Shown: one piece after another, positions 1 through 64,000 of the stretch | Numbering within the stretch: the first letter of the stretch is position 1 | Layout of the letters: each line of letters opens with the position of its first letter | NCBI GenBank assembly: GCA_025059875.1 | Contig: JANXCT010000001.1 | Coordinates: 434,001 to 498,000 of the forward strand | Direction: 5' to 3' | Source: Candidatus Kapaibacterium sp. | GTDB lineage: Bacteria; Bacteroidota; Ignavibacteria; Kapaibacteriales; HRBIN21 | DNA: 64,000 nucleotides | Translations under genes and position numbers: made by a program | The notes under the pieces: model-generated | Database searches by the model: none | Told to the model about the DNA's origin: nothing | What the model saw: the letters and a program-made list of their open reading frames with translations, nothing else

Positions 1-290
1 CCCTGGGAACGGAGTGCAGCATAGCATGTGGCGATATCTCTGTGGCGTCGGAGGATTAGCCACTTATATGCGCTGGCGGATGTTCGATGGCTGATTTCGG
101 GGAAGGGATCTACCGTGTAGACTAAGTAGACCTCCAGGACTCCCACAGCATCGCACGTGCGGAGGACTGCTGAGACGTTGTGGGTGTCATGAACGTTCTC
201 GAGTACGACGGTCAGATCGGGTTGACGACGGTGCAGGACTTCTGCGATCCTATCACGGCGTTGGGCCGTCCGTTCCCGTAGTGGGATCAT
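1..290 (-). CDS. trmH: TrmH-like tRNA (guanosine-18-2'-O)-methyltransferase, partial
   Basis: The N-terminal 96 residues of a SpoU/TrmH-family 2'-O-methyltransferase run off the left edge of the window. The translation starts MIPLRERTAQRRDRIAEVL and contains the family motif ENVHDTHNVSAVLRTCDAVG (about residues 32-51) and a later HRTSASAYKWL segment, which matches the part of TrmH that follows the first strand of the SPOUT fold. TrmH methylates G18 in the D-loop of tRNA with S-adenosylmethionine. The start ATG at 290 overlaps the TGA stop of nuoD (ATGA), so the two are probably translationally coupled. The SAM-binding knot is outside the window, so close SpoU relatives cannot be excluded. Confidence 0.85.
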   Translation of the reverse strand, partial: MIPLRERTAQRRDRIAEVLHRRQPDLTVVLENVHDTHNVSAVLRTCDAVGVLEVYLVYTVDPFPEISHRTSASAYKWLILRRHRDIATCYAALRSQ

Positions 291-1573
291 TTATCAGCTT
301 CGCCCATCACCGGATCGATAGAGCCAATGATAGCAACGACGTCAGCTACCATGGAGCCCTCACAGAGGTATGGCAGTGCCTGCAGGTTGGCCGCCGATGG
401 GGAGCGGATCTTCAGCTTCCAAGGCTGGCCAGTACCGTCGGAGACAATGTAAAAGCCCAACTCGCCTTTCGGACTCTCGATCGCTGTGTATGTCTCGCCT
501 GGTTCAGGCATAGCACCGAAGTTGATGAGCATGAAGTCGTTGATGAGTTCCTCCATGCGCGTGTAGACCCGCTCCTTTGGGGGAAGGACGAAGCGGGGAT
601 CGTGGGCCAGAACCTCCCCGGGCGGCATCTTCTCTAGGACTTGCCGTAGGATTTTGACGCTCTCTTTCATCTCCTGGATACGCACCATGTAGCGCGCCCA
701 TGAGTCTCCGTCGGGGTAGGTGATGACTTCGAAGTCCAGTTGGTCGTAGACCAAGTATGGCTCATCGCGCCTCAAGTCGCGTGGTACTCCGGAGCCTCGC
801 AGCGATGGGCCCGTCAGTCCGAGCTGGATTGCCTTCTCGGCCGAGATGTACCCAACCCCTGCTAGGCGCTCAATGAAGATGCGGTTGCGGTGTACGACCT
901 TCTCAAAGTAGGCCAGCTCGTGGGGGAACTGGTCCAGCCACTCTCGAATCTTCGCGAAGGCTTCTGGTGGAACGTCGTTCGCAACGCCTCCGATACGGGT
1001 GTAGCTCGTTGTGAAACGGGCCCCACAGATGAGCTCGAAGATGTCGTAGAGCTTCTCTCGCTCGCGGAAGGTCCAGAGGAACAGGGTCATTGCGCCAACG
1101 TCCATGCAGGTGGCGCCCATTGCCAGCAGGTGCGAGGAGATTCGCGCTAACTCGGCAACCAGGACTCGGATCCACTGGGCTCGTGGTGGAGCTTCGATGC
1201 CACAGGCGTTCTCTATCGCCAGCGCAATGGCAACGTTGTTCGACATCGGAGCAATGTAGTCCAGCCGGTCAGTGTGCGGGATGAATTCGTGGTAGGTGAT
1301 GTTCTCCGCCAGCTTCTCGTAGCCACGGTGGAGGTACCCCAATTCGGGCACGCACTTGACGACCGTCTCCCCATCCAGCCGGAGCAATACTCGCAGGACT
1401 CCATGGGTTGCTGGATGCTGTGGCCCCATGTTGAGGACGAGGTCGTTCTCCAGTGGGTCTTCGAAGAGGACACTGACATCGCGGTCCAGCAATTGGCGTA
1501 GGATTTTCGCTTGCCGGACTTGCTGCACACGCTCCACGAAGGCGATCTCATCGTGCGGTCGGTGTTCCTTCAT
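287..1573 (-). CDS. nuoD: NADH-quinone oxidoreductase subunit D (NuoD)
   Basis: This is the 49-kDa subunit of respiratory complex I, which forms part of the quinone site in the peripheral arm. The hallmark NMGPQHPATHG lies at about residues 48-58, followed by PELGYLHRGYEKLAE and the C-terminal GSIDPVMGEADK, where the conserved Asp of the family sits. With the ATG at 1573 it is 428 residues, slightly longer than the usual 390-410 because of about 45 charged residues before the core. A longer reading from a TTG at 1603 would start inside a promoter-like TAATTTTG box (1601-1608), so 1573 is preferred. The gene is not beside nuoC or nuoE: it lies between dcd and trmH, so it is separated from the rest of the complex I genes. 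Confidence 0.95.
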   Translation of the reverse strand: MKEHRPHDEIAFVERVQQVRQAKILRQLLDRDVSVLFEDPLENDLVLNMGPQHPATHGVLRVLLRLDGETVVKCVPELGYLHRGYEKLAENITYHEFIPHTDRLDYIAPMSNNVAIALAIENACGIEAPPRAQWIRVLVAELARISSHLLAMGATCMDVGAMTLFLWTFREREKLYDIFELICGARFTTSYTRIGGVANDVPPEAFAKIREWLDQFPHELAYFEKVVHRNRIFIERLAGVGYISAEKAIQLGLTGPSLRGSGVPRDLRRDEPYLVYDQLDFEVITYPDGDSWARYMVRIQEMKESVKILRQVLEKMPPGEVLAHDPRFVLPPKERVYTRMEELINDFMLINFGAMPEPGETYTAIESPKGELGFYIVSDGTGQPWKLKIRSPSAANLQALPYLCEGSMVADVVAIIGSIDPVMGEADK

Positions 1574-1600
1574 TGCAGCTCCGCTTGAGCTCTGACCGCA

Positions 1601-1608
1601 CAAAATTA
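1601..1608 (-). promoter_or_regulatory. Bacteroidetes-type -7 box upstream of nuoD
   Basis: TAATTTTG on the minus strand, matching TAnnTTTG exactly, lies 27 nt before the nuoD ATG in the short gap after dcd. I see no clear TTTG/TTG element at the -33 distance. It suggests that nuoD can be transcribed on its own. Confidence 0.5.
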
Positions 1609-1641
1609 TGCAGCCGATATCCCTTGGCAGCTACCGTAGCG

Positions 1642-2178
1642 TCAGAGAAAGGCCTTCCACAGCATGGATTCGATCGGGACAGGTTTCTTCTCGCGGTACT
1701 TGGAACTCGGGCGGCGATTGTAGGGGTTGAGCACCTCACCTTTGACCTCGAAGTAGATGAGCTGCCCAATCGGCATCCCAGCGTAGATGCGGACAGGCTT
1801 CTTGACGGAGATCTCCAAGGTCCAGTAGTTACAGAACCCCACATCTCCCTTGCCAGCAGTGGCGTGGATGTCAATTCCAAGGCGTCCGACGCTGGACTTT
1901 CCTTCTAAGAAAGGGACGTGAGCGTGCGTCTCCGTGTACTCCTCAGTGACGCCGAGGTAGAGCATGTTCGGCTGGAGGACATAGCCCTCCTCGGGGATCT
2001 CAAAGAGCTCTATCCGATTTGGCTTACGTGCATCCAGCACCTCGTCGACGTATATGCCTAGCACCTTGCCTAGGTGGACGTCGTAGCTGTTTGGTCCCAA
2101 GCACTCAGGTCGGAAAGGATCAATCACAATCAGCCCCTTGGCGATGTTCTCCAGGATCTCCTTGTCTGAGAGGATCAT
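1642..2178 (-). CDS. dcd: dCTP deaminase
   Basis: 178 residues, the normal length for Dcd, a cytosolic trimeric enzyme that converts dCTP to dUTP for thymidylate synthesis. The active-site block EGKSSVGRLG (about 92-101) carries the catalytic Ser and Arg, and HATAGKGDVGF..WTLE (about 105-122) carries the catalytic Glu at 122. The C-terminal nucleotide-closing tail (SSKYREKKPVPIES) is present. The GKGDVGF sequence in the middle differs from the TAHRIDPGW of E. coli Dcd but fits Bacteroidetes/Chlorobi-type Dcd as I know it. Whether it also hydrolyses dUTP cannot be told from sequence alone. It lies 21 nt downstream of pntB and may share its transcript. Confidence 0.93.
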   Translation of the reverse strand: MILSDKEILENIAKGLIVIDPFRPECLGPNSYDVHLGKVLGIYVDEVLDARKPNRIELFEIPEEGYVLQPNMLYLGVTEEYTETHAHVPFLEGKSSVGRLGIDIHATAGKGDVGFCNYWTLEISVKKPVRIYAGMPIGQLIYFEVKGEVLNPYNRRPSSKYREKKPVPIESMLWKAFL

Positions 2179-2199
2179 GCCCGTTGCTGCTCAGAACCC

Positions 2200-3600
2200 C
2201 TATACACTCTTGAGAGCTTCAGCGACTGCTTCCAGTGAACGGCGGGCGTCACCGAAGAGCATGTAGGTGTTAGGCTGGTAGAACAGCTCGTTCTCAACAC
2301 CGGCGAACCCAGGGTTCATAGAGCGCTTGAGGACAATGACAGTGCGGGCCCGGTCGACATCCAAGATGGGCATCCCGTAAAGGGGACTGGTTGGGTCCTT
2401 GCGGGCGGCTGGATTGACGACGTCGTTAGCGCCGACGACAAGCGCTACGTCCGTGTGCTCGAATTCCGGATTGATGCGTTCCATGTCGTAGAGGAGGTCG
2501 TAGGGCACATCGGCCTCTGCGAGGAGTACGTTCATGTGCCCTGGCATTCGGCCAGCGACGGGGTGAATCGCAAATTTCACGTCAATCCCCCGCTGTTGGA
2601 GCAGGGTAGCCAGTTTCTTGACAGCGTGCTGGGCTTGGGCGACTGCCATACCGTAGCCTGGGACGATGACGACGGAGCGTGCGTAGCCCATGATGACGGC
2701 TGCGTCTTCTGCGGTCGTGGTTCGGACAACGCGGTCAGTAGCAGCTCCCTGAACTACCTCTGCACCGAAGGCTCCGAAGAGCACATTCAGCAATGAGCGG
2801 TTCATCGCCATGCACATGATGTTGGTCAGGATGAAGCCCGATGCCCCAACGAGCGTGCCTGCGATGATGAGGAGGTAGTTGTGGAGCACAAATCCTGTGC
2901 TCGCGGCGGCCAAGCCGGAGAGGGAGTTCAGGAAGGAGATCACCACCGGCATATCCGCGCCGCCGATCGGGATGACAAGCATAATCCCCAGCACAGCAGA
3001 AATGGCCAGCAATGCGTAGAAGAGGCCGGCCAGGGTGGACTCTGCCCATGTCGTCTGCTGTAGCAGTATGAGTACGGCGAGGACTACGATAGCGGCTGCC
3101 TGCAGAGCGTTCCAGCCATGGTGGAAGGGTAAGACAATTGGACGGCCGGTGATGAGCTCTTGGAGCTTTGCGAAAGCAATCAGGCTACCGGTAAACGTAA
3201 CTGTGCCGATGACGACGCTAGCCTCTATCGTCCCAAGCAAGACACCAGAGGCCTGCCCGATACCGTGATGAAGCTGAAGGCGCTCCATTTCAGCGACGGC
3301 GACGAGAGCAGAGGCAGCCCCCCCGAAGCCGTTCAGGAGTGCCACCATCTGGGGCATGGCGGTCATGCGGACTGTCAGCGCCATCCCTGCTCCCAGCGCC
3401 GAACCTAAGACGACGCCGAGCAGGATCCATTCAAAGCTCACGATGCTGCGGTCCAGCAGTGTGGCGATGATACCTAGGAGCATACCGGATGCTCCGATGA
3501 GATTCCCCGATCGAGCTGTTCGGGGGGAGCTCAAGCGCTTGAGCGCTATGATGAACTTTGCTGAGGCGGCCAGGTATGCCAGGTTAATGAGCACCTCCAT
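2200..3600 (-). CDS. pntB: NAD(P) transhydrogenase subunit beta
   Basis: 466 residues. The first about 280 residues are hydrophobic and form the membrane domain II helices (for example LNSLSGLAAASTGFVLHNYL). The rest is domain III, which binds NADP(H): VIVPGYGMAVAQAQHAV, the HPVAGRMPGHMNVLLAEA segment, GANDVVNPAARKDP and LDVDRARTVIVLKRSM are all textbook signatures. With PntAA and PntAB it couples proton entry to hydride transfer from NADH to NADP+ in the inner membrane, supplying NADPH. Its start overlaps the end of pntAB by 17 nt, so the three genes form one operon in the order AA-AB-B. Confidence 0.97.
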   Translation of the reverse strand: MEVLINLAYLAASAKFIIALKRLSSPRTARSGNLIGASGMLLGIIATLLDRSIVSFEWILLGVVLGSALGAGMALTVRMTAMPQMVALLNGFGGAASALVAVAEMERLQLHHGIGQASGVLLGTIEASVVIGTVTFTGSLIAFAKLQELITGRPIVLPFHHGWNALQAAAIVVLAVLILLQQTTWAESTLAGLFYALLAISAVLGIMLVIPIGGADMPVVISFLNSLSGLAAASTGFVLHNYLLIIAGTLVGASGFILTNIMCMAMNRSLLNVLFGAFGAEVVQGAATDRVVRTTTAEDAAVIMGYARSVVIVPGYGMAVAQAQHAVKKLATLLQQRGIDVKFAIHPVAGRMPGHMNVLLAEADVPYDLLYDMERINPEFEHTDVALVVGANDVVNPAARKDPTSPLYGMPILDVDRARTVIVLKRSMNPGFAGVENELFYQPNTYMLFGDARRSLEAVAEALKSV

Positions 3601-3892
3601 GGCGCTCCTCCTGGCGTTGTGGGCGGAACATTCGGAGCATTCGGTCGGTCACCAAGAAGCCTCCGACGACGTTAATCATCGCAAAGGTCACCGCTGCCAC
3701 GCCCAAGAGGATCAGCACTGGGGATTCCCCACGACCGGCAATCAGTAGCGAGCCTACGATGGTAATCCCCGAGATAGCGTTGGAGCCTGACATCAAGGGC
3801 GTATGGAGTGTCGGAGGGACTTTGGAAATGACTTCGAAGCCAACGAAGGCTGCCAGTGTGAAGATGAAGATGGAGAAGAGCACCTCGGTCAT
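3584..3892 (-). CDS. pntAB: NAD(P) transhydrogenase subunit alpha, membrane part
   Basis: 102 residues with three to four hydrophobic segments, corresponding to the C-terminal membrane portion of E. coli PntA, here a separate gene as in Rhodospirillum and many Chlorobi/Bacteroidetes. The diagnostic stretch is GFEVISKVPPTLHTPLMSGS followed by NAISGITIVGS. It lies 5 nt after pntAA and overlaps pntB by 17 nt. It contributes helices to the proton channel of domain II. Confidence 0.95.
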   Translation of the reverse strand: MTEVLFSIFIFTLAAFVGFEVISKVPPTLHTPLMSGSNAISGITIVGSLLIAGRGESPVLILLGVAAVTFAMINVVGGFLVTDRMLRMFRPQRQEERHGGAH

Positions 3893-3897
3893 CTGGG

Positions 3898-5034
3898 TTA
3901 TCGCTCTGCTGAGACTGTCTCGTTAGCGAAGGGATAGAGCTGTCCAGCGTGGGTGAGGCAGGTCTGCCGGAGGATTTCGTCCTCGAAGTGGAGCGTAGGA
4001 CGCCCGTCTTTGGTGAGTAGGCGTAGGAACTGCTCGAAGTTGCGTGCAAGCATCTGGCTGGCGTGGATGGGGATAGTAGCAGGAAGGTTCAGCGGGCCGT
4101 AAATAGCCACGCCGTTGTGCTCCTTCCACGCTCCTAACTCGGTCAGCTCGCAGTTCCCGCCAGTTTCCGCTGCCAGATCAATGATGACGCTGCCAGGTTG
4201 CATCCGCTCTACCATTTCGGCGGTGATCAGCCGAGGAGCAGGGCGTTCAGGAACGGCCGCCGTGGTGATGACGATATCTGCCCGGGCCACGTAGGTTGCT
4301 AAGGCTTCCCGTTGGCGACGCTGGACCTCTTCAGGGAGTTCGCGCGCATAACCGCCGCGTTGTTCAACGGCGTCCACTTCCAGCGTAATCGGCAGGAAGC
4401 GGGCACCAAGGCTTTCGACCTGCTCCTTAACGGCGGGACGGATATCGTAAGCCTCTACACGGGCCCCCAACCGACGGGCCGTAGCGATCGCTTGCAAGCC
4501 AGCAACTCCAGCCCCAATGACGAGCACCAGTGCCGGTGGGATCGTGCCTGCAGCCGTTACCATCATCGGCAGTAGCTTCCCAAAGCGTTCCGCGGCAACG
4601 ATGACAGCCTTGTATCCCGCAAGCGAAGCCATAGAGGAGAGCACGTCCATGCCCTGTGCCCGCGAGATTCGGGGTATCCGTTCCAAGCCGAAGCAAGTAA
4701 CGTTCTGCTTTCGGAGTAGCTCCAGCCGCTCAGGGTAGCGCCAGGCTTGGAGAATACCGATCAAGACCTGTCCCTCTCGCAATTGTGCAATCTCCGCCTC
4801 TGTCAGCATGTGGAGGCGCAGGAGGACATCGGCTCGGCCGACTACCTCTGCGGCAGATGGGACTACTTCAGCCCCTGCACTCTGGAAGCTTGCATCGGAA
4901 TAGTGTGCTCCCTCGCCAGCACCTTGGTGTACGACAACCTTGTAGCCTTGTTGGCACAGTCGCTGGACGACTTCAGGGGTTAGGGCAACTCGTCGCTCGC
5001 CGTGTGCCTGTTCCCGTACGATGCCGATTTCCAT
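3898..5034 (-). CDS. pntAA: NAD(P) transhydrogenase subunit alpha, NAD-binding part
   Basis: 378 residues of soluble domain I, related to alanine dehydrogenase. It opens with GIVREQAHGERRVALTPEVV, has RISRAQGMDVLSSMASLAGY (about 122-141) and a Rossmann GAGVAGLQAIATARRLGA (about 174-191) that binds NAD(H). The length equals that of separate alpha-1 subunits. It is first in the pnt operon and is preceded by a TAATTTTG box at 5067-5074. Alanine dehydrogenase is unlikely because the following genes encode the membrane subunits. Confidence 0.96.
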   Translation of the reverse strand: MEIGIVREQAHGERRVALTPEVVQRLCQQGYKVVVHQGAGEGAHYSDASFQSAGAEVVPSAAEVVGRADVLLRLHMLTEAEIAQLREGQVLIGILQAWRYPERLELLRKQNVTCFGLERIPRISRAQGMDVLSSMASLAGYKAVIVAAERFGKLLPMMVTAAGTIPPALVLVIGAGVAGLQAIATARRLGARVEAYDIRPAVKEQVESLGARFLPITLEVDAVEQRGGYARELPEEVQRRQREALATYVARADIVITTAAVPERPAPRLITAEMVERMQPGSVIIDLAAETGGNCELTELGAWKEHNGVAIYGPLNLPATIPIHASQMLARNFEQFLRLLTKDGRPTLHFEDEILRQTCLTHAGQLYPFANETVSAER

Positions 5035-5400
5035 AGACAGTTGGTCCTCTCTTAGGTATGCCGGCCCAAAATTAGCAAGAGCCGTGTCTCTTCATGAAAG
5101 CGGCTCGTGAGGCTGAGGCAGAGAAAGTAAATTTGTGGCCGCTGATGAGCAGTTCCATGGTACATTGCCGGAATCGTGTAGGCACCTTTGAAGCTCACAT
5201 GCACTTGCTCCTGCTCTAAGAACTTGCCTGCCGAGGAGCATGCTTTGTGCTGAGCTGCAGCGACTCTTAAAGTTGGCCCAGCCAACGGTCTCCTGCTGTA
5301 CCGAGGCCCTCTTTGCAGCCGACTTCACAGAGGCAGGAAAGCGAAGCTACCATCTAGAGATTCGGTTGAACGCGACAGCGCAGCACTTCTCTTATCCGTT
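5035..5400. other. Divergent intergenic region between pntAA and pirin
   Basis: About 365 nt separate two divergent genes. I see the pnt promoter box at 5067-5074 and no convincing coding sequence. Short open frames here (up to about 78 codons) have no recognisable motif and no Shine-Dalgarno. Any promoter for the pirin gene must lie here, but I found no exact TAnnTTTG on the plus strand. Confidence 0.6.
5067..5074 (-). promoter_or_regulatory. Bacteroidetes-type -7 box for the pnt operon
   Basis: TAATTTTG on the minus strand, an exact TAnnTTTG match, 32 nt before the pntAA start codon. A TTTC/TTTCATG stretch lies at roughly the -33 distance but is not a clean TTTG. Confidence 0.5.
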
Positions 5401-6147
5401 GTGGATATGTCCCCTACATGCTGCCTAGTCGTGATTCGGCGGATTCCCTCAACACGGCGGCACGAAGGCCAAGGGGCCCAAGTGAGGCGGCTCTTCCCAA
5501 CACTACAGCAACGCACGATTGATCCGTTTGTGCTTTTCGATGAGTTCCATGTCGTACCTCCAGCTCACTTTCCCGACCACTCCCATAGTGGTCTTGAGGT
5601 CGTTACCTACCTCATGGAAGGCGGTTTCCGGCATCGTGATAACTTAGGTAACGACAGCACCGTACTGGCCGGTGGAGCACAGCGCTTTACAGCAGGTAGC
5701 GGAATCGTACATGCCGAACATCCTGTCGGTGACCGGGTCCATGGTCTCCAGCTCTGGATTGTCTTGCCGCAAGCTCTGAAAGGGATCGAGCCATCATACC
5801 AAGCAGTGCCGCAGTTGGCGTGGGAGACACGTGATGGCGTACACCGCTGTTGGATCGTCGGTGGCTCTTCTCCAATCCGGCTTCACACCCCCGTAGAGTA
5901 TTTTGCTGTGCGCCTCTCTGCGGGCCATCGGTACTGGCATATGCTGCCATCGGGATGGCAGGGGTTTGCCTACGTACTCCAAGGTGAGATCCGGCTCAAC
6001 GATGTGCCCCTCCGGACTGCTGAAGGGACAGTCATTCGTGGCGAGGAACAGCTCTTCTGCACTGCGGTGCAGGATGCCCGATGGGTGCTAGCAGTAGGAA
6101 AGCCGTGGCAGGAGCCGATTCGGTTGTACGGTGGGTCGGTACTGTGA
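5401..6147 (+). CDS. Pirin family protein
   Basis: A bicupin of the pirin family, 246-248 residues depending on whether GTG 5401 or ATG 5407 is used. The N-terminal cupin holds the metal ligands FPDHSHSGLEVVTY (His-x-His) and GSGIVHAE (His, Glu), and FVLFDEFHVVPP is the usual entry motif. The second cupin (SGWQGFAYVLQGEI) is degenerate, as in other pirins. Bacterial pirins bind iron or another divalent metal, and some oxidise quercetin. The physiological substrate here is unknown. It heads a plus-strand group with two DoxX proteins and an FMN reductase, which points to quinone or redox-stress chemistry (inference). Confidence 0.88.
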   Translation: MDMSPTCCLVVIRRIPSTRRHEGQGAQVRRLFPTLQQRTIDPFVLFDEFHVVPPAHFPDHSHSGLEVVTYLMEGGFRHRDNLGNDSTVLAGGAQRFTAGSGIVHAEHPVGDRVHGLQLWIVLPQALKGIEPSYQAVPQLAWETRDGVHRCWIVGGSSPIRLHTPVEYFAVRLSAGHRYWHMLPSGWQGFAYVLQGEIRLNDVPLRTAEGTVIRGEEQLFCTAVQDARWVLAVGKPWQEPIRLYGGSVL

Positions 6148-6349
6148 AGATGGTCTCCAGGGATTGCTCAAGGGCATGGAGTGTGGGGATAGAGGAGTTG
6201 GGCTCTTCGACAGCTTTGCAACGAACTTCAAGTCTACAAGAGACGCAGATGCGCTGCTCCGGGGAGGGGTTCCTTCTCTTGGGCAAAACATTCTGAAGAG
6301 AGCTTCCGAAGGGTTTTTGCGGTATGTCCAACTCATTTGAGGTGCTCCA

Positions 6350-6754
6350 ATGAACGTCCTCGTGCTCATCGGTCGGATTGTGGTTGGCGGGTACTATCTC
6401 TACAACGCCCTGAATCATTTGGTCTTCGCCCCAGGCCCACTGTCGGAGTATGCCGCAGCCAAGGGGGTTCCAGCGCCGATGTTGGCCGTTATCGTTTCGG
6501 GGTTGCTACTCTTGATCGGCGGCTTGAGTATCCTGCTGGGGGTGTATACCCGCATTGGGGTATTGGCGCTCGTGCTCTTCTTCCTACCGGTGACGTTCTG
6601 GATGCATGATTTCTGGGCGATCGAAGATCCGGGGCAGCGAATGATGCAAATGGTTCAGTTCCTCAAGAACCTTGCCCTCATGGGCAGTGCACTGATGTTC
6701 TTGGCGATTCCGGAGCCGTGGCCGTACTCTGTAGCACCGAGGAAGCAGACGTAG
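6350..6754 (+). CDS. DoxX family membrane protein (copy 1)
   Basis: 134 residues with four predicted membrane helices, the DoxX/DoxD fold. It opens VLIGRIVVGGYYLYNALNHL and continues with the conserved YAAAKGVPAP loop and the VTFWMHDFW segment before the last helix. DoxX proteins are linked to quinone/thiosulfate or oxidative-stress redox in membranes, but the role of most is not established. The gene lies about 200 nt after pirin and 32 nt before a clearly homologous second copy. The same loop motifs (YNALNHL, SEYAA, GVPAP, TFWMH) occur in both, so this is a tandem duplication. Confidence 0.88.
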   Translation: MNVLVLIGRIVVGGYYLYNALNHLVFAPGPLSEYAAAKGVPAPMLAVIVSGLLLLIGGLSILLGVYTRIGVLALVLFFLPVTFWMHDFWAIEDPGQRMMQMVQFLKNLALMGSALMFLAIPEPWPYSVAPRKQT

Positions 6755-6786
6755 TGGGTATCTGACCGTCACCGGCGGGCTGAGGG

Positions 6787-7183
6787 ATGGTCGAGGTATT
6801 AGTAGTAAGTACTTGGGCGCCTTCTGTTTGGACTGTATTGGCTCTACAATGCCCTCAACCACTTGTTGATTGCACCGAAGGCACTAAGCGAGTACGCAGC
6901 ATTGCACGGGGTGCCGGCACCGACGCTGGCCGTATACGTCGGCGGGATACTGCTCGCAGTAGGTGGGATAACGATCCTGTCGGGCATGTATGTCCCTGTT
7001 GGAGTTGCGGCGTTAGTCGCATTCCTGGGACTGGTCACCTTTTGGATGCACGCCTTCTGGAGGGTACGCGACCCCGTACAGCGAATGGTAGAGTTGACCC
7101 AGTTTACGAAGAACATGGCTCTCATCGGAGCAACCCTGCTGCTGTTGGCTATTCCAGAGTCGTGGTGGAAGTTAGCGGATTGA
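6787..7183 (+). pseudogene. DoxX family protein (copy 2) with apparent +1 frameshift near the start
   Basis: The reading frame from about 6809 to 7183 encodes a second DoxX protein homologous to the one at 6350-6754 over its whole length (YNALNHL, LSEYAA, GVPAP, TFWMH, RM). An ATG at 6787 preceded by GCTGAGGG encodes MVEVLVV and would supply the missing N-terminus, but it is one base out of frame with the rest. Removing one A at 6807/6808 restores a continuous protein that aligns with the start of copy 1. Without that correction the only in-frame start is TTG at 6863, which would lose the first membrane helix. So this is a recent frameshift, an assembly error or a frame-shifted gene. The body shows no further damage. 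Confidence 0.7.
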
Positions 7184-7240
7184 GGCCGTTGGCTGCCTCC
7201 GTCGTAGGAACAGAGTCTCGCGGTGTGAGTCGAACTGCAC

Positions 7241-7813
7241 ATGATTCACGTGGTGGGCATCGTTGGCAGCTTGCGGCGGGAGTCCTACAATCGGAAGCTG
7301 CTGCGGACGGCTCAACAGGTAGCACCGGCCGACATGGAGATTGAGGAGGTGTCGCTCGCAGGGATCCCGCTCTACAACCAGGACGAAGAGGAGCCGGTAC
7401 CATCGGCGGTGCAGACGCTGAAGGAGCGGATCCGAGCGGCCGACGCGGTCGTCATAGCGACTCCGGAGTACAACCACTCCATTCCTGGGGTACTGAAGAA
7501 TGCCCTTGACTGGATGTCGCATCCTCCGGCGGAGAATCCGTTCGAGAGAAAGCCTGTCGCAATTATCGGGGCGACGCTTGGGGAGTTCGGCACTCTACGG
7601 GCTCAGCTTCACTTACGCCAAGTGCTGTCATACTTGAATGCTGAGGTGCTCGCCAAACCAGAGGTGCTGGTAGCTCGTGTCCGGGAGAAAGTTGGCCAAG
7701 ATGGACTCATTGTTGACCCAGTAGCACTCCAGCTCCTACAGCAGCTACTGGAGGAGTTGCGGCAGCGAGTGTTGGAGCGACGGTGGCTTTTAATGTCCTT
7801 CCATGCGCGCTGA
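7241..7813 (+). CDS. NADPH-dependent FMN reductase / quinone reductase
   Basis: 190 residues with the flavodoxin-like fold of the NADPH-dependent FMN reductase family (azoreductase/ChrR type). The FMN phosphate loop GSLRRESYNRKL is at about 9-20, and the family signature TPEYNHSIPGVLKNALDW at about 75-92. Such enzymes are soluble homo-oligomers that reduce FMN, quinones, azo dyes or chromate with NAD(P)H. It lies just after the DoxX pair and overlaps the following rsmB-like gene by 11 nt. Its exact electron acceptor cannot be read from the sequence. Confidence 0.88.
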   Translation: MIHVVGIVGSLRRESYNRKLLRTAQQVAPADMEIEEVSLAGIPLYNQDEEEPVPSAVQTLKERIRAADAVVIATPEYNHSIPGVLKNALDWMSHPPAENPFERKPVAIIGATLGEFGTLRAQLHLRQVLSYLNAEVLAKPEVLVARVREKVGQDGLIVDPVALQLLQQLLEELRQRVLERRWLLMSFHAR

Positions 7814-9248
7814 GTCCCTCTTGGGACATGCCGGCGAACTGCTACGTCGGATGGAGCGCTCCCCACAGCCGCCAGACAGCGTTGCTCAGGACTTCTTCCG
7901 CCAGCGGACATACTTGGGGAGCAAGGAGCGCCGATTCATTGCAGAGGTGGCGTTCGCTACACTGCGATGCTGGGGAACGCTCGGATGGTGCGTAGCGCGG
8001 ATTTCCCATCCCTCGGTCCCCAGGGAGCGGCTGCTGGTAGCTGCGATGGGCTACCTTGGGCCGCGGCTGGGAAACCCGCATTTGACTCCTGCTTGTGCCG
8101 CAGCTCTCCAAGCCGGTACGGTAGCTCAGCACGAGGAACTCTGGGAGCGGGTTCTGGCTGAGTCGGGATGGAAGGGGCAGGCGCGGCCGTGGCTCGAGGG
8201 GTTGTGGCGGGCGCTCTGTAGCTTGGAGCTGGAGGCAGCTAAAGTGCTTCGGCGTCCATGTCTGGAGTGGAGTCCGGAGGCATGGCAACTCATTTCGGCC
8301 GTCTGCTCTATTCCCGACTGGATCCTCCAGCGATGGCTCGAGAATCCCTGGTATGGGTGGGAGCCATCGGATGCTGTGCAACTCTGCCGTGCCCTCCTCC
8401 AGCCTGCATATCCATGCCTCCGAGTCAACGTTCTCCAGAGCTCGCGGGAAACTGTGCTGCAGTCTCTGAGAGAGCAGGGCATTTCTGCCGTCCCAACCCT
8501 ATTCTCGCCGGTCGGGATACGGCTGTGGGAGCGCATCGCGCTGCATGAGCTACAGCTCCATCGGAGTGGAGTTGTGGAGGTCCAAGAAGAGGCAAGCCAA
8601 CTCGTTGGGTATGCCACTGCACCGCAGTCTGATTGGCGGCTTTGGGATGCCTGTGCTGGGGCAGGTGGTAAAGCGCTCCACTTAGCGGTGTTGCAGGGGG
8701 ATAGAGGTGAGATTTGGGCAACCGACATAGACCACCAACGATTGCAGGCTCTCCGGGTCCGATTGCGGCGAGCCCGTCTCAGTTCGGTGCGTCCTCTTCT
8801 TCTCCCTCGAGGGCAGCTACCACGAGCACTCCCGCACCGCTTCCACGCGGTCCTTGTAGACGCTCCATGTTCGGGACTAGGAACGGTTCGCCGTACGCCC
8901 ACCCTGAAATGGCGTCTGACGCCGGAGGCGCTTGCCCGTCATCAGCGGAGACAGCGAGAACTCATAGAGCGTTACGCCGAGCGTGTCCTTCCAGGGGGCG
9001 TGCTAGTCTATGCTACCTGCTCGCTGATGCCGGAGGAGAACTTCGGAGTGGTGCGGTACTTCCTGGAACGTCAGCCAGAATGGGAGCTGGAACCCGTTTC
9101 TGAGGTCCTCCGTGCATCAGGGATTCAACTCCCGCAGGCTCCTCCTCAGTTCCCTGAGTGCCTCCTCCTCCCTTCTGTCCATGGCACCGACGGTTTCTTC
9201 ATCGCCCGCCTCCGCCGTCGGAAGTGGACGGGCATGCCTCAGTCTTAA
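7803..9248 (+). CDS. RsmB/NOP-family RNA (cytosine-5) methyltransferase
   Basis: 481 residues. The N-terminal about 150 residues resemble the NusB-like RNA-binding domain of RsmB. The C-terminal half is a Rossmann methyltransferase: WDACAGAGGKALHLA (motif I, about 279), the proposed general Cys in DAPCSGLG (about 352) and the catalytic Cys in ATCSLMPEENFGVV (about 405). RsmB makes m5C967 in 16S rRNA. The target here is inferred from the family and could be another rRNA or tRNA cytosine. Starts ATG 7803, inside the end of the FMN reductase gene. Confidence 0.88.
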   Translation: MRAESLLGHAGELLRRMERSPQPPDSVAQDFFRQRTYLGSKERRFIAEVAFATLRCWGTLGWCVARISHPSVPRERLLVAAMGYLGPRLGNPHLTPACAAALQAGTVAQHEELWERVLAESGWKGQARPWLEGLWRALCSLELEAAKVLRRPCLEWSPEAWQLISAVCSIPDWILQRWLENPWYGWEPSDAVQLCRALLQPAYPCLRVNVLQSSRETVLQSLREQGISAVPTLFSPVGIRLWERIALHELQLHRSGVVEVQEEASQLVGYATAPQSDWRLWDACAGAGGKALHLAVLQGDRGEIWATDIDHQRLQALRVRLRRARLSSVRPLLLPRGQLPRALPHRFHAVLVDAPCSGLGTVRRTPTLKWRLTPEALARHQRRQRELIERYAERVLPGGVLVYATCSLMPEENFGVVRYFLERQPEWELEPVSEVLRASGIQLPQAPPQFPECLLLPSVHGTDGFFIARLRRRKWTGMPQS

Positions 9249-9371
9249 TCTACGGTACACTGGCATACGCCAGCAGCGCTAGAATTTTACAGGGACTGGT
9301 TATGATGCAGGGGCCAGTCGTTACTTCTGGTAACTATAGACGAGTGGCGATGAAGGGCGCTCTGGCCCCTT

Positions 9372-11255
9372 TCAGCGTAGTAGCTCCCACTCTGGTGGCA
9401 AAGCCAGCAGTAGGGGCTCACGCTGACTCAATTTCTGGAGCTGGAGTGCGTGCTGTGCAGCGGTGCGGGCTTGCTGGGGTACAAGCTCCAGGAAGGCTTC
9501 TTTGAGGCGTGATAGTGCACTGCCGGAGGATCCTCCGCGTAAGGCCTCAAGCAACAGGTCAAGCGGGTCCTTGGGTTCGGGGAACTCTCGGATCGCCACA
9601 GGCTGGTCTGGCGGGATTCCCAGGCGGCGCTTAGCGATGTTGATTGCTACGGAGAGTCCTCCGAGGGTGTCCACAAGCCGCTGGCGGTAAGCATCTTCAC
9701 CACTCCAGACTCGTCCTCGAGCACGCTCGCGCACTTCTTCCAGGCTCATGTTCCGTCGGACGGCGACTTTTTGGAGGAAGAGCTGGTACATCTCGGCACC
9801 AAGCTCCCGAAAGCGCTGGAGCTGGGCCTTCGGATAGGGCAAGGATGGGTCAGCGAATAGAGCACCGTCGTTCGATGTGACGGTGTCAACCGTTATACCC
9901 AGCTTTCGGATCGCGCCTGAGTAGTTCGGGAGCATAAGGATGACTCCAACAGAGCCGGTAATCGTCGTCGGGTGGGCGATAATCGTATCGCACCCCATGG
10001 CGAGGTAGTATCCTCCAGAGGCGGCCACTGGGCCCAGAGAGGCGTAGATAGGCTTGTGCTGGGCAATGCGGCGAAGCTCGGTCCAGATGGCGTCCGAGCC
10101 GAGGACGGAGCCCCCGGGGCTGTCTACTCGGAGGATGATCGCAGCGATGTCCTTGTCCTGTTCAGCTTTGCGTAGGGCCTCGATCAGGTCCTCTGCAGCG
10201 ATAACAGGGGATGAGAAGGGGTTGGATTGGCGGCCAGGCACGATCGGGCCGCTTGCGTAGACGATCGCGATTGCTGGGCGGGAGGGCGCTCGTTTGTGCC
10301 AATGCTCCCAAGGCTTCGTGTCACGATAGCGGGCAACGCTGAGCAGCCGTTCCCGCATCTCCAATGTGTCTTTGAGGCCTATTCGGCGGGCTAAGGAGAT
10401 GAGGAGCTCAGTTTCATGGGCCACTCCGTCGATGAGCCCTGCAGCACGGAGTGAGTCCGGCGTGTGGACTCCTTTGGACAGGAGCCGCTGGAGCTCTGAG
10501 GGGGTTATTTTTCGCTGTGCCTCCACGAGTGCAACGAAGCGCCGATACCGCTGCTGCAACAGTTCCAAGAGGTTGCTTCGCGCCGCCGGGCTGAAGGAGC
10601 GGCGCACATATGGCTCGCCAGCAGACTTGTACTCTTCGAACTGCTCCACGTGGAAGGAGATACCGAGCTTCTCCAAGAGGCCAGTGAGGAATAGCTCCGA
10701 GACGGAGAAGCCGCTCAGCTTGAGTAGCCCTCCTGGTGGCATGAAGATGCTGTCTGCAGCAACAGCGAGCATGAAGTCTCGTTCGTCGCCAGCCTCCATG
10801 AAGGCGTAGATGAACTTGCCGCTCTTGCGGAATTCGAGCAAGGCTTCTATGAGCTCTTCTCGCTGTGCCCAGCCCGTACTGCTAAGGCTGAGCCGTAGGT
10901 ATGCGCCTTTGATGGAGGGGTCAGACTGTGCTATGCGGAGCGCTTCCAGAGTTTCGCGAAAGGTCGCCTGCGGTGGGGCACCGAAGAGCTCCGCTACGGA
11001 GCCTTGGCGCCACTCTGGGAGGCTGCCAAGCTCCAGTAGGAGCACTGAGGGCTCGCGATCGCCAGTAGTGATGCTCGGCAGTTTGAGGTCATCTAAGGGT
11101 AGCCATCGTGGCAGGAGCAGGCTGAGTAGTACATAAACGGCAGCGAGTCCCGCAACGACGAGTGGGGGTATCCACCACGGTGTCTTGCGGCGCTGTGGAG
11201 GAACCTGGGTTGGGAAGTCAGAGTCTCTCTGGCGTGTCGGGAAGTCTGCAGCCAT
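9372..11255 (-). CDS. sppA: Signal peptide peptidase SppA, 67-kDa type
   Basis: 627 residues from the preferred ATG at 11255. A cytoplasmic N-terminus rich in Arg and Pro precedes one membrane helix (WWIPPLVVAGLAAVYVLLSL). Two tandem S49 domains follow, as in E. coli SppA. The catalytic Lys lies in EEYKSAGE (about 209) of the first domain and the nucleophilic Ser in ASGGYY (about 412) of the second, followed by ITGSVGVI. SppA degrades leftover signal peptides in the membrane. A longer frame starting near 11339 would overlap the divergent queA start and was not chosen. A TATTTTCG octamer (11283-11290) lies 27 nt upstream. Confidence 0.92.
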   Translation of the reverse strand: MAADFPTRQRDSDFPTQVPPQRRKTPWWIPPLVVAGLAAVYVLLSLLLPRWLPLDDLKLPSITTGDREPSVLLLELGSLPEWRQGSVAELFGAPPQATFRETLEALRIAQSDPSIKGAYLRLSLSSTGWAQREELIEALLEFRKSGKFIYAFMEAGDERDFMLAVAADSIFMPPGGLLKLSGFSVSELFLTGLLEKLGISFHVEQFEEYKSAGEPYVRRSFSPAARSNLLELLQQRYRRFVALVEAQRKITPSELQRLLSKGVHTPDSLRAAGLIDGVAHETELLISLARRIGLKDTLEMRERLLSVARYRDTKPWEHWHKRAPSRPAIAIVYASGPIVPGRQSNPFSSPVIAAEDLIEALRKAEQDKDIAAIILRVDSPGGSVLGSDAIWTELRRIAQHKPIYASLGPVAASGGYYLAMGCDTIIAHPTTITGSVGVILMLPNYSGAIRKLGITVDTVTSNDGALFADPSLPYPKAQLQRFRELGAEMYQLFLQKVAVRRNMSLEEVRERARGRVWSGEDAYRQRLVDTLGGLSVAINIAKRRLGIPPDQPVAIREFPEPKDPLDLLLEALRGGSSGSALSRLKEAFLELVPQQARTAAQHALQLQKLSQREPLLLALPPEWELLR

Positions 11256-11337
11256 GGGAGGTGCACCGAAAGGAGACCGCCGCGAAAATACAGACCCACA
11301 GGGCACGTCGTATGCTGTGCCCATAGGTGGAGGCAGC

Positions 11338-12597
11338 ATGTCGGAGACTCTCCCGCAGGTGCTGCTGGAAGAGTACTTGTACGAGCTCCCGCCGGATCGG
11401 ATTGCGCAGTATCCGTTGTCAGAGCGAGACCAGTGTCGGCTACTGGTAGCGGAATGTCGTACCCGAACGATTCGGCATCACACCTTCGCTGAACTCCCTG
11501 AGCTGCTCCCTGCGGGTACACTGCTCGTGCGCAACGTGACGAAGGTTGTCCATGCTCGCCTATTCCTACGTAAGCCGACGGGAGGAGTAGTAGAGGTGCT
11601 GCTGCTACAGCCACTGGAAGGCTCGCCAGAGGCCGGGTTTGCTGCGCATCCGCCTGTGGAGTGGGAGTGTCTGCTGCGGGGTCGCCGATTGCGCCCTGGC
11701 ACAGAACTAGGGCTAGTGGTGGGAAGGTGGAGGCTCCATGCTCGCCTTCTCGACTATGCTGCCGGACAAGCGAGTATCTGGTTGGATTGGCAGCCTGCAA
11801 CGGCGACGTTAGCTGAGCTCCTCCAAGAGCTGGGACGAGTTCCGCTGCCACCGTACTTGCGGCGGGAGGATGAAGCAGCCGACCGGGAGCTCTACCAGAC
11901 CGTCTACGCTAGTGTGCCGGGGTCAGTCGCCGCTCCAACGGCGGGACTGCACTTCACGGAGACTCTCTTCCAGCGGCTCAAGCAGGCAGGGATCGAGATT
12001 GCGGACGTATGCCTCCACGTCGGCATGGACACCTTCAAACCCGTTCGGGTGTCGGACGCCCGCCAGCACAAGATGCACAGTGAGTTTTTGAGTGTCGCAG
12101 ATTCCACGCTTCGGGTGTTGCGAGAGTTCTTCCGCCATCCTGACCGGCAGTGGCTCGTTGCTGTAGGGACTACCTCTGTACGGACGCTGGAGACACTCTA
12201 CTGGCATGGGGTTCGCCTCTTCGTTCGGAGAGACTCTGAGCTTTGGGCTTCCCCAACTCTGCAGCTGCCTCAGTGGGAACCGTACGACCTCCTTCGCGGA
12301 CCACTCCCCCCACCAGCCGACGCATTCGAGGCCATCCTAGAGTGGATGCAGCACCATGGCATCGGGCAGCTCCAGGGGACGACGGAGCTGATGATCATGC
12401 CTGGCTACCGCTACCAGCTCTGTGATGCCATCATCACGAACTTCCACCAGCCGCGGAGCACGCTCCTCCTGTTGGTGGGAGCTTTCGTGGGAGAATTTTG
12501 GCGCGATATCTACGCTGAAGCCCTCGCTCAGGGCTACCGGTTCCTCAGCTACGGGGATGCTTCCCTCCTCATCTGCCCGCGGCAACTTCCACGATAG
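11338..12597 (+). CDS. queA: S-adenosylmethionine:tRNA ribosyltransferase-isomerase, long QueA paralogue
   Basis: 419 residues, longer than the usual 340-350. QueA transfers and isomerises the ribosyl part of SAM onto preQ1 in tRNA to form epoxyqueuosine. The family blocks are present: YELPPDRIAQYPLSERDQCR near the start, RNVTKVVHARL, VAAPTAGLHFT, LHVGMDTFKPV, VAVGTTSVRTLE and the C-terminal DAIITNFHQPRSTLL. The extra length lies mostly before the C-terminal domain. Start ATG 11338 has AGGTGGAGG just upstream. A second QueA fragment lies at the right edge of this window (63703-64000) and looks closer to canonical QueA at its C-terminus, so this long copy may have a diverged role. Confidence 0.85.
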   Translation: MSETLPQVLLEEYLYELPPDRIAQYPLSERDQCRLLVAECRTRTIRHHTFAELPELLPAGTLLVRNVTKVVHARLFLRKPTGGVVEVLLLQPLEGSPEAGFAAHPPVEWECLLRGRRLRPGTELGLVVGRWRLHARLLDYAAGQASIWLDWQPATATLAELLQELGRVPLPPYLRREDEAADRELYQTVYASVPGSVAAPTAGLHFTETLFQRLKQAGIEIADVCLHVGMDTFKPVRVSDARQHKMHSEFLSVADSTLRVLREFFRHPDRQWLVAVGTTSVRTLETLYWHGVRLFVRRDSELWASPTLQLPQWEPYDLLRGPLPPPADAFEAILEWMQHHGIGQLQGTTELMIMPGYRYQLCDAIITNFHQPRSTLLLLVGAFVGEFWRDIYAEALAQGYRFLSYGDASLLICPRQLPR

Positions 12598-12619
12598 CGT
12601 CTGCCCGTGGCAACTTTAC
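12572..12619 (+). repeat. Imperfect direct repeat at the end of queA
   Basis: Two 20-nt copies (12572-12591 and 12600-12619, both beginning TCTGCCC and sharing GGCAACTT) with a 28-nt period straddle the stop codon. They differ at a few bases. Probably a small local duplication. Confidence 0.5.
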
Positions 12620-12659
12620 AGCACTGGGTGTGAAACTAGCGCTAAAGGGCAGAGTCCAC

Positions 12660-13049
12660 CTAGGTCCGGCTGTGGTCTTCCAATTCGGCTACGACAACCG
12701 CCACAGCATGCGTTGCCGTGTGCGACAGCGACACGTGGAAGCAGTAGCCGCTATAGCGGCGTGCTAGTTCGCCTCCAAGCAAGAGCTCCGGTTCACCCAG
12801 TTGGCCGTTGACGACGGAAATCGCATTCCACAGGCACGGAGGGCGCATCCCTGTTCGGATGGCTTTGCTGAAGGCCTCCTTGGCAGCAAATCGGGCAGCG
12901 TAGTGAAGGGCACGTCGCTGGCCAAAGCGGTCGCAGTACTGGCGCTCCACGTCCGTGAAGATGCGGCGAAGGAAGCGTTCGCCGTAGCGTTCTATTGCGG
13001 CCTCTATGCGGCGGACCTCAACGATATCAACGCCGATGCCGACGATCAT
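12660..13049 (-). CDS. acpS: Holo-[acyl-carrier-protein] synthase
   Basis: 129 residues. AcpS attaches 4'-phosphopantetheine from CoA to the serine of acyl carrier protein. The N-terminal GIGVDIVEVRRI and the central FAAKEAFSKAIRTG contain the Mg-binding Asp and the Glu/Lys of the active site, and the C-terminal HVSLSHTATHAVAVVV is conserved. The ATG at 13049 overlaps the TGA of the upstream sirtuin gene (ATGA), which fixes the start. A longer frame beginning nine codons earlier would run into the sirtuin gene without need. It is the last gene of a four-gene overlapping operon. Confidence 0.94.
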   Translation of the reverse strand: MIVGIGVDIVEVRRIEAAIERYGERFLRRIFTDVERQYCDRFGQRRALHYAARFAAKEAFSKAIRTGMRPPCLWNAISVVNGQLGEPELLLGGELARRYSGYCFHVSLSHTATHAVAVVVAELEDHSRT

Positions 13050-13816
13050 CCTGCCTTCGAGAGCTTTTGACGGCATTCGCAGAGCCGGCGGAGGAGCTCT
13101 GGCAGAACAGTTGCTGCGGAGCCGCGGAGAGCGATGTCGGCAGCAGGTGTTAGCTCCGTTGGGTTGGGGTTCACTTCTATCACCGTTGCTCCCGCCAGTT
13201 TCGCCTGCCAGACGAGCCCTGCCGCTGGGTAGACCTCCCCTGAGGTGCCAATCGAGAGTAATACGTCGCAGCGAGCGACTGCTTGCTCCGCTTCAGCGAA
13301 GACGTCCTCCGGCAAGAGCTCCCCAAACCAGACTACAGACGGGCGGATCCGACCACCGCAGTGGGGACAAGTAGGAGCTCTTTCTTCGGGCAGATTCGGT
13401 GCCTCGTAAGGCCGGCCACAGCGATGGCAGTGGTTCCGCAGGATAGAGCCGTGGAGCTCCAGCACCCGGCGGCTCCCGGCACGTTGGTGGAGTTGGTCAA
13501 TGTTCTGCGTGACGACCGTGAACTCCTCGAAGTGCGGCTCCATAGCCGCTAAGGCGTAATGCCCAGGATTGGGTTCAGCAGCAGCGATGACGCGGCGGCG
13601 GTGCTGGTACCATGCCCATACGCGGTCTGGGTTCCGTTCGAAGGCTTCTGGAGTCGCAAGCTCTTCCGGTCGGAACTGCTCCCAAAGTCCTCCAGGGTCG
13701 CGGAAAGTAGGAATACCGCTCTCGGCGGAGATTCCCGCACCGGTAAAGGCAACCACTCTACGAGCTTGGCAGAGTCTTTCAGCAGCCCGCTGATATGCCG
13801 TACCGTCGGCGCTCAT
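13046..13816 (-). CDS. cobB: Sir2-family NAD-dependent protein deacylase
   Basis: 256 residues, the usual size of a bacterial sirtuin. NAD-binding GAGISAESGIPTFRD is at 26-40, TQNIDQLH at 103-110, the catalytic His in LELHGS at 122, and a complete zinc site at Cys130, Cys133, Cys150 and Cys153. Tyr70 and Arg73 form the YxxR pair that in class III sirtuins (SIRT5, CobB) recognises negatively charged succinyl or malonyl lysine, so desuccinylase activity is likely as well as deacetylation (inference). It overlaps both neighbours by ATGA: the ubiquitin-like gene before it and acpS after it. Confidence 0.92.
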   Translation of the reverse strand: MSADGTAYQRAAERLCQARRVVAFTGAGISAESGIPTFRDPGGLWEQFRPEELATPEAFERNPDRVWAWYQHRRRVIAAAEPNPGHYALAAMEPHFEEFTVVTQNIDQLHQRAGSRRVLELHGSILRNHCHRCGRPYEAPNLPEERAPTCPHCGGRIRPSVVWFGELLPEDVFAEAEQAVARCDVLLSIGTSGEVYPAAGLVWQAKLAGATVIEVNPNPTELTPAADIALRGSAATVLPELLRRLCECRQKLSKAG

Positions 13817-14082
13817 CGTCGCATGTTACAAGTGCCACCGGGTGCCAAGAGCAGCAAGTCTCCTGCTCGAGTGCCTCGATCGGCAAGAGTGTCGGTGCGG
13901 AGGTACTCGAAGTTCTGCGTCAGGTTGTAGAGCCCTAAGGAGTCTACGTCAGCACTGAGCTGAAGCTGTTCGGCAAGCTGCCCGAGAAAATCCTGGATGG
14001 GATGCTGAGCCGGTAGCTGCAGGCGTAGAATCTGTCCGGAGAAGGCCCGGCACACGAAGACCTCAATTACGGCTGCTGCCAT
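13813..14082 (-). CDS. Ubiquitin-like beta-grasp protein (EsaB/YukD or MoaD-like)
   Basis: 89 residues that read as a single beta-grasp domain: strand (VIEVFVCRAF), strand (GQILRLQLPA), helix (IQDFLGQLAEQLQL), then LYNLTQNFEYLRTDTLADRG and a final strand ending DLLLLAPGG. The TLADRGTRAGDLLLL stretch resembles the EsaB/YukD ubiquitin-like family. A diglycine sits at 82-83, followed by only six residues (TCNMRR). Its start lies 16 nt inside the upstream gene and its stop overlaps the sirtuin start (ATGA). No E1, E2 or JAB-type peptidase is adjacent. The assignment is by pattern, and a MoaD/ThiS relative is possible. Confidence 0.6.
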   Translation of the reverse strand: MAAAVIEVFVCRAFSGQILRLQLPAQHPIQDFLGQLAEQLQLSADVDSLGLYNLTQNFEYLRTDTLADRGTRAGDLLLLAPGGTCNMRR

Positions 14083-15059
14083 AGGAGCTGACCAACCAGT
14101 TTCCGGACTGCTCGCCGAAACTCCAGCACAGAGTCGTCGTGCACCTTGGTGTCCGCGGCTGCGATGAGCTCTGGAGCGATCGCTTGGCCGACTCGGGAGA
14201 GCCGGTAGAGCTCCATCCGGAGGTGGGCTCCCTCGCTCGTTCGCTGGAATGAGCCGGCAAGGAGGTACTCTACGCCCATGTTGGCCAGCAGCTCCAGCTC
14301 TAAGGCTGTCGGCGGATTGTAGTTCTCGGGCTCACGGAGTCGGCCGAGGGCATAGATGGAGTCGCGCGTGTCGATGTCACAGACGACGAAGCGGGGATGG
14401 TGGCGGGCGGTGTCAATTGCATTGAGCACGGCATCGTAGGAGCTGACGACCTTCTGCCGGAAGAGCTGCCATGGTGGTAGTCCCGGCTCTTCGCTGTAGC
14501 TGATGCTGCTGACCGCCAGTAACGGAGCTGGATAGACCCGTAACGGGGGCTCGTGGGTAGCGTACAGTGTGCTGTCGCCGACGCAGAGGGCAAATGCTCG
14601 CTGGGTTGCTTCTAAGAGTGCCGGGTCGTAGAGGGGCTCTCCTGAGCCGACTCTCGCGTATCGAGCCAGCGCGTAACCGACGCCGCGGCTTTCGGACTCA
14701 TACTCCGGCGCCCATCGCAGCACGACCTCTACGCGGACCAGGTGGACGAAGCGCTCTGCCAGAGCAAAGCAGATAGCGGTGCATCCTAGACGTTGCGCCA
14801 CAGCCCGTACTGTCGGTGCCAGCCCTTCACGCTGAAGGGCTTCGATGACCGAGTCTCGCTGTAGTGCAGGGACGACGGTGTATCGGCCGGAGACCTCCAC
14901 AGCGAGCGTAATGGCAGCCTCTAACTTCTGTGTGCCGAAACCAGCAAAGCCAGTGCCGAGTCGGGCCTGAGCAATGAGGATCGCTGGCGGCAAGATGGAG
15001 TCGTTTGCCCGGCACAGGGTTCCCGGCAGTGCACCAAGAGCAAGAACGAGGAACCACAT
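14067..15059 (-). CDS. Unknown exported protein with two TolB-N/CsgG-like modules
   Basis: 330 residues beginning with a signal peptide (MWFLVLALGALPGTLCRA) and no lipobox. I do not recognise a named family. The sequence seems to hold two alpha/beta modules: residues about 25-110, with YTVVPALQRDSVIEALQREG followed by AVAQRLGCTAICFALAERF, and about 215-320, with a parallel order ending NMGVEYLLAGSFQR. That alternation resembles TolB N-terminal or CsgG/LpoB-like folds (inference). Its last 16 nt overlap the ubiquitin-like gene, and it is the first gene of the operon leading to the sirtuin and AcpS. Confidence 0.6.
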   Translation of the reverse strand: MWFLVLALGALPGTLCRANDSILPPAILIAQARLGTGFAGFGTQKLEAAITLAVEVSGRYTVVPALQRDSVIEALQREGLAPTVRAVAQRLGCTAICFALAERFVHLVRVEVVLRWAPEYESESRGVGYALARYARVGSGEPLYDPALLEATQRAFALCVGDSTLYATHEPPLRVYPAPLLAVSSISYSEEPGLPPWQLFRQKVVSSYDAVLNAIDTARHHPRFVVCDIDTRDSIYALGRLREPENYNPPTALELELLANMGVEYLLAGSFQRTSEGAHLRMELYRLSRVGQAIAPELIAAADTKVHDDSVLEFRRAVRKLVGQLLWQQP

Positions 15060-15184
15060 TGGTCCTACCGTACGCTCTCAGCAGAGCACAGACGCCGGAG
15101 GAGCAGAGGCCAGTGTAACGGCTTGTTCTTAAACGGTTTAGCACTGCTCGGCGTCTATTGCCTGGGCACAGGGAGGTAAGGGCG

Positions 15185-16222
15185 ATGCGGATTGTTTGCA
15201 CGATTGGAGACTGCAACGGTGTCGGATTGGAGGTCTGGGTGAAGGCCCTGGCGGAGGCACAGCGCCATTCGAAGGTCTTCGGCACCCGATGGGCCCTCAT
15301 TGCCCATCCGAGGTCGGTGGCAGAGTACGTCGATGGATGTTGTCTATCGGTCAAGCTCCAGCAAGGGAGCTTGCAGATAGGACGCCTCACGGTGGAGCTA
15401 ATTCCTTGCCAGACGTACGCCCCCGTTCGTTGGGGCTACCCTGATCCGCTGGCAGCCCGCCAAGCATGGGAAGCGCTGGCAACCGCGCTAGAGTTAGCTC
15501 GGAGTGGGCAGGCCGATGCCATTGTTACGCTGCCGATCACGAAGCACCTCATGAACGAGATTGGCTGGCGCTTCCCAGGCCAGACGGAGTATCTGGCTCA
15601 CCCTTATCCGAACCGTACTCCGACGATGCTCTTCGTTGCGGGTTCTCTACGGGTGGCTCTCTTGACAACCCATGTCCCGCTGCGGCGAGTCCACAGCATG
15701 GTGACGCCAGAAGCCTTCTCTGCCTTCGTGCAGCGCCTCCACGATGGGCTCTCCGTAGACTTTGGCCTACGAGAGCCCAAGATAGCGCTCTTGGGGCTCA
15801 ATCCCCATGCTGGCGAGAGTAGCAGGCTAGGGAATGAGGAGCGGATGCTTCAGCCTGCCATAGAGAAGCTGCGTCGTGCTGGGTATGTTGTGGACGGTCC
15901 TTTTGCTGCCGATAGCTTCTTTGCGCGCCAGCGCTGGAAGGAGTACGACGTCACCGTGGCGATGTACCACGACCAGGGACTTATCCCCTTTAAGCTGCTA
16001 GCTCGCGGCCGTGGGGTCAACGTAACGCTCGGACTTCCGTTCGTCCGTACGTCGCCTGACCACGGCACTGCGTACGATATTGCAGGCAAAGGGATTGCCG
16101 ACCACCGCAGCATGTACCACGCTCTACTCCTCAGCTTGGAGCTGGCACAACGGCGCCGTGCTCACGGCTTGCACCCTCGTAGGAGAGATATTGCCCCGGT
16201 CCGCGAGGCCTCCCTGGCATGA
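15185..16222 (+). CDS. pdxA: 4-hydroxythreonine-4-phosphate dehydrogenase
   Basis: 345 residues, normal for PdxA, a zinc enzyme of the DXP-dependent pyridoxal phosphate pathway. It opens with IVCTIGDCNGVGLEV. It also has LPITKHLMNE, the metal/active-site segment MYHDQGLIPFK and SPDHGTAYDIAGKG. The chosen ATG at 15185 follows a strong GGGAGG (15171-15176) at good spacing. An earlier in-frame ATG at 15158 has none. The stop overlaps the mtnA start (ATGA). Confidence 0.93.
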   Translation: MRIVCTIGDCNGVGLEVWVKALAEAQRHSKVFGTRWALIAHPRSVAEYVDGCCLSVKLQQGSLQIGRLTVELIPCQTYAPVRWGYPDPLAARQAWEALATALELARSGQADAIVTLPITKHLMNEIGWRFPGQTEYLAHPYPNRTPTMLFVAGSLRVALLTTHVPLRRVHSMVTPEAFSAFVQRLHDGLSVDFGLREPKIALLGLNPHAGESSRLGNEERMLQPAIEKLRRAGYVVDGPFAADSFFARQRWKEYDVTVAMYHDQGLIPFKLLARGRGVNVTLGLPFVRTSPDHGTAYDIAGKGIADHRSMYHALLLSLELAQRRRAHGLHPRRRDIAPVREASLA

Positions 16223-17337
16223 TAGTGAACGGGGTGCCATACCGCACAATCTGGCGACAGCGCGAGGGGGTCATTGCTCTCATTGATCAGCGCTTCCTCC
16301 CACATCGCTTCGTGGTGGAGGAGGTGCACACGGTGGAGGAGATGGCGCGGGCGATCCGGGAGATGCACATCCGCGGCGCAATTGCCCTCGGCGCTGCTGC
16401 TGCGTATGGGCTGGAATTGGCTGCCGTTTCGGCTCCGGACGACCAGCTCCGGAAGGCTCTCCAGCGAGCAGCAACAGTACTGCGGCAAACACGTCCAACA
16501 GCCGTTAACATTGCCTGGGCAGTAGCAACGGTTATGGCGGCTGTAGATGGCGTAGAACAGCCGCAGGAGCTCCGCTTTCGGCTCCTTCAGGTGGTGGATG
16601 CGTTGGTAGAAGCAGAGGTGGACCGCTGTCGTCGTATTGGGGAACATGGCGCTCGGCTCCTCCAGCAGCTTGCAGAACAGCGGGGTGGTAAACCGCTCAA
16701 CATCCTGACCCACTGCAATGCTGGCTGGTTAGGGTGCGTTGACTACGGCACGGCCCTAGCCCCTGTCTACGTTGCTGCTGAAGCGGGCACTCCGCTTCAT
16801 GTCTGGGTGAGCGAGACACGTCCCCGAAACCAGGGAGCGGCGCTGACGGCCTGGGAGCTCCAGCAGCAGGGTATCCCTTACACGATTGTCGTCGACAGCG
16901 CCTGCGGGCACCTAGTGCAGCGAGGGATGGTTGATGTTGCTATCGTTGGGGCCGATCGCATCAGCCGACGAGGTGACACAGCCAACAAAATTGGGACTTA
17001 CCTCAAGGCACTGGCGTGCCATCGGTATGGGGTACCGTTCTACGTGGCTGCTCCGAGCTCCTCTGTGGATTGGGGACTGAGCGACGGTCTGCAGGCGATC
17101 CCAATTGAGGAGCGCTCTCCGGACGAGGTGTTGACTACCAGTGGTTGGGACGGCAATGGGATTGCGACGGTTCGCATAGCGCCTGAAGGAGCGCCAGCGT
17201 GGAACCCAGCCTTTGACGTCACCCCAGCAGAGCTGATCACGGGCTTCATTACTGAGCATGGCGTCATTCAGCCGACGGAAGCCGCACTAGAAGCACTGGC
17301 CAGGAATGCCGATGTACGCGTCGGAGGGGACCGTTAA
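16219..17337 (+). CDS. mtnA: S-methyl-5-thioribose-1-phosphate isomerase
   Basis: 372 residues of the aIF2B/MtnA family. Catalytic Cys in LTHCNAGWLG, catalytic Asp in VGADRISRRGDTANKIGTY, and the MHIRGAIALGAAAAYG substrate loop near the N-terminus are all present, which separates MtnA from regulatory eIF2B proteins. It converts methylthioribose-1-phosphate to methylthioribulose-1-phosphate in methionine salvage. ATG overlaps the pdxA stop by 4 nt, and the class II aldolase gene starts inside its last codons, so the three form one unit. Confidence 0.95.
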   Translation: MIVNGVPYRTIWRQREGVIALIDQRFLPHRFVVEEVHTVEEMARAIREMHIRGAIALGAAAAYGLELAAVSAPDDQLRKALQRAATVLRQTRPTAVNIAWAVATVMAAVDGVEQPQELRFRLLQVVDALVEAEVDRCRRIGEHGARLLQQLAEQRGGKPLNILTHCNAGWLGCVDYGTALAPVYVAAEAGTPLHVWVSETRPRNQGAALTAWELQQQGIPYTIVVDSACGHLVQRGMVDVAIVGADRISRRGDTANKIGTYLKALACHRYGVPFYVAAPSSSVDWGLSDGLQAIPIEERSPDEVLTTSGWDGNGIATVRIAPEGAPAWNPAFDVTPAELITGFITEHGVIQPTEAALEALARNADVRVGGDR

Positions 17338-18010
17338 GTTCGAGTACGAATGGGAGCGGCTTCCACTCCCCGAATCCCCGCGGCTACGAGAACTCTGCCG
17401 GTGGCGAAACCTCCTCTTTCGGTACGGGCTCATCGGGGCAGATTCCGCTGGCGTAGGCTATGGGAACGTGAGCATCCGCTGCGGTGAAGGTGCACACTTC
17501 CTGATTACGGGCAACGGTACAGGCGGGATCGCAGAGCTAACGGCTGAGGGATGTTCGGAAGTCGCGGAGGTAGACATTCACCGGAATTTCCTGCGCTGTC
17601 GTGGCTTAGTCCGTGCCTCTTCGGAGAGCCTGAGCCATGCAGCGCTCTACCTTAGCTCCCCAACCATCGGAGCGGTCGTCCATGCCCATCATCGCACTCT
17701 CTGGGAGCGGCTCTTTGGGATCTGCCCAACGACAGATCCAGCCATACCGTACGGGACTCCCGAGCTAGCACTGGCGCTTATGAGGCTTGTGGTCGAGCAT
17801 CGGCTTGAAAGGCACGGGCTCATCGTTATGGGTGGCCACAAGGATGGCCTCCTGAGCTTTGGCAGTACATTACAGGAAGCCGTGCAAATACTGCTCCAGC
17901 AGCTTACAGAGCTGCCGACACCAGTGCCTTCGGTACCCGGATGCTTAGAGCACCCCGGACATCTCCCACCCGGAAACCCCGTGCCTTGTCCTCAGGATAG
18001 CGCTCACTGA
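17312..18010 (+). CDS. Class II aldolase/adducin family protein
   Basis: About 232 residues. Family motifs are YGNVSIR (phosphate loop), SSESLSHAALY with the catalytic acid, the zinc ligands in VVHAHHRTLW, and MGGHKDGLLSFGSTLQEAV carrying the third His. Next to mtnA it could act on methylthioribulose-1-phosphate, either as a MtnB-like dehydratase or as an aldolase giving DHAP and methylthioacetaldehyde (inference). ATG 17306 or 17312 are possible; 17312 leaves a family-like N-terminus (EGTVKFEYEW). The last about 35 codons run past the conserved end and overlap the convergent heme-protein gene by 107 nt, encoding a Pro-rich tail. Confidence 0.8.
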   Translation: MYASEGTVKFEYEWERLPLPESPRLRELCRWRNLLFRYGLIGADSAGVGYGNVSIRCGEGAHFLITGNGTGGIAELTAEGCSEVAEVDIHRNFLRCRGLVRASSESLSHAALYLSSPTIGAVVHAHHRTLWERLFGICPTTDPAIPYGTPELALALMRLVVEHRLERHGLIVMGGHKDGLLSFGSTLQEAVQILLQQLTELPTPVPSVPGCLEHPGHLPPGNPVPCPQDSAH

Positions 18011-18533
18011 GGAGCTGAGCCACAGAGCTAGGGATTTGCTCAGGGCTGCCATGGCACATCAGGCAGAGCTCTGACTGGAGGAGGATAGGGCGGAGAAGGC
18101 GAACGTCGCTCTCGTGGTAGACGACAACCACTGTATCCAGCGATCGACCTTCACTCCGCCAACGTTGGAACTGCTCTATCCATGCAGCTTCCAGGCTATC
18201 CGGGCGGTTCTGTGGATTGCGCCATCGCAATGCTGTCCGGCGGATGGAGATGCCGTGCTGCTGAGCAAACGATGCCGTGAACCGCTGAGCCGTATCAGCA
18301 CAAATGCGCACAGCAGCCTCCGGTCCCTGCTGCAGAGCTTGCAGCAGTAGGGCCTGCATCCGCCGAAGGAAGGCTCGGCCCACGGCGTCCAGAGAGTCAG
18401 GAGTCCATCGCACTTGTTGCGGCGTGGACATCTCGCGCGCTTGTTGCTGCCACCATATGACACCGAGGACGAGGCCAAAGACGAGGAGAACGACCAAACC
18501 GACAACTAGACTCTGCTCACTCCAACGAGCCAT
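17904..18533 (-). CDS. DUF3365 (Tll0287-like) heme-binding protein
   Basis: 209 residues with one N-terminal membrane anchor (SLVVGLVVLLVFGLVLGVIW) and a periplasmic DUF3365 domain. The heme-attachment motif CLMCHG (CxxCH) lies near residue 163, and the domain ends with the family-typical KARGFRVGDVRGALSIRVP. Such c-type heme proteins are thought to sense or transfer electrons. The role here is unknown. It overlaps the DCC gene upstream by 17 nt and its 3' end overlaps the convergent aldolase gene by 107 nt. It closes a six-gene minus-strand operon. Confidence 0.82.
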   Translation of the reverse strand: MARWSEQSLVVGLVVLLVFGLVLGVIWWQQQAREMSTPQQVRWTPDSLDAVGRAFLRRMQALLLQALQQGPEAAVRICADTAQRFTASFAQQHGISIRRTALRWRNPQNRPDSLEAAWIEQFQRWRSEGRSLDTVVVVYHESDVRLLRPILLQSELCLMCHGSPEQIPSSVAQLLSERYPEDKARGFRVGDVRGALSIRVPKALVSAAL

Positions 18534-18888
18534 GGCTACATGCTCCTCGTGTGTGCGACGTCCGTCCGAAGAGTCGGTATCGATGCTGGGCTACCCAGCG
18601 ATAACAAGCGTTTCGGAATGGCGGAGGTAGCACGCGCAACAGCCATGCCCATACACGGAAGCCACCGCCTAAGTACTGCAGCAGCACAGAGAGGGCTTCC
18701 GCAGCCTCGAAGCGTTGGCCACCATACTCCACGACCACAGCATCGGAACCTTCTGGCAACGGCATGACCCGTAACGGAAGTCCGCGGCGTGCTGCACGAC
18801 GGTGTATCCACTGCCCGAGTCCAGAACAGAAGCTGCAGGCACTGTCTATCCGCAGCGTCAGCCCCTCAGCGTCTCCAGTGCGTTCCAT
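18517..18888 (-). CDS. DCC-family thiol-disulfide oxidoreductase-like protein
   Basis: 123 residues matching DUF393/DCC. The usual N-terminal DGDCxFC is modified to DSACSFCSGLGQWIHRR, so CxFC-type cysteines remain while the first Asp-Gly is changed. FEAAEALSVLLQYLGG and the C-terminal NACYRWVAQHRYRLFG with a final Cys (SHTRGAC) are typical. The function of the family is poorly known, with thiol redox chemistry suggested by the cysteines. It overlaps the M20 gene by 31 nt and the heme-protein gene by 17 nt. Confidence 0.8.
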   Translation of the reverse strand: MERTGDAEGLTLRIDSACSFCSGLGQWIHRRAARRGLPLRVMPLPEGSDAVVVEYGGQRFEAAEALSVLLQYLGGGFRVWAWLLRVLPPPFRNACYRWVAQHRYRLFGRTSHTRGACSHGSLE

Positions 18889-20045
18889 GCAACCGCTGCC
18901 AGCAGCGCAGCACCTATCGGGAGAGCCTCTTCGCTCGGCGCGAAGGACGGATGATGCAGACCTGGCATTGCCTCAAGCTCCGGTGGGCGTACCCCGAGCA
19001 GCCAGAAGGCCGAAGGGAAGCGCTGGCTGTAGTAAGCGAAATCCTCAGCCCACATGACGGGCTGGAACGGTACGACTGCAGAGGGCCCTAGGATGGTGGC
19101 TGCTGCTTGGCGCACCAGTTCAGTTGCCAACTCGTGGTTGACCAGTGCAGGGTAACCACGCCGCACTTCTAGGGTTGCCTGGACTGCATGTAGGGCAGTG
19201 ATAGCAGAGGTAGCCCGCTGGAGCTGCTGCAGTGTCTGCTGACGCCACACTTCGTCAAAACTTCGCAGCGTGCCCTGGAGGCGCACCTCCGTTGGGATGA
19301 TGTTCGTTGCGGTCCCGCCGTGGATTGCCGTGATGGAGAGTACCGCCGGCAGGAATGGGTCGCGGCGCCGGCTAATGAGGGTCTGCAGATGGAGGATGAG
19401 CTCAGCTGCAGTGACGATAGGGTCTCCTGTCCGATGTGGTTGAGCGGCGTGTCCTCCGCTCGACTTCAGCGTCCAGAAGAGCTCATCGGTTGCTGCGAAA
19501 ATTGGGCCTGCAGCAATAGCGAGTTGGCCGACGGCCAATTCCGGATACACATGCTGCCCAAACACAGCAACAGGGGCTGGGTCCTCCAGGGCCCCTTCAG
19601 CTAAGAGGAGGGAGGCCCCGCCAGGGAGCTGCTCCTCGCCAGGCTGGAAAATGAGCAGTACGCTCCCAGGAAGCTCAGCCTCGCACTCCTTCAGCAGTGC
19701 TGCCGCTCCCAGCAACATTGCTGTGTGCATGTCGTGCCCGCAAGCATGCATGACGCCGGGCTGCTGCGAGGCAAATGGGAGGTCGGTGGCTTCCTCTATC
19801 GGTAGGGCGTCAATATCCGCTCGGAGAGCGACACAGGGGTTGCCAGACCCCAAGAGGCCAATCGTGCCTGTTTCTGCGGCCGTCCGGAAGGGGATTCCCA
19901 AGGCTTGGAGCTGTTGTCGGATGTAGGCAGCAGTTTGGTGCTCTTGGAACGAGAGCTCAGGGTGCTGGTGTAACCATCGCCGATGGTGTTGGAGCTCGCC
20001 AAAGAGTGCTTCTGCTCGCTGCCGGAAGGCTTGTGCTTTCTTCAC
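18858..20045 (-). CDS. M20 family amidohydrolase
   Basis: 395 residues, the size of M20D peptidases (hippurate hydrolase, N-acetyldiaminopimelate deacetylase, IAA-amino acid hydrolase). Metal ligands: VALRADIDALP, the MHACGHDMHTA motif, QPGEEQLPGG and WAEDFAYY. The dimerisation lid domain lies between. The start overlaps the dapF stop (ATGA). Being coupled to dapF, it is a candidate N-acetyldiaminopimelate deacetylase of the acetylase branch of lysine synthesis (inference). Broad N-acyl amino acid hydrolysis is the alternative. Confidence 0.9.
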   Translation of the reverse strand: MKKAQAFRQRAEALFGELQHHRRWLHQHPELSFQEHQTAAYIRQQLQALGIPFRTAAETGTIGLLGSGNPCVALRADIDALPIEEATDLPFASQQPGVMHACGHDMHTAMLLGAAALLKECEAELPGSVLLIFQPGEEQLPGGASLLLAEGALEDPAPVAVFGQHVYPELAVGQLAIAAGPIFAATDELFWTLKSSGGHAAQPHRTGDPIVTAAELILHLQTLISRRRDPFLPAVLSITAIHGGTATNIIPTEVRLQGTLRSFDEVWRQQTLQQLQRATSAITALHAVQATLEVRRGYPALVNHELATELVRQAAATILGPSAVVPFQPVMWAEDFAYYSQRFPSAFWLLGVRPPELEAMPGLHHPSFAPSEEALPIGAALLAAVAWNALETLRG

Positions 20046-20881
20046 TCTTCCTCCTCCAGCGACACTTCAACGGTGTCCTTCCCCAAGACCTGGACGCTAC
20101 CCTCCAGGAAGACAGCGCGGAGCTGCTCTGCGGCCTCACCTTCCCAGTCAACCACTAACGGAACACGGCTCCGTGGAATCAGCTCAACCGGGGGCAAGGC
20201 CTCGCCACGGAACCATGCAGTAAGGGCGACCGCTATAGCTGCCGTACCACATGCTTGGGTTTCACGTTCGACTCCGCGCTCGTATGTCCGGATTCGGAGC
20301 TTGCCGCCCTCCGCTGGGGCATATACGCTGACGTTGACACCAGCGGGAGCAAAGCGCGGATGGTACCGCAATTGGCGGCCTAAGGCTTCCATGTCTACCG
20401 ACTCGAGGCTCTCACCTGCGGAGGTAGCGGTTAGCTCCGAGAGGGGGAGGACTGCATGTGGAGACCCCGTATCTACGAACCAAAGGTGCAGTGTTCTCTC
20501 GGGAAGCTCCACGGACAATGCTCGAGGCGGTACAGGTGGTGGCCCTAACCGGAGGCGGATGCCTTTGTCAGTCGCCGTGGCTTCAATTTCTTGTCCGGCA
20601 AAGAGTAGCTGCACAGAGGGCCGCTGTTGGTCCATAGCGACAGCTGCGGCACAGCAGGCTCCGTTCCCACACAGCATTCCGGTGGAGCCATCGGGGTTGA
20701 AGTAGTGGACTGGAATACGGCCGTTCGCATCGGGCTGCCCCACGAGCAAGAGCCCATCGGTCCACTGGCAGAGCTGGCGTGCCAGCCGTCGCCATACCGG
20801 GAGAGGCAAACGGCGACGCCGTTCTCGCACGAGAGTAAACGTGTTTCCCGCTCCAGAGACGTACGTGACGGAGATCAGCAT
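20042..20881 (-). CDS. dapF: Diaminopimelate epimerase
   Basis: 279 residues. DapF interconverts LL- and meso-diaminopimelate for lysine and peptidoglycan. YVSGAGNTF is the N-terminal motif, the first catalytic Cys is in MLCGNGACC and the second in ERETQACGTAAIA. The residue usually Arg in CGNGAR is Cys here. ATG at 20881 is two nt after the suhB-like stop. An upstream frame would lie inside that gene. Second of three overlapping genes with the inositol monophosphatase-like gene and the M20 amidohydrolase. Confidence 0.93.
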   Translation of the reverse strand: MLISVTYVSGAGNTFTLVRERRRRLPLPVWRRLARQLCQWTDGLLLVGQPDANGRIPVHYFNPDGSTGMLCGNGACCAAAVAMDQQRPSVQLLFAGQEIEATATDKGIRLRLGPPPVPPRALSVELPERTLHLWFVDTGSPHAVLPLSELTATSAGESLESVDMEALGRQLRYHPRFAPAGVNVSVYAPAEGGKLRIRTYERGVERETQACGTAAIAVALTAWFRGEALPPVELIPRSRVPLVVDWEGEAAEQLRAVFLEGSVQVLGKDTVEVSLEEEE

Positions 20882-20882
20882 C

Positions 20883-21674
20883 TCAGTCTTGCAGCACCCG
20901 TAGCATCTGCTCGTGGAGTTGTCCATTGCTGGCTACGATGGAGGACCGAGGTTCTAAACGATGGGCTGTCCCGTCATAGTGCGTCACCCGACCTCCGGCC
21001 TCCTGCACTAAGAGGATGCCAGCGGCGACATCCCACGGCTGGAGAGCGACCTCCCAGAAGCCGTCGAAGCGGCCAGCGGCAACGTATGCTAGGTCGAGGG
21101 CTGCTGATCCTAGCCGTCGGACTGGTATTCCAAGGTGAAGGAAACGCAGGAAGTGCTCCATGCAGTTACCCGGGTTGTCAGCAACGTTGTAAGGAAAGCC
21201 CGTCACGAGGATGGCGTCCTCTATCTGAGTAGTCTGCGAAACATGGAGGCGTTCGCCGTTGAGCCATGCTCCTTCGCCGCGAATAGCCGTGAATAGCTCC
21301 CCCAGGAGGGGCTGGTAGATGACGCCACAGAGGACTTCCTGTTCGTAGAGCGCTGCGATACTGACGCAGAAGATAGGGATGCCATGCGCGAAGTTGACTG
21401 TTCCATCCAGTGGATCCACTAGCCACCAGAGCCGATGGTGCGCGCTACCGGAGTGTCCGCTCTCTTCGGCCCAGAATGCCGAGTCTGGAAAACGTCGTCG
21501 CAAGGACTCAACGATGAGTGCCTCCGCCCGTCGGTCGTAGTTCGTCACCAGGTTGTGGCGTCCATCCTTGCGCTCCACCACTAGAGAGGAGCCAAAGCCA
21601 GTACGGAGCAGCGCCCCTGCCTCTAGCGCTGCCTCCACCATGTTGGCGAGGAGCTCGTGGGCCGAGGGCTTCAT
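20883..21674 (-). CDS. suhB: Inositol monophosphatase family protein (SuhB-like)
   Basis: 263 residues with the Li-sensitive phosphatase metal motifs: WAEESG (Glu), WLVDPLDGTVNFAHGIP (Asp-Ile/Leu-Asp-Gly-Thr) and WDVAAGILLVQEAGGRVT. Such enzymes dephosphorylate inositol-1-phosphate, and some (SuhB) also act with NusA/rRNA antitermination. The ATG at 21674 overlaps the MFS stop by ATGA, which supports this start over an upstream in-frame one. Confidence 0.9.
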   Translation of the reverse strand: MKPSAHELLANMVEAALEAGALLRTGFGSSLVVERKDGRHNLVTNYDRRAEALIVESLRRRFPDSAFWAEESGHSGSAHHRLWWLVDPLDGTVNFAHGIPIFCVSIAALYEQEVLCGVIYQPLLGELFTAIRGEGAWLNGERLHVSQTTQIEDAILVTGFPYNVADNPGNCMEHFLRFLHLGIPVRRLGSAALDLAYVAAGRFDGFWEVALQPWDVAAGILLVQEAGGRVTHYDGTAHRLEPRSSIVASNGQLHEQMLRVLQD

Positions 21675-22840
21675 GCCTGTACCCAGTGCATGCGGCGTTC
21701 CCTTACTCTCCACCCCGCAATTGCCAACAAGATAGCGGCAGTTGTAGCGGCTGCAACAATGCCCGGGGAGAGGAAGGAGATCACAAACCCTGCCACGATT
21801 GGGCCAGCAATGATGCCGGCAGAATAGAACACGTAGAGTAGCGCGAAGGCAGAACCACGCAGTGATGCTGGGGCATGTTCAGCTACCAGGACGTGGAGTG
21901 CTGGAAAGACCAGCCCGAAGCCGATTCCGTAGACCCCCATGGCTATGCCTAAACTCCAGAGTGGATGGAGCTTCCACAGCACTGCTAGGCAAGCTGCAAT
22001 TAGCCCTAACCCAAGCAGAGCACGCTCTAACGGTTGCCCGCGCCGAAAGAGCGCCATAATCGGAACAGACACGAGTGCCATCCAGCCCAAGAGCTGGCCT
22101 GCGGTTGCCGTTGTGTAGCCGCGTTCCACCAGTAAGAGTGGCAGAGTGTACGCCAGCGTCCCCATGCAGAAAGTGAACGACGCTGTCAGCGAGTATGTGA
22201 CTACAAGCAAGGGGACGCGGAGGACTGTTAGAGGTTGGGGCAATTTAGACTTGGCCCTGAGGACAAGAGTCTCGGGCACGAACTGCCAAACGAGGAGTGC
22301 TGCCAGTGCCATCAGTACAGCAACACTCGCGAAGAGAACGGGTGCTCCAAAGTGCTGGGCTAGGATGCCACCAATGGGCGGAGCTACGATCGCTGCCAGT
22401 CCTATGGTAGCTCCAGCATAGCCCATGGCTTTTACCCGTTGCCCTCCAGCTTGCTCACCAATCAGCGCGAAGAGGGCTGGTAGGGAAAAAGCTCCAAGGA
22501 CTCCATGGAGGACACGTAGGCTAGCGAGCCACCACACGGATGGAAGAGCGCCATAGAGTCCTAACACCACGGATGTCCCTATGAGGCTCGCCACGAGCGG
22601 CCGCTTTCGGCCAAATGTATCAGCAACGTAGCCACCTGCCACCTGTGTTAGAAGCCCCACAAGCGAGTACGTGCTCATGACGAGCCCAATCTGCCATGCT
22701 TCGGCCCCTATCCCACGGAGGTAGACGGGCAAGACTGGGAGCATGGCGAAGGTGTCGAAGAAGCTGGCGAAGATTGCAACTGCTAACGCCCAGCGTTCTG
22801 CTATCCGCTGCCCGCAGTCGGGGTGCAGGGAGGAAGGCAT
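21671..22840 (-). CDS. Major facilitator superfamily transporter
   Basis: 389 residues with about twelve hydrophobic segments. The MFS motif A is GGYVADTFGRKRPL between helices 2 and 3. Helix 1 reads AVAIFASFFDTFAMLPVLPVY. The YajR/arabinose-efflux-like layout suggests a proton-driven drug or metabolite exporter, with the substrate unknown. The frame is open further upstream but runs through the tRNA genes, so ATG 22840 preceding SSLHPDCGQRIAERW is chosen. It may be co-transcribed with the two tRNAs. Confidence 0.85.
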   Translation of the reverse strand: MPSSLHPDCGQRIAERWALAVAIFASFFDTFAMLPVLPVYLRGIGAEAWQIGLVMSTYSLVGLLTQVAGGYVADTFGRKRPLVASLIGTSVVLGLYGALPSVWWLASLRVLHGVLGAFSLPALFALIGEQAGGQRVKAMGYAGATIGLAAIVAPPIGGILAQHFGAPVLFASVAVLMALAALLVWQFVPETLVLRAKSKLPQPLTVLRVPLLVVTYSLTASFTFCMGTLAYTLPLLLVERGYTTATAGQLLGWMALVSVPIMALFRRGQPLERALLGLGLIAACLAVLWKLHPLWSLGIAMGVYGIGFGLVFPALHVLVAEHAPASLRGSAFALLYVFYSAGIIAGPIVAGFVISFLSPGIVAAATTAAILLAIAGWRVRERRMHWVQA

Positions 22841-22895
22841 ACACTCTGTGAGGCTCGAAGCACTCCGGGAGGGTCGGCGTAGATCGGTCTCCCTG

Positions 22896-22982
22896 TGCAG
22901 GAGGTGGGAGTCGAACCCACACGGGGTTTTCAGCCCCACCGGATTTTGAGTCCGGCGCGTCTGCCAGTTCCGCCACTCCTGC
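22896..22982 (-). tRNA. tRNA-Leu(CAA)
   Basis: 87-nt type II tRNA on the minus strand. The acceptor stem GCAGGAG pairs with CTCCTGC, followed by discriminator A at 22896. The anticodon stem CCGGA/TCCGG encloses loop CTCAAAA, giving anticodon CAA. A long variable arm (GGGGCTGAAAACCCC-like) and GTTCGACTC T-loop follow. CCA is not encoded. Its 5' end is one nucleotide after the tRNA-Val 3' end. Confidence 0.95.
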
Positions 22983-22983
22983 G

Positions 22984-23058
22984 TGGGCAGAGGGAGAGTC
23001 GAACTCCCGACCTCTTGCTTGTAAGGCAAGCGCTCTGGACCACCTGAGCTATCTGCCC
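22984..23058 (-). tRNA. tRNA-Val(TAC)
   Basis: 75-nt cloverleaf on the minus strand. Acceptor GGGCAGA pairs with TCTGCCC, discriminator A. The anticodon stem CTTGC/GCAAG encloses CTTACAA, giving anticodon TAC (UAC). T-arm GGGAG TTCGACT CTCCC. CCA not encoded. Its 5' end lies 8 nt after a TAAATTTG promoter box (23067-23074). Confidence 0.95.
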
Positions 23059-23066
23059 ACTGTGCG

Positions 23067-23074
23067 CAAATTTA
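23067..23074 (-). promoter_or_regulatory. Bacteroidetes-type -7 box for the tRNA pair
   Basis: TAAATTTG on the minus strand, an exact TAnnTTTG match, 8 nt before the 5' end of tRNA-Val. That is about where a -7 box must sit if transcription starts close to the mature end. This is the best positional support for the motif in this window. Confidence 0.6.
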
Positions 23075-23643
23075 CAAAGCTTTCTGCGAGCACCTCTGAC
23101 ATGGATAGCTGCTGCAGAGACGGCCCTTCTCAAACTTGGCGCATGCTCAAGCTTTGAGCGGCAGATGTTCACAATACTAGCAGGCACTGCTGCGGCCAAA
23201 GGTAGTGCAGTTGTGGAGTAACCGTATTGCTCAGGGTGCAAGCTCGGGGGCGAGCTGCTGTATGAGGGGGATAGGGTGGTTCGGGTAGTGCCCTGTTAAG
23301 GCACAGGCAAGCTCTATGCCTACCCTTCTGTGCGATGTTGGCCACGTGGTGTCTAGCCATAGCCATGGGTATCCTCGGCGTCATAGCTGCGTGAGCACAT
23401 GGGCTCGGCGTATTGGTGTGGCATTCTCCTGCATGACGTGGCATGGGCTTCTGTTCTCGGCCGTGCTAGGCATTCCCGCGTCAATTAGGGGCAGGGCGAA
23501 CTGGCGGAGGCTTCTAGGAGGCTTGCGGGATAGAAGACAGCACAGCGTGAGGCTCTGTCGAGTGTTGAAGCCACTGACCGAGAGGGTGGCAGTATTGCGA
23601 GGAAGCAGGCCGAGGGGTAGGCCCGGGGCTTCGAGGAACATGT

Positions 23644-23685
23644 CCAGGTGCAAGCAAGAAGTTTCCAGGTGCAAGCAAGAAGTTT
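23644..23685 (+). repeat. Tandem direct repeat, two exact 21-nt copies
   Basis: Positions 23644-23664 and 23665-23685 are identical, each starting CCAGGTGCAAG and ending AGAAGTTT. The copies abut without spacer, in the gene-poor stretch 175 nt upstream of icmF. Only two copies, so not a CRISPR array. Confidence 0.9.
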
Positions 23686-23859
23686 GAAGAGCCCGCATCT
23701 GGAGAGTTGGATTTCGTTTAGCAGCGGTGTTAGATGCCAGGCGGTTCAATATGCTGACGGGGGCTCACAGCGTACGACTCCCTGTGTCGGACAGCCACCA
23801 CAAGTTAAGGGAAATTCGTCCACAATCTCCAGCAAGGTAACGAGCACGAGAGGCGTGAC

Positions 23860-26800
23860 ATGGCGGAGCGTGTATCGCCTTACCGTCCGGGCAATCGGAT
23901 TCGGATCGTGACGGCTGCTTCCCTCTTCGATGGGCACGATGCTGCCATCAACATTATGCGCCGCATCATGCAGGCAACGGGTGCAGAGGTCATCCACCTT
24001 GGACACAACCGTTCGGCGCAGGAGATCGTTGAGGCAGCCATCCAGGAGTACACGCAGGGAATCGCTGTGACGAGCTATCAAGGCGGCCACATGGAGTTTT
24101 TCACGTACATGTACGACCTCTTACGTGAGCGGGGAGCTGGGCACATCAAAATCTTCGGTGGCGGTGGTGGCACGATCCTACCGTCGGAGATTCAAGAGCT
24201 GCATCGTTACGGCATTGCCCGCATCTACCATCCCGATGACGGTCGGGCGATGGGACTGCAGGGCATGATCAACGATGTGCTCCAAAAGTGTGATTTCTTG
24301 CCGCCGCTGACGTACAACGGTGATCTCCTCAGCTTCGTGCTCAAGGGAGACACCTTGGCCATAGCACAGGCTATCACGCTAGTGGAGGAGTATCCTGAGC
24401 TGGCACCAGACTTCCTTCAGGAACTCCGCCGCCACTTACCGTTGCGGCGAATCCCAGTGCTGGGCATCACTGGTACGGGCGGTTCTGGGAAGTCTTCCCT
24501 CACCGACGAGTTGGTGCGCCGTTTCCTCTTGGACTTCCCTGAGAAGCGGGTGGCTATCTTGTCCGTAGACCCTTCAAAGCGCAAGAGCGGAGGGGCTCTG
24601 TTAGGGGATCGGATTCGTATGAACATCGCTAGCCATCCCCATGTGTACATGCGTTCGTTTGCAACGCGCGAGGCTAACGTGGCACTCAATCGGAATGTAC
24701 GGGCTGCTATTGACATTGTCAAAGCTGCAGGGTTTGATCTGATCGTGGTGGAGACCGCTGGCATTGGGCAGAGCGACACGAGCGTGGTGGACATCGCTGA
24801 CGTGACGCTCTACGTGATGACTCCCGAGTACGGAGCTCCGAGCCAGTTGGAGAAGATAGACATGATCGACTACGCCGACCTCATCGCCATCAACAAGTTT
24901 GACCGCTTCGGGGCTCAGGATGCGTTGCGAGATGTCCGCAAGCAGTATCAGAGGAGCCATGGGCTCTGGGGACAGCCGCTCGACTCTATGCCTGTTATTG
25001 GGACGATTGCCTCGCAGTTCAATGACCCGGGGGTGAATGCACTCTATGCGCTGCTCGTTCGCAAGATCGCGGAGAAGCTGCAGTTAGACTGGAGACCCCA
25101 CTTGGACCTCCGATATGAGCTGACAAGGAAGATCGAGATCATCCCCGCTAACCGCCGAGGATACTTGGGTGAGATCGTGGAGACGGTGGAGCGTTACAAT
25201 CGCTTCGTAGAAGAACAAGCAGCTCTTGCCTCACGCCTGTACCAGCTCCACGGCGCCCTTGAGCACGCGCGGCAGAAGGGGTACGCCGTGGATGAGCTAG
25301 AGCGGGAGTTCAACGAGCTGTGGGAGCAGCTCGATCCACACTGCCGGACCATCTTGCAGACGTGGGAGGAGAAACTGCAGCGGTACCGCCAGCCGGAATT
25401 CTCGTACACAGTGCGCGGACGCGAGATTCGGGTACCGAACTTCACAGAGAGTCTGAGCCATCTGAAGATTCCTAAGGTTGCCCTACCCCGTTACCGCGAC
25501 TGGGGCGACATCCTTCGCTGGGCACTTCAAGAGAACTTCCCAGGAGAGTTCCCCTATACGGCTGGAGTCTACCCCTTCAAGCGACAGTTCGAGGAGCCTA
25601 CTCGGATGTTCGCAGGTGAAGGGACCCCTGAACGGACGAATCGACGCTTCCATTACCTGAGCTACGGCATGCAGGCAGCACGGTTGAGTACGGCCTTTGA
25701 CTCGGTGACGCTCTACGGCGAGGACCCCGACTATCGGCCCGATATCTATGGCAAGATTGGGAACTCAGGGGTTAGCGTCGCTACTGTGGATGATGCCAAG
25801 AAGCTCTACTCTGGCTTTGACCTCTGCGCGCCGAACACCTCCGTTTCCATGACTATCAACGGCCCGGCGCCAATGATTCTGGCGATGTTCTTCAATGCCG
25901 CGATCGACCAGCAATGCGAGAAGTACATCCTCCAGGAGGGACTGCGTGAGGAGGTGGAGCGCCGGATAGAGGAGCTCTATGCCAGCTATGGCCTGCCGCG
26001 ACCGGTCTACCAAGGCCGACTGCCCGAAGGACATAACGGGTTAGGTCTCCTCCTGCTAGGCGTCAGCGGAGACGAAGTCTTGCCGCGAGAGGTCTACGAG
26101 AAGATCAAGGCCGACACCCTGCGCGTCATTCGTGGCACTGTCCAGGCAGACATCCTCAAGGAGGACCAGGCGCAGAACACCTGCATCTTCTCCACCGAGT
26201 TTGCCCTTCGTCTCATGGGCGACGTGCAGGAATACTTTGTCAAAAACCGGATTCGCAACTTCTACTCGGTCTCCATCTCTGGCTACCACATTGCCGAAGC
26301 GGGGGCAAATCCGATTACGCAATTGGCTTTCACGCTGGCGAATGCGTTCACCTACGTGGAGTACTACCTCAGCCGGGGCATGCACATCGATGAGTTTGCG
26401 CCGAATCTGTCGTTCTTCTTCAGCAACGGGATGGATCCCGAGTACACTGTTATCGGGCGGGTTGCCCGGCGCATCTGGGCAAAGGTCATCCGCTACAAGT
26501 ACGGAGGCAATGAGCGCTCGCAGATGCTGAAGTACCACATCCAGACCTCTGGGCGCTCACTCCACGCACAGGAGATTGCCTTCAATGATATCCGCACCAC
26601 TCTCCAGGCACTCTATGCAATCGCTGACAACTGTAACTCCCTCCACACAAACGCCTACGACGAGGCTATCACTACGCCGACAGAGGAGTCAGTGCGCCGA
26701 GCGGTTGCTATCCAGCTCATCATCAACAAGGAGCTGGGCTTGACCAAGAACGAGAACCCGTGGCAAGGCTCCTTCTTCATCGAGGAGCTCACGGATGCTG

Positions 26801-27231
26801 TCGAGAAGGCCGTGCTAGAGGAGTTCCGGCGACTCCACGAACGTGGGGGTGTCCTCGGAGCTATGGAGCTCATGTACCAGCGGGCAAAGATCCAAGAGGA
26901 ATCGCTCTACTGCGAGCAGCTCAAGCACTCTGGCGAGCTGCCTATCATTGGTGTCAACACATTCTTGGGCAAGGACGGCTCTCCGACGATCATCCCAGCG
27001 GAGGTCGTTCGCTCCACTCCAGAAGAGAAAGAGCAGCAGATCGCGAACCTCCGTGCCTTCTGGCAGCGGAACGCCGATCGTGCTCCCGCAGCGCTAGAGC
27101 GGGTCAAGCGGGCAGCCATTCGCGGAGAGAATGTCTTTGCAGAGCTCATGGAGGCAGTCAAGGTCTGTTCCCTGGGCCAGTTGACACACGCTCTCTACGA
27201 AGTCGGTGGACAGTATCGCCGGAATATGTAA
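23860..27231 (+). CDS. icmF: Fused isobutyryl-CoA mutase IcmF (B12 domain, G-protein chaperone, mutase)
   Basis: 1123 residues in the IcmF order. Residues 1-140 are the adenosylcobalamin-binding domain, with [15 protein letters not shown] carrying the lower-ligand His and later FGGGGGTI. About 195-420 is a MeaB/ArgK-type GTPase with P-loop GTGGSGKSS (about 204), [15 protein letters not shown] and [11 protein letters not shown]. About 560-1123 is the substrate-binding TIM-barrel mutase part ([26 protein letters not shown]). IcmF interconverts isobutyryl-CoA and n-butyryl-CoA, and some relatives act on pivalyl- or isovaleryl-CoA. The built-in GTPase loads and protects the cofactor. It stands alone with long non-coding flanks on both sides. 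Confidence 0.95.
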
Positions 27232-27572
27232 GGTGCTTCGGGGAGCCTCCTGGCGGACCCTTTCGTTCCTGGCCCGGTAGGTGCATGAATCTGCAGGGGG
27301 TGCATAAGGGAGGGGACTGTATAGGTGCTGCCAGTATTTGGTAGAGATTGCTCTGGTGTCCTCGACCCAGGCGGAGATACAGGTTGATGCAATGGTCGGC
27401 ACGGCAAGCAAGGCGCTGCTCTGAGTGCAAGTGTAGTCGTGCAGTTGCTCACTACAGCCACCAGATAGCGGAGAACGTGGATTCAGCATCTTGCCGCTTC
27501 TGGTGGGGCTGTGCGGGCTATGCGTCGTATGGGTCTGCCTCAAGCTGCGGGTAGGTAGTCTCCCTGCCGGGA
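27232..27572. other. Convergent intergenic region icmF/ccmB
   Basis: 340 nt between convergent genes. No gene motif seen. A weak inverted repeat (GTAGTC at 27555-27560 / GACTAC at 27571-27576) overlaps the ccmB stop codon but lacks a T-tract. Confidence 0.55.
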
Positions 27573-28265
27573 CTACTCTTGCCACACCCACTCAGAGAGC
27601 CAGAACCCAAGGACACTGAGGATCCCGCCGTACGCAATCAGTAGGCGCAGTGGTGGCATGATCCCTTCCCATGTTGGGTCTCGGAGCGCTGCAAGGGTAC
27701 CGTTGATGCCGAAGAGGAGGATGGGAATGAGAATTGGCAGAGCAACGATAGGCAGCAACATCCCTCGATGCTGAGCGGCTGCAAGGAGGGCCGAAAGGAG
27801 CGTCAAAGCTGCTGCAAACCCGAATGCGGCAACAAGGAGGAGGATGACTAGCCCAGCGGCATTAGCTATTGGTGGCGTGCGGAGAAAGGAGGCAAGGAGT
27901 GCATAGCTAGTGATGCTGGCTACTATGCCGAAGAGACTATTGGCTATCAGCTTGCCCCAGTACAAGGCTGCTGCAGAAGTGAGACTCCGCAGGAGGACAT
28001 AGGTTCCCCGCTCTGCTTCTGCAATGAAGCTCCTGCTGAGGGTCGGACTCAGGACAAAGAAGAAGGCAAGCCACAGTAGAGCGGCGAACAGTTCACCCGA
28101 TAGCTCCACTCCTTGGAGCGACAGAGCTAGGATGAAGCTCACCGACACAACGGAGAGGAATGTTAGAGCGAGGCCCACCCGCTGACGGAATTCGCTCCGA
28201 AACTCTTTCTCCACGACGGCCAAGAGCCGTCGTATGGGGCTGTACAGCACTGGTGATGGCTCCAT
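27573..28265 (-). CDS. ccmB: Heme exporter subunit CcmB-like membrane protein
   Basis: 230 residues with about six membrane helices and the CcmB layout: VEKEFRSEFRQR before helix 1, then AFFFVLSPTLSRSFIAEAERGTYVLLRS and YWGKLIANSLFG. CcmB is the membrane part of the CcmAB ABC complex needed to load heme for system I cytochrome c maturation. The ATPase CcmA and the other ccm genes are not in this window. ATG 28265 (MEPSPVLYSPIRRLL) is chosen because longer frames overlap the upstream gene by about 30 codons. Confidence 0.85.
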   Translation of the reverse strand: MEPSPVLYSPIRRLLAVVEKEFRSEFRQRVGLALTFLSVVSVSFILALSLQGVELSGELFAALLWLAFFFVLSPTLSRSFIAEAERGTYVLLRSLTSAAALYWGKLIANSLFGIVASITSYALLASFLRTPPIANAAGLVILLLVAAFGFAAALTLLSALLAAAQHRGMLLPIVALPILIPILLFGINGTLAALRDPTWEGIMPPLRLLIAYGGILSVLGFWLSEWVWQE

Positions 28266-28335
28266 CAGCCCGACACCGTAGACATTTCGCAGGCCTTTCG
28301 TTCGCGGAGGCCAGACGGTTCCCGGAGTGTTACTA

Positions 28336-29220
28336 CTACAGCGGCGTCCAGGTGATGTTGGCAACGGGGACCGCGTACGGGTAGCCGAACCAGAACACTC
28401 CGAAATCCAGCGCTAACACGGAGTTGGAGAGCCGGACTCCAACGAGCAGTCCAGTTCGCGAAGGGCTGCGGATGTCGCTATTCCAGAGTTCTGCTAGGAA
28501 GTGTAGGTCCCGTCGGGCGAGTGGCCGAACTTCCAGGCCAACGCCAAGCCCGACAGCACCAGTGGCATACCCAAAGGTGACCGATCCCCAAGATCCTGTA
28601 CGGACGGTGAGGATGTCATCACCAGCGACCTTCCCAAAGATGATCCCACTGATGCACGAGCGCTCGCCTCGGAAGCTAGCAAGGGTGTAGAGGTGTAGGA
28701 TTTGGTGTCGTGCCGTAAGGGAGCTCACCTGGGCTCCAACAGCAATAGTGACGTAGCTGATGGAGTTGGTGGTACGCAGGAGCGTGAACTTTGTATTCAG
28801 CGCCCACAGCTGTTCAGCCATCGGAACTCTTGGGAGCAGCGTGTGGGCTGCTACGATGGAGAGCCAGTCCTGGAATCCTAAACCGCCATAGAGTGCGAAG
28901 AGTCCGGCCAATCCGACGAAGGAGTTCCCATCAACCGGCTCGGCTGTCGGCTGAATGAAGATGCGGTGGGAGTGCCGGTAGGCAGCGTGGAGAGGCTTAA
29001 GCTCGGCGATCTCACGGCGTGCGATAGTTGCCACACCGATTAAAGTCCGAAATCGCCAGGCGGGGAGACTGTCAGCTATGAGAGCCTCGCCGAGGAAAGT
29101 CCCCTCTAGGAGATCGCCATTGATGAGCCGTATCAGGTAGCGATGTCCCTCCGCTGGTGACTGGGCGAAAGCTGCAACGCAAATCGAGGTGGTAGCGGCA
29201 ATCGATAGCAGTCTGCGCAT
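28336..29220 (-). CDS. Unknown exported protein, probably outer-membrane barrel
   Basis: 294 residues with a signal peptide (MRRLLSIAATTSICVAAFAQ). The N-terminal part has short LINGDLLEGTFLG-type repeats that look like a small beta domain. The C-terminal two thirds alternate polar and aromatic residues (GSWGSVTFGYATGAVGLGVG, DFGVFWFGYPYAVPV) and end in WTPL, in keeping with a beta-barrel. No named family recognised. A terminator-like hairpin lies 20 nt before its start. Confidence 0.65.
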   Translation of the reverse strand: MRRLLSIAATTSICVAAFAQSPAEGHRYLIRLINGDLLEGTFLGEALIADSLPAWRFRTLIGVATIARREIAELKPLHAAYRHSHRIFIQPTAEPVDGNSFVGLAGLFALYGGLGFQDWLSIVAAHTLLPRVPMAEQLWALNTKFTLLRTTNSISYVTIAVGAQVSSLTARHQILHLYTLASFRGERSCISGIIFGKVAGDDILTVRTGSWGSVTFGYATGAVGLGVGLEVRPLARRDLHFLAELWNSDIRSPSRTGLLVGVRLSNSVLALDFGVFWFGYPYAVPVANITWTPL

Positions 29221-29234
29221 TGCATTGATCTCTA

Positions 29235-29274
29235 AGAAAACGGGCAGGTGTAGCCTCTGTCCCGCACCTGCCCG
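29235..29274 (-). terminator. Rho-independent terminator after the DUF1573 gene
   Basis: On the minus strand a 10-bp stem CGGGCAGGTG/CACCTGCCCG (29265-29274 with 29241-29250) encloses a 14-nt loop and is followed directly by TTTTCTT. It lies after the DUF1573 stop and 20 nt before the next start. Confidence 0.8.
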
Positions 29275-29292
29275 ATGCCTTCGGCAGTGACC

Positions 29293-29323
29293 CGCCAGTG
29301 TTATCGTGGGATAAACACTGGCG
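29293..29323 (-). terminator. Second hairpin overlapping the DUF1573 stop codon
   Basis: A perfect 10-bp inverted repeat, CGCCAGTGTT (29293-29302) and AACACTGGCG (29314-29323), with an 11-nt loop that includes part of the stop codon region. No T-tract. It may protect the mRNA end or assist the terminator just downstream. Confidence 0.5.
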
Positions 29324-30008
29324 AGCTAGCCTCAAGCACGTTCCCGTACACCGGGATCTCCAGTGTCGGGTACTCTGGGTGCGATGTCTTCATGCGCACC
29401 ATTGCGCTGTAGTAGCCCTTTTGGGTAGGCATGACACGGGCGACCAACTCTACTTGCTCTCCAGGCTTCAGCACCGTGTTGTTCTTCAAGTTCAGCGAGA
29501 GCCCCGGCGTTGTCTCGATGTCGTAGAGGCGTACTTCCTGCTGCGACATGTTCTTCAGCGTCAGTGTTGCCTTCGCCTCTTGGCCAACGCGCATGTCTAC
29601 GAAGACGAAGTACTGAGCTGGAATGAAAGCCAACGGACGTACAATCTCAGCCTTGAGCCACAGGGTCCTCGTGGGTGCTGAGGGGTCGTTAGAGACGATG
29701 GAAATAGTCCTGGTGACAGGACCCGTCGAGCCGCCAATCCGTAGCGTTACGTCCATGGTGGCTGTCTCGCCTGGTTTCAGCTCGGTCTTATCCAGTGGCG
29801 CAGCCGTGCAGCCACAGGCGGGCTGGACGCGCTCAATCTTCAACACCTCGGTGCCGACGTTTTTCAGCGTGATCTTGGCTCGCAAAGGATCATCCTTGGG
29901 GCCTACTTTGCCCCAGTCGTAGGTGTCACCACCAACGATCTCCAACTTCGGTTGGGACCAGAGGAGAGTGCTCACGAAGAGGAGGCCAAGCCCTATACGC
30001 CTAACCAT
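29301..30008 (-). CDS. DUF1573 domain-containing exported protein
   Basis: 235 residues: signal peptide (MVRRIGLGLLFVSTLLWSQ), then an Ig-like DUF1573 domain with the hallmark WGKVGPKDDPLRAKITLKN and QPACGCTAAPLDKTELKPGE, followed by a second Ig-like part (LTLKNMSQQEVRLYDIE). DUF1573 proteins are common in Bacteroidetes/Chlorobi, with unknown function. AGGAGGA at 30014-30020 before ATG 30008 fixes the start. Last gene of the asd operon, closed by the terminator at 29235-29274. Confidence 0.9.
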   Translation of the reverse strand: MVRRIGLGLLFVSTLLWSQPKLEIVGGDTYDWGKVGPKDDPLRAKITLKNVGTEVLKIERVQPACGCTAAPLDKTELKPGETATMDVTLRIGGSTGPVTRTISIVSNDPSAPTRTLWLKAEIVRPLAFIPAQYFVFVDMRVGQEAKATLTLKNMSQQEVRLYDIETTPGLSLNLKNNTVLKPGEQVELVARVMPTQKGYYSAMVRMKTSHPEYPTLEIPVYGNVLEASSPVFIPR

Positions 30009-30063
30009 CGGTGTCCTCCTGTTGTGGGACTGCTGCAGAGATGGTGACGTAGCCATGTCAGCC

Positions 30064-30825
30064 TTAGTGTTCGGTCAGGCCCCAGAGTACGGCTGTCATC
30101 ACCCCAATCTCGTACCGCTGCCACGCGGCCGTCTGTAGGAGGCTTATGAGCGACGTGCCGACGAAGACACTGGGCGAGAGATAGAGCGGTGAGAAGCGTG
30201 CTAACGGGAGATCGTAGCCGACCCGAAGGCGGAGTCCGACGCCGTACGGGCGGAAGGTGGTCTGTGTGCTCTGTCCAAGGCGCCGTTCACGGCTTGGGGG
30301 GAGGGTGCGGAAGAAGAAGTCTTCGGGTCTGCGGACGACTTCCCATTGCTCCTCACTCATCCTCCACTGTAAGGCAGCCCAGCCGCTGGCCCCGATCCAG
30401 AGCCATCGGTAGAGTTGGCGTTTCCAGGTAACTTCGGCCCGTAAGGCGAGTAGCCGGAGGCGGAGTTGGAACTCGGTCTCAAGCAGGCGTCCATCGGCTA
30501 AAGGGAGAGGCTGGGCTGGAGCAGCAAGAGTGAGCGTAGCATGCTCTACGCTGAGAGCACCCTGGAGGGAACTCTCCGGCCAGAGCCAGAACTCAGTCAG
30601 AGCCGTAGCGCTAAGCCCTGCACCAGCCCCACTCCGGTACGTTGCGCAGGTCCATCCTCCCTCAATGGCCTGGAGCGTAGTCGTACTAGGAAGGAGAGCA
30701 AGGGAGCTGCCAGCGCCAAGGAACCATCGGGGCGCCGCTATGGGTAGCCGCGGTGAGAGCTCCCAGGGGAAGCCTTGGGCAGAAGCAGCCAGAGGCAGTA
30801 GCAGTGCCAACAGCAGCACTACCAT
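30064..30825 (-). CDS. Unknown exported protein, barrel-like
   Basis: 253 residues with a signal peptide (MVVLLLALLLPLAASAQG). The rest alternates hydrophobic and polar residues with many Arg/Trp (LLETEFQLRLRLLALRAEVTW, RPYGVGLRLRVGYDLP) and ends LQTAAWQRYEIGVMTAVLWG, suggesting an 8- to 10-strand outer-membrane barrel. No named family. It overlaps the upstream type IX cargo gene by 7 nt, so the two are probably coupled. Confidence 0.65.
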   Translation of the reverse strand: MVVLLLALLLPLAASAQGFPWELSPRLPIAAPRWFLGAGSSLALLPSTTTLQAIEGGWTCATYRSGAGAGLSATALTEFWLWPESSLQGALSVEHATLTLAAPAQPLPLADGRLLETEFQLRLRLLALRAEVTWKRQLYRWLWIGASGWAALQWRMSEEQWEVVRRPEDFFFRTLPPSRERRLGQSTQTTFRPYGVGLRLRVGYDLPLARFSPLYLSPSVFVGTSLISLLQTAAWQRYEIGVMTAVLWGLTEH

Positions 30826-33047
30826 TCCACGATGAGTGGGTGCGTCTGGACGACGTCCCCAAAGTGCAAGCGGCAGTGGTAGTATCCCGGTGGCAACGAT
30901 CGCAGTGAGTAGCGTTCGACGTGTATCCCAGCCCGGCGCCAGCCATGGTAGAGTGTCGCCACATGCATTCCAGCAGCGTTGAAGAGAGCCAACTCTACAG
31001 GCCCCTCCACTGGGAGCTCGTACACCACTTCCACCATATCGGCAGAAGGGTTGGGAAAGAGCTCTAGCCGAAGGCTTCCCTCGGGCAAGAGCTTTGCCTC
31101 CAGGCCGCAGACGGAGTCCAGCATCACTCGGCCACCTGCAGCACTCAGGGTCCAGAACTCAGGACAGAGGGTATCACCCAAAAGTCCGCGCTGGAGGGAG
31201 ACCTCAGTGCTCATGCGCCTGCCCAGGAAGACTCGGAAACCGAGCTCAAGGAGCGTGGAGCGATGCCGTAGCGACCCATACGGCTGGTAGGCATGGACGG
31301 AGAGGACTCCGGGCTGAAGCTCACCGATGCGGGCAATCTGTGCCCCTTCTAGAGCTGTTCCCTCGGTCCGCCATGTCTCCCACCGCAGCAGGCTGGGATC
31401 GTAGCTGAGGACGAGCTGGCATTGATGGGCGTTCTCGGGTATGGTGTCCACTTCCAGTCGGAGCCAGATTCTGCTTCCTGGCTTAGCGCGGAGTACTGGG
31501 AGATGGAGCGAGACTGGTATGGGAGCGACTGCAAGGAGCCGTATGGGTACGGAGACAAGGGGACGTCCAGGCACGTTCGTGCGTACGTACAGCGTATCCC
31601 GGAACTCACCAGCCGACGGTGGTTGCACGAGTGCCCGGAGCTCTGTCCGCTCGCCTGGGTGTAGGAGCAGCGGGAGGGATAGGGTCTGCAAGGAAATGGC
31701 CTGCCCTGTAGCGAGCCACGCTGTGTCAATCTTGAGGACGTCCGTGCCGGTGTTGCCGAGCTGCAGGCGGTGCTCCTGGACCCTCGGGCACCGTGAGGAC
31801 CAGGGGAACCAGAGCTCCAAGACTCTGGGAGAGAGCTGGAGCCGTGGGCCAATGCCGACACCTCGGAGTACGAGATGCCATTGGCGGGCTGACCATGGTA
31901 CTCCGAAGCTGCGGGAGCCTAGGTCGCTCGTGAGGACATATGTGGCCTCGGCGAGCCCTGCCGTATGGGGCCAGAAGACAAGTTCTACCTGGAGCTCTTC
32001 CTGTGGTCTAATCCCCACCGGTGGGAAAGGGGTAGGAACAGCCAGAAAGGCTCCGTTCGCCTCTGGGGTGAGGGGAAGGAGTGTGTCCTGAGCATGGTAG
32101 CGGTAGTTGCCTTCGTTCCGGAGCTGGAGCCGTACGAACGCGGTGCCTCCTATCCGCACGTTGCCGAAGGAGATGGTGTCACCGCGGAGCTGTACCCCTG
32201 GGGAAGCATCCTGGATCTCCCAGTGCCAGTGGTGGACGACACCAAAGCCGGTGATTAGGGCAATTGCGCTCCGCTCGTTCGAGGCAACTGGGTATGGTCG
32301 GTAGAGGCAGCGTACCTCAATTGTGTCGGGTCCGGGGTCTTGGGGGCAATACCGGAGTCGAAGTCCGAGCTGTAGAGAACGAGCAGGGACGAGCAGCTCG
32401 GTAGAGTCGATCTGGAGCTCAGCCCCTATAGGATAGCTCCGGTAGCGCGTCTCCAGCCGTATCCGGACGAAGGTATCAATTGCCGTCGGCGGTGGTGGGG
32501 TCAAAGAGAGCTGGAGCGTTAGCTGCAAGGGTTTCTGGGCTCCGACGAAGACGCTATCGGCTGCAAGGAGTGGTGGGAGAAATTCCGCTTGGAGCTCTGT
32601 CTTGAAGGCTCGGAGCACGAAGGTATCGGCAGCAATGATAGCTGGGGCGTGGGGAGTACGTAGGCCAAGGAGCAGCGACGCCTGCTTGAGACCGAGAGGA
32701 TAGAGCTCTGGGTATGCCCGGAAGCGAATCCATATCCGCTGCGTCTGCCACGGGGGGACAACAACGGGGAAAATGGTCTGGGGCTCAAACTCCAAGTAGT
32801 CGTATGAGTCCTCGCCCTGACCTGGAAGGCGCTCAATCGAGAAGTACGGCTGGACGGGGGCTGCGAGCAGGACCGTGTCTTGAGAGAAGTTGAGAATCGT
32901 CACAGAGCGGAGTACTGCCCAGCCCACGAAGGTTGTGCCGAAGTCTAGGGTATCCAATTCCGGCCGCTGGGGATCAATGACGATGCGGGGCTGCCCCAAC
33001 AGCAGCGTAGCTCCGCACAGCAGCAGGACACTAGTCTGCAGCTTCAT
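30819..33047 (-). CDS. Type IX secretion cargo with Ig-like and cohesin-like domains
   Basis: 742 residues. Signal peptide (MKLQTSVLLLCGATLLLGQ), then several choice-of-anchor-D/ASPM-like Ig domains (repeats such as LDFGTTFVGWAVLRSVTILN and ISFGNVRIGGTAFVRLQLRN). A cohesin-like domain follows (about 525-650, LVLSYDPSLLRWE). The C-terminal about 80 residues are a Por secretion tail (LELFPNPSADMVEVVYELP, YRSLPPGYYHCRL-like). The tail directs export through the type IX system and anchoring at the cell surface. No T9SS genes are nearby. The start overlaps the end of asd by 17 nt. Confidence 0.85.
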   Translation of the reverse strand: MKLQTSVLLLCGATLLLGQPRIVIDPQRPELDTLDFGTTFVGWAVLRSVTILNFSQDTVLLAAPVQPYFSIERLPGQGEDSYDYLEFEPQTIFPVVVPPWQTQRIWIRFRAYPELYPLGLKQASLLLGLRTPHAPAIIAADTFVLRAFKTELQAEFLPPLLAADSVFVGAQKPLQLTLQLSLTPPPPTAIDTFVRIRLETRYRSYPIGAELQIDSTELLVPARSLQLGLRLRYCPQDPGPDTIEVRCLYRPYPVASNERSAIALITGFGVVHHWHWEIQDASPGVQLRGDTISFGNVRIGGTAFVRLQLRNEGNYRYHAQDTLLPLTPEANGAFLAVPTPFPPVGIRPQEELQVELVFWPHTAGLAEATYVLTSDLGSRSFGVPWSARQWHLVLRGVGIGPRLQLSPRVLELWFPWSSRCPRVQEHRLQLGNTGTDVLKIDTAWLATGQAISLQTLSLPLLLHPGERTELRALVQPPSAGEFRDTLYVRTNVPGRPLVSVPIRLLAVAPIPVSLHLPVLRAKPGSRIWLRLEVDTIPENAHQCQLVLSYDPSLLRWETWRTEGTALEGAQIARIGELQPGVLSVHAYQPYGSLRHRSTLLELGFRVFLGRRMSTEVSLQRGLLGDTLCPEFWTLSAAGGRVMLDSVCGLEAKLLPEGSLRLELFPNPSADMVEVVYELPVEGPVELALFNAAGMHVATLYHGWRRAGIHVERYSLRSLPPGYYHCRLHFGDVVQTHPLIVEW

Positions 33048-34056
33048 GCTCGTGGTGGGAGGGACTGACAGGTCTGAGGCCACAGAGGAGCTCGGCAATC
33101 TGGACGGCATTCGTAGCTGCGCCTTTGCGAAGGTTGTCGGCGACGATCCAGCAGCACAGCCCCGACGGGACCGAATCGTCAATCCGCAGGCGTCCTACGA
33201 AGACTTCATCCCGTCCGGCAACTATGCGGGGATGGGGATAGAGGTGGGATTCTGGGTCGTCCACCAGCACGACTCCCGGCTGTTGACTCAGGAGAGCCCG
33301 GAGCTCCGGCAGCGTAAAGGGTTCCGAGGTTTCAGCCCAGACGGCTTCGGCATGTCCACCTATGGTTGGTAACCGGACGCAGGTGGCACTGATTGGTAGG
33401 GTCGGAAGCTGGAGAATGCGGCGCGTCTCGGCAACGATCTTGCGTTCCTCTTCGCTCCAGCCGTCGGCTCCTATAGGGTGAAAGGCAGTGGTGAAGGCAA
33501 TTCCCCTCGGGGCAACCTTATGCGGTGGGTCCATGCCAGCCAGCTCAGCATAGAGCTGGTCTAGTCCCTTCTGCCCCGCCCCGCTGATGGACTGGTACGT
33601 TGCCACCGCAACGCGGCGAAGTCCCCATTGTCGCGCGATCGGTGCCAACACAACCACGAGCTGGATGGTGGCACAGTTGGGATTTGCGATAACACCGCTG
33701 TGCTCTGCTAGGTCTTCTGGGTTGACCTCTGGGACGACGAGCGGTACTCGCGGGTCGTGACGCCAGGCACTGCTGTTGTCCACGACGAGGCAGTCCAGAG
33801 CAGCAACATTCCAGGCATGCTCTCGGCTTAGGGCCGATCCGGCAGACCATAGCGATAGCTCCATCCCACGGAGTCGCTCCGGAGCGAAGCTTTCTACAGG
33901 CACTTGCTCGCCGTTAAAGGTAAGGAGCTGTCCCACAGAGCGCTCCGAGGCGAAAAGGCGCAGCTCCCGCACCGGAAAGCGCCGTTCCTGGAGGACTTGC
34001 AGGATAGTGCGTCCAACAAGCCCCGTTGCACCAACTACGGCGATGCGGAATCCCAT
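33031..34056 (-). CDS. asd: Aspartate-semialdehyde dehydrogenase
   Basis: 341 residues. NADP-binding VVGATGLVGRTILQVL, catalytic Cys in ANPNCATIQLVV and the His region (IGGHAEAVW) are present. It reduces aspartyl phosphate to the semialdehyde, the branch point to lysine/DAP, threonine and methionine. ATG 34056 is preferred; it is 22 nt after the promoter box at 34078-34085. It heads an operon of three exported proteins, an unusual setting. Confidence 0.95.
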   Translation of the reverse strand: MGFRIAVVGATGLVGRTILQVLQERRFPVRELRLFASERSVGQLLTFNGEQVPVESFAPERLRGMELSLWSAGSALSREHAWNVAALDCLVVDNSSAWRHDPRVPLVVPEVNPEDLAEHSGVIANPNCATIQLVVVLAPIARQWGLRRVAVATYQSISGAGQKGLDQLYAELAGMDPPHKVAPRGIAFTTAFHPIGADGWSEEERKIVAETRRILQLPTLPISATCVRLPTIGGHAEAVWAETSEPFTLPELRALLSQQPGVVLVDDPESHLYPHPRIVAGRDEVFVGRLRIDDSVPSGLCCWIVADNLRKGAATNAVQIAELLCGLRPVSPSHHEHEAAD

Positions 34057-34077
34057 GGGCGTAAGGCGACGACGGCA

Positions 34078-34085
34078 CAAAAATA
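34078..34085 (-). promoter_or_regulatory. Bacteroidetes-type -7 box for asd
   Basis: TATTTTTG on the minus strand, exact TAnnTTTG, 21 nt before the asd ATG. Confidence 0.5.
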
Positions 34086-34111
34086 CGCTCTCCGCCCTGG
34101 AGCATCCCGGC

Positions 34112-34119
34112 TATATTTG
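34112..34119 (+). promoter_or_regulatory. Bacteroidetes-type -7 box for the amidase gene
   Basis: TATATTTG on the plus strand, exact TAnnTTTG. Transcription would start around 34126, so the ATG at 34146 is the likely start and the in-frame codon at 34119 cannot be. Divergent from the asd box, with about 26 nt between the two. Confidence 0.5.
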
Positions 34120-34145
34120 TGACAGGCACCGGAAGCGCAATTCTG

Positions 34146-34952
34146 ATGGCCTTGCTGCGGGTGGCCGTGGTACAATTCGCTCCTGTCCTTGGTGACGTTC
34201 AGCGCAATCTTGCCACCATTCTGGAGCTTCTGGATGCGGCGCAAGGAGCCGACGTTGTAGTTTTCCCCGAGCTAGCAACCTCAGGCTACTTCTTCCTTGC
34301 GCGGTGTGAAGTTGCTGCCGTAGCTGAGCCAGCAAATGGTCCTACGATAGAGCGGCTGCACCGCGAGGCCCAGCGGCGGCAGCAAGTGCTCGTCGTTGGT
34401 TTCCCGGAGTCTGCTCGGGACAAGCTCTACAACGCTGCGGCAGTGCTGCTGCCCAGAGCCACATCTGCCGTGGTCTATCGCAAGACGCACCTCTTCTACA
34501 AGGAGAAGCTCTGCTTCGATCCGGGCGATACTGGATTTGTCGTCGTTCCAGTGCCAGAACTGGGGGTCCGGATTGGGGTGATGATCTGCTACGACTGGCG
34601 CTTCCCAGAGGCAGCTCGCACGTTGGCTCTACAGGGAGCGGAGCTCATTGCCTGTCCCTCTAACTTGGTCACCTCTGCGTGGGAGAGGGTTATGCCAGTA
34701 CGGGCGCTAGAGAACAGGGTCTACCTAGCTGTGGCTAACCGTACAGGTGTTGAGCAGCGTGAAGGCGAGGAACTGCACTTTCAGGGCAAGTCAGCCATCT
34801 ACGGTCCGGAGGGAGAGATTTACTGCCGAGCCGGACCAGAGGAGCAGGCCGTACTCGTCGCAGAGCTTGAGATAGATCGAGCTCGCGACAAGACAATCGG
34901 TCCTTTTGGGGATATCTTCGCTGACCGGCGCCCAGAGTACTATCGACTATGA
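34146..34952 (+). CDS. Carbon-nitrogen hydrolase (nitrilase superfamily amidase)
   Basis: 268 residues with the complete Glu-Lys-Cys triad: FPELATSGYFF (Glu), YRKTHLFYKEKLCF (Lys) and MICYDWRFPEAAR (Cys). The overall form fits the omega-amidase/N-carbamoylputrescine-like group of soluble amidases; the substrate is unknown. Start from ATG 34146, supported by the upstream promoter box. The stop overlaps the convergent M32 stop by 6 nt. Confidence 0.88.
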   Translation: MALLRVAVVQFAPVLGDVQRNLATILELLDAAQGADVVVFPELATSGYFFLARCEVAAVAEPANGPTIERLHREAQRRQQVLVVGFPESARDKLYNAAAVLLPRATSAVVYRKTHLFYKEKLCFDPGDTGFVVVPVPELGVRIGVMICYDWRFPEAARTLALQGAELIACPSNLVTSAWERVMPVRALENRVYLAVANRTGVEQREGEELHFQGKSAIYGPEGEIYCRAGPEEQAVLVAELEIDRARDKTIGPFGDIFADRRPEYYRL

Positions 34953-36494
34953 CGGTTCTGCGTAAACGCGCTCGAGTTTTGCGGTGATGTAGTCCACGAA
35001 GTCGCGGATTGATAGCCCTTCGCCAGTGACCTCGGCAAGCAGCTCTTGAGGGGTCTTGAGGGCACCAGCAGAGTAGATGTTTCGGCGGAGCCACTCTACG
35101 ATTGGTCCAAAGGTGCCCTGGGCGATCAACTGCTCAACGTCAGGGAGCTCCTCCCGCAAGCGTTTCCAGAACATCGCCGCGTACAGCTTGCCCAAGGTGT
35201 AGCAAGGGAAGTATCCGAAGTCCCCCAGCGACCAGTGGATGTCCTGCAGGCAGCCGGTGCGGTCATCGGGTGGGCGTAATCCTAAAAGCTCCTCCATGCC
35301 TGCATTCCAGGCTTCGGGGATGTCTCTGACTTGCAGCTCTTCGGTGATGAGCGCAACCTCTAGGCGGAAGCGGAGGAGGATGTGGAAATGGTATGTTACC
35401 TCGTCGGCCTCTATGCGAATGAGCGAGGGCTGGACGAAGTTGACCGTGCGGAAGAGCAGCTCTGGAGTTAGGTCAGCCCAAGGGGTGGAGAGCATACCGT
35501 TGAAGTGTCTCCGCCACAAGGGGGCGGCCCACTGGCAGAAGGCGAGACTGCGACCGATGATGTCCTCCCAAAACAGCGCCTGAGATTCGTGGATGGCCGT
35601 AGAGGCTCCATCGCCAGCGAAAGTGTCGGCTAGCTCCGGGGGAAGATTCTGGTCGTAGAGAGCGTGTCCCAGCTCATGGAGGAAGCTGTAGAGGCATGTC
35701 CGTGGGTCCTCTTCGTCGCAGCGGGTGGTAATTCGCACGTCCTCGGGGCCGAACATCGTGCAGAAGGGATGAGTGGCGTAGTCGATTCGACCCTGGTCTA
35801 ACCTAAACCCGATCGCCTCGCAGATAGCACGGCCGAGCACGAATTGAGCCGCGCAAGGGGCAGGATGGAGGAAAGGCTGTGGCTGGGGACGGTTCTGGAC
35901 CCAAGAGAGCAACTCACGCATGTTCTGGGCAACTTCCTCCAGCAGGTTCTGGAGTGTACTGGTGCGCATTCCAGGCTCATACAGCTCCAGAAGGGCGTCG
36001 TAGGGATGCTCGGCATAGCCGTAATGGCCTATCTGCTCGCGCTTCAGCTCTATGAGCTGGCGCAAGTACGGGGCGAAAAGTTGGAAGTCGTTCTCTTTTC
36101 GGGCGTATCGCCAGCTTTCCACGGCAAGGGCTCGGGTGTGGGCTAGCTCTACAGCTAGCCGTCGTGGAAGGGCACCGACGCGACGGAACTCCCGTAGGAA
36201 GAGGCGGGCCATCCGCTGGTCCGAGTCAGGGAGCTGAGGCAGAAGCTGCTGAAGGCGCTCAGCCAAGCGGCGAGCTCGTGAGCTGGTGAGCTCGCGGTAC
36301 ACAAGCTCTTCTAAAGTTGCTATGTGCTGGGCGCGACGCTCGGCAGCTCGGGATGGCATGTAGGTCTCCTGGTCCCACCCCAACAGCGCGAGCGCAGAGC
36401 GCAGATGCTGTACTGTCCGCATCAGCTCGCTAAGCTCCGCGCGAAGCCGCGTAAGCGTCCGCTGCTGGATACGGCCGGTTGCATGTGCCATCAT
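34947..36494 (-). CDS. M32 family metallocarboxypeptidase (Taq type)
   Basis: 515 residues, the usual length. The zinc motif HELGHALYDQNLP and the TYMPSRAAERRAQHIATLE N-terminal block are family signatures, with LGWDQETYMP before. M32 enzymes trim C-terminal residues of peptides in the cytosol. Starts ATG 36494 or 36491 (two adjacent Met), 7 nt after the dsbD stop. Its 3' end overlaps the convergent amidase gene. Confidence 0.93.
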   Translation of the reverse strand: MMAHATGRIQQRTLTRLRAELSELMRTVQHLRSALALLGWDQETYMPSRAAERRAQHIATLEELVYRELTSSRARRLAERLQQLLPQLPDSDQRMARLFLREFRRVGALPRRLAVELAHTRALAVESWRYARKENDFQLFAPYLRQLIELKREQIGHYGYAEHPYDALLELYEPGMRTSTLQNLLEEVAQNMRELLSWVQNRPQPQPFLHPAPCAAQFVLGRAICEAIGFRLDQGRIDYATHPFCTMFGPEDVRITTRCDEEDPRTCLYSFLHELGHALYDQNLPPELADTFAGDGASTAIHESQALFWEDIIGRSLAFCQWAAPLWRRHFNGMLSTPWADLTPELLFRTVNFVQPSLIRIEADEVTYHFHILLRFRLEVALITEELQVRDIPEAWNAGMEELLGLRPPDDRTGCLQDIHWSLGDFGYFPCYTLGKLYAAMFWKRLREELPDVEQLIAQGTFGPIVEWLRRNIYSAGALKTPQELLAEVTGEGLSIRDFVDYITAKLERVYAEPS

Positions 36495-36501
36495 TCGCGC
36501 T

Positions 36502-38469
36502 TCAGTAGAGGGACCCGACTCGATGCTGAAATGCTCTGCGGAGGAACGAGGCGAACTCATCCGGATCTCGAGTGAAGCCTGTCGTTGCGATTGTCCGTCC
36601 TGAAGGGGTCAAGATGGCGTAGAAAGGGAGCTCTATCGTCCCGAAGCGCTCTTGCTGGAGGCGCTTATTGGAGATGAAGGGCTCGGTGAGGCGATCCGTG
36701 AAGAGGCGTACCCGGACCATGCTGTCTAAGAGCGACCGGACCTGCGGTTTCGGGAAGATGTTGGTCTCCATCCATCGGCAATTGGTGCAGGTGAAGCCCG
36801 TAAAGTCTATGAAGACAGGGCGTCCGGAACGCTGTGCTTCGGCGAGGGCTGTCTCGAGGTTGTCGTACCACTCCAGTTCCTGGGACGTTGGAGCAAGTCT
36901 TGGCATAGAGAGCTGCGAGGGGTCCTTCCCTATGAGCTCGTGGTAGTCACGTGGGGGTAGGAATGCCTCGAGTTCACCCAAGGGCTTGTCCCATAGCCCT
37001 GTTGCCAGCCATATCGTGATGGTCCCGAAGAGAGTAGCTATGATGACACGCGCCGGTCCTACCTGCTCTATCGGCGTGTCATGGGGTAGGCGGAAGAACC
37101 CAAGGACATAGAGAGTGATGAAGGCCCCGCAAATGACCCAACTTGCGAGGAAGAGCTCTCGCGTGATGATGCCCCACCCCCACACTAAGTCGGCGTTGCT
37201 GAGGAATTTCACCGCTGCTGCCAACTCCAGGAATCCCATCACGACTTTGAGGTTGTTCATCCATGCTCCGGCTCGGGGTAGTCCGGCTATGGCCGCTGGG
37301 AAGAGCGCAAGCAGGAAGAAAGGAGCAGCGAACACAGCGGAGAACGCCGTCATTCCCAGCAGTGGATAGAACCATTCTCCAGCGGCAATTGCCACGAGAG
37401 CTGTGCCGACGAAGGGCATTGTGCAGGTGAAGGAGGTCAGCGAGAAGGTTAACCCCATGAGCAGCACGCCTACAGTGCCGTGCCGTTCCGATGCCTGGTG
37501 GAGTCGGTTCAGCAGCCTGGGGGGGAGCATCAGCTCGTAAGCGCCGAACAGGTTGAGTGCGAAGGCAACGAAGAGAGCAGCAATTCCTAGGTTGACCCAC
37601 GGGTTCGTTGCAAACTCCTGAATGCCTGTTGCGCCAAACAGGAGGGAGAGTAGGAATCCTAAGCCGACGAATGTTGCCATGATGCCCAGTGCATACAGCA
37701 GGGCATCGCGTATGGCGCGCCGCCGATTCCGCTCTGCTCGCTTCGTGAAGAAGGAGACGGTGATGGGAATCATCGGGAAGACGCACGGCGTCAAGAGCGC
37801 AAAAGCTCCAGCACCGGCTGCAATGCTCAGCAGGAGCCAGATGTTCTGTGGTGCTGCCACCTTCGACTGCTCTGCTGGCGGAGCTGGACTTTGAGTCTGC
37901 GGTGCAGATGTTCGGTGCTCGAGGACAGAGGTAGCTTGTGGCGGTGGAGTAGAGGTATCCGAAGGGGCTGCCTCAACCGCAGCAGCTTCGACGACGAGCT
38001 CGATTGGCAAGCGGGCTTCTTCGGGCGGGAGGCAGCGGATGGAGTCACAGACCTGGTAGACTACAACCACCTGTGCTCCGTAGCGGCCCGGTTGTGGTGC
38101 CGTAATGCGAATGGGGAGGTGGAAGAGGACACTGCCTGTGTAGTACTCCACCTCCATCTGGAAGCCCTCGTCATACTTACGTTGTGGGCGAGGGGCGCGG
38201 ATTCTTCCTACCAACTCCACCACAGAGGCTGGAGCGACGCTCAATCGCAAGGGCTCTGGACCTATCCCGTCAGCGTTGACCTGTGGGGTGAGGCTGTAGG
38301 TATACCAGCCGGGCTTCAACTGTAGTCGAACGGTAATCGAGGCCGTGTCGCCGGCGGGCCGGCGCAGGACGGGCGGGGAGACGCTAAGCTCTACCGGAGA
38401 ATTTGACTGCGCAGCAGAGCAGAGTGCGCTCACAAGTCCTATGGCGAGCAATCGCAGGGGGGATCGCAT
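36502..38469 (-). CDS. dsbD: Thiol:disulfide interchange protein DsbD
   Basis: 655 residues in the three-part DsbD order. Signal peptide and N-terminal alpha domain with its cysteine pair in VCDSIRCLPPEEARLPI (about 140-156), a Pro/Gln/Ala-rich linker, eight-helix membrane domain with conserved Cys in LLTPCVFPMIPI and SLTSFTCTMPFVG, and a C-terminal thioredoxin domain with CTNCRWME (about 560). It carries electrons from cytosolic thioredoxin across the inner membrane to periplasmic thiols. It overlaps the gene upstream by 31 nt. Confidence 0.93.
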   Translation of the reverse strand: MRSPLRLLAIGLVSALCSAAQSNSPVELSVSPPVLRRPAGDTASITVRLQLKPGWYTYSLTPQVNADGIGPEPLRLSVAPASVVELVGRIRAPRPQRKYDEGFQMEVEYYTGSVLFHLPIRITAPQPGRYGAQVVVVYQVCDSIRCLPPEEARLPIELVVEAAAVEAAPSDTSTPPPQATSVLEHRTSAPQTQSPAPPAEQSKVAAPQNIWLLLSIAAGAGAFALLTPCVFPMIPITVSFFTKRAERNRRRAIRDALLYALGIMATFVGLGFLLSLLFGATGIQEFATNPWVNLGIAALFVAFALNLFGAYELMLPPRLLNRLHQASERHGTVGVLLMGLTFSLTSFTCTMPFVGTALVAIAAGEWFYPLLGMTAFSAVFAAPFFLLALFPAAIAGLPRAGAWMNNLKVVMGFLELAAAVKFLSNADLVWGWGIITRELFLASWVICGAFITLYVLGFFRLPHDTPIEQVGPARVIIATLFGTITIWLATGLWDKPLGELEAFLPPRDYHELIGKDPSQLSMPRLAPTSQELEWYDNLETALAEAQRSGRPVFIDFTGFTCTNCRWMETNIFPKPQVRSLLDSMVRVRLFTDRLTEPFISNKRLQQERFGTIELPFYAILTPSGRTIATTGFTRDPDEFASFLRRAFQHRVGSLY

Positions 38470-38855
38470 AGCTGGAGTTCTCGCAGCATTGGCACGATCG
38501 TCTCCTCTGCGCCGAGCTGCTGGGCAAAGTAATGCAGGATGATTGCCGCGTCGCGGAGGGGATGGAGACTGTAGAGTTGGCCTTGCAACTGGGCTCTAGC
38601 TCCTCCCTGGAGACGCGCTGCTGCCTGGCGGACATGCTCCGGTAGCCGGCTGTCGCTTGCGAGTTCCCGGAGGTTCTGCCCGACGTGGGTGCCGTACGAT
38701 GGGTAACCCAGCTGTGGCAGTGCCTGTACCAACCATGCGACCGCACGTCGAGCGCAGACTCTTGCCTTCCCCTCATTTCCCTCCTGTAGGGCCTTGGAGC
38801 TAGTTTCCAGCTCCCAACGGAGCTGCAGTAGCAGCGTCTCCGGTAAGGGCTGCAT
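38439..38855 (-). CDS. Unknown helical protein
   Basis: 138 residues, no signal peptide, largely alpha-helical. Residues about 25-50 (ALQEGNEGKARVCARRAVAW) resemble the first helix of HEPN-type bundles, but the catalytic R-x4-6-H is not evident. A C-terminal cluster of Cys (CDPPCDC) could bind metal. Not recognised. It overlaps dsbD and has its own promoter box (38879-38886), 23 nt upstream. Confidence 0.65.
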   Translation of the reverse strand: MQPLPETLLLQLRWELETSSKALQEGNEGKARVCARRAVAWLVQALPQLGYPSYGTHVGQNLRELASDSRLPEHVRQAAARLQGGARAQLQGQLYSLHPLRDAAIILHYFAQQLGAEETIVPMLRELQLCDPPCDCSP

Positions 38856-38878
38856 AGCGTTTAGCCTTTACTAAATTG

Positions 38879-38886
38879 CAAACTTA
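38879..38886 (-). promoter_or_regulatory. Bacteroidetes-type -7 box with a TTG at -33 for the dsbD operon
   Basis: TAAGTTTG on the minus strand, exact TAnnTTTG, with GTTG 18 nt further upstream, which is near the expected spacing of the -33 element. It lies 23 nt before the ATG at 38855. Confidence 0.6.
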
Positions 38887-38917
38887 GCAACCAGAGGCGT
38901 TGTTCAACGGAGCGCGT

Positions 38918-38923
38918 AAGGAG
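38918..38923 (+). promoter_or_regulatory. glyS: Shine-Dalgarno of glyS
   Basis: AAGGAG, 4 nt before ATG 38928. A textbook ribosome binding site, showing that this genome uses Shine-Dalgarno signals as well as Bacteroidetes-type promoters. Confidence 0.8.
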
Positions 38924-38927
38924 TACG

Positions 38928-40361
38928 ATGGCGGCAGCCTCGTTAGACGCAGTAGTCTCCTTGGCCAAACGGCGTGGGTTTGTCTTTCAGTCTTCCGAGA
39001 TCTACGGAGGCCTCAACGGCGTTTGGGACTTCGGTCCGTTGGGAGTTGAGCTACTGCGGAATCTCAAAGAGGCTTGGTGGCAGGCAATGACGCTGCGAGA
39101 GGATATCGAGGGCTTGGATGCTGCCATCCTCATGCATCCACGGGTTTGGGAAGCGAGCGGCCATGTGGCTCAGTTTTCCGACCCGATGGTGGATAACAGA
39201 GTTAGCAAGATGCGGTATCGGGCTGATGCTCTTATCGAGGATTACATCGGCCGGCTCTACGCCGAGGGGAGGACGGAGGAGGCACAGTACTGGGAGGGGC
39301 GGCTGCGGCGAGCTTCGGAGGCACGGGACTATCATGCCATCATCGTAGAAGCTCGCATCCCCGATCCTGTCTCTGGGACCTGCGAGTGGACGGAAGTGCG
39401 GCACTTCAACTTGATGTTCAAGACCTTCTTCGGCCCTGTCGAGGATGACGGCAGCATCGTCTACCTCCGTCCGGAGACGGCACAAGGCATCTATGTGAAC
39501 TTCCTCAACGTCTTGCAGACCCGTCGTCGGAAGATCCCCTTCGGCATTGCACAGATTGGCAAAGCCTTCCGAAACGAGGTGACAACGAAGAACTTCCTCT
39601 TCCGGACGCGGGAGTTTGAGCAGATGGAGATGCAGTACTTCGTCAAGCCAGGGACAGAGCAGGAGTGGTTCGACTACTGGCTTCAGGAGCGCTACCGCTG
39701 GTATCGTGCCCTAGGCATCCCAGAAGAGCAGCTCCGGATTCGGCCACATGAGAAGCTAGCTCACTACGCTGCTGCGGCGGTGGATATCGAGTTCCTCTTT
39801 CCCTTCGGGTGGGGAGAACTGGAGGGCATCCACTCACGCACAGATTACGACTTGCGTCGTCACCAGGAGTACTCCGGGAAGCGGCTGGAGTACGTTGATC
39901 CCGTCACTCGCGAGAGCTACATCCCGTATGTCGTGGAGACTTCTGCGGGGGCGACACGCTCGTTCCTGGCGTTCCTCTGTAGTGCTTACGACGAAGAGAT
40001 CCCACCGGGACGGGGAACAACGGAGCGCCGCACGGTGCTACGACTCCATCCGGCACTAGCCCCAGTCAAGGCAGCCGTCTTCCCATTGGTCAACCGTGAT
40101 GGGATGCCAGAGGTGGCTCAGAAGCTCTATCGGGAGCTCCGCCGCTACTTGCGGGTGGAGTACGATGACTCGGGGGCAATTGGGCGCCGATACCGTCGGC
40201 AAGACGAGATTGGCACACCATTTTGCATCACCATAGACGGTCAGACGCTCCGAGATGAGACTGTGACGGTTCGGGACCGGGATACGATGGAGCAGGTCCG
40301 TATCCCGTTGAACCAAGTCTTAGCCTACCTTCACGAGCGGATCCAGCTTCCCGTTCCGTAG
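38928..40361 (+). CDS. glyS: Glycyl-tRNA synthetase, dimeric type
   Basis: 477 residues of the class II alpha2-type glycyl-tRNA synthetase. Motif region RRGFVFQSSEIYGGLNGVWDF is typical, YLRPETAQGIYVNF and FRNEVTTKNFLFRTREFEQMEM are class II motifs 2-like. The C-terminal anticodon-binding domain (LHPALAPVKAAVFPLV onwards) is present. AAGGAG precedes the start. Followed after 4 nt by ctpA. The long alpha/beta bacterial form is thereby ruled out. Confidence 0.96.
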   Translation: MAAASLDAVVSLAKRRGFVFQSSEIYGGLNGVWDFGPLGVELLRNLKEAWWQAMTLREDIEGLDAAILMHPRVWEASGHVAQFSDPMVDNRVSKMRYRADALIEDYIGRLYAEGRTEEAQYWEGRLRRASEARDYHAIIVEARIPDPVSGTCEWTEVRHFNLMFKTFFGPVEDDGSIVYLRPETAQGIYVNFLNVLQTRRRKIPFGIAQIGKAFRNEVTTKNFLFRTREFEQMEMQYFVKPGTEQEWFDYWLQERYRWYRALGIPEEQLRIRPHEKLAHYAAAAVDIEFLFPFGWGELEGIHSRTDYDLRRHQEYSGKRLEYVDPVTRESYIPYVVETSAGATRSFLAFLCSAYDEEIPPGRGTTERRTVLRLHPALAPVKAAVFPLVNRDGMPEVAQKLYRELRRYLRVEYDDSGAIGRRYRRQDEIGTPFCITIDGQTLRDETVTVRDRDTMEQVRIPLNQVLAYLHERIQLPVP

Positions 40362-40365
40362 GGCG

Positions 40366-42033
40366 ATGATGAAGAGTGTGCGTCGGTGGCTTGTGGTTGC
40401 TGGGTTCTGCGGCGTGGTCGCCGGGATTACGGTCTTGAGGTTAGCGGCCGTGGCTCAAGAGCCCTTCGTGATGAAGATGACCAAGGCCTTGGACATCTTC
40501 ACGGCTGTACTGCGGCAGCTAATTACCCAGTACGTCGAACCGATTGATCCTGAGGAGCTGCTGCAGAGCTCGTTGGAGGTCATGCTGAAGCAGATAGACC
40601 CATACACGCGCTACATTGACGAAAGCGGCAGCGACGAGCTGGATATACTCTCGACGGGCTCGTATACGGGGATTGGGATCGTCGCTGGCATGCAGGATGA
40701 CAGCCTGTTGACGGTGCTGGAGGTCCACGAGCATTCCGATGCTTGGCGTGCTGGCATCCGTGTCGGCGATCGGCTCCTCCAGCTTGACTCAACAGTCGTG
40801 CTGAAGCTGCCGCCGCGGAGGCTGCGACAGTACACCCGTGGGGAGCCTGGCACTGTAGTTCGCGTTGTGCTCTTACGAGAGCGCCTGTCAGGCGGCTACG
40901 ACACGCTTCGGTTGCAAGTGCGGCGCGAGGAGATTCGCCTCCCCGCTGTCACGGTCGTGCGCCTCTTCGATGACGGCGTCGGTTATATTCGGCTGGAGCG
41001 GTTCTCTCGACGCGCGACAGAAGAAGTACGGCAAGCGCTTCAGCAGCTACAACAGCGGGCGTCCCTTCGGGGACTCATCATAGACGTGCGGGACAATCCT
41101 GGTGGGTTACTGGACGTTGCCGTCAATATCTGTGGGCTCTTCGTACCGCAGAACACTCCGCTGTTGACGATCCGAGGCCGAGATCCACAGCAGGACCGCG
41201 TCTACTACGCCTACGTCACTCCGGTAGAGACAGAGCTGCCGTTAGCGATCCTCATCGACCAAGGCAGTGCCAGTGCCTCAGAGATCCTAGCGGGGGTGCT
41301 TCAGGACCTGGACCGGGCGCTCATCGTCGGGAGCCCGTCAGTTGGGAAAGGTTCCGTGCAGTCGGTCCTTTCCCTCCCGCATGGGGCTTCGCTTCGGCTA
41401 ACGACGTCGCGATACTACATGCCTTCGGGTAGATCCCCACAGAAGATGCCACTGCCTCTGCTTGCAGCTAAGCAGCCCGAGCCTCCACAGCCGTTCTTTA
41501 CCCGTAATGGGCGCCGGGTAGAGGGCAACGTCGGCATCATCCCTGACACGATTGTATCGGCAGAGGATTCTCTGCCAGAACCCATCCGATGGCTCCAGAG
41601 GGAGGGATGGCTCTTTCGGTTCGCAACAGCCTATGCTGCTCAGTACACACAGCCTCCTTTCCGCTCTGCACCGGCAACTCTGCTCACGGAACTGGAACGC
41701 TTCTTAGAGCAGCACAAAGAGGCTGCCAGACTCTATCCCACGACTGCAGCCCTTACGAAGGCAGTGGAGGGAGCGCCGGACCATCTGCCCCCTGCGGCTG
41801 TGCGCCAACTCGAGCGGCTGCTCCAACAGAGTCGCCAACAGGAGCCTTCGCTGTTGCTGCGCTACCGCGAGGCTTTGCTGCCCCTGCTGGAGCGGGAGAT
41901 TTTAGCACGCTTCCTCCCGGCCCGGCAACTCCAAGAGCGGTTCCTCCAGTACGATCGGCAACTTGCTGCCGCTGCCGCTCTCGTGAAGAGCCAGCGCTAC
42001 TACCAAATCTTGGCTCTCACGCCGAATCGCTGA
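40366..42033 (+). CDS. ctpA: C-terminal processing peptidase (S41)
   Basis: 555 residues. Signal anchor (RWLVVAGFCGVVAGITVL), PDZ domain (about 95-180, TGIGIVAGMQDD and SDAWRAGIRVGDRLLQLD), then the S41 protease core: DVRDNPGGLLDVAV, catalytic Ser in QGSASASEILAG (about 305) and Lys in SVGKGSVQ (about 327). The C-terminal about 150 residues form a helical extension. It cleaves C-termini of periplasmic proteins. Start ATG 40366 or 40369. Confidence 0.93.
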   Translation: MMKSVRRWLVVAGFCGVVAGITVLRLAAVAQEPFVMKMTKALDIFTAVLRQLITQYVEPIDPEELLQSSLEVMLKQIDPYTRYIDESGSDELDILSTGSYTGIGIVAGMQDDSLLTVLEVHEHSDAWRAGIRVGDRLLQLDSTVVLKLPPRRLRQYTRGEPGTVVRVVLLRERLSGGYDTLRLQVRREEIRLPAVTVVRLFDDGVGYIRLERFSRRATEEVRQALQQLQQRASLRGLIIDVRDNPGGLLDVAVNICGLFVPQNTPLLTIRGRDPQQDRVYYAYVTPVETELPLAILIDQGSASASEILAGVLQDLDRALIVGSPSVGKGSVQSVLSLPHGASLRLTTSRYYMPSGRSPQKMPLPLLAAKQPEPPQPFFTRNGRRVEGNVGIIPDTIVSAEDSLPEPIRWLQREGWLFRFATAYAAQYTQPPFRSAPATLLTELERFLEQHKEAARLYPTTAALTKAVEGAPDHLPPAAVRQLERLLQQSRQQEPSLLLRYREALLPLLEREILARFLPARQLQERFLQYDRQLAAAAALVKSQRYYQILALTPNR

Positions 42034-42105
42034 GCCGCTGCCATAACACGGGCGGCAAAACGTCTACAGCCCCCGCAAGAGTCTGATACGCGGTCCCGAA
42101 CGGCC

Positions 42106-42426
42106 ATGAGCACGTACATCGTCAATCCTGTGGAAGTGCGCATGCAGGAAGACAAGAACGGAACCCTCTACCCAGCGGTCGTAGCGATGAGCATGCGCGC
42201 GAACGATTTGGCACTGCAGATTCGCCAAAAGTTAGAGGAGCGGATCGCCGACCTCATTGGGGATAGCGAGACCGAGGGAGAGCTGTATTCCCGGCGTCTC
42301 CAGGAAGAGCAGCTCCGGATTGCGCTAGAGTTCGAGCAGATTCCAAAGCCGACCTTCATAGCGATGAAGGAACGGCTACAAGGGCAGCTGACTTATCGAA
42401 TTCCGGAGTCTCCGGAGCCGTTCTAA
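42106..42426 (+). CDS. rpoZ: RNA polymerase omega subunit
   Basis: 106 residues resembling the Bacteroidetes/Chlorobi-type RpoZ: NGTLYPAVVAMSMRAND, and the C-terminal QLRIALEFEQIPKP..KERLQGQLTYR, which fits the LRIxLEFExxPKP...LQELLEGKIxYR-like pattern I know from that group. It binds the beta' subunit and stabilises RNA polymerase. The stop TAA overlaps the convergent stop of the mannosidase gene (CTAA). Because the family is small and poorly conserved, the assignment is likely but not certain. Confidence 0.75.
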   Translation: MSTYIVNPVEVRMQEDKNGTLYPAVVAMSMRANDLALQIRQKLEERIADLIGDSETEGELYSRRLQEEQLRIALEFEQIPKPTFIAMKERLQGQLTYRIPESPEPF

Positions 42427-44954
42427 GAAGTCTGCGAGGCCGAAGGCAGCCGCTTTAGTGGTACTGGTGAGGAAAGGGGGCGTTCTAAGAGGTCGGTCTC
42501 TGTAAGCGTGCCGTCGCGGAGGTCTATCCGAAAGGTTGTGACAGCATACGGTTGGAGCTCGACGTCGGCATAGTAGCCAAAGGCGGGAAACAAAAGCCTG
42601 CACACAGACTGTTGCCCTGTTGACTCCCAGAGGCGGACAATGAGCGCGTCGGCATCCTCCGTAAGCTTCAGCGCTGTGAGGACTGCAGAAGGATGCTCTA
42701 TGTGCACTAGGGGCTGCACAGGCGCCCTACTCCTAGCAGGAGGGAAGGGATAGGCCAGCGGGGGGCGGAGTCGTATGTGAGCCTCGCGCTCTATGGCTTG
42801 GAGCCGGCTAAGGCTCTCGCCGGCATTAAGCCAGAACCGGAAGCGGTGCTCTCCCTGGTCAATGCGTGGCGTGAAGCGGTCGGGCGGCGCAATATGGGAT
42901 ACCCCAGCTACGGGATGGCCAGAGTACGCTGGGGAACGGACGAGCGAGAGGCGGAGTTCGCCACTGTGGCAGTCAACGCCGTACGTGGTGTCTGTGATGC
43001 AGCTCAGTGCATACGGCTCTTCTACGAGGCAGACCCACCGCTGTGCTACCTGTTCTGAGCCGTTCGTGGGGAGCTCCTCAACGGCGAACATGCTCTGGCC
43101 ATAGAGACGGGCGTGGAGGAGCCGAGTAGGAAAGGCGAGCTTTAGGAGACTATCGCGCTCGTTCCAGTACAGCCGGAGGCGCAGCTCGATCTCTGCTCCT
43201 TCTCGAGGGATCACATAGTGCAAGCAGGCAAAGGAGCGGTAGCGGTGATGGAAGAGGGCCTCTACGACTGTGCAGAGTGGACCATCCTCTATGATTCGGA
43301 CGGGATGGAGTGGTTCTGGGACACCGGCAAACCAAGCGGCTAGGGCTTTTGGAAGAAGCCGAAAATGACGGGCTTTGCGCCGAAAGTGGCGGACCCACAT
43401 GCCCCAGGCGTCAGCGCTGTCGGGAATGACAAGCAAGCTGGCCATCCCTGCCCGGGCGTATTCGCGGCCGTGGACTCGGTAGCGCTCCAGGAGGCCGGTC
43501 TGACGGCTGATCCATATCTCGGCCTCGGTTGTGCGGAGGCGGATCCATTGAGGGTCTGTAGTCTGTGGCGGCGGAGGGGGAGGTACATACGCGAAACGGC
43601 AGGAGAACCGGTGCATACGCTGGGGCTGTAACGTCGCCCGGAAGAGGATTCGCTTGCGGAAGTCTTGGGGAAGGTTGCTCTCGGGGCGGAGCTCCTGGCA
43701 GCTAAGGGGGGTACCGTCTTCTGAGAAGAGCTGTGGCTGTGCATGGAGTGTGGAGCGGTTCGGCTCCTCTGGCTGGCATTCGCACTCCAATAGCACCGTG
43801 ACCGGGTAGGGGTGGTGGTTGTACACGAGGATGGGAATCTCATCAGGAACTGCCGGAGGCTGGCCAACGGAGAGGGCAATGAAGGAGCGATAGAGGAGTC
43901 CGTCAACCGTGTGGAGGGCTGAGGATAGGCGTTGGAGGGCCGATATTGTTGCGGATTCCGTGCACGTTCCGGCGAGGATGTCGTGGAACTGGCAGAAGAG
44001 CACTGCCTCCCATGCGCGACGCAGTGATTCTCTGGGATAGGGCAGGAGCCCAAGGAGTGCAGCACACGTGGCCATGGTTTCAGCGGTGATGAGGCGGTCT
44101 TCGGCGAGGCGATAGAGCTGCTTGAGCCGTATGTTGGTTGTGTAGGCTCCTACGGCCCACGGTCGGAGGCTCTGGCGGACAACAGGGAGCTTGGAGCGCA
44201 AAGGCTCTATTGCCTCCAAGTACTCCTCAGGGGTGGCATGCTGGAACTGCCAATCCATCGCCTGTTGCAGTTCCCGAAGTGCATGCAGGTCTATCTCCGA
44301 GGGACCGCCACCATGATTGCCCACTCCCCACGGAAAGAGCAGGGGGTGGGGGCTGTCCTGCTGCTGTAGGAAGGAGCGTAGCTTCTCGGCAGCCTTTCCG
44401 AGAGGTGTGTTGTAGTGCGAATCGGCACGAATCCCGATGACTTGGGAGCCATCAACCCCTTCCCATCGGAATATGCTATGCGGCAATGGCAGCCGTTCTC
44501 GCGAGGGACGGCAGAAGATGTAGGCGCGGTAACCGCTGCGGGCTAAGATCTGGACTAGCCCGCGGCTGTGTCCAAATGAGTCCACATTGAGGGCCACGAC
44601 TGGCTCGGTGCCGAAAGTGCGGGTGAAGTAGCGATGGCCTACGAGGATCTGGCGCACCATTGCCTCCCCGCAGGGGAGGTTGCAGTCGGGCTGGAGGTAC
44701 CATCCTCCTGCCGGATACCACTGCCCACTTTGGACCAGATGCCGGATGCGCTCAAACAGCTCGGGCTCGTAGAGCTCAACCCAGTGGTAGAGCAGGGCCT
44801 CGTTCTGGTTGAAGCGGAGCTCCGGGTACCGTTGACAGAGTTGGACGACACTGCGGAATGTTGCCAGCGTTACGGCAACGCCTTCATGCCAATCCCACAA
44901 CCAGACTGGGTCAATATGGGTCTGCGCCAAGAGGTAGACCTTGCGGCGTTCCAT
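42423..44954 (-). CDS. Alpha-mannosidase, GH38
   Basis: 843 residues, no signal peptide, so cytosolic. The N-terminal GH38 domain begins YLLAQTHIDPVWLWDWHEGV and carries the nucleophile region LNVDSFGHSRG (Asp about 123). The mid-domain and C-terminal beta-sandwiches follow. It cleaves terminal alpha-linked mannose from glycans or glycolipids. It lies 14 nt after sbcC, so it seems to be in the sbcDC transcript, although no functional link is known. Confidence 0.9.
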   Translation of the reverse strand: MERRKVYLLAQTHIDPVWLWDWHEGVAVTLATFRSVVQLCQRYPELRFNQNEALLYHWVELYEPELFERIRHLVQSGQWYPAGGWYLQPDCNLPCGEAMVRQILVGHRYFTRTFGTEPVVALNVDSFGHSRGLVQILARSGYRAYIFCRPSRERLPLPHSIFRWEGVDGSQVIGIRADSHYNTPLGKAAEKLRSFLQQQDSPHPLLFPWGVGNHGGGPSEIDLHALRELQQAMDWQFQHATPEEYLEAIEPLRSKLPVVRQSLRPWAVGAYTTNIRLKQLYRLAEDRLITAETMATCAALLGLLPYPRESLRRAWEAVLFCQFHDILAGTCTESATISALQRLSSALHTVDGLLYRSFIALSVGQPPAVPDEIPILVYNHHPYPVTVLLECECQPEEPNRSTLHAQPQLFSEDGTPLSCQELRPESNLPQDFRKRILFRATLQPQRMHRFSCRFAYVPPPPPPQTTDPQWIRLRTTEAEIWISRQTGLLERYRVHGREYARAGMASLLVIPDSADAWGMWVRHFRRKARHFRLLPKALAAWFAGVPEPLHPVRIIEDGPLCTVVEALFHHRYRSFACLHYVIPREGAEIELRLRLYWNERDSLLKLAFPTRLLHARLYGQSMFAVEELPTNGSEQVAQRWVCLVEEPYALSCITDTTYGVDCHSGELRLSLVRSPAYSGHPVAGVSHIAPPDRFTPRIDQGEHRFRFWLNAGESLSRLQAIEREAHIRLRPPLAYPFPPARSRAPVQPLVHIEHPSAVLTALKLTEDADALIVRLWESTGQQSVCRLLFPAFGYYADVELQPYAVTTFRIDLRDGTLTETDLLERPLSSPVPLKRLPSASQTS

Positions 44955-44968
44955 AGGAGCTTGTCCCT

Positions 44969-47900
44969 CTACTGACGCGCGAGCTGCAAGGAGTTCTCTC
45001 CATGCGAGGAGTTCTCTCCAACCTTGAGGTAGGCCTCCAGCTCTTGCTGGAGTTCTTCTCGGTGCGAGATAATCCCTATCAGGCGTCCTTGGCGGCGGAG
45101 TTGGTGGAGGGTCCCCATGACGATCTGGAGACTCTCGCGGTCTAGGCTGCCGAATCCTTCATCGATGAAGAGCAGGCATCGTCGGAGTCGGGAATTTGCG
45201 CGGACCATGTCTGAAAGGGCCAGAGCTAATGCCAGGGAAGCCTGGAAGAGCTGCCCTCCAGATAGGGTGCTGATTTCCCTCTCCCTTCCTTCGTAGCTGA
45301 AGTCTCGGACACATAGCTCCCTTCCGCCCTCTCTCACCCCCAGCTCCAAGAGACCATATGTCCACTTCCGCAGGTACTCGTTGGCCCTATTGCAGATGCC
45401 ATCCATGTAGGACGCGGCGATGAAGTTGATGAAGGCATTGCCTTGGAAGAGCCTTGCCAGCTTCTCGATGCGGTCGCATCGGACGCAGAGCTTTTCGTAC
45501 TCCTGCGAAAGCTGAGCGTACCGCTCGCGGGCTTGCTGTACCTCTTCGAGCTGTCGCTTTAGGGCCCCTTGGCGTTCTGCCAATTCCTCTAGCTCTCGCT
45601 CGAGACGAGCCCGCTCTGTGCAGATACGCTCGTGCTCGTCGGGCTGGTAGCGAGCGGTTTCTGTGCTGAGGCGATCACATTCCTCCTGAAGCATTTTCAG
45701 GCGCCTTTGGAGGTCCCGCAGCTCGCTGAGCTCCTTGTAGAGTTCATCATACGGGTGCTGGAGAAGCTGTTGTGCTTCGGCGAGCAATAGACCTTCCGCT
45801 TCACATGCTGCTCGGAAGTCTTGGTGGCATTTGTCAATTTCAGCTTCCATCTCGGCAAGCTGCTTGCGAAGGGTTTCTATCTGCCCCTGTACCCTGTCGA
45901 ACTCGGTCTGCTTCTCCTGAAGCCCTTTCTGCACCCTGGGGAGTTCTTCTTCTACCTGCTGCCGTCTGGCTTTGAGCTCCTCGTGGAGCTTGCGGAGCGT
46001 CTCCTGGGTGTAGTGGAGAAGAGATTCGTCGTAGTCCTTCACTCTTTGGCAAAGGTGCTCGTAGGAGCTGCTGCTCTGAGCGTAGTCATTTGATAAGCGG
46101 TTGTAGTACTCTCGGCGTTCGAGTTCTTGGCGTCTGTACTCCTCGAGCTGTTCGAGGCGTTCGCGCTCCTCGGTATTGAGATCTTGGAGTTCCTGCTGGA
46201 GCTGCCCATAGCGCTGCCTTGCAACCTGTAGTTGATGCTCTAGTGCATCAGGAGACCAGCCAGACCACGTAAACGAGCGTCGGTGTTCAGCAATTTTCTG
46301 CTGGATGGACTCCAGCTTAGACTCTATCTCACGGCGCTGCCCTTCGAGCACTTCAAAGCGTGCTGCATAGTCGTTTCGAAGAGTGCGAAGGTATTCCAGC
46401 CATCCCTGGAGCACGGAGAGCTGTTCCAGGCTCTTCTCAAGCTCCTCCTGAAGGTGCGGGTCGGAGAGAGCGGGGGAGGGATGGTCGAGGGAGCCACACA
46501 CGGGGCAGGGCTGATGTGGCTCAAGAAGCTGTGCCAGCTCAGCTGCGCTCTGGCGTTGCCGCAAGCGCTCATGTTGCCGCTGATGCTGCTCTATAGCAGA
46601 GCGGAGTCGGTCCTCCACTTGCTCAAGCTCGTCGGAGTGGGGACTCTGGGGCCGGTATTCCTCTGACAGTTCACCACATCTTCGGAGGAACTCCGCTTCC
46701 GCTTCGGCTATTTTTTCGTTGCACTTCCGAAGTTCATCGCTAAGCTCGCTGTGCTGATTCCGAAGCGCCTTGTCTACGCTGTGCCAATCGACCAGCTCGT
46801 GAAGCTCTGCATACGACTTCAACTCATCGATAAGCCGTTGGCGCTGTTTGCGGAGAGCCTCTAACTCCTCTTCAAGCCGCTGACGGGAGTGCTGTAGAGA
46901 GGCAAGCTGTTGGCTGAGTTCCTGGCGTTCGAGATCTAGTTCGGTCAGCCTCTCTCGGAGCGCTGCAGCTTGCGCAGCGTCGTCGTAAAGTTGGATGATC
47001 TCAGGGCTGAGCTCGTGGCTGTCGGCAAGCGACCGCAACTCTTCATAGCGCCGTTGGAGGGGACTTAGAGAGTTCTGGAGCTCATCAGCCGCTTGCTGCA
47101 ATGGGATGAGTTGGTCCTGGAGCTTACGGCGATGTTCCAGTTTGTTTTGCAGTTGCTGCCAGGGTCGGAGCAGCCGCTCACGGCAGTGGAGGAGGTGCTC
47201 AAGTCGTTGGCATCGTTCATCCACATCTGGGTACTGCCGGTGTAGATCCTGTAGCTCTTGGCGGAGTCTCTGGTACTGTTGGTATTGCTCGGCAAGCCGC
47301 TGGAACCCCTGCTCTCTGTGGAGCAGCTCTTGGTGGCGCTGCTTCAGCTCTTCCTGCTTGGCCTTAGCTTCTTCCAGCTCTTCCTGTAGGCTCTGAAGCA
47401 GCTCTTCGGAGGCGGATTCTCTGTATTGATTCAGCTGCTGTTCCAGGCTCTTCTTGCTGAGGTTGGCTTCTTGCCTCACGTCGCGGATAGTCAGTGAGAA
47501 GTCGTAGCGGTGGAGCTGGAACAGCTTTTGGAGTGCTTCGGCGCGGTCTCCGGAGTCCAGTGTCAAGAAGTTCTGGAATTGCCCCTGTGGCAAGAGGATG
47601 GCGCGGCAGAAGTTGTCGTAGTCCAAGCCAAGCAGCTTAGCAACTTCGTTGGCTGTATTTCCACTGACTTGTCGCCATTTTCCGGAGTGGGATTGGAAGA
47701 GCTGATGGAGGAGTCTGCCCTTCTCGTTGGCTCGGTAGCGACATTGGTAGAGATGCTGACCATCGTGAGTGTCCAGAAGGAAGGTGAAATCTACGCTGAC
47801 TTTTTGGCTCTTGGGGTTCATGATGACGGCGATACTCTTGTTCCGGGGCTTCCGAGGGCATTCAGCATAGAGGGCCAGCAGCATTGCTTCGACGATCGCC

Positions 47901-48025
47901 GACTTGCCACTCCCTGTTGGCCCTATGATGCCGAAGAGGCCTGCATCTACGAGCGGGCCGAAGTCTATCCGCTGCTTAGTGCTGTACGAAAAGAGGCCTT
48001 CAATGGTCAACTCCAGCGGGATCAT
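44969..48025 (-). CDS. sbcC: Exonuclease subunit SbcC
   Basis: 1018 residues of an SMC-like nuclease ATPase. Walker A is in GIIGPTGSGKSAIVEAM (about 33-50), long coiled coils flank the zinc hook CPVC at about residue 507, exactly mid-protein, and the C-terminal part has signature TLSGGQLFQASLALA and Walker B CLLFIDEGFGSLD. With SbcD it cuts hairpins and protein-blocked ends. It is 10 nt downstream of sbcD. Its last codons contain an 18-nt-period duplication (44989-45020, GENS twice). Confidence 0.96.
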   Translation of the reverse strand: MIPLELTIEGLFSYSTKQRIDFGPLVDAGLFGIIGPTGSGKSAIVEAMLLALYAECPRKPRNKSIAVIMNPKSQKVSVDFTFLLDTHDGQHLYQCRYRANEKGRLLHQLFQSHSGKWRQVSGNTANEVAKLLGLDYDNFCRAILLPQGQFQNFLTLDSGDRAEALQKLFQLHRYDFSLTIRDVRQEANLSKKSLEQQLNQYRESASEELLQSLQEELEEAKAKQEELKQRHQELLHREQGFQRLAEQYQQYQRLRQELQDLHRQYPDVDERCQRLEHLLHCRERLLRPWQQLQNKLEHRRKLQDQLIPLQQAADELQNSLSPLQRRYEELRSLADSHELSPEIIQLYDDAAQAAALRERLTELDLERQELSQQLASLQHSRQRLEEELEALRKQRQRLIDELKSYAELHELVDWHSVDKALRNQHSELSDELRKCNEKIAEAEAEFLRRCGELSEEYRPQSPHSDELEQVEDRLRSAIEQHQRQHERLRQRQSAAELAQLLEPHQPCPVCGSLDHPSPALSDPHLQEELEKSLEQLSVLQGWLEYLRTLRNDYAARFEVLEGQRREIESKLESIQQKIAEHRRSFTWSGWSPDALEHQLQVARQRYGQLQQELQDLNTEERERLEQLEEYRRQELERREYYNRLSNDYAQSSSSYEHLCQRVKDYDESLLHYTQETLRKLHEELKARRQQVEEELPRVQKGLQEKQTEFDRVQGQIETLRKQLAEMEAEIDKCHQDFRAACEAEGLLLAEAQQLLQHPYDELYKELSELRDLQRRLKMLQEECDRLSTETARYQPDEHERICTERARLERELEELAERQGALKRQLEEVQQARERYAQLSQEYEKLCVRCDRIEKLARLFQGNAFINFIAASYMDGICNRANEYLRKWTYGLLELGVREGGRELCVRDFSYEGREREISTLSGGQLFQASLALALALSDMVRANSRLRRCLLFIDEGFGSLDRESLQIVMGTLHQLRRQGRLIGIISHREELQQELEAYLKVGENSSHGENSLQLARQ
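44989..45020 (-). repeat. Short tandem duplication at the 3' end of sbcC
   Basis: 18-nt period with AGGAGTTCTCTCCA occurring at 44989 and 45007. It duplicates the peptide GENS near the C-terminus (VGENSSHGENS). Confidence 0.7.
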
Positions 48026-48035
48026 GGCTGTTCTC

Positions 48036-49247
48036 CTAGGTATCGTGTTGCAAGGCTCTATGCCGTTGCAGAACTTCTCGGAAGAGCTCTACCATTGCCG
48101 CGTCTGGGTCCTGTCTCTCCTTGTAGCGGAAGAAAGTGGTGAAGAGGGTCTCGATGTCGTCGAGGAGAGCCTCAGGGGATGAGAATTCCGAAAGCTCCTG
48201 CTGCAGCTTCACGGGGGTGATGAAGAGGTGCCGATGGGAACCCCGGAGCTGTTGTAGCTCCTCAGGGCTTAAAGGGGCATCAGAGTACAGCAGCAGCTCC
48301 ACGTACGCTTCGCTCGGTAAGTTCTGGAGCCGCTGCAGAGCCTCTTGGCTGTTCTGGCAGATGAGGCGATATAGAGGGTAGCCGCCGGAGAGTGGTAGGG
48401 GGTTGATCTGGACACCATTGGGGTTGAGTTCTACGAGGAGCGCGACTTTGTTGGGATTGGTGTCGGAGAAGGAGTACTGTAGCAGGCTGCCCGAGTAGGC
48501 AATCGTTGGTGAAGATTGGCGGATGATCTGGAACTGGTGGAGGTGTCCTAGGGCTACGTAGTGGACCATTGATGGGAAATCGTCTGGCGAGAATGCTTCG
48601 TTACCGAAGCTGATGGGACGCTCTTCCTCGTCCTCCTGCAGGACTATGCCATCTGCGGAGCAGTAAAGGTGTGCCACGAGAACTGTTGGCATGGGAACAT
48701 GAGCGCGGCTCTGCAGGCGTTCTTCCCACTGCGTTCTCAGCCATGCGGGGAGCTGAGTGTCTACGATTTGCTGGAGTCGGTACGGGGAGACGTAGGGTGT
48801 TAGCAGGAAGCGCACGTCAAAGGGCCAGCGGGGGTGCTGAAGCTCCAATATTCCGTTGGCGCTGTAGGAGACGACAGCTTTCCCAAGGTGTGTCCCGGCC
48901 TGTGGTAGGGTGGAATCCAGAGAGCCGAGGAGTAGGACCCCTAAGGGATAGCCCCAGCAAGCTGCTGACTCCAGGCGCTCTGGGGAGTCGTGGTTGCCGG
49001 CGATGACAATGACCGGCCGCTCGCCTCCGCGGGCCAGCTCGTGCAGGACCTTAAAGCAGAGTGTCTGGGCTTCAGCAGGAGGGTTAGCACTGTCGTAGAC
49101 ATCGCCGGCGATCAGGATGGCATGGACTTTCTGCTCATCTGCATGGAGCACGAGGGATTCCAATGCTCGGCACTGTTCTTCCAGGCGATTGAATTGCCGT
49201 AGGCGTTTCCCCAAATGCCAGTCTGCTGTATGAAGGAGACGTATCAT
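48036..49247 (-). CDS. sbcD: Exonuclease subunit SbcD
   Basis: 403 residues from ATG 49247, a Mre11-type metallophosphoesterase. Metal motifs HTADWHLGKRL, AGDVYDSANPP, VIAGNHDSPER and YVALGHLHQFQ are present in order. Together with SbcC it forms the ATP-dependent SbcCD nuclease that processes DNA hairpins. Its start is preferred over an upstream in-frame ATG because the protein then begins directly at the conserved MIRLLHTADWH. A near-match promoter box, TAATTTTA, lies about 50 nt upstream. Confidence 0.94.
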   Translation of the reverse strand: MIRLLHTADWHLGKRLRQFNRLEEQCRALESLVLHADEQKVHAILIAGDVYDSANPPAEAQTLCFKVLHELARGGERPVIVIAGNHDSPERLESAACWGYPLGVLLLGSLDSTLPQAGTHLGKAVVSYSANGILELQHPRWPFDVRFLLTPYVSPYRLQQIVDTQLPAWLRTQWEERLQSRAHVPMPTVLVAHLYCSADGIVLQEDEEERPISFGNEAFSPDDFPSMVHYVALGHLHQFQIIRQSSPTIAYSGSLLQYSFSDTNPNKVALLVELNPNGVQINPLPLSGGYPLYRLICQNSQEALQRLQNLPSEAYVELLLYSDAPLSPEELQQLRGSHRHLFITPVKLQQELSEFSSPEALLDDIETLFTTFFRYKERQDPDAAMVELFREVLQRHRALQHDT

Positions 49248-49375
49248 CCCCTGCACGCTCAGCACATGGGCTAACACGAGCGGGATAGCTCATACGTAAA
49301 ATTAGCGGCTCCGGGTAGCGCTGGCGAATCGGGTACTGCAGAGGATACAGGTGTTCGTTTGGTGTCTGTAGGACC

Positions 49376-49663
49376 GTGATGGCATTGCAGCGTGCGCACA
49401 TCCGAGTCCGCGGTTTCGTTCAAGGTGTGGGCTTTCGCTACTTCGTCCTACACCACGCTCGCTCGCTAGGCCTTGTGGGGTACGTGCGTAATTGCCCAGG
49501 GGGCGAGGTGGAAGCGGTTGTTGAGGGAGAAGCAGAGCGAATCGAGGAGCTGGTGCGACTGATGCGCTTCGGGCCACCGGCTGCACGGGTAGACGCTGTG
49601 GAGCTTGAATGGGAATCTCCTACAGGGGAGTTCACCGTGTTTGAAATTCGGCGGGGCAGGTGA
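49376..49663 (+). CDS. acyP: Acylphosphatase
   Basis: 94-95 residues. The signature VRGFVQGVGFRYFVLHHARS holds the catalytic Arg, and YVRNCPGG carries the catalytic Asn; VEGEAERIEELVRLMRFGPP is the second helix. It hydrolyses acyl phosphates such as carbamoyl phosphate. Start GTG 49376 or ATG 49379. Confidence 0.92.
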   Translation: MMALQRAHIRVRGFVQGVGFRYFVLHHARSLGLVGYVRNCPGGEVEAVVEGEAERIEELVRLMRFGPPAARVDAVELEWESPTGEFTVFEIRRGR

Positions 49664-49703
49664 GCGTCAGAGCGGGTGCGTCCAGTTTCTGTGTGGATGG
49701 AGG

Positions 49704-50600
49704 ATGGAGTTGCAGCCAGAGACGGTTGTGCTGATTACGGGGGCTTCTTCAGGGATTGGGGCAGCAGCAGCATGCCGCTTTGCACAGGAGGGGGTCCGAG
49801 TGGCCATCGCAGCACGACGTCGGGAGCGCTTGGAGGCAGTCGAGCAGGAGCTACGGTGTTCTGGCTCGGAGGTGCTTGCTGTTCCGACCGATGTAGCTGA
49901 TCCTGAGCAGGCTCGAAACCTCGTGGAACGAGTCCTTCAGCAGTGGGGGAGGATTGACGTCTTGCTGCTCAACGCAGGGCGGGGAAACTTGGCGGCCGTT
50001 GAGGAGACGACGCCCGAGCAGCTCTGGCGGATTTTCGCTGTCAACGCATTCGCTCTTTGGTACGTCACGGCACCTGCACTTCCCCATATGAAGCGGCGTG
50101 GCACGGGGCATATCTTGGTCGTTGCCAGCGTTGCCGGCAAGTGGGGATACCCGTACATGAGCGCGTACGTCGCTGCAAAGCACGCTGCCGTTGGGTTCGT
50201 GGCGGCTCTTCGGACGGAGCTGCTGGAGACAGGGATTGAGGCGACTGTCGTCTGCCCAGCGGCAGTAGAGACGGAGTGGGGAGAGGTCAGCGAGGGTGGA
50301 CCCATAGGAGTGCTGTACCAAGAGGGCATCCGGCGCTCTAAGGAGATTGCTCGTGAGCGCGGTATCCCTCTGGCACCGCTGCCGAAGATTCTCACACCCG
50401 AAGCCATTGCGGAGCAGCTTGTGGAAATCGTTCGGAATCCTTCCAAGGCAGATGTCTTTACCCACGCAGGGACAGAGGAGCTGGCGCTTCTGGCGGCGCG
50501 TGACCGGCGGGAGCTGGAGCAACGGATGCTGCCGTTCTACTTGGGGGTCCGGCAGGTCTACGAGGAGTGGCGTCGCCATGGCACGGCTGAAACTCCGTAG
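49704..50600 (+). CDS. Short-chain dehydrogenase/reductase
   Basis: 298 residues, Rossmann fold with TGASSGIGAAA near the N-terminus, LLNAGRG (NAG motif), catalytic Ser in VASVAGKWG, and YVAAKHA for the Tyr-x3-Lys pair. ARRRERLEA at the end of strand 2 favours NADPH. The substrate is unknown. ATG 49704 lies directly after GGAGG with no spacer, so TTG 49710 is an alternative start. The C-terminal end overlaps the next gene. Confidence 0.88.
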   Translation: MELQPETVVLITGASSGIGAAAACRFAQEGVRVAIAARRRERLEAVEQELRCSGSEVLAVPTDVADPEQARNLVERVLQQWGRIDVLLLNAGRGNLAAVEETTPEQLWRIFAVNAFALWYVTAPALPHMKRRGTGHILVVASVAGKWGYPYMSAYVAAKHAAVGFVAALRTELLETGIEATVVCPAAVETEWGEVSEGGPIGVLYQEGIRRSKEIARERGIPLAPLPKILTPEAIAEQLVEIVRNPSKADVFTHAGTEELALLAARDRRELEQRMLPFYLGVRQVYEEWRRHGTAETP

Positions 50601-53241
50601 ATACGGGGCCCTTGTGCTACTGGGGTGGAACGCTGTAGGGGCGACGGAGGTAGAGTGGAGAATTCCGGAACCGTGGCGACTAGCTCCGCCGCTGGTCATC
50701 GTGTTGAGTGGCGGCGGCGCCCGCGGGATTGCTCAGCTGGGGGTCTTGGAGGTCTTAGAGCAGCACGGTTGGGTTCCTGATGGGATTGTTGGCACCAGCA
50801 TCGGGGCTATCCTCGGCGGGCTCTATGCCAGCGGCTATACTGTGCAGGAGCTCCAAGAGATCGTGTGGCGCACGAACTGGGAGGAGTTGCTGTCCCTCCG
50901 CGAGCATGAGCGTGCTCAACTCTTCGTAGACCAGCGTCAGGAGGAGGATCGCAGCTTGCTGACGCTCTCGTTCGATGCTTTCCGTCCCGTGCTGCCGTTG
51001 GCACTCTCCCCTGGAACGCGGATGACAGCCTACTTGCAGGAGCTGGTATGGGGGGCTCCCTACCGCTCTTCGGATTTCGACCAATTGTGGTGCCGCTTCC
51101 GGGCCGTTGCTACGGATCTGCTGCGGGGACGAGCTGTTGTCCTGCGTCGTGGAGACTTAGCGATGGCACTACGGGCAAGCGCAGTCTTCCCGCTGCGGTA
51201 CGTCCCTGTGCGCTGGGATTCCCTGCTGCTGGTAGATGGAGGATTGGAGGCCAATCTCCCCGTGCGGTTGGCGCGGCAGGAGTTCCCGGAAGCTGTCATC
51301 GTTGCTGTCAACACAACGGCGCCGCTCCGTACGGAGGCGCAGCTTACGACCCCGTGGGCGATTGCTGATCAGAGCATCTCGCTCGTAATGCAGCGCTTCA
51401 TCGAGCAAGACCGGGCTGCAGCCGATGTCCTCATTGAGCCGGCGTTGGGGCACCACGGGACGCTGGAGTTCCGCGACTTCGCAACACTCATTGCGCGGGG
51501 GCGTGAAGCGGCAGTAGCGGCGCTACCACAGCTCCAGCAGCGGTATCGGATGTTCTGGGATTCACTTGCCCAAGTGTATGCTCAGCGCTTCGGCGCTGGT
51601 TATGCTGCCCGAGTGGCGGAGATTCGTTGGAGTGGCTTTACAGCAGAGGAGGAGGAAGCTCTGGAACACCTCCGCAGTCGGACGCTGCCGGAAGCGCTAT
51701 CAGGTATTCTTTGGCTTAGTGCCCGAGGGGGCTACCGACAGCTCGTGGTGCGCGCGGGCTGGGACGGTAGAGGGATTGTTCTCTCCTGCCATGTGGAGCC
51801 GTATCCAGAATGTCGGGCATTGGAACTGTGGGGGATGCCGGCGGGGGTAGCCGAGCTTCTGGCCCGGATGGCTGCAGTGGGTGAGCGCTGTAGGACGGGA
51901 GGGCCCGCTCAGCGTCGGCTGGAGTGGCGACTGCGCCGTGCTCTCAAGGCCCTAGACCTTGATACGTTGGTGCCCCGAACGTGGAGTGTGGCAGATTCCT
52001 GCCTCTACGCGTGGCTTGAGCGCGAGCATGTGTGGAGGGTGGAATGTAGCGGGGTCTCACCCCAAGAGTGCCGCGATGTGCAGGAGTTCTTAACACTGGA
52101 GGAGGGAAGACCCATCATGTGGCAGCGCTTCTGGCCTCGGTGGCAAGGGCTGCAGCATTCTGGACTCTTCCGCAGCTTGGAGGCGTATCGGGAGCAGGAC
52201 GGGGAGAGGGTAACCTTCCGCCTGCGACTCTCTCGGGTTCCTCCGCAGCAAGTCCATTTCGGGCTGCGAACTGACAACGAGCGTTACACACGCCTGTGGC
52301 TCGAGGCTGTTCACCGGCAAGGCGTCATACCGCAGATGGAGGTGCGAGCAGCGGGCATCGTTGGACCACGCGATGGGGCTGTCAGTCTGCAGGTAGCCCT
52401 GCAGCGGCGTTCGGCTGACATCGGAGCGGCGGTGCAGGCTCGGCTCTACGCCAGCAGCCGATTGGTCCGGCTCTTCGAGAGAAGGCCGACGTCAACGGGA
52501 TGGGAGGTCATCACCACCGGGGACGCACGCCAGCAGCGGTACGGGATACGGCTGGGACTCCGCCTTCCCTTTCAGCCGGTAGATGTTATCGAAGGCTGGC
52601 TTTCATACGAGCGACAGCGAGAAGCTCCGGAGGGGCAAGCGGTGCCGTTTGCTACGATCCTCCTTTGGGGTACCGCATTTGGGCACGACAGTCGAGATCG
52701 CACCGAATTCCCGAGGCAGGGGCGCCTTGCGCGGCTCAGCTTCGAAGGTGCGCTCCCTCGGTGGTTTGAGGCCACCGTTGGTTTCACACGCTTGGAGGTT
52801 GCCTTCGGCCGATCCTACCGCGTGTGGTGGGGGCACAGCTTGTGGACGGAGCTCCACTTTGCCGCGGGGGATATCGCGATGCCCCAAATAGAGTTCTTCT
52901 CCCTGGGAGGACTCCGGAGCTTCTGGGCACTTCGGGAGGATGAGCTCGTAGGTCGCCAGCTCGTTCGGCTGAGCGCTCTGTACCAGCTTCCCGTGCCGCC
53001 AATCCTTGGGCTGCCGAGCAGCCTTGCGCTTCGCTATGACGTGGGGGGCGTCTGGATAGCACCGCAGCAGATTCGGTTGGGGTCGCTGCAGCATGGGGTT
53101 GGGTTGGGTGTCTGTGTGGAGACACCGCTTGGCTTGGCGGTAGCGACCCTTGCGCGGGGGTTTGAGTTCTCTCGCGGTGTTCCAGCATTACGCTGGGGAC
53201 CAACCGTTGTAGCATTCATGCTGGGGAGTGCGTTGCCATGA
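50578..53241 (+). CDS. Patatin-like phospholipase with outer-membrane barrel (type Vd)
   Basis: 887 residues. Signal peptide (MARLKLRRYGALVLLGWNAVGA), then a patatin domain with oxyanion GGGARG (about 43), nucleophile GTSIG (Ser about 73) and DGGLEANLPV (Asp about 220). Middle residues (about 370-530) likely hold a POTRA-like domain, and the C-terminal about 330 residues are a BamA-type barrel (EFFSLGGLRSFWALRED is the typical VRGxR-like turn). This layout is that of type Vd autotransporters such as PlpD, in which the lipase is carried to the surface. ATG 50578 overlaps the SDR gene end by 23 nt. Confidence 0.88.
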   Translation: MARLKLRRYGALVLLGWNAVGATEVEWRIPEPWRLAPPLVIVLSGGGARGIAQLGVLEVLEQHGWVPDGIVGTSIGAILGGLYASGYTVQELQEIVWRTNWEELLSLREHERAQLFVDQRQEEDRSLLTLSFDAFRPVLPLALSPGTRMTAYLQELVWGAPYRSSDFDQLWCRFRAVATDLLRGRAVVLRRGDLAMALRASAVFPLRYVPVRWDSLLLVDGGLEANLPVRLARQEFPEAVIVAVNTTAPLRTEAQLTTPWAIADQSISLVMQRFIEQDRAAADVLIEPALGHHGTLEFRDFATLIARGREAAVAALPQLQQRYRMFWDSLAQVYAQRFGAGYAARVAEIRWSGFTAEEEEALEHLRSRTLPEALSGILWLSARGGYRQLVVRAGWDGRGIVLSCHVEPYPECRALELWGMPAGVAELLARMAAVGERCRTGGPAQRRLEWRLRRALKALDLDTLVPRTWSVADSCLYAWLEREHVWRVECSGVSPQECRDVQEFLTLEEGRPIMWQRFWPRWQGLQHSGLFRSLEAYREQDGERVTFRLRLSRVPPQQVHFGLRTDNERYTRLWLEAVHRQGVIPQMEVRAAGIVGPRDGAVSLQVALQRRSADIGAAVQARLYASSRLVRLFERRPTSTGWEVITTGDARQQRYGIRLGLRLPFQPVDVIEGWLSYERQREAPEGQAVPFATILLWGTAFGHDSRDRTEFPRQGRLARLSFEGALPRWFEATVGFTRLEVAFGRSYRVWWGHSLWTELHFAAGDIAMPQIEFFSLGGLRSFWALREDELVGRQLVRLSALYQLPVPPILGLPSSLALRYDVGGVWIAPQQIRLGSLQHGVGLGVCVETPLGLAVATLARGFEFSRGVPALRWGPTVVAFMLGSALP

Positions 53242-53780
53242 GTCTTATCGTGACCGTCTTCGGTAGCGGTCGTCAAGGTCCCGAGGATCCCGCCTACCAA
53301 GACGCCGTGCGTTTGGGGGAGCTGTTAGGCCGAGCAGGCTGGGGAGTTGCAACCGGCGGGTACGGTGGCATTATGGAAGCGGTACTCCGAGGGGCGGCTG
53401 CATTCCCAGTGCGTCGCATTGGCGTCGTGACAACCGCACTGGCTGCCCGAACAGTCAATCCCTACGTTGACGAGTCCATCACCGTGCCTACGTACCTGGA
53501 GCGCTTGCAGAAGCTCGTTGAACTGGGGGCAGCCTACGTCGTCTTCCCTGGGGGCACGGGGACATTGTTGGAGCTGTTCGCCGTCTGGGCGCTGAGAGAA
53601 CGCCGTCTGCTGTCTGATAGGCCGATTGTGTGCCTTGGTGAGCGCTGGACCTATGCTCTCCATGGGCTTGTTGCCAGTCTCCCGGAGCTTGGAGCGGCGC
53701 GGATGCTCGTAGAGGTTGCGGCGACACCTGAGGAGGCCTTTCGGCTCCTTGAGGACGGCTTAAGGTCCAGCAGCCGCTAA
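53238..53780 (+). CDS. LOG family protein (nucleoside 5'-monophosphate phosphoribohydrolase)
   Basis: 180 residues with the LOG/Lonely guy fold: GSGRQGPEDPAYQDA, GVATGGYGGIMEAV and PGGTGTLLELF, the family signature (PGGxGTxxE). Such proteins cleave AMP or cytokinin nucleotides to base and ribose phosphate, and many in this family are of unknown physiological role. ATG overlaps the patatin stop (ATGA). Confidence 0.88.
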   Translation: MSLIVTVFGSGRQGPEDPAYQDAVRLGELLGRAGWGVATGGYGGIMEAVLRGAAAFPVRRIGVVTTALAARTVNPYVDESITVPTYLERLQKLVELGAAYVVFPGGTGTLLELFAVWALRERRLLSDRPIVCLGERWTYALHGLVASLPELGAARMLVEVAATPEEAFRLLEDGLRSSSR

Positions 53781-53841
53781 CTGCAATGGGCTCCTTGTAC
53801 GTCAAAGCAGCTAAAGAGCTGGCTGTAAAGGGGACGAGCCG

Positions 53842-54495
53842 ATGCAGAGGACGCTGTGGGAAGCCGTGTCATTGGTAGTGTTAGCTACCCTGGTGGCCCT
53901 GGTCTTCAATGCTGTCAATCCCAAGGGAATTCCATTGCTGCGGAGCCAGCAGCGGCTGCCGGTTGTGGAAGATTCCGTCCTCCAGCAGCTCCTGCAGTCT
54001 GCGGAGTCGCAGTCAGACACTTCGAGGCATAGCGGGGGCGGAGAAGAACACGCGTCGCGGCTGGTGGCTGCAGCGGTGCGAACGGATACTTCGGTGTCCA
54101 CGACTCGCAGGAGCGCTTCCCAAACTCCTGACACTAAGGGCTCCGAAGCTACGGCAGACCATCAGGCGGGACAGCTCTCCATCCGTGTCGTGAAGTACGA
54201 GCACATGCTCCAACTCCTCCGACATCCAGAAGTGCTCCTCATTGATGCACGGCGCCCTGAAGACTACGCTGCCGGCCACATCCCGGGAGCCCGCAACATC
54301 TTCGCCTACGACATGGAGGCGCATATCCCGGAGCTCCTACAGCTTCCGCGGTCGAAGCCGATCGTCATCTACTGCGATGGCGGGCAGTGCGAGCTAAGCC
54401 GTCACTTAGCAGAGCAACTGCGGAACTTAGGCTTTCGGCAGCTCTACATCTACGAAGGCGGATGGGAAGAATGGCGCCGTCGCCAGTCCAACTGA
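53842..54495 (+). CDS. Membrane-anchored rhodanese-like protein
   Basis: 217 residues: N-terminal helix (AVSLVVLATLVALVFNAV), a Ser/Thr-rich linker to about residue 110, and a rhodanese domain with LIDARRPEDYAAGHIPGARN and the active-site Cys in IVIYCDGGQCELS. It would handle sulfane sulfur on the periplasmic side (inference). The gene following, a sigma-54 activator, begins inside its last codons. Confidence 0.9.
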   Translation: MQRTLWEAVSLVVLATLVALVFNAVNPKGIPLLRSQQRLPVVEDSVLQQLLQSAESQSDTSRHSGGGEEHASRLVAAAVRTDTSVSTTRRSASQTPDTKGSEATADHQAGQLSIRVVKYEHMLQLLRHPEVLLIDARRPEDYAAGHIPGARNIFAYDMEAHIPELLQLPRSKPIVIYCDGGQCELSRHLAEQLRNLGFRQLYIYEGGWEEWRRRQSN

Positions 54496-55724
54496 CCAAG
54501 GGCGCAGAGGAGGAGGCACAGTTCCAGCTTCTGCAGTGGCGCTACGGTATCGTTGGGCAATCGGCCGCGCTGCGGCAGGCACTGCGCCTCCTACTGCAGG
54601 TTGCATCGACGGATCTCACTGTGCTGCTGACAGGCGAGACTGGCACGGGGAAAGAGCTCTTCGCCCGAGCTATCCACGGCCTCAGCCCACGGCGCCGCTC
54701 AGCGTTCGTCAGCATCAACTGCGCAGCGATCCCTGAGACGCTCTTGGAGTCGGAGCTCTTTGGGCATGTCCGCGGAGCTTTCACTGGCGCCACTAGCGAC
54801 CGACAGGGGTTCTTGGAGGTCGCCGACCGCGGGACTCTCTTCTTGGACGAGATCGGCGAGATGCCGCTGGCGCTGCAGGCAAAGCTGCTGCGGGTCTTAG
54901 AGACTGGTGAGTTCTCCCCACTGGGGTCCTCCGAGGTTCGCCGCGTAGACATCCGGCTCATTGCAGCAACGAACCGCGATCTGGAATCGGCCGTCCGCGA
55001 AGGGAGCTTCCGCCGCGACCTGTACTACCGGCTCAATACAGTCCGCATCCACCTGCCGCCACTGCGAGAGCGGCCAGAGGATATCCCGCTGCTTGTGGAG
55101 TACTTCGCAGCGAAGACGTGCGAGCGACTGGGCATAGAGTTTGAGGGGATCGACCCGCAGGCTCTAGAGCTCCTCCAACAGCAGCCGTGGCCTGGGAACG
55201 TTCGGGAGCTCCGCAACCTGGTGGAGACCGTCATAACGTTGGAGCGGGGGGCATACTTGACGCCAGAGCTTGTGCAGCGCTACCTACAGCAGATGGCCCC
55301 GGTGGAGCAGCCCCTTGCTGTGTACGAGCCCGTTCCAGCAGAACGGGCGATCGTTGTAGCAGGTCGCTCGCAGGAGGCGAGGAGTGTACCGGCCGCATTC
55401 GACATCGGGTTACTCTACCGGGTCCTGCTGGATATCCGCAGCGAGCTGGGGGACCTTCGACGGGGATTACAAGCAGTGGGCTCGCTCTTGCAAGAGCTCC
55501 AAGAAGTGCTGGGGAGGCTGCGGTATCAGGACGATACCGACGATGCCGTCATCCGGCTGCGGAACGAGGCTGACTTCCGGCTAGAGGACATCGAGCGGCG
55601 GCTCATTATCGCTGCTCTGAAGCGATTCGGGGGGAACCGTCGCTTAGCGGCTCGTGTGCTGGGGATTAGCGAGCGCACGCTCTACCGCAAGTTGGCGCAG
55701 TATGGCCTCGGGGAGGCGTTCTGA
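54462..55724 (+). CDS. Sigma-54-dependent transcriptional activator
   Basis: 420 residues (417 from ATG 54471). The AAA+ domain has Walker A GETGTGKELFARAIH, the sigma-54 contact loop GAFTGATSDRQG, Walker B LFLDEIGEMP, sensor I AATNRDL and the R-finger region. After it, a short coiled region (about 325-370) leads to a Fis-type HTH, NRRLAARVLGISERTLYRK. There is no receiver or GAF/PAS domain, so it could be controlled by interaction with a partner. It overlaps the rhodanese gene by 34 nt, which suggests a linked function. Confidence 0.93.
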   Translation: MGRMAPSPVQLTKGAEEEAQFQLLQWRYGIVGQSAALRQALRLLLQVASTDLTVLLTGETGTGKELFARAIHGLSPRRRSAFVSINCAAIPETLLESELFGHVRGAFTGATSDRQGFLEVADRGTLFLDEIGEMPLALQAKLLRVLETGEFSPLGSSEVRRVDIRLIAATNRDLESAVREGSFRRDLYYRLNTVRIHLPPLRERPEDIPLLVEYFAAKTCERLGIEFEGIDPQALELLQQQPWPGNVRELRNLVETVITLERGAYLTPELVQRYLQQMAPVEQPLAVYEPVPAERAIVVAGRSQEARSVPAAFDIGLLYRVLLDIRSELGDLRRGLQAVGSLLQELQEVLGRLRYQDDTDDAVIRLRNEADFRLEDIERRLIIAALKRFGGNRRLAARVLGISERTLYRKLAQYGLGEAF

Positions 55725-56622
55725 GACTGCACCGTCAGCAGTGCTCCCCGTACGTCGCCTTCAGCGGGCAGTGCTGGAATGGTACGCACGGCACCAGCGT
55801 CCGCTGACGTGGCGCTCCTTTCCTCCGGAGCCCTACGCGGTACTGGTTCGTGAGGTGATGTTGCAGCAGACCCAGGCTGGGAGAGTCGAGCGAGCACTCG
55901 AGAGGTTTTTGGAGCGCTTCCCGAGCTTTCAGAGCCTGGCAGCAGCGTCGCTAGCAGAGGTCCTGCAGTGCTGGCAGGGGTTGGGGTACAATCTTCGGGC
56001 GCGTCGGCTCTGGGAGTGTGCCCGAACTGTGGTCAGCCACTACGGGGGACAACTCCCTCAGGAGCCGAGTCTCCTTCAGCGTTTGCCGGGCATTGGTCCG
56101 TACACCGCCGCGGCTGTGGCCACCTTTGCGTTTGGGCGGCAAGACCTGCCAGTGGTGGACACGAACGTCCGGCGGGTCCTCCAGCGTCTCGTTGGGGAGG
56201 AACTTCCGCAGCAGGTGGTAGAGCATGCTCGCCGACTCATTCCCAGGGGCAAGTCCGCAGAGTGGCATCAAGCCTTGATGGACATCGGTGCCCTCCTCTG
56301 TCGCCCTCGTTCCCCGCGCTGTGGGGAGTGTCCGCTACAGCAGTGGTGCCAGTATGCGCGGAATCCTGTGCCTAGTGTGCCAGCGAAGAGAGTGGAAGAG
56401 CCCAGCTTCGAAGGAATCCCCAGGCGGTTGTGGCGAGGACGAGTCCTGCGGATTGTGGCCACACAAGGGAAGGCAAGCTTGCGGCAGGTTGCTCAGATGC
56501 TCTTCGGGCAGATTCCGACGGCGCAGCAACGACTGTGGGTGCGTCATGTGGTCCAAGGGCTAGTCCGCGACGGGCTCCTGGTGCGTTCGGGTGGAATGCT
56601 CTGCCTACCTCGAGGGGCATAG
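55702..56622 (+). CDS. mutY: A/G-specific adenine glycosylase (MutY-like)
   Basis: 306 residues. HhH-GPD fold with EVMLQQTQAGRVE (catalytic Glu), LPGIGPYTAAAVATFAFG (helix-hairpin-helix), the catalytic Asp in VVDTNVRRVL, and a 4Fe-4S site Cys-x6-Cys-x2-Cys-x5-Cys (CRPRSPRCGECPLQQWC). The usual MutY motif is VDGNV, so VDTNV is a variant. The C-terminal NUDIX-like part that checks 8-oxoG is missing and replaced by about 80 residues that look like a winged helix. Starts inside the end of the sigma-54 activator gene. Confidence 0.85.
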   Translation: MASGRRSETAPSAVLPVRRLQRAVLEWYARHQRPLTWRSFPPEPYAVLVREVMLQQTQAGRVERALERFLERFPSFQSLAAASLAEVLQCWQGLGYNLRARRLWECARTVVSHYGGQLPQEPSLLQRLPGIGPYTAAAVATFAFGRQDLPVVDTNVRRVLQRLVGEELPQQVVEHARRLIPRGKSAEWHQALMDIGALLCRPRSPRCGECPLQQWCQYARNPVPSVPAKRVEEPSFEGIPRRLWRGRVLRIVATQGKASLRQVAQMLFGQIPTAQQRLWVRHVVQGLVRDGLLVRSGGMLCLPRGA

Positions 56623-56627
56623 GGATA

Positions 56628-56655
56628 GGGCAGGTTGCTGCCCGGGGGGCTTTTT
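56628..56655 (+). terminator. Likely Rho-independent terminator after mutY
   Basis: GGGCAG-GTTG-CTGCCC stem-loop (56628-56643), followed by a G-run and TTTTT at 56651-56655. Six nt after the mutY stop. A TATTTTCG octamer at 56659-56666 then begins the next unit. Confidence 0.5.
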
Positions 56656-56705
56656 CTGTATTTTCGCGGCCGACGTGCATGGTGCTACTTTGGCGGAGAC
56701 TACAG

Positions 56706-57728
56706 ATGCGCTGGGATCTGCGACGGTATAGCCTTGTAGGCATCGCCCTCCTTTTGGCTTGCCAACAGGCTCCTCGGCCTGCCCCGATAGGGGAGCTCCA
56801 GCGGTACAAAGACCCCGTCGTAGGCTTTGAGGTGCTCTACCCAGCCAATTGGCATGTGCGGTCGGTTGCCGGGGAGAGCTTCTTGGTGCTCTCCTCCGAG
56901 GCTGCGCTAGAGCGATTCGTGCGTTGGGATGCTGAAGGGCCAAAGGCAGCGAAGATCGAGGTGACTGTCCTACTGCTGCAGGGCAAGAGCATCGACAGCA
57001 TACTGCTGGAGCGCAAGATCTTCAGCGACGAGGTCTATAGCCCTCCAGAGACCGTCACTGTTGGTGGTGCAGCGGGGCGCAAGCTGCGGTATCGCTTCCC
57101 GCTGCGGGATGGGGAAGTGGAGGGCGAACTCTACATCGCTTCAGCTGATGGACAGGTTGCCACTGTAGTAGAGTGTGCTGCCTTCGGAGGGACATTCCCA
57201 GCCTACCGAACACTCTTCGATTCTGTTCTGGCGACCCTGACGTTAGCAAGGCAGCCTGCACCAGCACAGCCTACAACGGCTACACCAGCGCAGCCTTCCC
57301 CACCGTCACAGACGCTCCGCAACTACGTTGGGCAGGGCTTCACGATTCAAGTCCCGGAGAACTTCCGCGCCGAGCGGACCAGCGTGCCGGCATCGCTGTT
57401 CTCGGTTCGCTTCGTTGGTGACCGTAACGACTGCATCATCCAGGTGGACGTCTTCGACGCTTCGCAGCAGCGTGACCTGCGGAAGATCGTGGAGGAGAAC
57501 CGCCCCCGCTATCGTGCCGCGGAGGCAGTCCCAGTACGCCTCTCTGGGCAGGAGGCATACTACTTGGAGTACGCAGCGGCGGCCCAAGTGCAAGGGCGGG
57601 CCTACTTCGTGCTGGCAGACAAGAGGCTCTACCGGGTTGTCATCACGTGGTATAAGCCAGAAGAGTCGGTCTACCGGCCCGTCTTTGAGCGTGTCGTCCA
57701 GAGCTTCCGCCTCCAGACGCGGTCATAG
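56706..57728 (+). CDS. Lipoprotein with two PsbP/DcrB-like domains
   Basis: 340 residues. Lipoprotein signal with lipobox LVGIALLLAC (Cys about 18). Two homologous modules follow, about 35-180 (DPVVGFEVLYPANWHV) and about 205-338 (YVGQGFTIQVPENFRAE), separated by a Pro/Thr/Ala-rich linker (APAQPTTATPAQPSPPSQT). Each reads like a PsbP/Mog1/DcrB-type alpha-beta sandwich, but function is unknown. Start 56706, preceded by GGAG; ATG 56679 (MVLLWRRLQ) is an alternative. It lies 17 nt before the large barrel protein gene. Confidence 0.75.
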   Translation: MRWDLRRYSLVGIALLLACQQAPRPAPIGELQRYKDPVVGFEVLYPANWHVRSVAGESFLVLSSEAALERFVRWDAEGPKAAKIEVTVLLLQGKSIDSILLERKIFSDEVYSPPETVTVGGAAGRKLRYRFPLRDGEVEGELYIASADGQVATVVECAAFGGTFPAYRTLFDSVLATLTLARQPAPAQPTTATPAQPSPPSQTLRNYVGQGFTIQVPENFRAERTSVPASLFSVRFVGDRNDCIIQVDVFDASQQRDLRKIVEENRPRYRAAEAVPVRLSGQEAYYLEYAAAAQVQGRAYFVLADKRLYRVVITWYKPEESVYRPVFERVVQSFRLQTRS

Positions 57729-57745
57729 CTGATAGTGGGCAGGAG

Positions 57746-60700
57746 ATGTGGCATTGGTGCAGATGCTGGGCCCTCCCTGCCCTCTGCTGTAGCCTCTTTG
57801 CAACTCAACTGCCAGAACTTTCGCAGACACTGGTAGTGACGGCCACCGATAGCCTTGTATGCCTGGGGGTTCCCTTCATACAGTCGCTCACCATAGTGCT
57901 GGATTCGGTCTACAGCCTCCAGACGCCGTTGGACTATGAGCTAGATGCCCGCCGGGGATGCATACGCCTGTCATCACATTTCCGCCGGCTCTTTCGGTAC
58001 CGAGATACGCTTCACCTGTGGGTCCATGCACAGTATGTTCCGCTGTACGTTTCGCCGTATGGAGGGGTTCCTAGGGAACCGCTTCGGCCGCAGCAGCAGG
58101 AAGTCACTGCTAACGCCTCAGAGGTGGCGGAGACTGCTCCGAAGGAGCTCCGGTCACGAGGTCGGCTCGTGCGCGGCTTGGTTCTTCAGTCGGGCTCTGG
58201 CCTCTCGATATACTCGGGGCTGGACTTGAGCTTCGGGGCTGAGGTGGGGAGCAGCGCAGAGGTAGGCGGGCGCATAGTGACGGATCATCTGCCTTGGAGT
58301 GCAACTGGCTCCAGCATTGCGCTGCAGGAGGCTGAGCAGCTCTCTCTCCACGTCCAGACAGCTGCTTTCCGTGCGGAGATTGGCGAGCTTATGCTGCAGT
58401 CACCCTCTGAACGGGGCTGGGGGCCGACGTACCTTCACGGAGTGAAGGCTGCAGCGCATGTCAGCGGCTGGGAGGCTAAAGCACTCCTGGGAGCAGCTCG
58501 TTCCGTCCCTGTGACCGTTAGGGTGACAGCCATAGATGGCGTAGCAGGCCCTTACCTGCTGCGCCCGCCCCAGACAGGCGTGCTACTGCCGATTGTACCG
58601 GGGAGTGAGCGGGTGTGGGTTGATGGTGTTCTGCAGGAGCGAGGGGAGGACAAGGACTACGTCATTGACTACTGGCGCGCGGAGCTGACGTTCCGTCCCA
58701 GACGTCCGGTGAGCTCTGCCTCCCAGATTGTGGTGGAGTTCAGCGTGCTGGAGGATGGTCGAACCCAGACCGTAGCTGGTGTTGCGCTCTCCAGTCCCAT
58801 TTGGAGTGGGCATAGGTTTGGGCTGGAGTATGCTCACCGCCTACAGCGCCCCTTGGAAAATAGGCCGGGCGTAGCTCGGGTCATCGTACAGCAGGGAGGC
58901 AGCTATGGAATTACTGACGGAGCAGATTGGGTTGGGGCAGATAGCATTAGCGGGCGAGGGCGGGGATGGTACCGCCGGCGGGATACCGTGGTCAATGGAA
59001 TTACGCAAGCTGTGTGGGAGTATGCCCCAGGGGCTCCGGATGCGCTCTATATGGTCACCTTCAGCTTCGTAGGCGATGGGGAGGGGGATTATGAGCCTGT
59101 GGCTCCTGGTGTATACCGATACGTTGGACTCCGCCGGGGGCGGTATGCCCCGGTAAAGCTCTTCCCACTGCCGTCGCAGCACCAAATGTGGACCCTCCGG
59201 TGGCGATGGGAACCAACCCCTGGCTACGCCTCGGAGGTGGAGTGGCGGCAGAGCCACCTACAGCCGTATCTATTGCAAGCAGATGTTCTCCGTGGTGCTG
59301 CCTTGACTGCTACAGCTCGGTACAGCTCTGCTGCTGATACAGCAACGGCTTGGCTCATGTGGGAAGGGAGTGCCAGGTTGAGCTCTCCGACATTCATGGA
59401 GGCAGCTCCGCCTTCAGAGGAGGCCCTAACGGGGTGGGAGTGGAAAATGCCGGTGGGCCTACAGGCGATGGGACGGAGGGCAGTCCTCCAGCAGCGCTTC
59501 CGGGCTCAATCTGGGTGGGCGCAGGTGGAAGTACTCGCAGGGTGGCTCTGTCGGGAGCCACTCTCAGCCTTACGGTGGGGCGGGGTGGTAACGATTCGTC
59601 CGGGCTCTGCCGATAGTCTGCGGATGGTGCTTGGCTATAGTGGCGGGCATAGGGATGTTGCGCCAGGGGTGAAGTTTCCCTGGCACAGCCTCCACTCTTC
59701 AGCGGTCATTGTAGGCCATCGGTGGCAGTGGTCGGCGGAGCTCCGGGGCTACATTGACCGCTATCCTCTCCATCGGCGTGTCGAGGGAACAACTCAGGTG
59801 GAATGGCCGATCGCTCCAGCCGTCTCTGCAGGAGTCCGGCTGTTTTGGCATCACCGGTGGCAGCCAGGATACGCTGGCGGTTGGTATCCAGCATCGTGGC
59901 TCCTATGGCAGACTCCGTCTGGAAGGATGCAGCTCCAAATTGGATGGAACATCCTCCGAGACACAGCTGTAGCACGGCAGTTCCTATGGTTGCAGTGGCA
60001 GGGGAGCTGGAGCCCTTCTGGTACAAAGTCGCTGCAGTGGCGTTACGAGACGGGAACGGAGGCATTGGGTGCCGTACTACCGAACTTCCTGCGGGTTCTG
60101 CCTGGCCATGGGGCTTTTCGACATCGGGGGGACCTCAATGGAAACAGCTTCCCAGACGCCTCCGAGTTTGAGCAGGTGCCTTTCGGAGGAGACTACGTGA
60201 TGATTCCGACGCACTTCGGAGGTGCTGCCGGCACAGTCATACGTGCTGAGGGTGCGTATAGGTTTGCAGCATCCGATGCCGACAAAAGGCATGTGGAAGT
60301 AGAGACTCGGCTCAGCTTCCTGCAGAGACGGTATCCTTCGGCATGGTGGCACTATCTCGCACCGACTCGAGCAACGGGGGCTGGAGTGGCCACGACGCAG
60401 TGGAATCTCTCCCATCGGTACCGTCGCAGTGCCTACCCCTGGCAATGGGAAGTGAGCGGCGAATGGCTGGGTACTGCCTTCTGGACCGGAAGTGCGTGGG
60501 AGCAATCGTATCGCGCTGCAGTAGAAGGGAGCCTAGAGCATGTCCTCTTCTCTGTCCTGCGGCTCGGAGGGGGGCTCGGTCCGATATGGGAGAGGCGCTG
60601 GACTGCATGGGGACATCGGGGAGAGGTAACTGGGCTCCAGTGTTGGGTGGGGTTGCCTTGGAGCCCTCGTGCAGAGATGTTGGTGACACCACGCTTGAGC

Positions 60701-61009
60701 CTCTTTCGAGGGAGGATGCTGAATGCCGGCGGCCGCCTTACAGTAACGAATGTGGGCTGGGCTTTGACTGTTGGTGGTCGGCCTTTAGAGCAGTTTCTCT
60801 CCCAGATGACGGTCCGCTATGGCTGGCTTGTCCCCAAGGGTATGCCTACGGAAGCCTTGCTCGGCGGGTTATTCGCTGGCTGGTGGCTCCAGGGCGAGCT
60901 CAGCTACGAAACCGGCGCTACGGTATGGTCGCTCTCGGTTGCGGGCACACAACCTCCAGGACGTCCCTGGTGGAACATAGTGACAGCGCAGGTGCAGGTG
61001 ACTCTGTAG
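57746..61009 (+). CDS. Large SprA-like exported/outer-membrane protein
   Basis: 1087 residues with a signal peptide (CWALPALCCSLFATQ). About residue 290 it contains VWVDGVLQERGEDKDYVIDY followed by RAELTFRP and VVEFSVL, the GSE-x-DG-x-DY-IDY pattern found repeatedly in SprA and in large proteins of Chlorobi/Ignavibacteria. The rest is rich in Trp and alternating residues (WHYLAPTRA, QWRYETGTEAL), as in a large beta-barrel. SprA is the T9SS outer-membrane channel in Bacteroidetes, of more than 2000 residues, so this is at best a shorter relative. Role unknown. GGGCAGGAG precedes ATG 57746. Confidence 0.6.
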   Translation: MWHWCRCWALPALCCSLFATQLPELSQTLVVTATDSLVCLGVPFIQSLTIVLDSVYSLQTPLDYELDARRGCIRLSSHFRRLFRYRDTLHLWVHAQYVPLYVSPYGGVPREPLRPQQQEVTANASEVAETAPKELRSRGRLVRGLVLQSGSGLSIYSGLDLSFGAEVGSSAEVGGRIVTDHLPWSATGSSIALQEAEQLSLHVQTAAFRAEIGELMLQSPSERGWGPTYLHGVKAAAHVSGWEAKALLGAARSVPVTVRVTAIDGVAGPYLLRPPQTGVLLPIVPGSERVWVDGVLQERGEDKDYVIDYWRAELTFRPRRPVSSASQIVVEFSVLEDGRTQTVAGVALSSPIWSGHRFGLEYAHRLQRPLENRPGVARVIVQQGGSYGITDGADWVGADSISGRGRGWYRRRDTVVNGITQAVWEYAPGAPDALYMVTFSFVGDGEGDYEPVAPGVYRYVGLRRGRYAPVKLFPLPSQHQMWTLRWRWEPTPGYASEVEWRQSHLQPYLLQADVLRGAALTATARYSSAADTATAWLMWEGSARLSSPTFMEAAPPSEEALTGWEWKMPVGLQAMGRRAVLQQRFRAQSGWAQVEVLAGWLCREPLSALRWGGVVTIRPGSADSLRMVLGYSGGHRDVAPGVKFPWHSLHSSAVIVGHRWQWSAELRGYIDRYPLHRRVEGTTQVEWPIAPAVSAGVRLFWHHRWQPGYAGGWYPASWLLWQTPSGRMQLQIGWNILRDTAVARQFLWLQWQGSWSPSGTKSLQWRYETGTEALGAVLPNFLRVLPGHGAFRHRGDLNGNSFPDASEFEQVPFGGDYVMIPTHFGGAAGTVIRAEGAYRFAASDADKRHVEVETRLSFLQRRYPSAWWHYLAPTRATGAGVATTQWNLSHRYRRSAYPWQWEVSGEWLGTAFWTGSAWEQSYRAAVEGSLEHVLFSVLRLGGGLGPIWERRWTAWGHRGEVTGLQCWVGLPWSPRAEMLVTPRLSLFRGRMLNAGGRLTVTNVGWALTVGGRPLEQFLSQMTVRYGWLVPKGMPTEALLGGLFAGWWLQGELSYETGATVWSLSVAGTQPPGRPWWNIVTAQVQVTL

Positions 61010-61018
61010 GGCTATGGC

Positions 61019-61957
61019 ATGCGAACAGAACAGGTCCGGAAGGGTCGCCCCTTACGACGAGGGGACGTAATCGGGCTTGTAGCACCAGCCTCTCCAGTAG
61101 AGGCGACTACGATAGAGAGCGTCGTGCGGTATCTAGAGCGGTTGGGCTACCGTGTGGAGATCTCTGCCCACATCCAGAGCACGTACTTGGGCTACTTGGC
61201 CGGGACGGATGCACAGCGTGTTGCTGAGCTCCATCGCTTCTTCTCCAACCCACGGATTGCTGCCATTTTCTGCCTGCGGGGCGGCTATGGGAGCATGCGC
61301 CTGTTGGCACAATTGGACTACCGCCTCATTGCTCGCCATCCGAAGATACTGGTTGGCTTCTCCGACATTACTGCACTGCAAATAGCCCTGTGGCAGCGGA
61401 TCCACTTGGTATCCCTCTCGACGCTCCCGCCGGGCGCTGAGCTGCTGCCTCCCGATCGAGAAGCATGGTTTTGGCAGCTTCTGACTTCTCCCCATCCACC
61501 GGGGGAGATCCCAGAGCTTATGCAGCCGCTCTCCCCTTTGCCATCGAAAGGAGTTAAGGGGGTTCTCTTGAGCGGTACGCTCTCCTTGTGGAGTGCTCTC
61601 TGTGGGACCCCGTTCTTTCCCAAGCTGGCTGGTGCTATCGTGGTACTTGAGGATACTGGGGAAGCTGCCTATCGGCTGGACCGGATGGTTACGCAGCTCC
61701 TCCTTGCAGGCCTGCGGGAAGCAGCAGCGGTTGTCTTCGGCGACTTTTCGCTCCCTGCTTCTGCGGAGCAGCGGTTACCCCAGCCTTCGCTGGAGTCCTT
61801 GCTTCGGGATTTCGCTGGACGGATAGGGCTTCCCTGCTTCTCTGGGTTACCGTATGGCCATATCCGTGAACGCTGGGCCCTGCCATTTGGAGTGGCGGCC
61901 TCCATCAGTCGGCAAGGCTACCTTACCATCGAAGAGGCGCTGGTGGCTAAGGATTGA
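61019..61957 (+). CDS. S66 family LD-carboxypeptidase
   Basis: 312 residues. Catalytic Ser in RGGYGSMRLL (about 90), Glu in VLEDTGEAAYRLDRM (about 211) and His in LPYGHIRERWALPFG (about 281) form the S66 triad. VGFSDITALQIAL and LSGTLSLWSALCGTP are also typical. Such enzymes cut the D-Ala from peptidoglycan tetrapeptides during recycling, or inactivate microcin C-like peptides (MccF). No signal peptide, so cytosolic. Nine nt after the barrel protein stop. Confidence 0.92.
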   Translation: MRTEQVRKGRPLRRGDVIGLVAPASPVEATTIESVVRYLERLGYRVEISAHIQSTYLGYLAGTDAQRVAELHRFFSNPRIAAIFCLRGGYGSMRLLAQLDYRLIARHPKILVGFSDITALQIALWQRIHLVSLSTLPPGAELLPPDREAWFWQLLTSPHPPGEIPELMQPLSPLPSKGVKGVLLSGTLSLWSALCGTPFFPKLAGAIVVLEDTGEAAYRLDRMVTQLLLAGLREAAAVVFGDFSLPASAEQRLPQPSLESLLRDFAGRIGLPCFSGLPYGHIRERWALPFGVAASISRQGYLTIEEALVAKD

Positions 61958-61972
61958 CCAGTAGCGTGGGGG

Positions 61973-63349
61973 CTACCGCGGTGGGCGCTGGCTCAGGAGT
62001 GTGAACCGCAGAGAGCTCTCTGCACCTGCAGGCACGGTTAGACGGAATCCCACGGTAGTGGCATCAATGCGCCAGTGCGGATGGGTTGCACTCGTTACGC
62101 GCCAGTTCTGCTGATCCCAGCGGAGGCGGAATCGGATCTCTACGGTAGCCGGTTCCTGCCCGCCGTTGAGGAGTGTTAGCGCGTAGCTCTCCTCCACGAG
62201 ATCACTGCCGAGCTCTCGGCGCTCTACTGTCTGCTGTCGGGCTTTCAGCTCAAAGGTCGGTCCGAGCTCTATGGTTGCTGTGTCTCCAGTGGGGGTCTCT
62301 GGGAACGGTACAATCCCGAGGAGCTCCAGGGTGTCTCCTGACGAGACGAACACTCTAGCGATGCCTTTGGGCAATGGCTGTCCAAGCCCATTCTGAGATG
62401 TGTTGGCAATGCGGAGTAGGCGGAGCACGGGAAGGGACCCACTCCCATCGGCAAAGGCTTCGACGATGTGGAGCCACTGGCTGCGGCTGTCGGTACAGGG
62501 TAGCAGTGGAACCTGTATGGAGCTGTTGGCGGGCAAGGAAAGGACGCGGGGCAAGGTGTAGCGGTAGACGCCACGCATCTCGGTCGGCGAGGGCTCGCGA
62601 GGACTTTTAGCGAGCAAGGCTTCACCGAGCTGAGCCCGTTGGAATGGCCCTGGGATAGCGCTCATCTGTGGAACGTAGCCGGCAACAAGGCTGACGTAAG
62701 CAGAGTCGTAGTCCCTCTCAGACGAGTTCTCCACATGCGCAAAGCCGCACAGCCGCAATGAGGTTCCGCGGGGAGGCACGTAGAGAGTGTAAACAGCTTG
62801 CCAGCGAAGCGCATCCGTAAGGTAGGCAACCGTTAGCGGGACCTCGCCGGCGCGATCGGTCTCTACCAGCGCCGTCAGTGAGATAGGAGTCGTGAGCTCT
62901 GGCACCTCTTCCTCGACCAGGATTCGGAATTCGTTCGGTGAAGGGAGCAGAAGGAGTCCGGCTGGCGTGCGGACGAGGGCATGGTTAGGGAGTACTTTCA
63001 CCAGCGTGCCGGTGATGACTTGCTCCTTCTCTGGGCTGATGAATCGCAAGGAGCGACCCTGGAGCCGCTTCAAGGCTTCCTCCCCCGACGAAGGGGGCTG
63101 AGCAACGGAGTGCCATACTATCCTCATTCGCTCTGGCTCTTGGACCTCTACACTCGTGGGATTAGCTAAGGGAATACCGGGAAAGGCAACCAAGGTTTGT
63201 CCGGCGGTGAGGCGGGCAGTCCATCGCTCGCGCGCAAAGGCCATACCGTTCTGGTAGATCGTGAGGTACCGTTCGGAGAGCTGGGCAGAGATCGGCTGGG
63301 CGTCTAAGGAAGAGCTCGCCACCAGAAGGAGCGTAAGAGTACACCACAT
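61973..63349 (-). CDS. DUF4139 domain-containing exported protein
   Basis: 458 residues. Signal peptide (MWCTLTLLLVASSSLDAQ), N-terminal DUF4140-like beta part (YLTIYQNGMAFARERWTARL), then DUF4139: LTVAYLTDALRWQAVYTLYV and DYDSAYVSLVAGYVPQ are the conserved central segments, and EESYALTLLNGGQEPATVEIR lies near the end. Function unknown. It follows the holin-like gene by 6 nt and ends 15 nt from the convergent S66 gene. Confidence 0.85.
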   Translation of the reverse strand: MWCTLTLLLVASSSLDAQPISAQLSERYLTIYQNGMAFARERWTARLTAGQTLVAFPGIPLANPTSVEVQEPERMRIVWHSVAQPPSSGEEALKRLQGRSLRFISPEKEQVITGTLVKVLPNHALVRTPAGLLLLPSPNEFRILVEEEVPELTTPISLTALVETDRAGEVPLTVAYLTDALRWQAVYTLYVPPRGTSLRLCGFAHVENSSERDYDSAYVSLVAGYVPQMSAIPGPFQRAQLGEALLAKSPREPSPTEMRGVYRYTLPRVLSLPANSSIQVPLLPCTDSRSQWLHIVEAFADGSGSLPVLRLLRIANTSQNGLGQPLPKGIARVFVSSGDTLELLGIVPFPETPTGDTATIELGPTFELKARQQTVERRELGSDLVEESYALTLLNGGQEPATVEIRFRLRWDQQNWRVTSATHPHWRIDATTVGFRLTVPAGAESSLRFTLLSQRPPR

Positions 63350-63355
63350 CGCAGC

Positions 63356-63694
63356 TTATAAGCGCAGTAGCCAACGTCCCAGGGCAGAAAGAATAGAGAT
63401 GAGGACCGAGCCGCGCAAGGCGCTTCCGAAGCCATCGATCCGAAAGCCTGGCACAATTGCTGCTGCCAGCCATAGCCCGACGGCATTCAGAACGAAGAGG
63501 AAGAGCCCGAACGTGAGCACTACAGCAGGGAGCATCAGCAGGACCAGCAAGGGGCGCACTACAGCGTTGATGAGTCCTAACACGGGCACTGTCAGCAGTG
63601 CCGACCATACGTTGGCGATACTGATTCCTGGCAGTGCAGCGGCTACGAGACCGATGACGGCAGTGTTGAGCAGCCACGATGCTATCAGGCGCAT
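63356..63694 (-). CDS. Phage-holin-IV/YvlD-like small membrane protein
   Basis: 112 residues, four membrane helices of the mycobacterial 4-TMS phage holin family: GLINAVVRPLLVLLMLPAV and FLFVLNAVGLWLAAAIVPGF are the signature loops. In spite of the name, chromosomal members are not phage genes, with a role in the envelope suspected. It starts 8 nt after the queA stop and may belong to the same transcript. Confidence 0.88.
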   Translation of the reverse strand: MRLIASWLLNTAVIGLVAAALPGISIANVWSALLTVPVLGLINAVVRPLLVLLMLPAVVLTFGLFLFVLNAVGLWLAAAIVPGFRIDGFGSALRGSVLISILSALGRWLLRL

Positions 63695-63702
63695 CCAACC
63701 CC

Positions 63703-64000
63703 TCAGAGAATGAGCATCGCGTCACCGTATGCGAATAGGCGATAGTTCTCCTTTACTGCTGTTCGGTATGCCTTCATGATGAGCTCAGGTCCTGCGAGTG
63801 CTGCCCCGACCAGTAGCGATGGCGAGGTCGGTGGGTGGAAGTTGGTGATTATGCTCTGTACAATCCGGAACTCGTACGGTGGGTAGATAAAGCGGTCGGT
63901 CCATCCCCGAGTGGGCTTGATGACGCCCGTGGTCAACGCACTGGACTCCAAAGCACGTGCAACACTGCAGCCGACAGCACAGACACGTTTCCGGTTCTGT
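63703..64000 (-). CDS. queA: Second QueA, C-terminal part only (runs off the window)
   Basis: The last 98 codons of a QueA-like protein. The visible part includes RVCAVGCSVARALESS, GWTDRFIYPPYEFRIV and SIITNFHPPTSPSLLVGAAL, ending AYGDAMLIL, close to canonical QueA (for example B. subtilis). It reads off the right edge. The Gly-Thr-Thr of the usual VGTTxxRTLE is Gly-Cys-Ser here. Together with the long copy at 11338-12597 the genome has two QueA-type genes. Confidence 0.85.
   Translation of the reverse strand, partial: QNRKRVCAVGCSVARALESSALTTGVIKPTRGWTDRFIYPPYEFRIVQSIITNFHPPTSPSLLVGAALAGPELIMKAYRTAVKENYRLFAYGDAMLIL

Follow-up and report, generated by a model that had tools for sequence, protein, structure and literature searches.

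Four overlapping minus-strand genes in the window, a 64,000-nt stretch of Candidatus Kapaibacterium sp. DNA, encode an exported protein (EXP), a ubiquitin-like protein (UBL), a sirtuin (Sir) and the holo-ACP synthase AcpS. They are best explained as a conserved composite housekeeping operon, probably co-transcribed, with UBL as a non-covalent adaptor, and not as a four-part machine; we put the probability of this reading at about 0.6. The operon would consist of two separable modules, EXP-UBL as the older pair and sirtuin-AcpS as a pair specific to the order, tightly packed in a compact genome. In such an operon EXP would be an envelope protein, and UBL a cytosolic, YukD/EccD-related protein that may act as an adaptor or assembly factor through non-covalent binding to its partners. 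The sirtuin would remove lysine acyl groups in an NAD-dependent manner, and AcpS would convert apo-ACP to holo-ACP. The grouping would most likely serve shared expression or reflect an ancestral neighbourhood; a functional link among the four genes is less likely.

Organization of the four genes

EXP (14067..15059, minus strand) encodes a 330-amino-acid-residue exported protein with tandem TolB-N/CsgG/LpoB-like domains, and UBL (13813..14082, minus strand) an 89-residue ubiquitin-fold protein with conserved Cys11 and Cys85. The CobB/SIRT5-type sirtuin gene lies at 13046..13816 and the AcpS gene at 12660..13049, both on the minus strand. Counted from its conserved start codon, the ATG at 13049, AcpS has 129 residues; the ORF listed as reaching 13076 begins further upstream. 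The three overlaps, on the same strand, were read directly in the sequence and agree with the original prediction: 16 nt between EXP and UBL (14067..14082), retained in most congeners, ATGA between UBL and Sir (13813..13816) and ATGA between Sir and AcpS (13046..13049). Stop and start codons overlap at all three junctions, as in translational coupling. The unit is flanked upstream by the divergent pdxA gene and downstream by the convergent queA gene, so EXP-UBL-Sir-AcpS is a complete directional unit. The intergenic region between EXP and pdxA (15060..15157, no strand assigned) is the presumed operon promoter; no match to the sigma-70 consensus was found in it. A simple codon-usage gene caller gave 34 same-strand neighbours in the window, of which 12 overlap, five by 4 nt. 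Overlap by itself therefore weighs little, and the tight overlaps could not be upheld as the mark of a special protein-modification unit, which the original prediction had taken them to be.

Conservation of gene order

The window comes from a compact, 1.97-Mb, 98% complete genome of a hot-spring-type Kapabacteria relative. Its same-genus relatives are hot-spring and Kapabacteria MAGs, e.g. Bacterium HR21 and Candidatus Kapaibacterium SKYG35. The comparison within the order covered 61 genomes, which are mostly draft MAGs and, as relatives, not independent. Family f1 is that of the window and f2-f10 are other families of the same order, while f14, f16 and f63 belong to the same class but lie outside that order.

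EXP-UBL-Sir-AcpS was found in the same order and on the same strand in f1 (6/6 genomes, all of the window genus; EXP of G005 is cut by a contig end), in two f8 genomes and in one f10 genome. UBL-Sir-AcpS was found likewise in three f5 genomes. The bacteria that keep the operon are one group from hot springs and freshwater. The synteny in relatives on which the original prediction depended thus exists. No other gene within ~8 kb was common to the window and the f8 and f10 neighbourhoods, so the four-gene string, the only synteny found between f1 and these families, is conserved well beyond chance. Selection or strong inertia keeps all four genes together, which counts against the composite reading and would allow a functional link among them. 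In literature searches, with most subscription papers outside their coverage, neither this operon nor Sir-AcpS pairs were found described.

The two gene pairs occur separately

Of the 61 genomes compared within the order, 46 have a sirtuin, and in 26 of these Sir immediately precedes AcpS; 14 of those 26 (in f2, f3 and f6) had no UBL in front of the pair. Among the class genomes drawn from outside the order, no Sir-AcpS pair was seen by inspection. The EXP-UBL pair was found in f1, f6, f8, f10 and f16; in f6, one f8 genome and f16 it stood without adjoining Sir-AcpS. Both pairs are present in G010 on different contigs, and G027 has the EXP-UBL pair with no sirtuin detected. A single EXP gene was present in each of 49 of the 61 genomes, including genomes without UBL (the two matches in G005 are fragments lying on different contigs). 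It was present in all 21 genomes with UBL (Fisher p 0.005, a value inflated by kinship, since f7 supplies most of the EXP-less genomes). A sirtuin was found in 16 of the 21 genomes with UBL versus 30 of the 40 without it (p = 1, no association), and five of the 21 had UBL without any sirtuin.

In f10, a terminator-like 9-pair hairpin followed by CTTTTTTT lies between UBL and Sir, and EXP and UBL are separated by ~250 nt with a promoter-like TTTGCA-N16-TATAAT site. The gene order is thus maintained there without evident co-transcription, which further weakens the idea that tight packing marks a special unit. In the AcpS tree all UBL-linked copies fell, weakly (47/61), on one side of a branch; the Sir tree, which is disturbed by the truncated row L103, needed four changes for UBL linkage. 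These trees speak weakly and do not settle whether UBL joined the two genes once. The case also warns that genes of an operon may overlap and be conserved together although the operon is composite.

The ubiquitin-fold protein

UBL was 54-67% identical across five congeners, with the third codon positions most divergent and a dN of 0.31-0.43 versus a high or saturated dS among congeners. This identity and codon-position bias indicate a real gene, and the doubt whether the ORF is conserved was thereby removed. The AlphaFold model showed a ubiquitin fold with a loose tail (pLDDT 88.7). The top structural neighbours by Z were ubiquitin-like domains of the mycobacterial type VII proteins EccD5 and EccD3 (Z 11.8-11.1), tied with ubiquitin and ISG15; the PDB entry of YukD, 2bps, is absent among the 50 structural matches listed, which is no evidence against likeness. 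The Pfam YukD model matched the window UBL at E=0.0079 (17.4 bits, curated cut-off 27) and its relatives at a best E of 9.1e-6, with 5 of 23 members matching. A sequence search of solved structures gave weak ubiquitin matches only; PPAR-gamma matches in it were taken as chance.

In most members the Gly-Gly of UBL is internal, before a C-terminal Cys, and it is replaced in L044 (TT), L057 (GS), L058 and L064 (GA) and L062 (GQ). Almost all members keep the Cys that follows, and it occurs together with Cys11. Both Cys11 and the tail Cys (Cys85) are present in most UBLs and both are absent in f63 and in one f14 UBL, L045 being the single exception to their co-occurrence; His86 accompanies them in most UBLs.

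No ThiF-type E1 was found above the cut-off in the window's own genome (G000, 98% complete), whereas 11 of 14 controls were above it, and no E1, E2 or JAB gene was recognised beside UBL. The lack of a ThiF above the cut-off in G000 also suggests that standard sulfur-carrier activation for thiamine or molybdopterin does not operate there. WXG100 proteins were not found in the same genome, with a positive B. subtilis control. Because no E1 is detectable and the Gly-Gly is not kept, covalent conjugation of UBL is very unlikely, as judged from sequence. These features, together with the missing WXG100 proteins and the description of YukD as not conjugated (PMC1779556), suggest that UBL is probably a non-covalent adaptor.

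UBL resembles YukD/EsaB and the EccD domain in its ubiquitin fold, in having EccD as its top match by Z (11.8), though level with ubiquitin and ISG15, and in its weak match to Pfam YukD, which stays below the cut-off in the window copy. It differs from these systems in its Gram-negative host, whose genome lacks WXG100, in an extra C-terminal tail with a conserved Cys and in its other gene neighbours. EsaB is required for type VII secretion (PMC5845737); such a role was rejected here for want of WXG100 in the genome, and anti-phage defence was rejected as no PADLOC match was found. A YukD-like ubiquitin-fold family is thus documented in Gram-negative bacteria. Its tail has a conserved Cys, sister lineages encode it beside ferredoxins, and in the host genome neither WXG100 proteins nor an E1 for conjugation could be detected.

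The exported protein

The AlphaFold model of EXP (pLDDT 90.2) contained two copies of one alpha/beta domain. Residues 178-330 resembled the N-terminal domain of TolB (Z 12.8, 121 residues, 3.1 A), and residues 23-165 resembled CsgG (Z 11.7, 131 residues, 4.0 A) and PelC (Z 10.7). No Pfam model reached its cut-off, the single match being TolB_N at E 0.066 for one sequence out of 12, and TolB appeared at E 0.17 in the search of solved structures. Full-length Foldseek matches to ribosome-biogenesis proteins were disregarded (TM about 0.16, rmsd 17-22 A). By eye, the window copy has an apparently ordinary signal peptide, and a lipobox is present in most relatives outside the genus; both point to export. 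On its modelled fold, EXP is a putative envelope protein with two TolB-N/CsgG-like domains. It is like TolB N-terminal/CsgG/LpoB/PelC proteins in the fold of each half and in being predicted as exported or a lipoprotein, and unlike them in having two domains in tandem, no propeller and no pore segment. An exported EXP and a cytosolic UBL should occupy different compartments and hence not meet directly.

The sirtuin and AcpS

The identity of the sirtuin, like that of AcpS, is certain from Pfam and NCBIfam. Its Tyr70 and Arg73 lie in YQHR (YxxR), as the original prediction had stated, and GAGIS, TQNID and LHG motifs and a Cys4 zinc ribbon were also read. In its YxxR, catalytic motifs and zinc ribbon it is like the CobB/SIRT5 class, with nothing unusual in the window copy; its pairing with AcpS is order-specific among the genomes compared. 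It belongs by family to the CobB/SIRT5-like NAD-dependent lysine deacylases, acylated lysine being its presumed substrate. AcpS matched TIGR00516 over its full length (104.8 bits, cut-off 59.8), which confirmed the earlier assignment. No difference from AcpS of that family was seen, and conversion of apo-ACP to holo-ACP is the activity predicted from it.

Malonyl- and succinyl-CoA chemistry could connect Sir and AcpS. A link between CoA or acyl state and deacylation, as first proposed for the whole unit, is thus possible for Sir and AcpS only, on pathway knowledge; the part of the proposal that included UBL was not supported, as UBL showed no association with Sir (p = 1).

UBL neighbourhoods outside the window genus

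Outside the order, in three families, UBL lies between a Fer2 ferredoxin gene (fd1) and a gene for a thioredoxin-like/sucrase-ferredoxin-like [2Fe-2S] protein (fd2), for example at L109:4903-5825, L108:5671-6569, L058:4325-6868 and L111:4306-6892. The neighbourhoods read polX-fd1-UBL-fd2 in f14, fd1-EXP-UBL-fd2 in f16 and fd1-UBL-fd2 in f63. Within the order they read polX-fd1-EXP-UBL-Sir-AcpS in f10, polX-EXP-UBL-Sir-AcpS in f8 and polX-EXP in f3. No close homologue of fd1 or fd2 was detected in the window genus. On the simplest reading, the ancestral neighbourhood was UBL with ferredoxins and EXP, and the sirtuin was a later neighbour.

TmoB and RnfH are other ubiquitin-like proteins encoded in redox operons (PMC1779556). 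The f14, f16 and f63 UBLs are like them as small ubiquitin-like proteins encoded beside redox components; the likeness is one of description, not of sequence-family comparison, and the window UBL differs in having no adjoining ferredoxins.

Alternative explanations

These neighbourhoods bear on a tentative and unlikely reading that makes UBL an accessory protein with a redox or metal link. Its ancestral partners would have been the two [2Fe-2S] ferredoxins, Cys11 and Cys85 (with His86 in most) would be joined in a disulfide or bind a metal, and only UBL and EXP would have been retained in the window genus. The ferredoxin neighbours in f16, f14, f63 and f10 fit it, as do the nearly constant joint presence of the two Cys, the His/Asp-rich tail of the f10 UBL and the redox operons of TmoB and RnfH. 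However, the f63 UBLs stand beside two ferredoxins without either Cys, no close fd1 or fd2 homologues were found in the window genus, and the joint Cys losses may represent only about two events. A wider form of the idea, which we hold to be decidedly unlikely, makes UBL a new non-conjugating, non-type-VII ubiquitin-fold family: ancestrally a thiol- or metal-dependent [2Fe-2S] ferredoxin adaptor, it would have been recruited in Kapabacteria alongside an envelope lipoprotein and the deacylase-AcpS pair, there linking the envelope to redox or acyl state. If the ferredoxin or the envelope link holds, the ubiquitin fold would gain one more non-covalent function.

We give little credence to the original proposal of an acyl/CoA-linked modification unit of UBL, sirtuin and AcpS in which UBL recruits or regulates the sirtuin. 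The order and strand shared by four families, the YxxR motif and the CoA chemistry that could join Sir and AcpS would agree with it, but UBL occurs without a sirtuin in five genomes and Sir-AcpS without UBL in 14, the f10 hairpin falls between UBL and Sir, and outside the order UBL adjoins ferredoxins and not Sir. Direct UBL-sirtuin-AcpS coupling was accordingly not supported. That UBL is a covalent modifier or a thiocarboxylated sulfur carrier is hardly credible: the ubiquitin fold and, in most members, a Gly-Gly ahead of the C-terminal Cys would suit such a protein, but this Gly-Gly is non-terminal and substituted in the five loci named above, and neither a ThiF/E1 above the cut-off in the 98% complete genome nor a recognisable E1, E2 or JAB gene beside UBL accompanies it.

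Other features of the UBL loci

The C-terminus of the f10 UBL carries His/Asp-rich repeats (L030:8488-8597), and in two f16 genomes (L085, L086) such repeats lie in frame before UBL; both could bind metal. A PolX-type PHP polymerase gene is located upstream of EXP in f3, f8 and f10 (L115, L116, L126, L127, L029, L030, L033) and also upstream of the f14 UBL cluster. By inspection, all four f14 genomes with UBL coordinates (G299, G468, G490, G493; loci L066 and L067) have AcpS on the UBL strand, 5-6 kb downstream.
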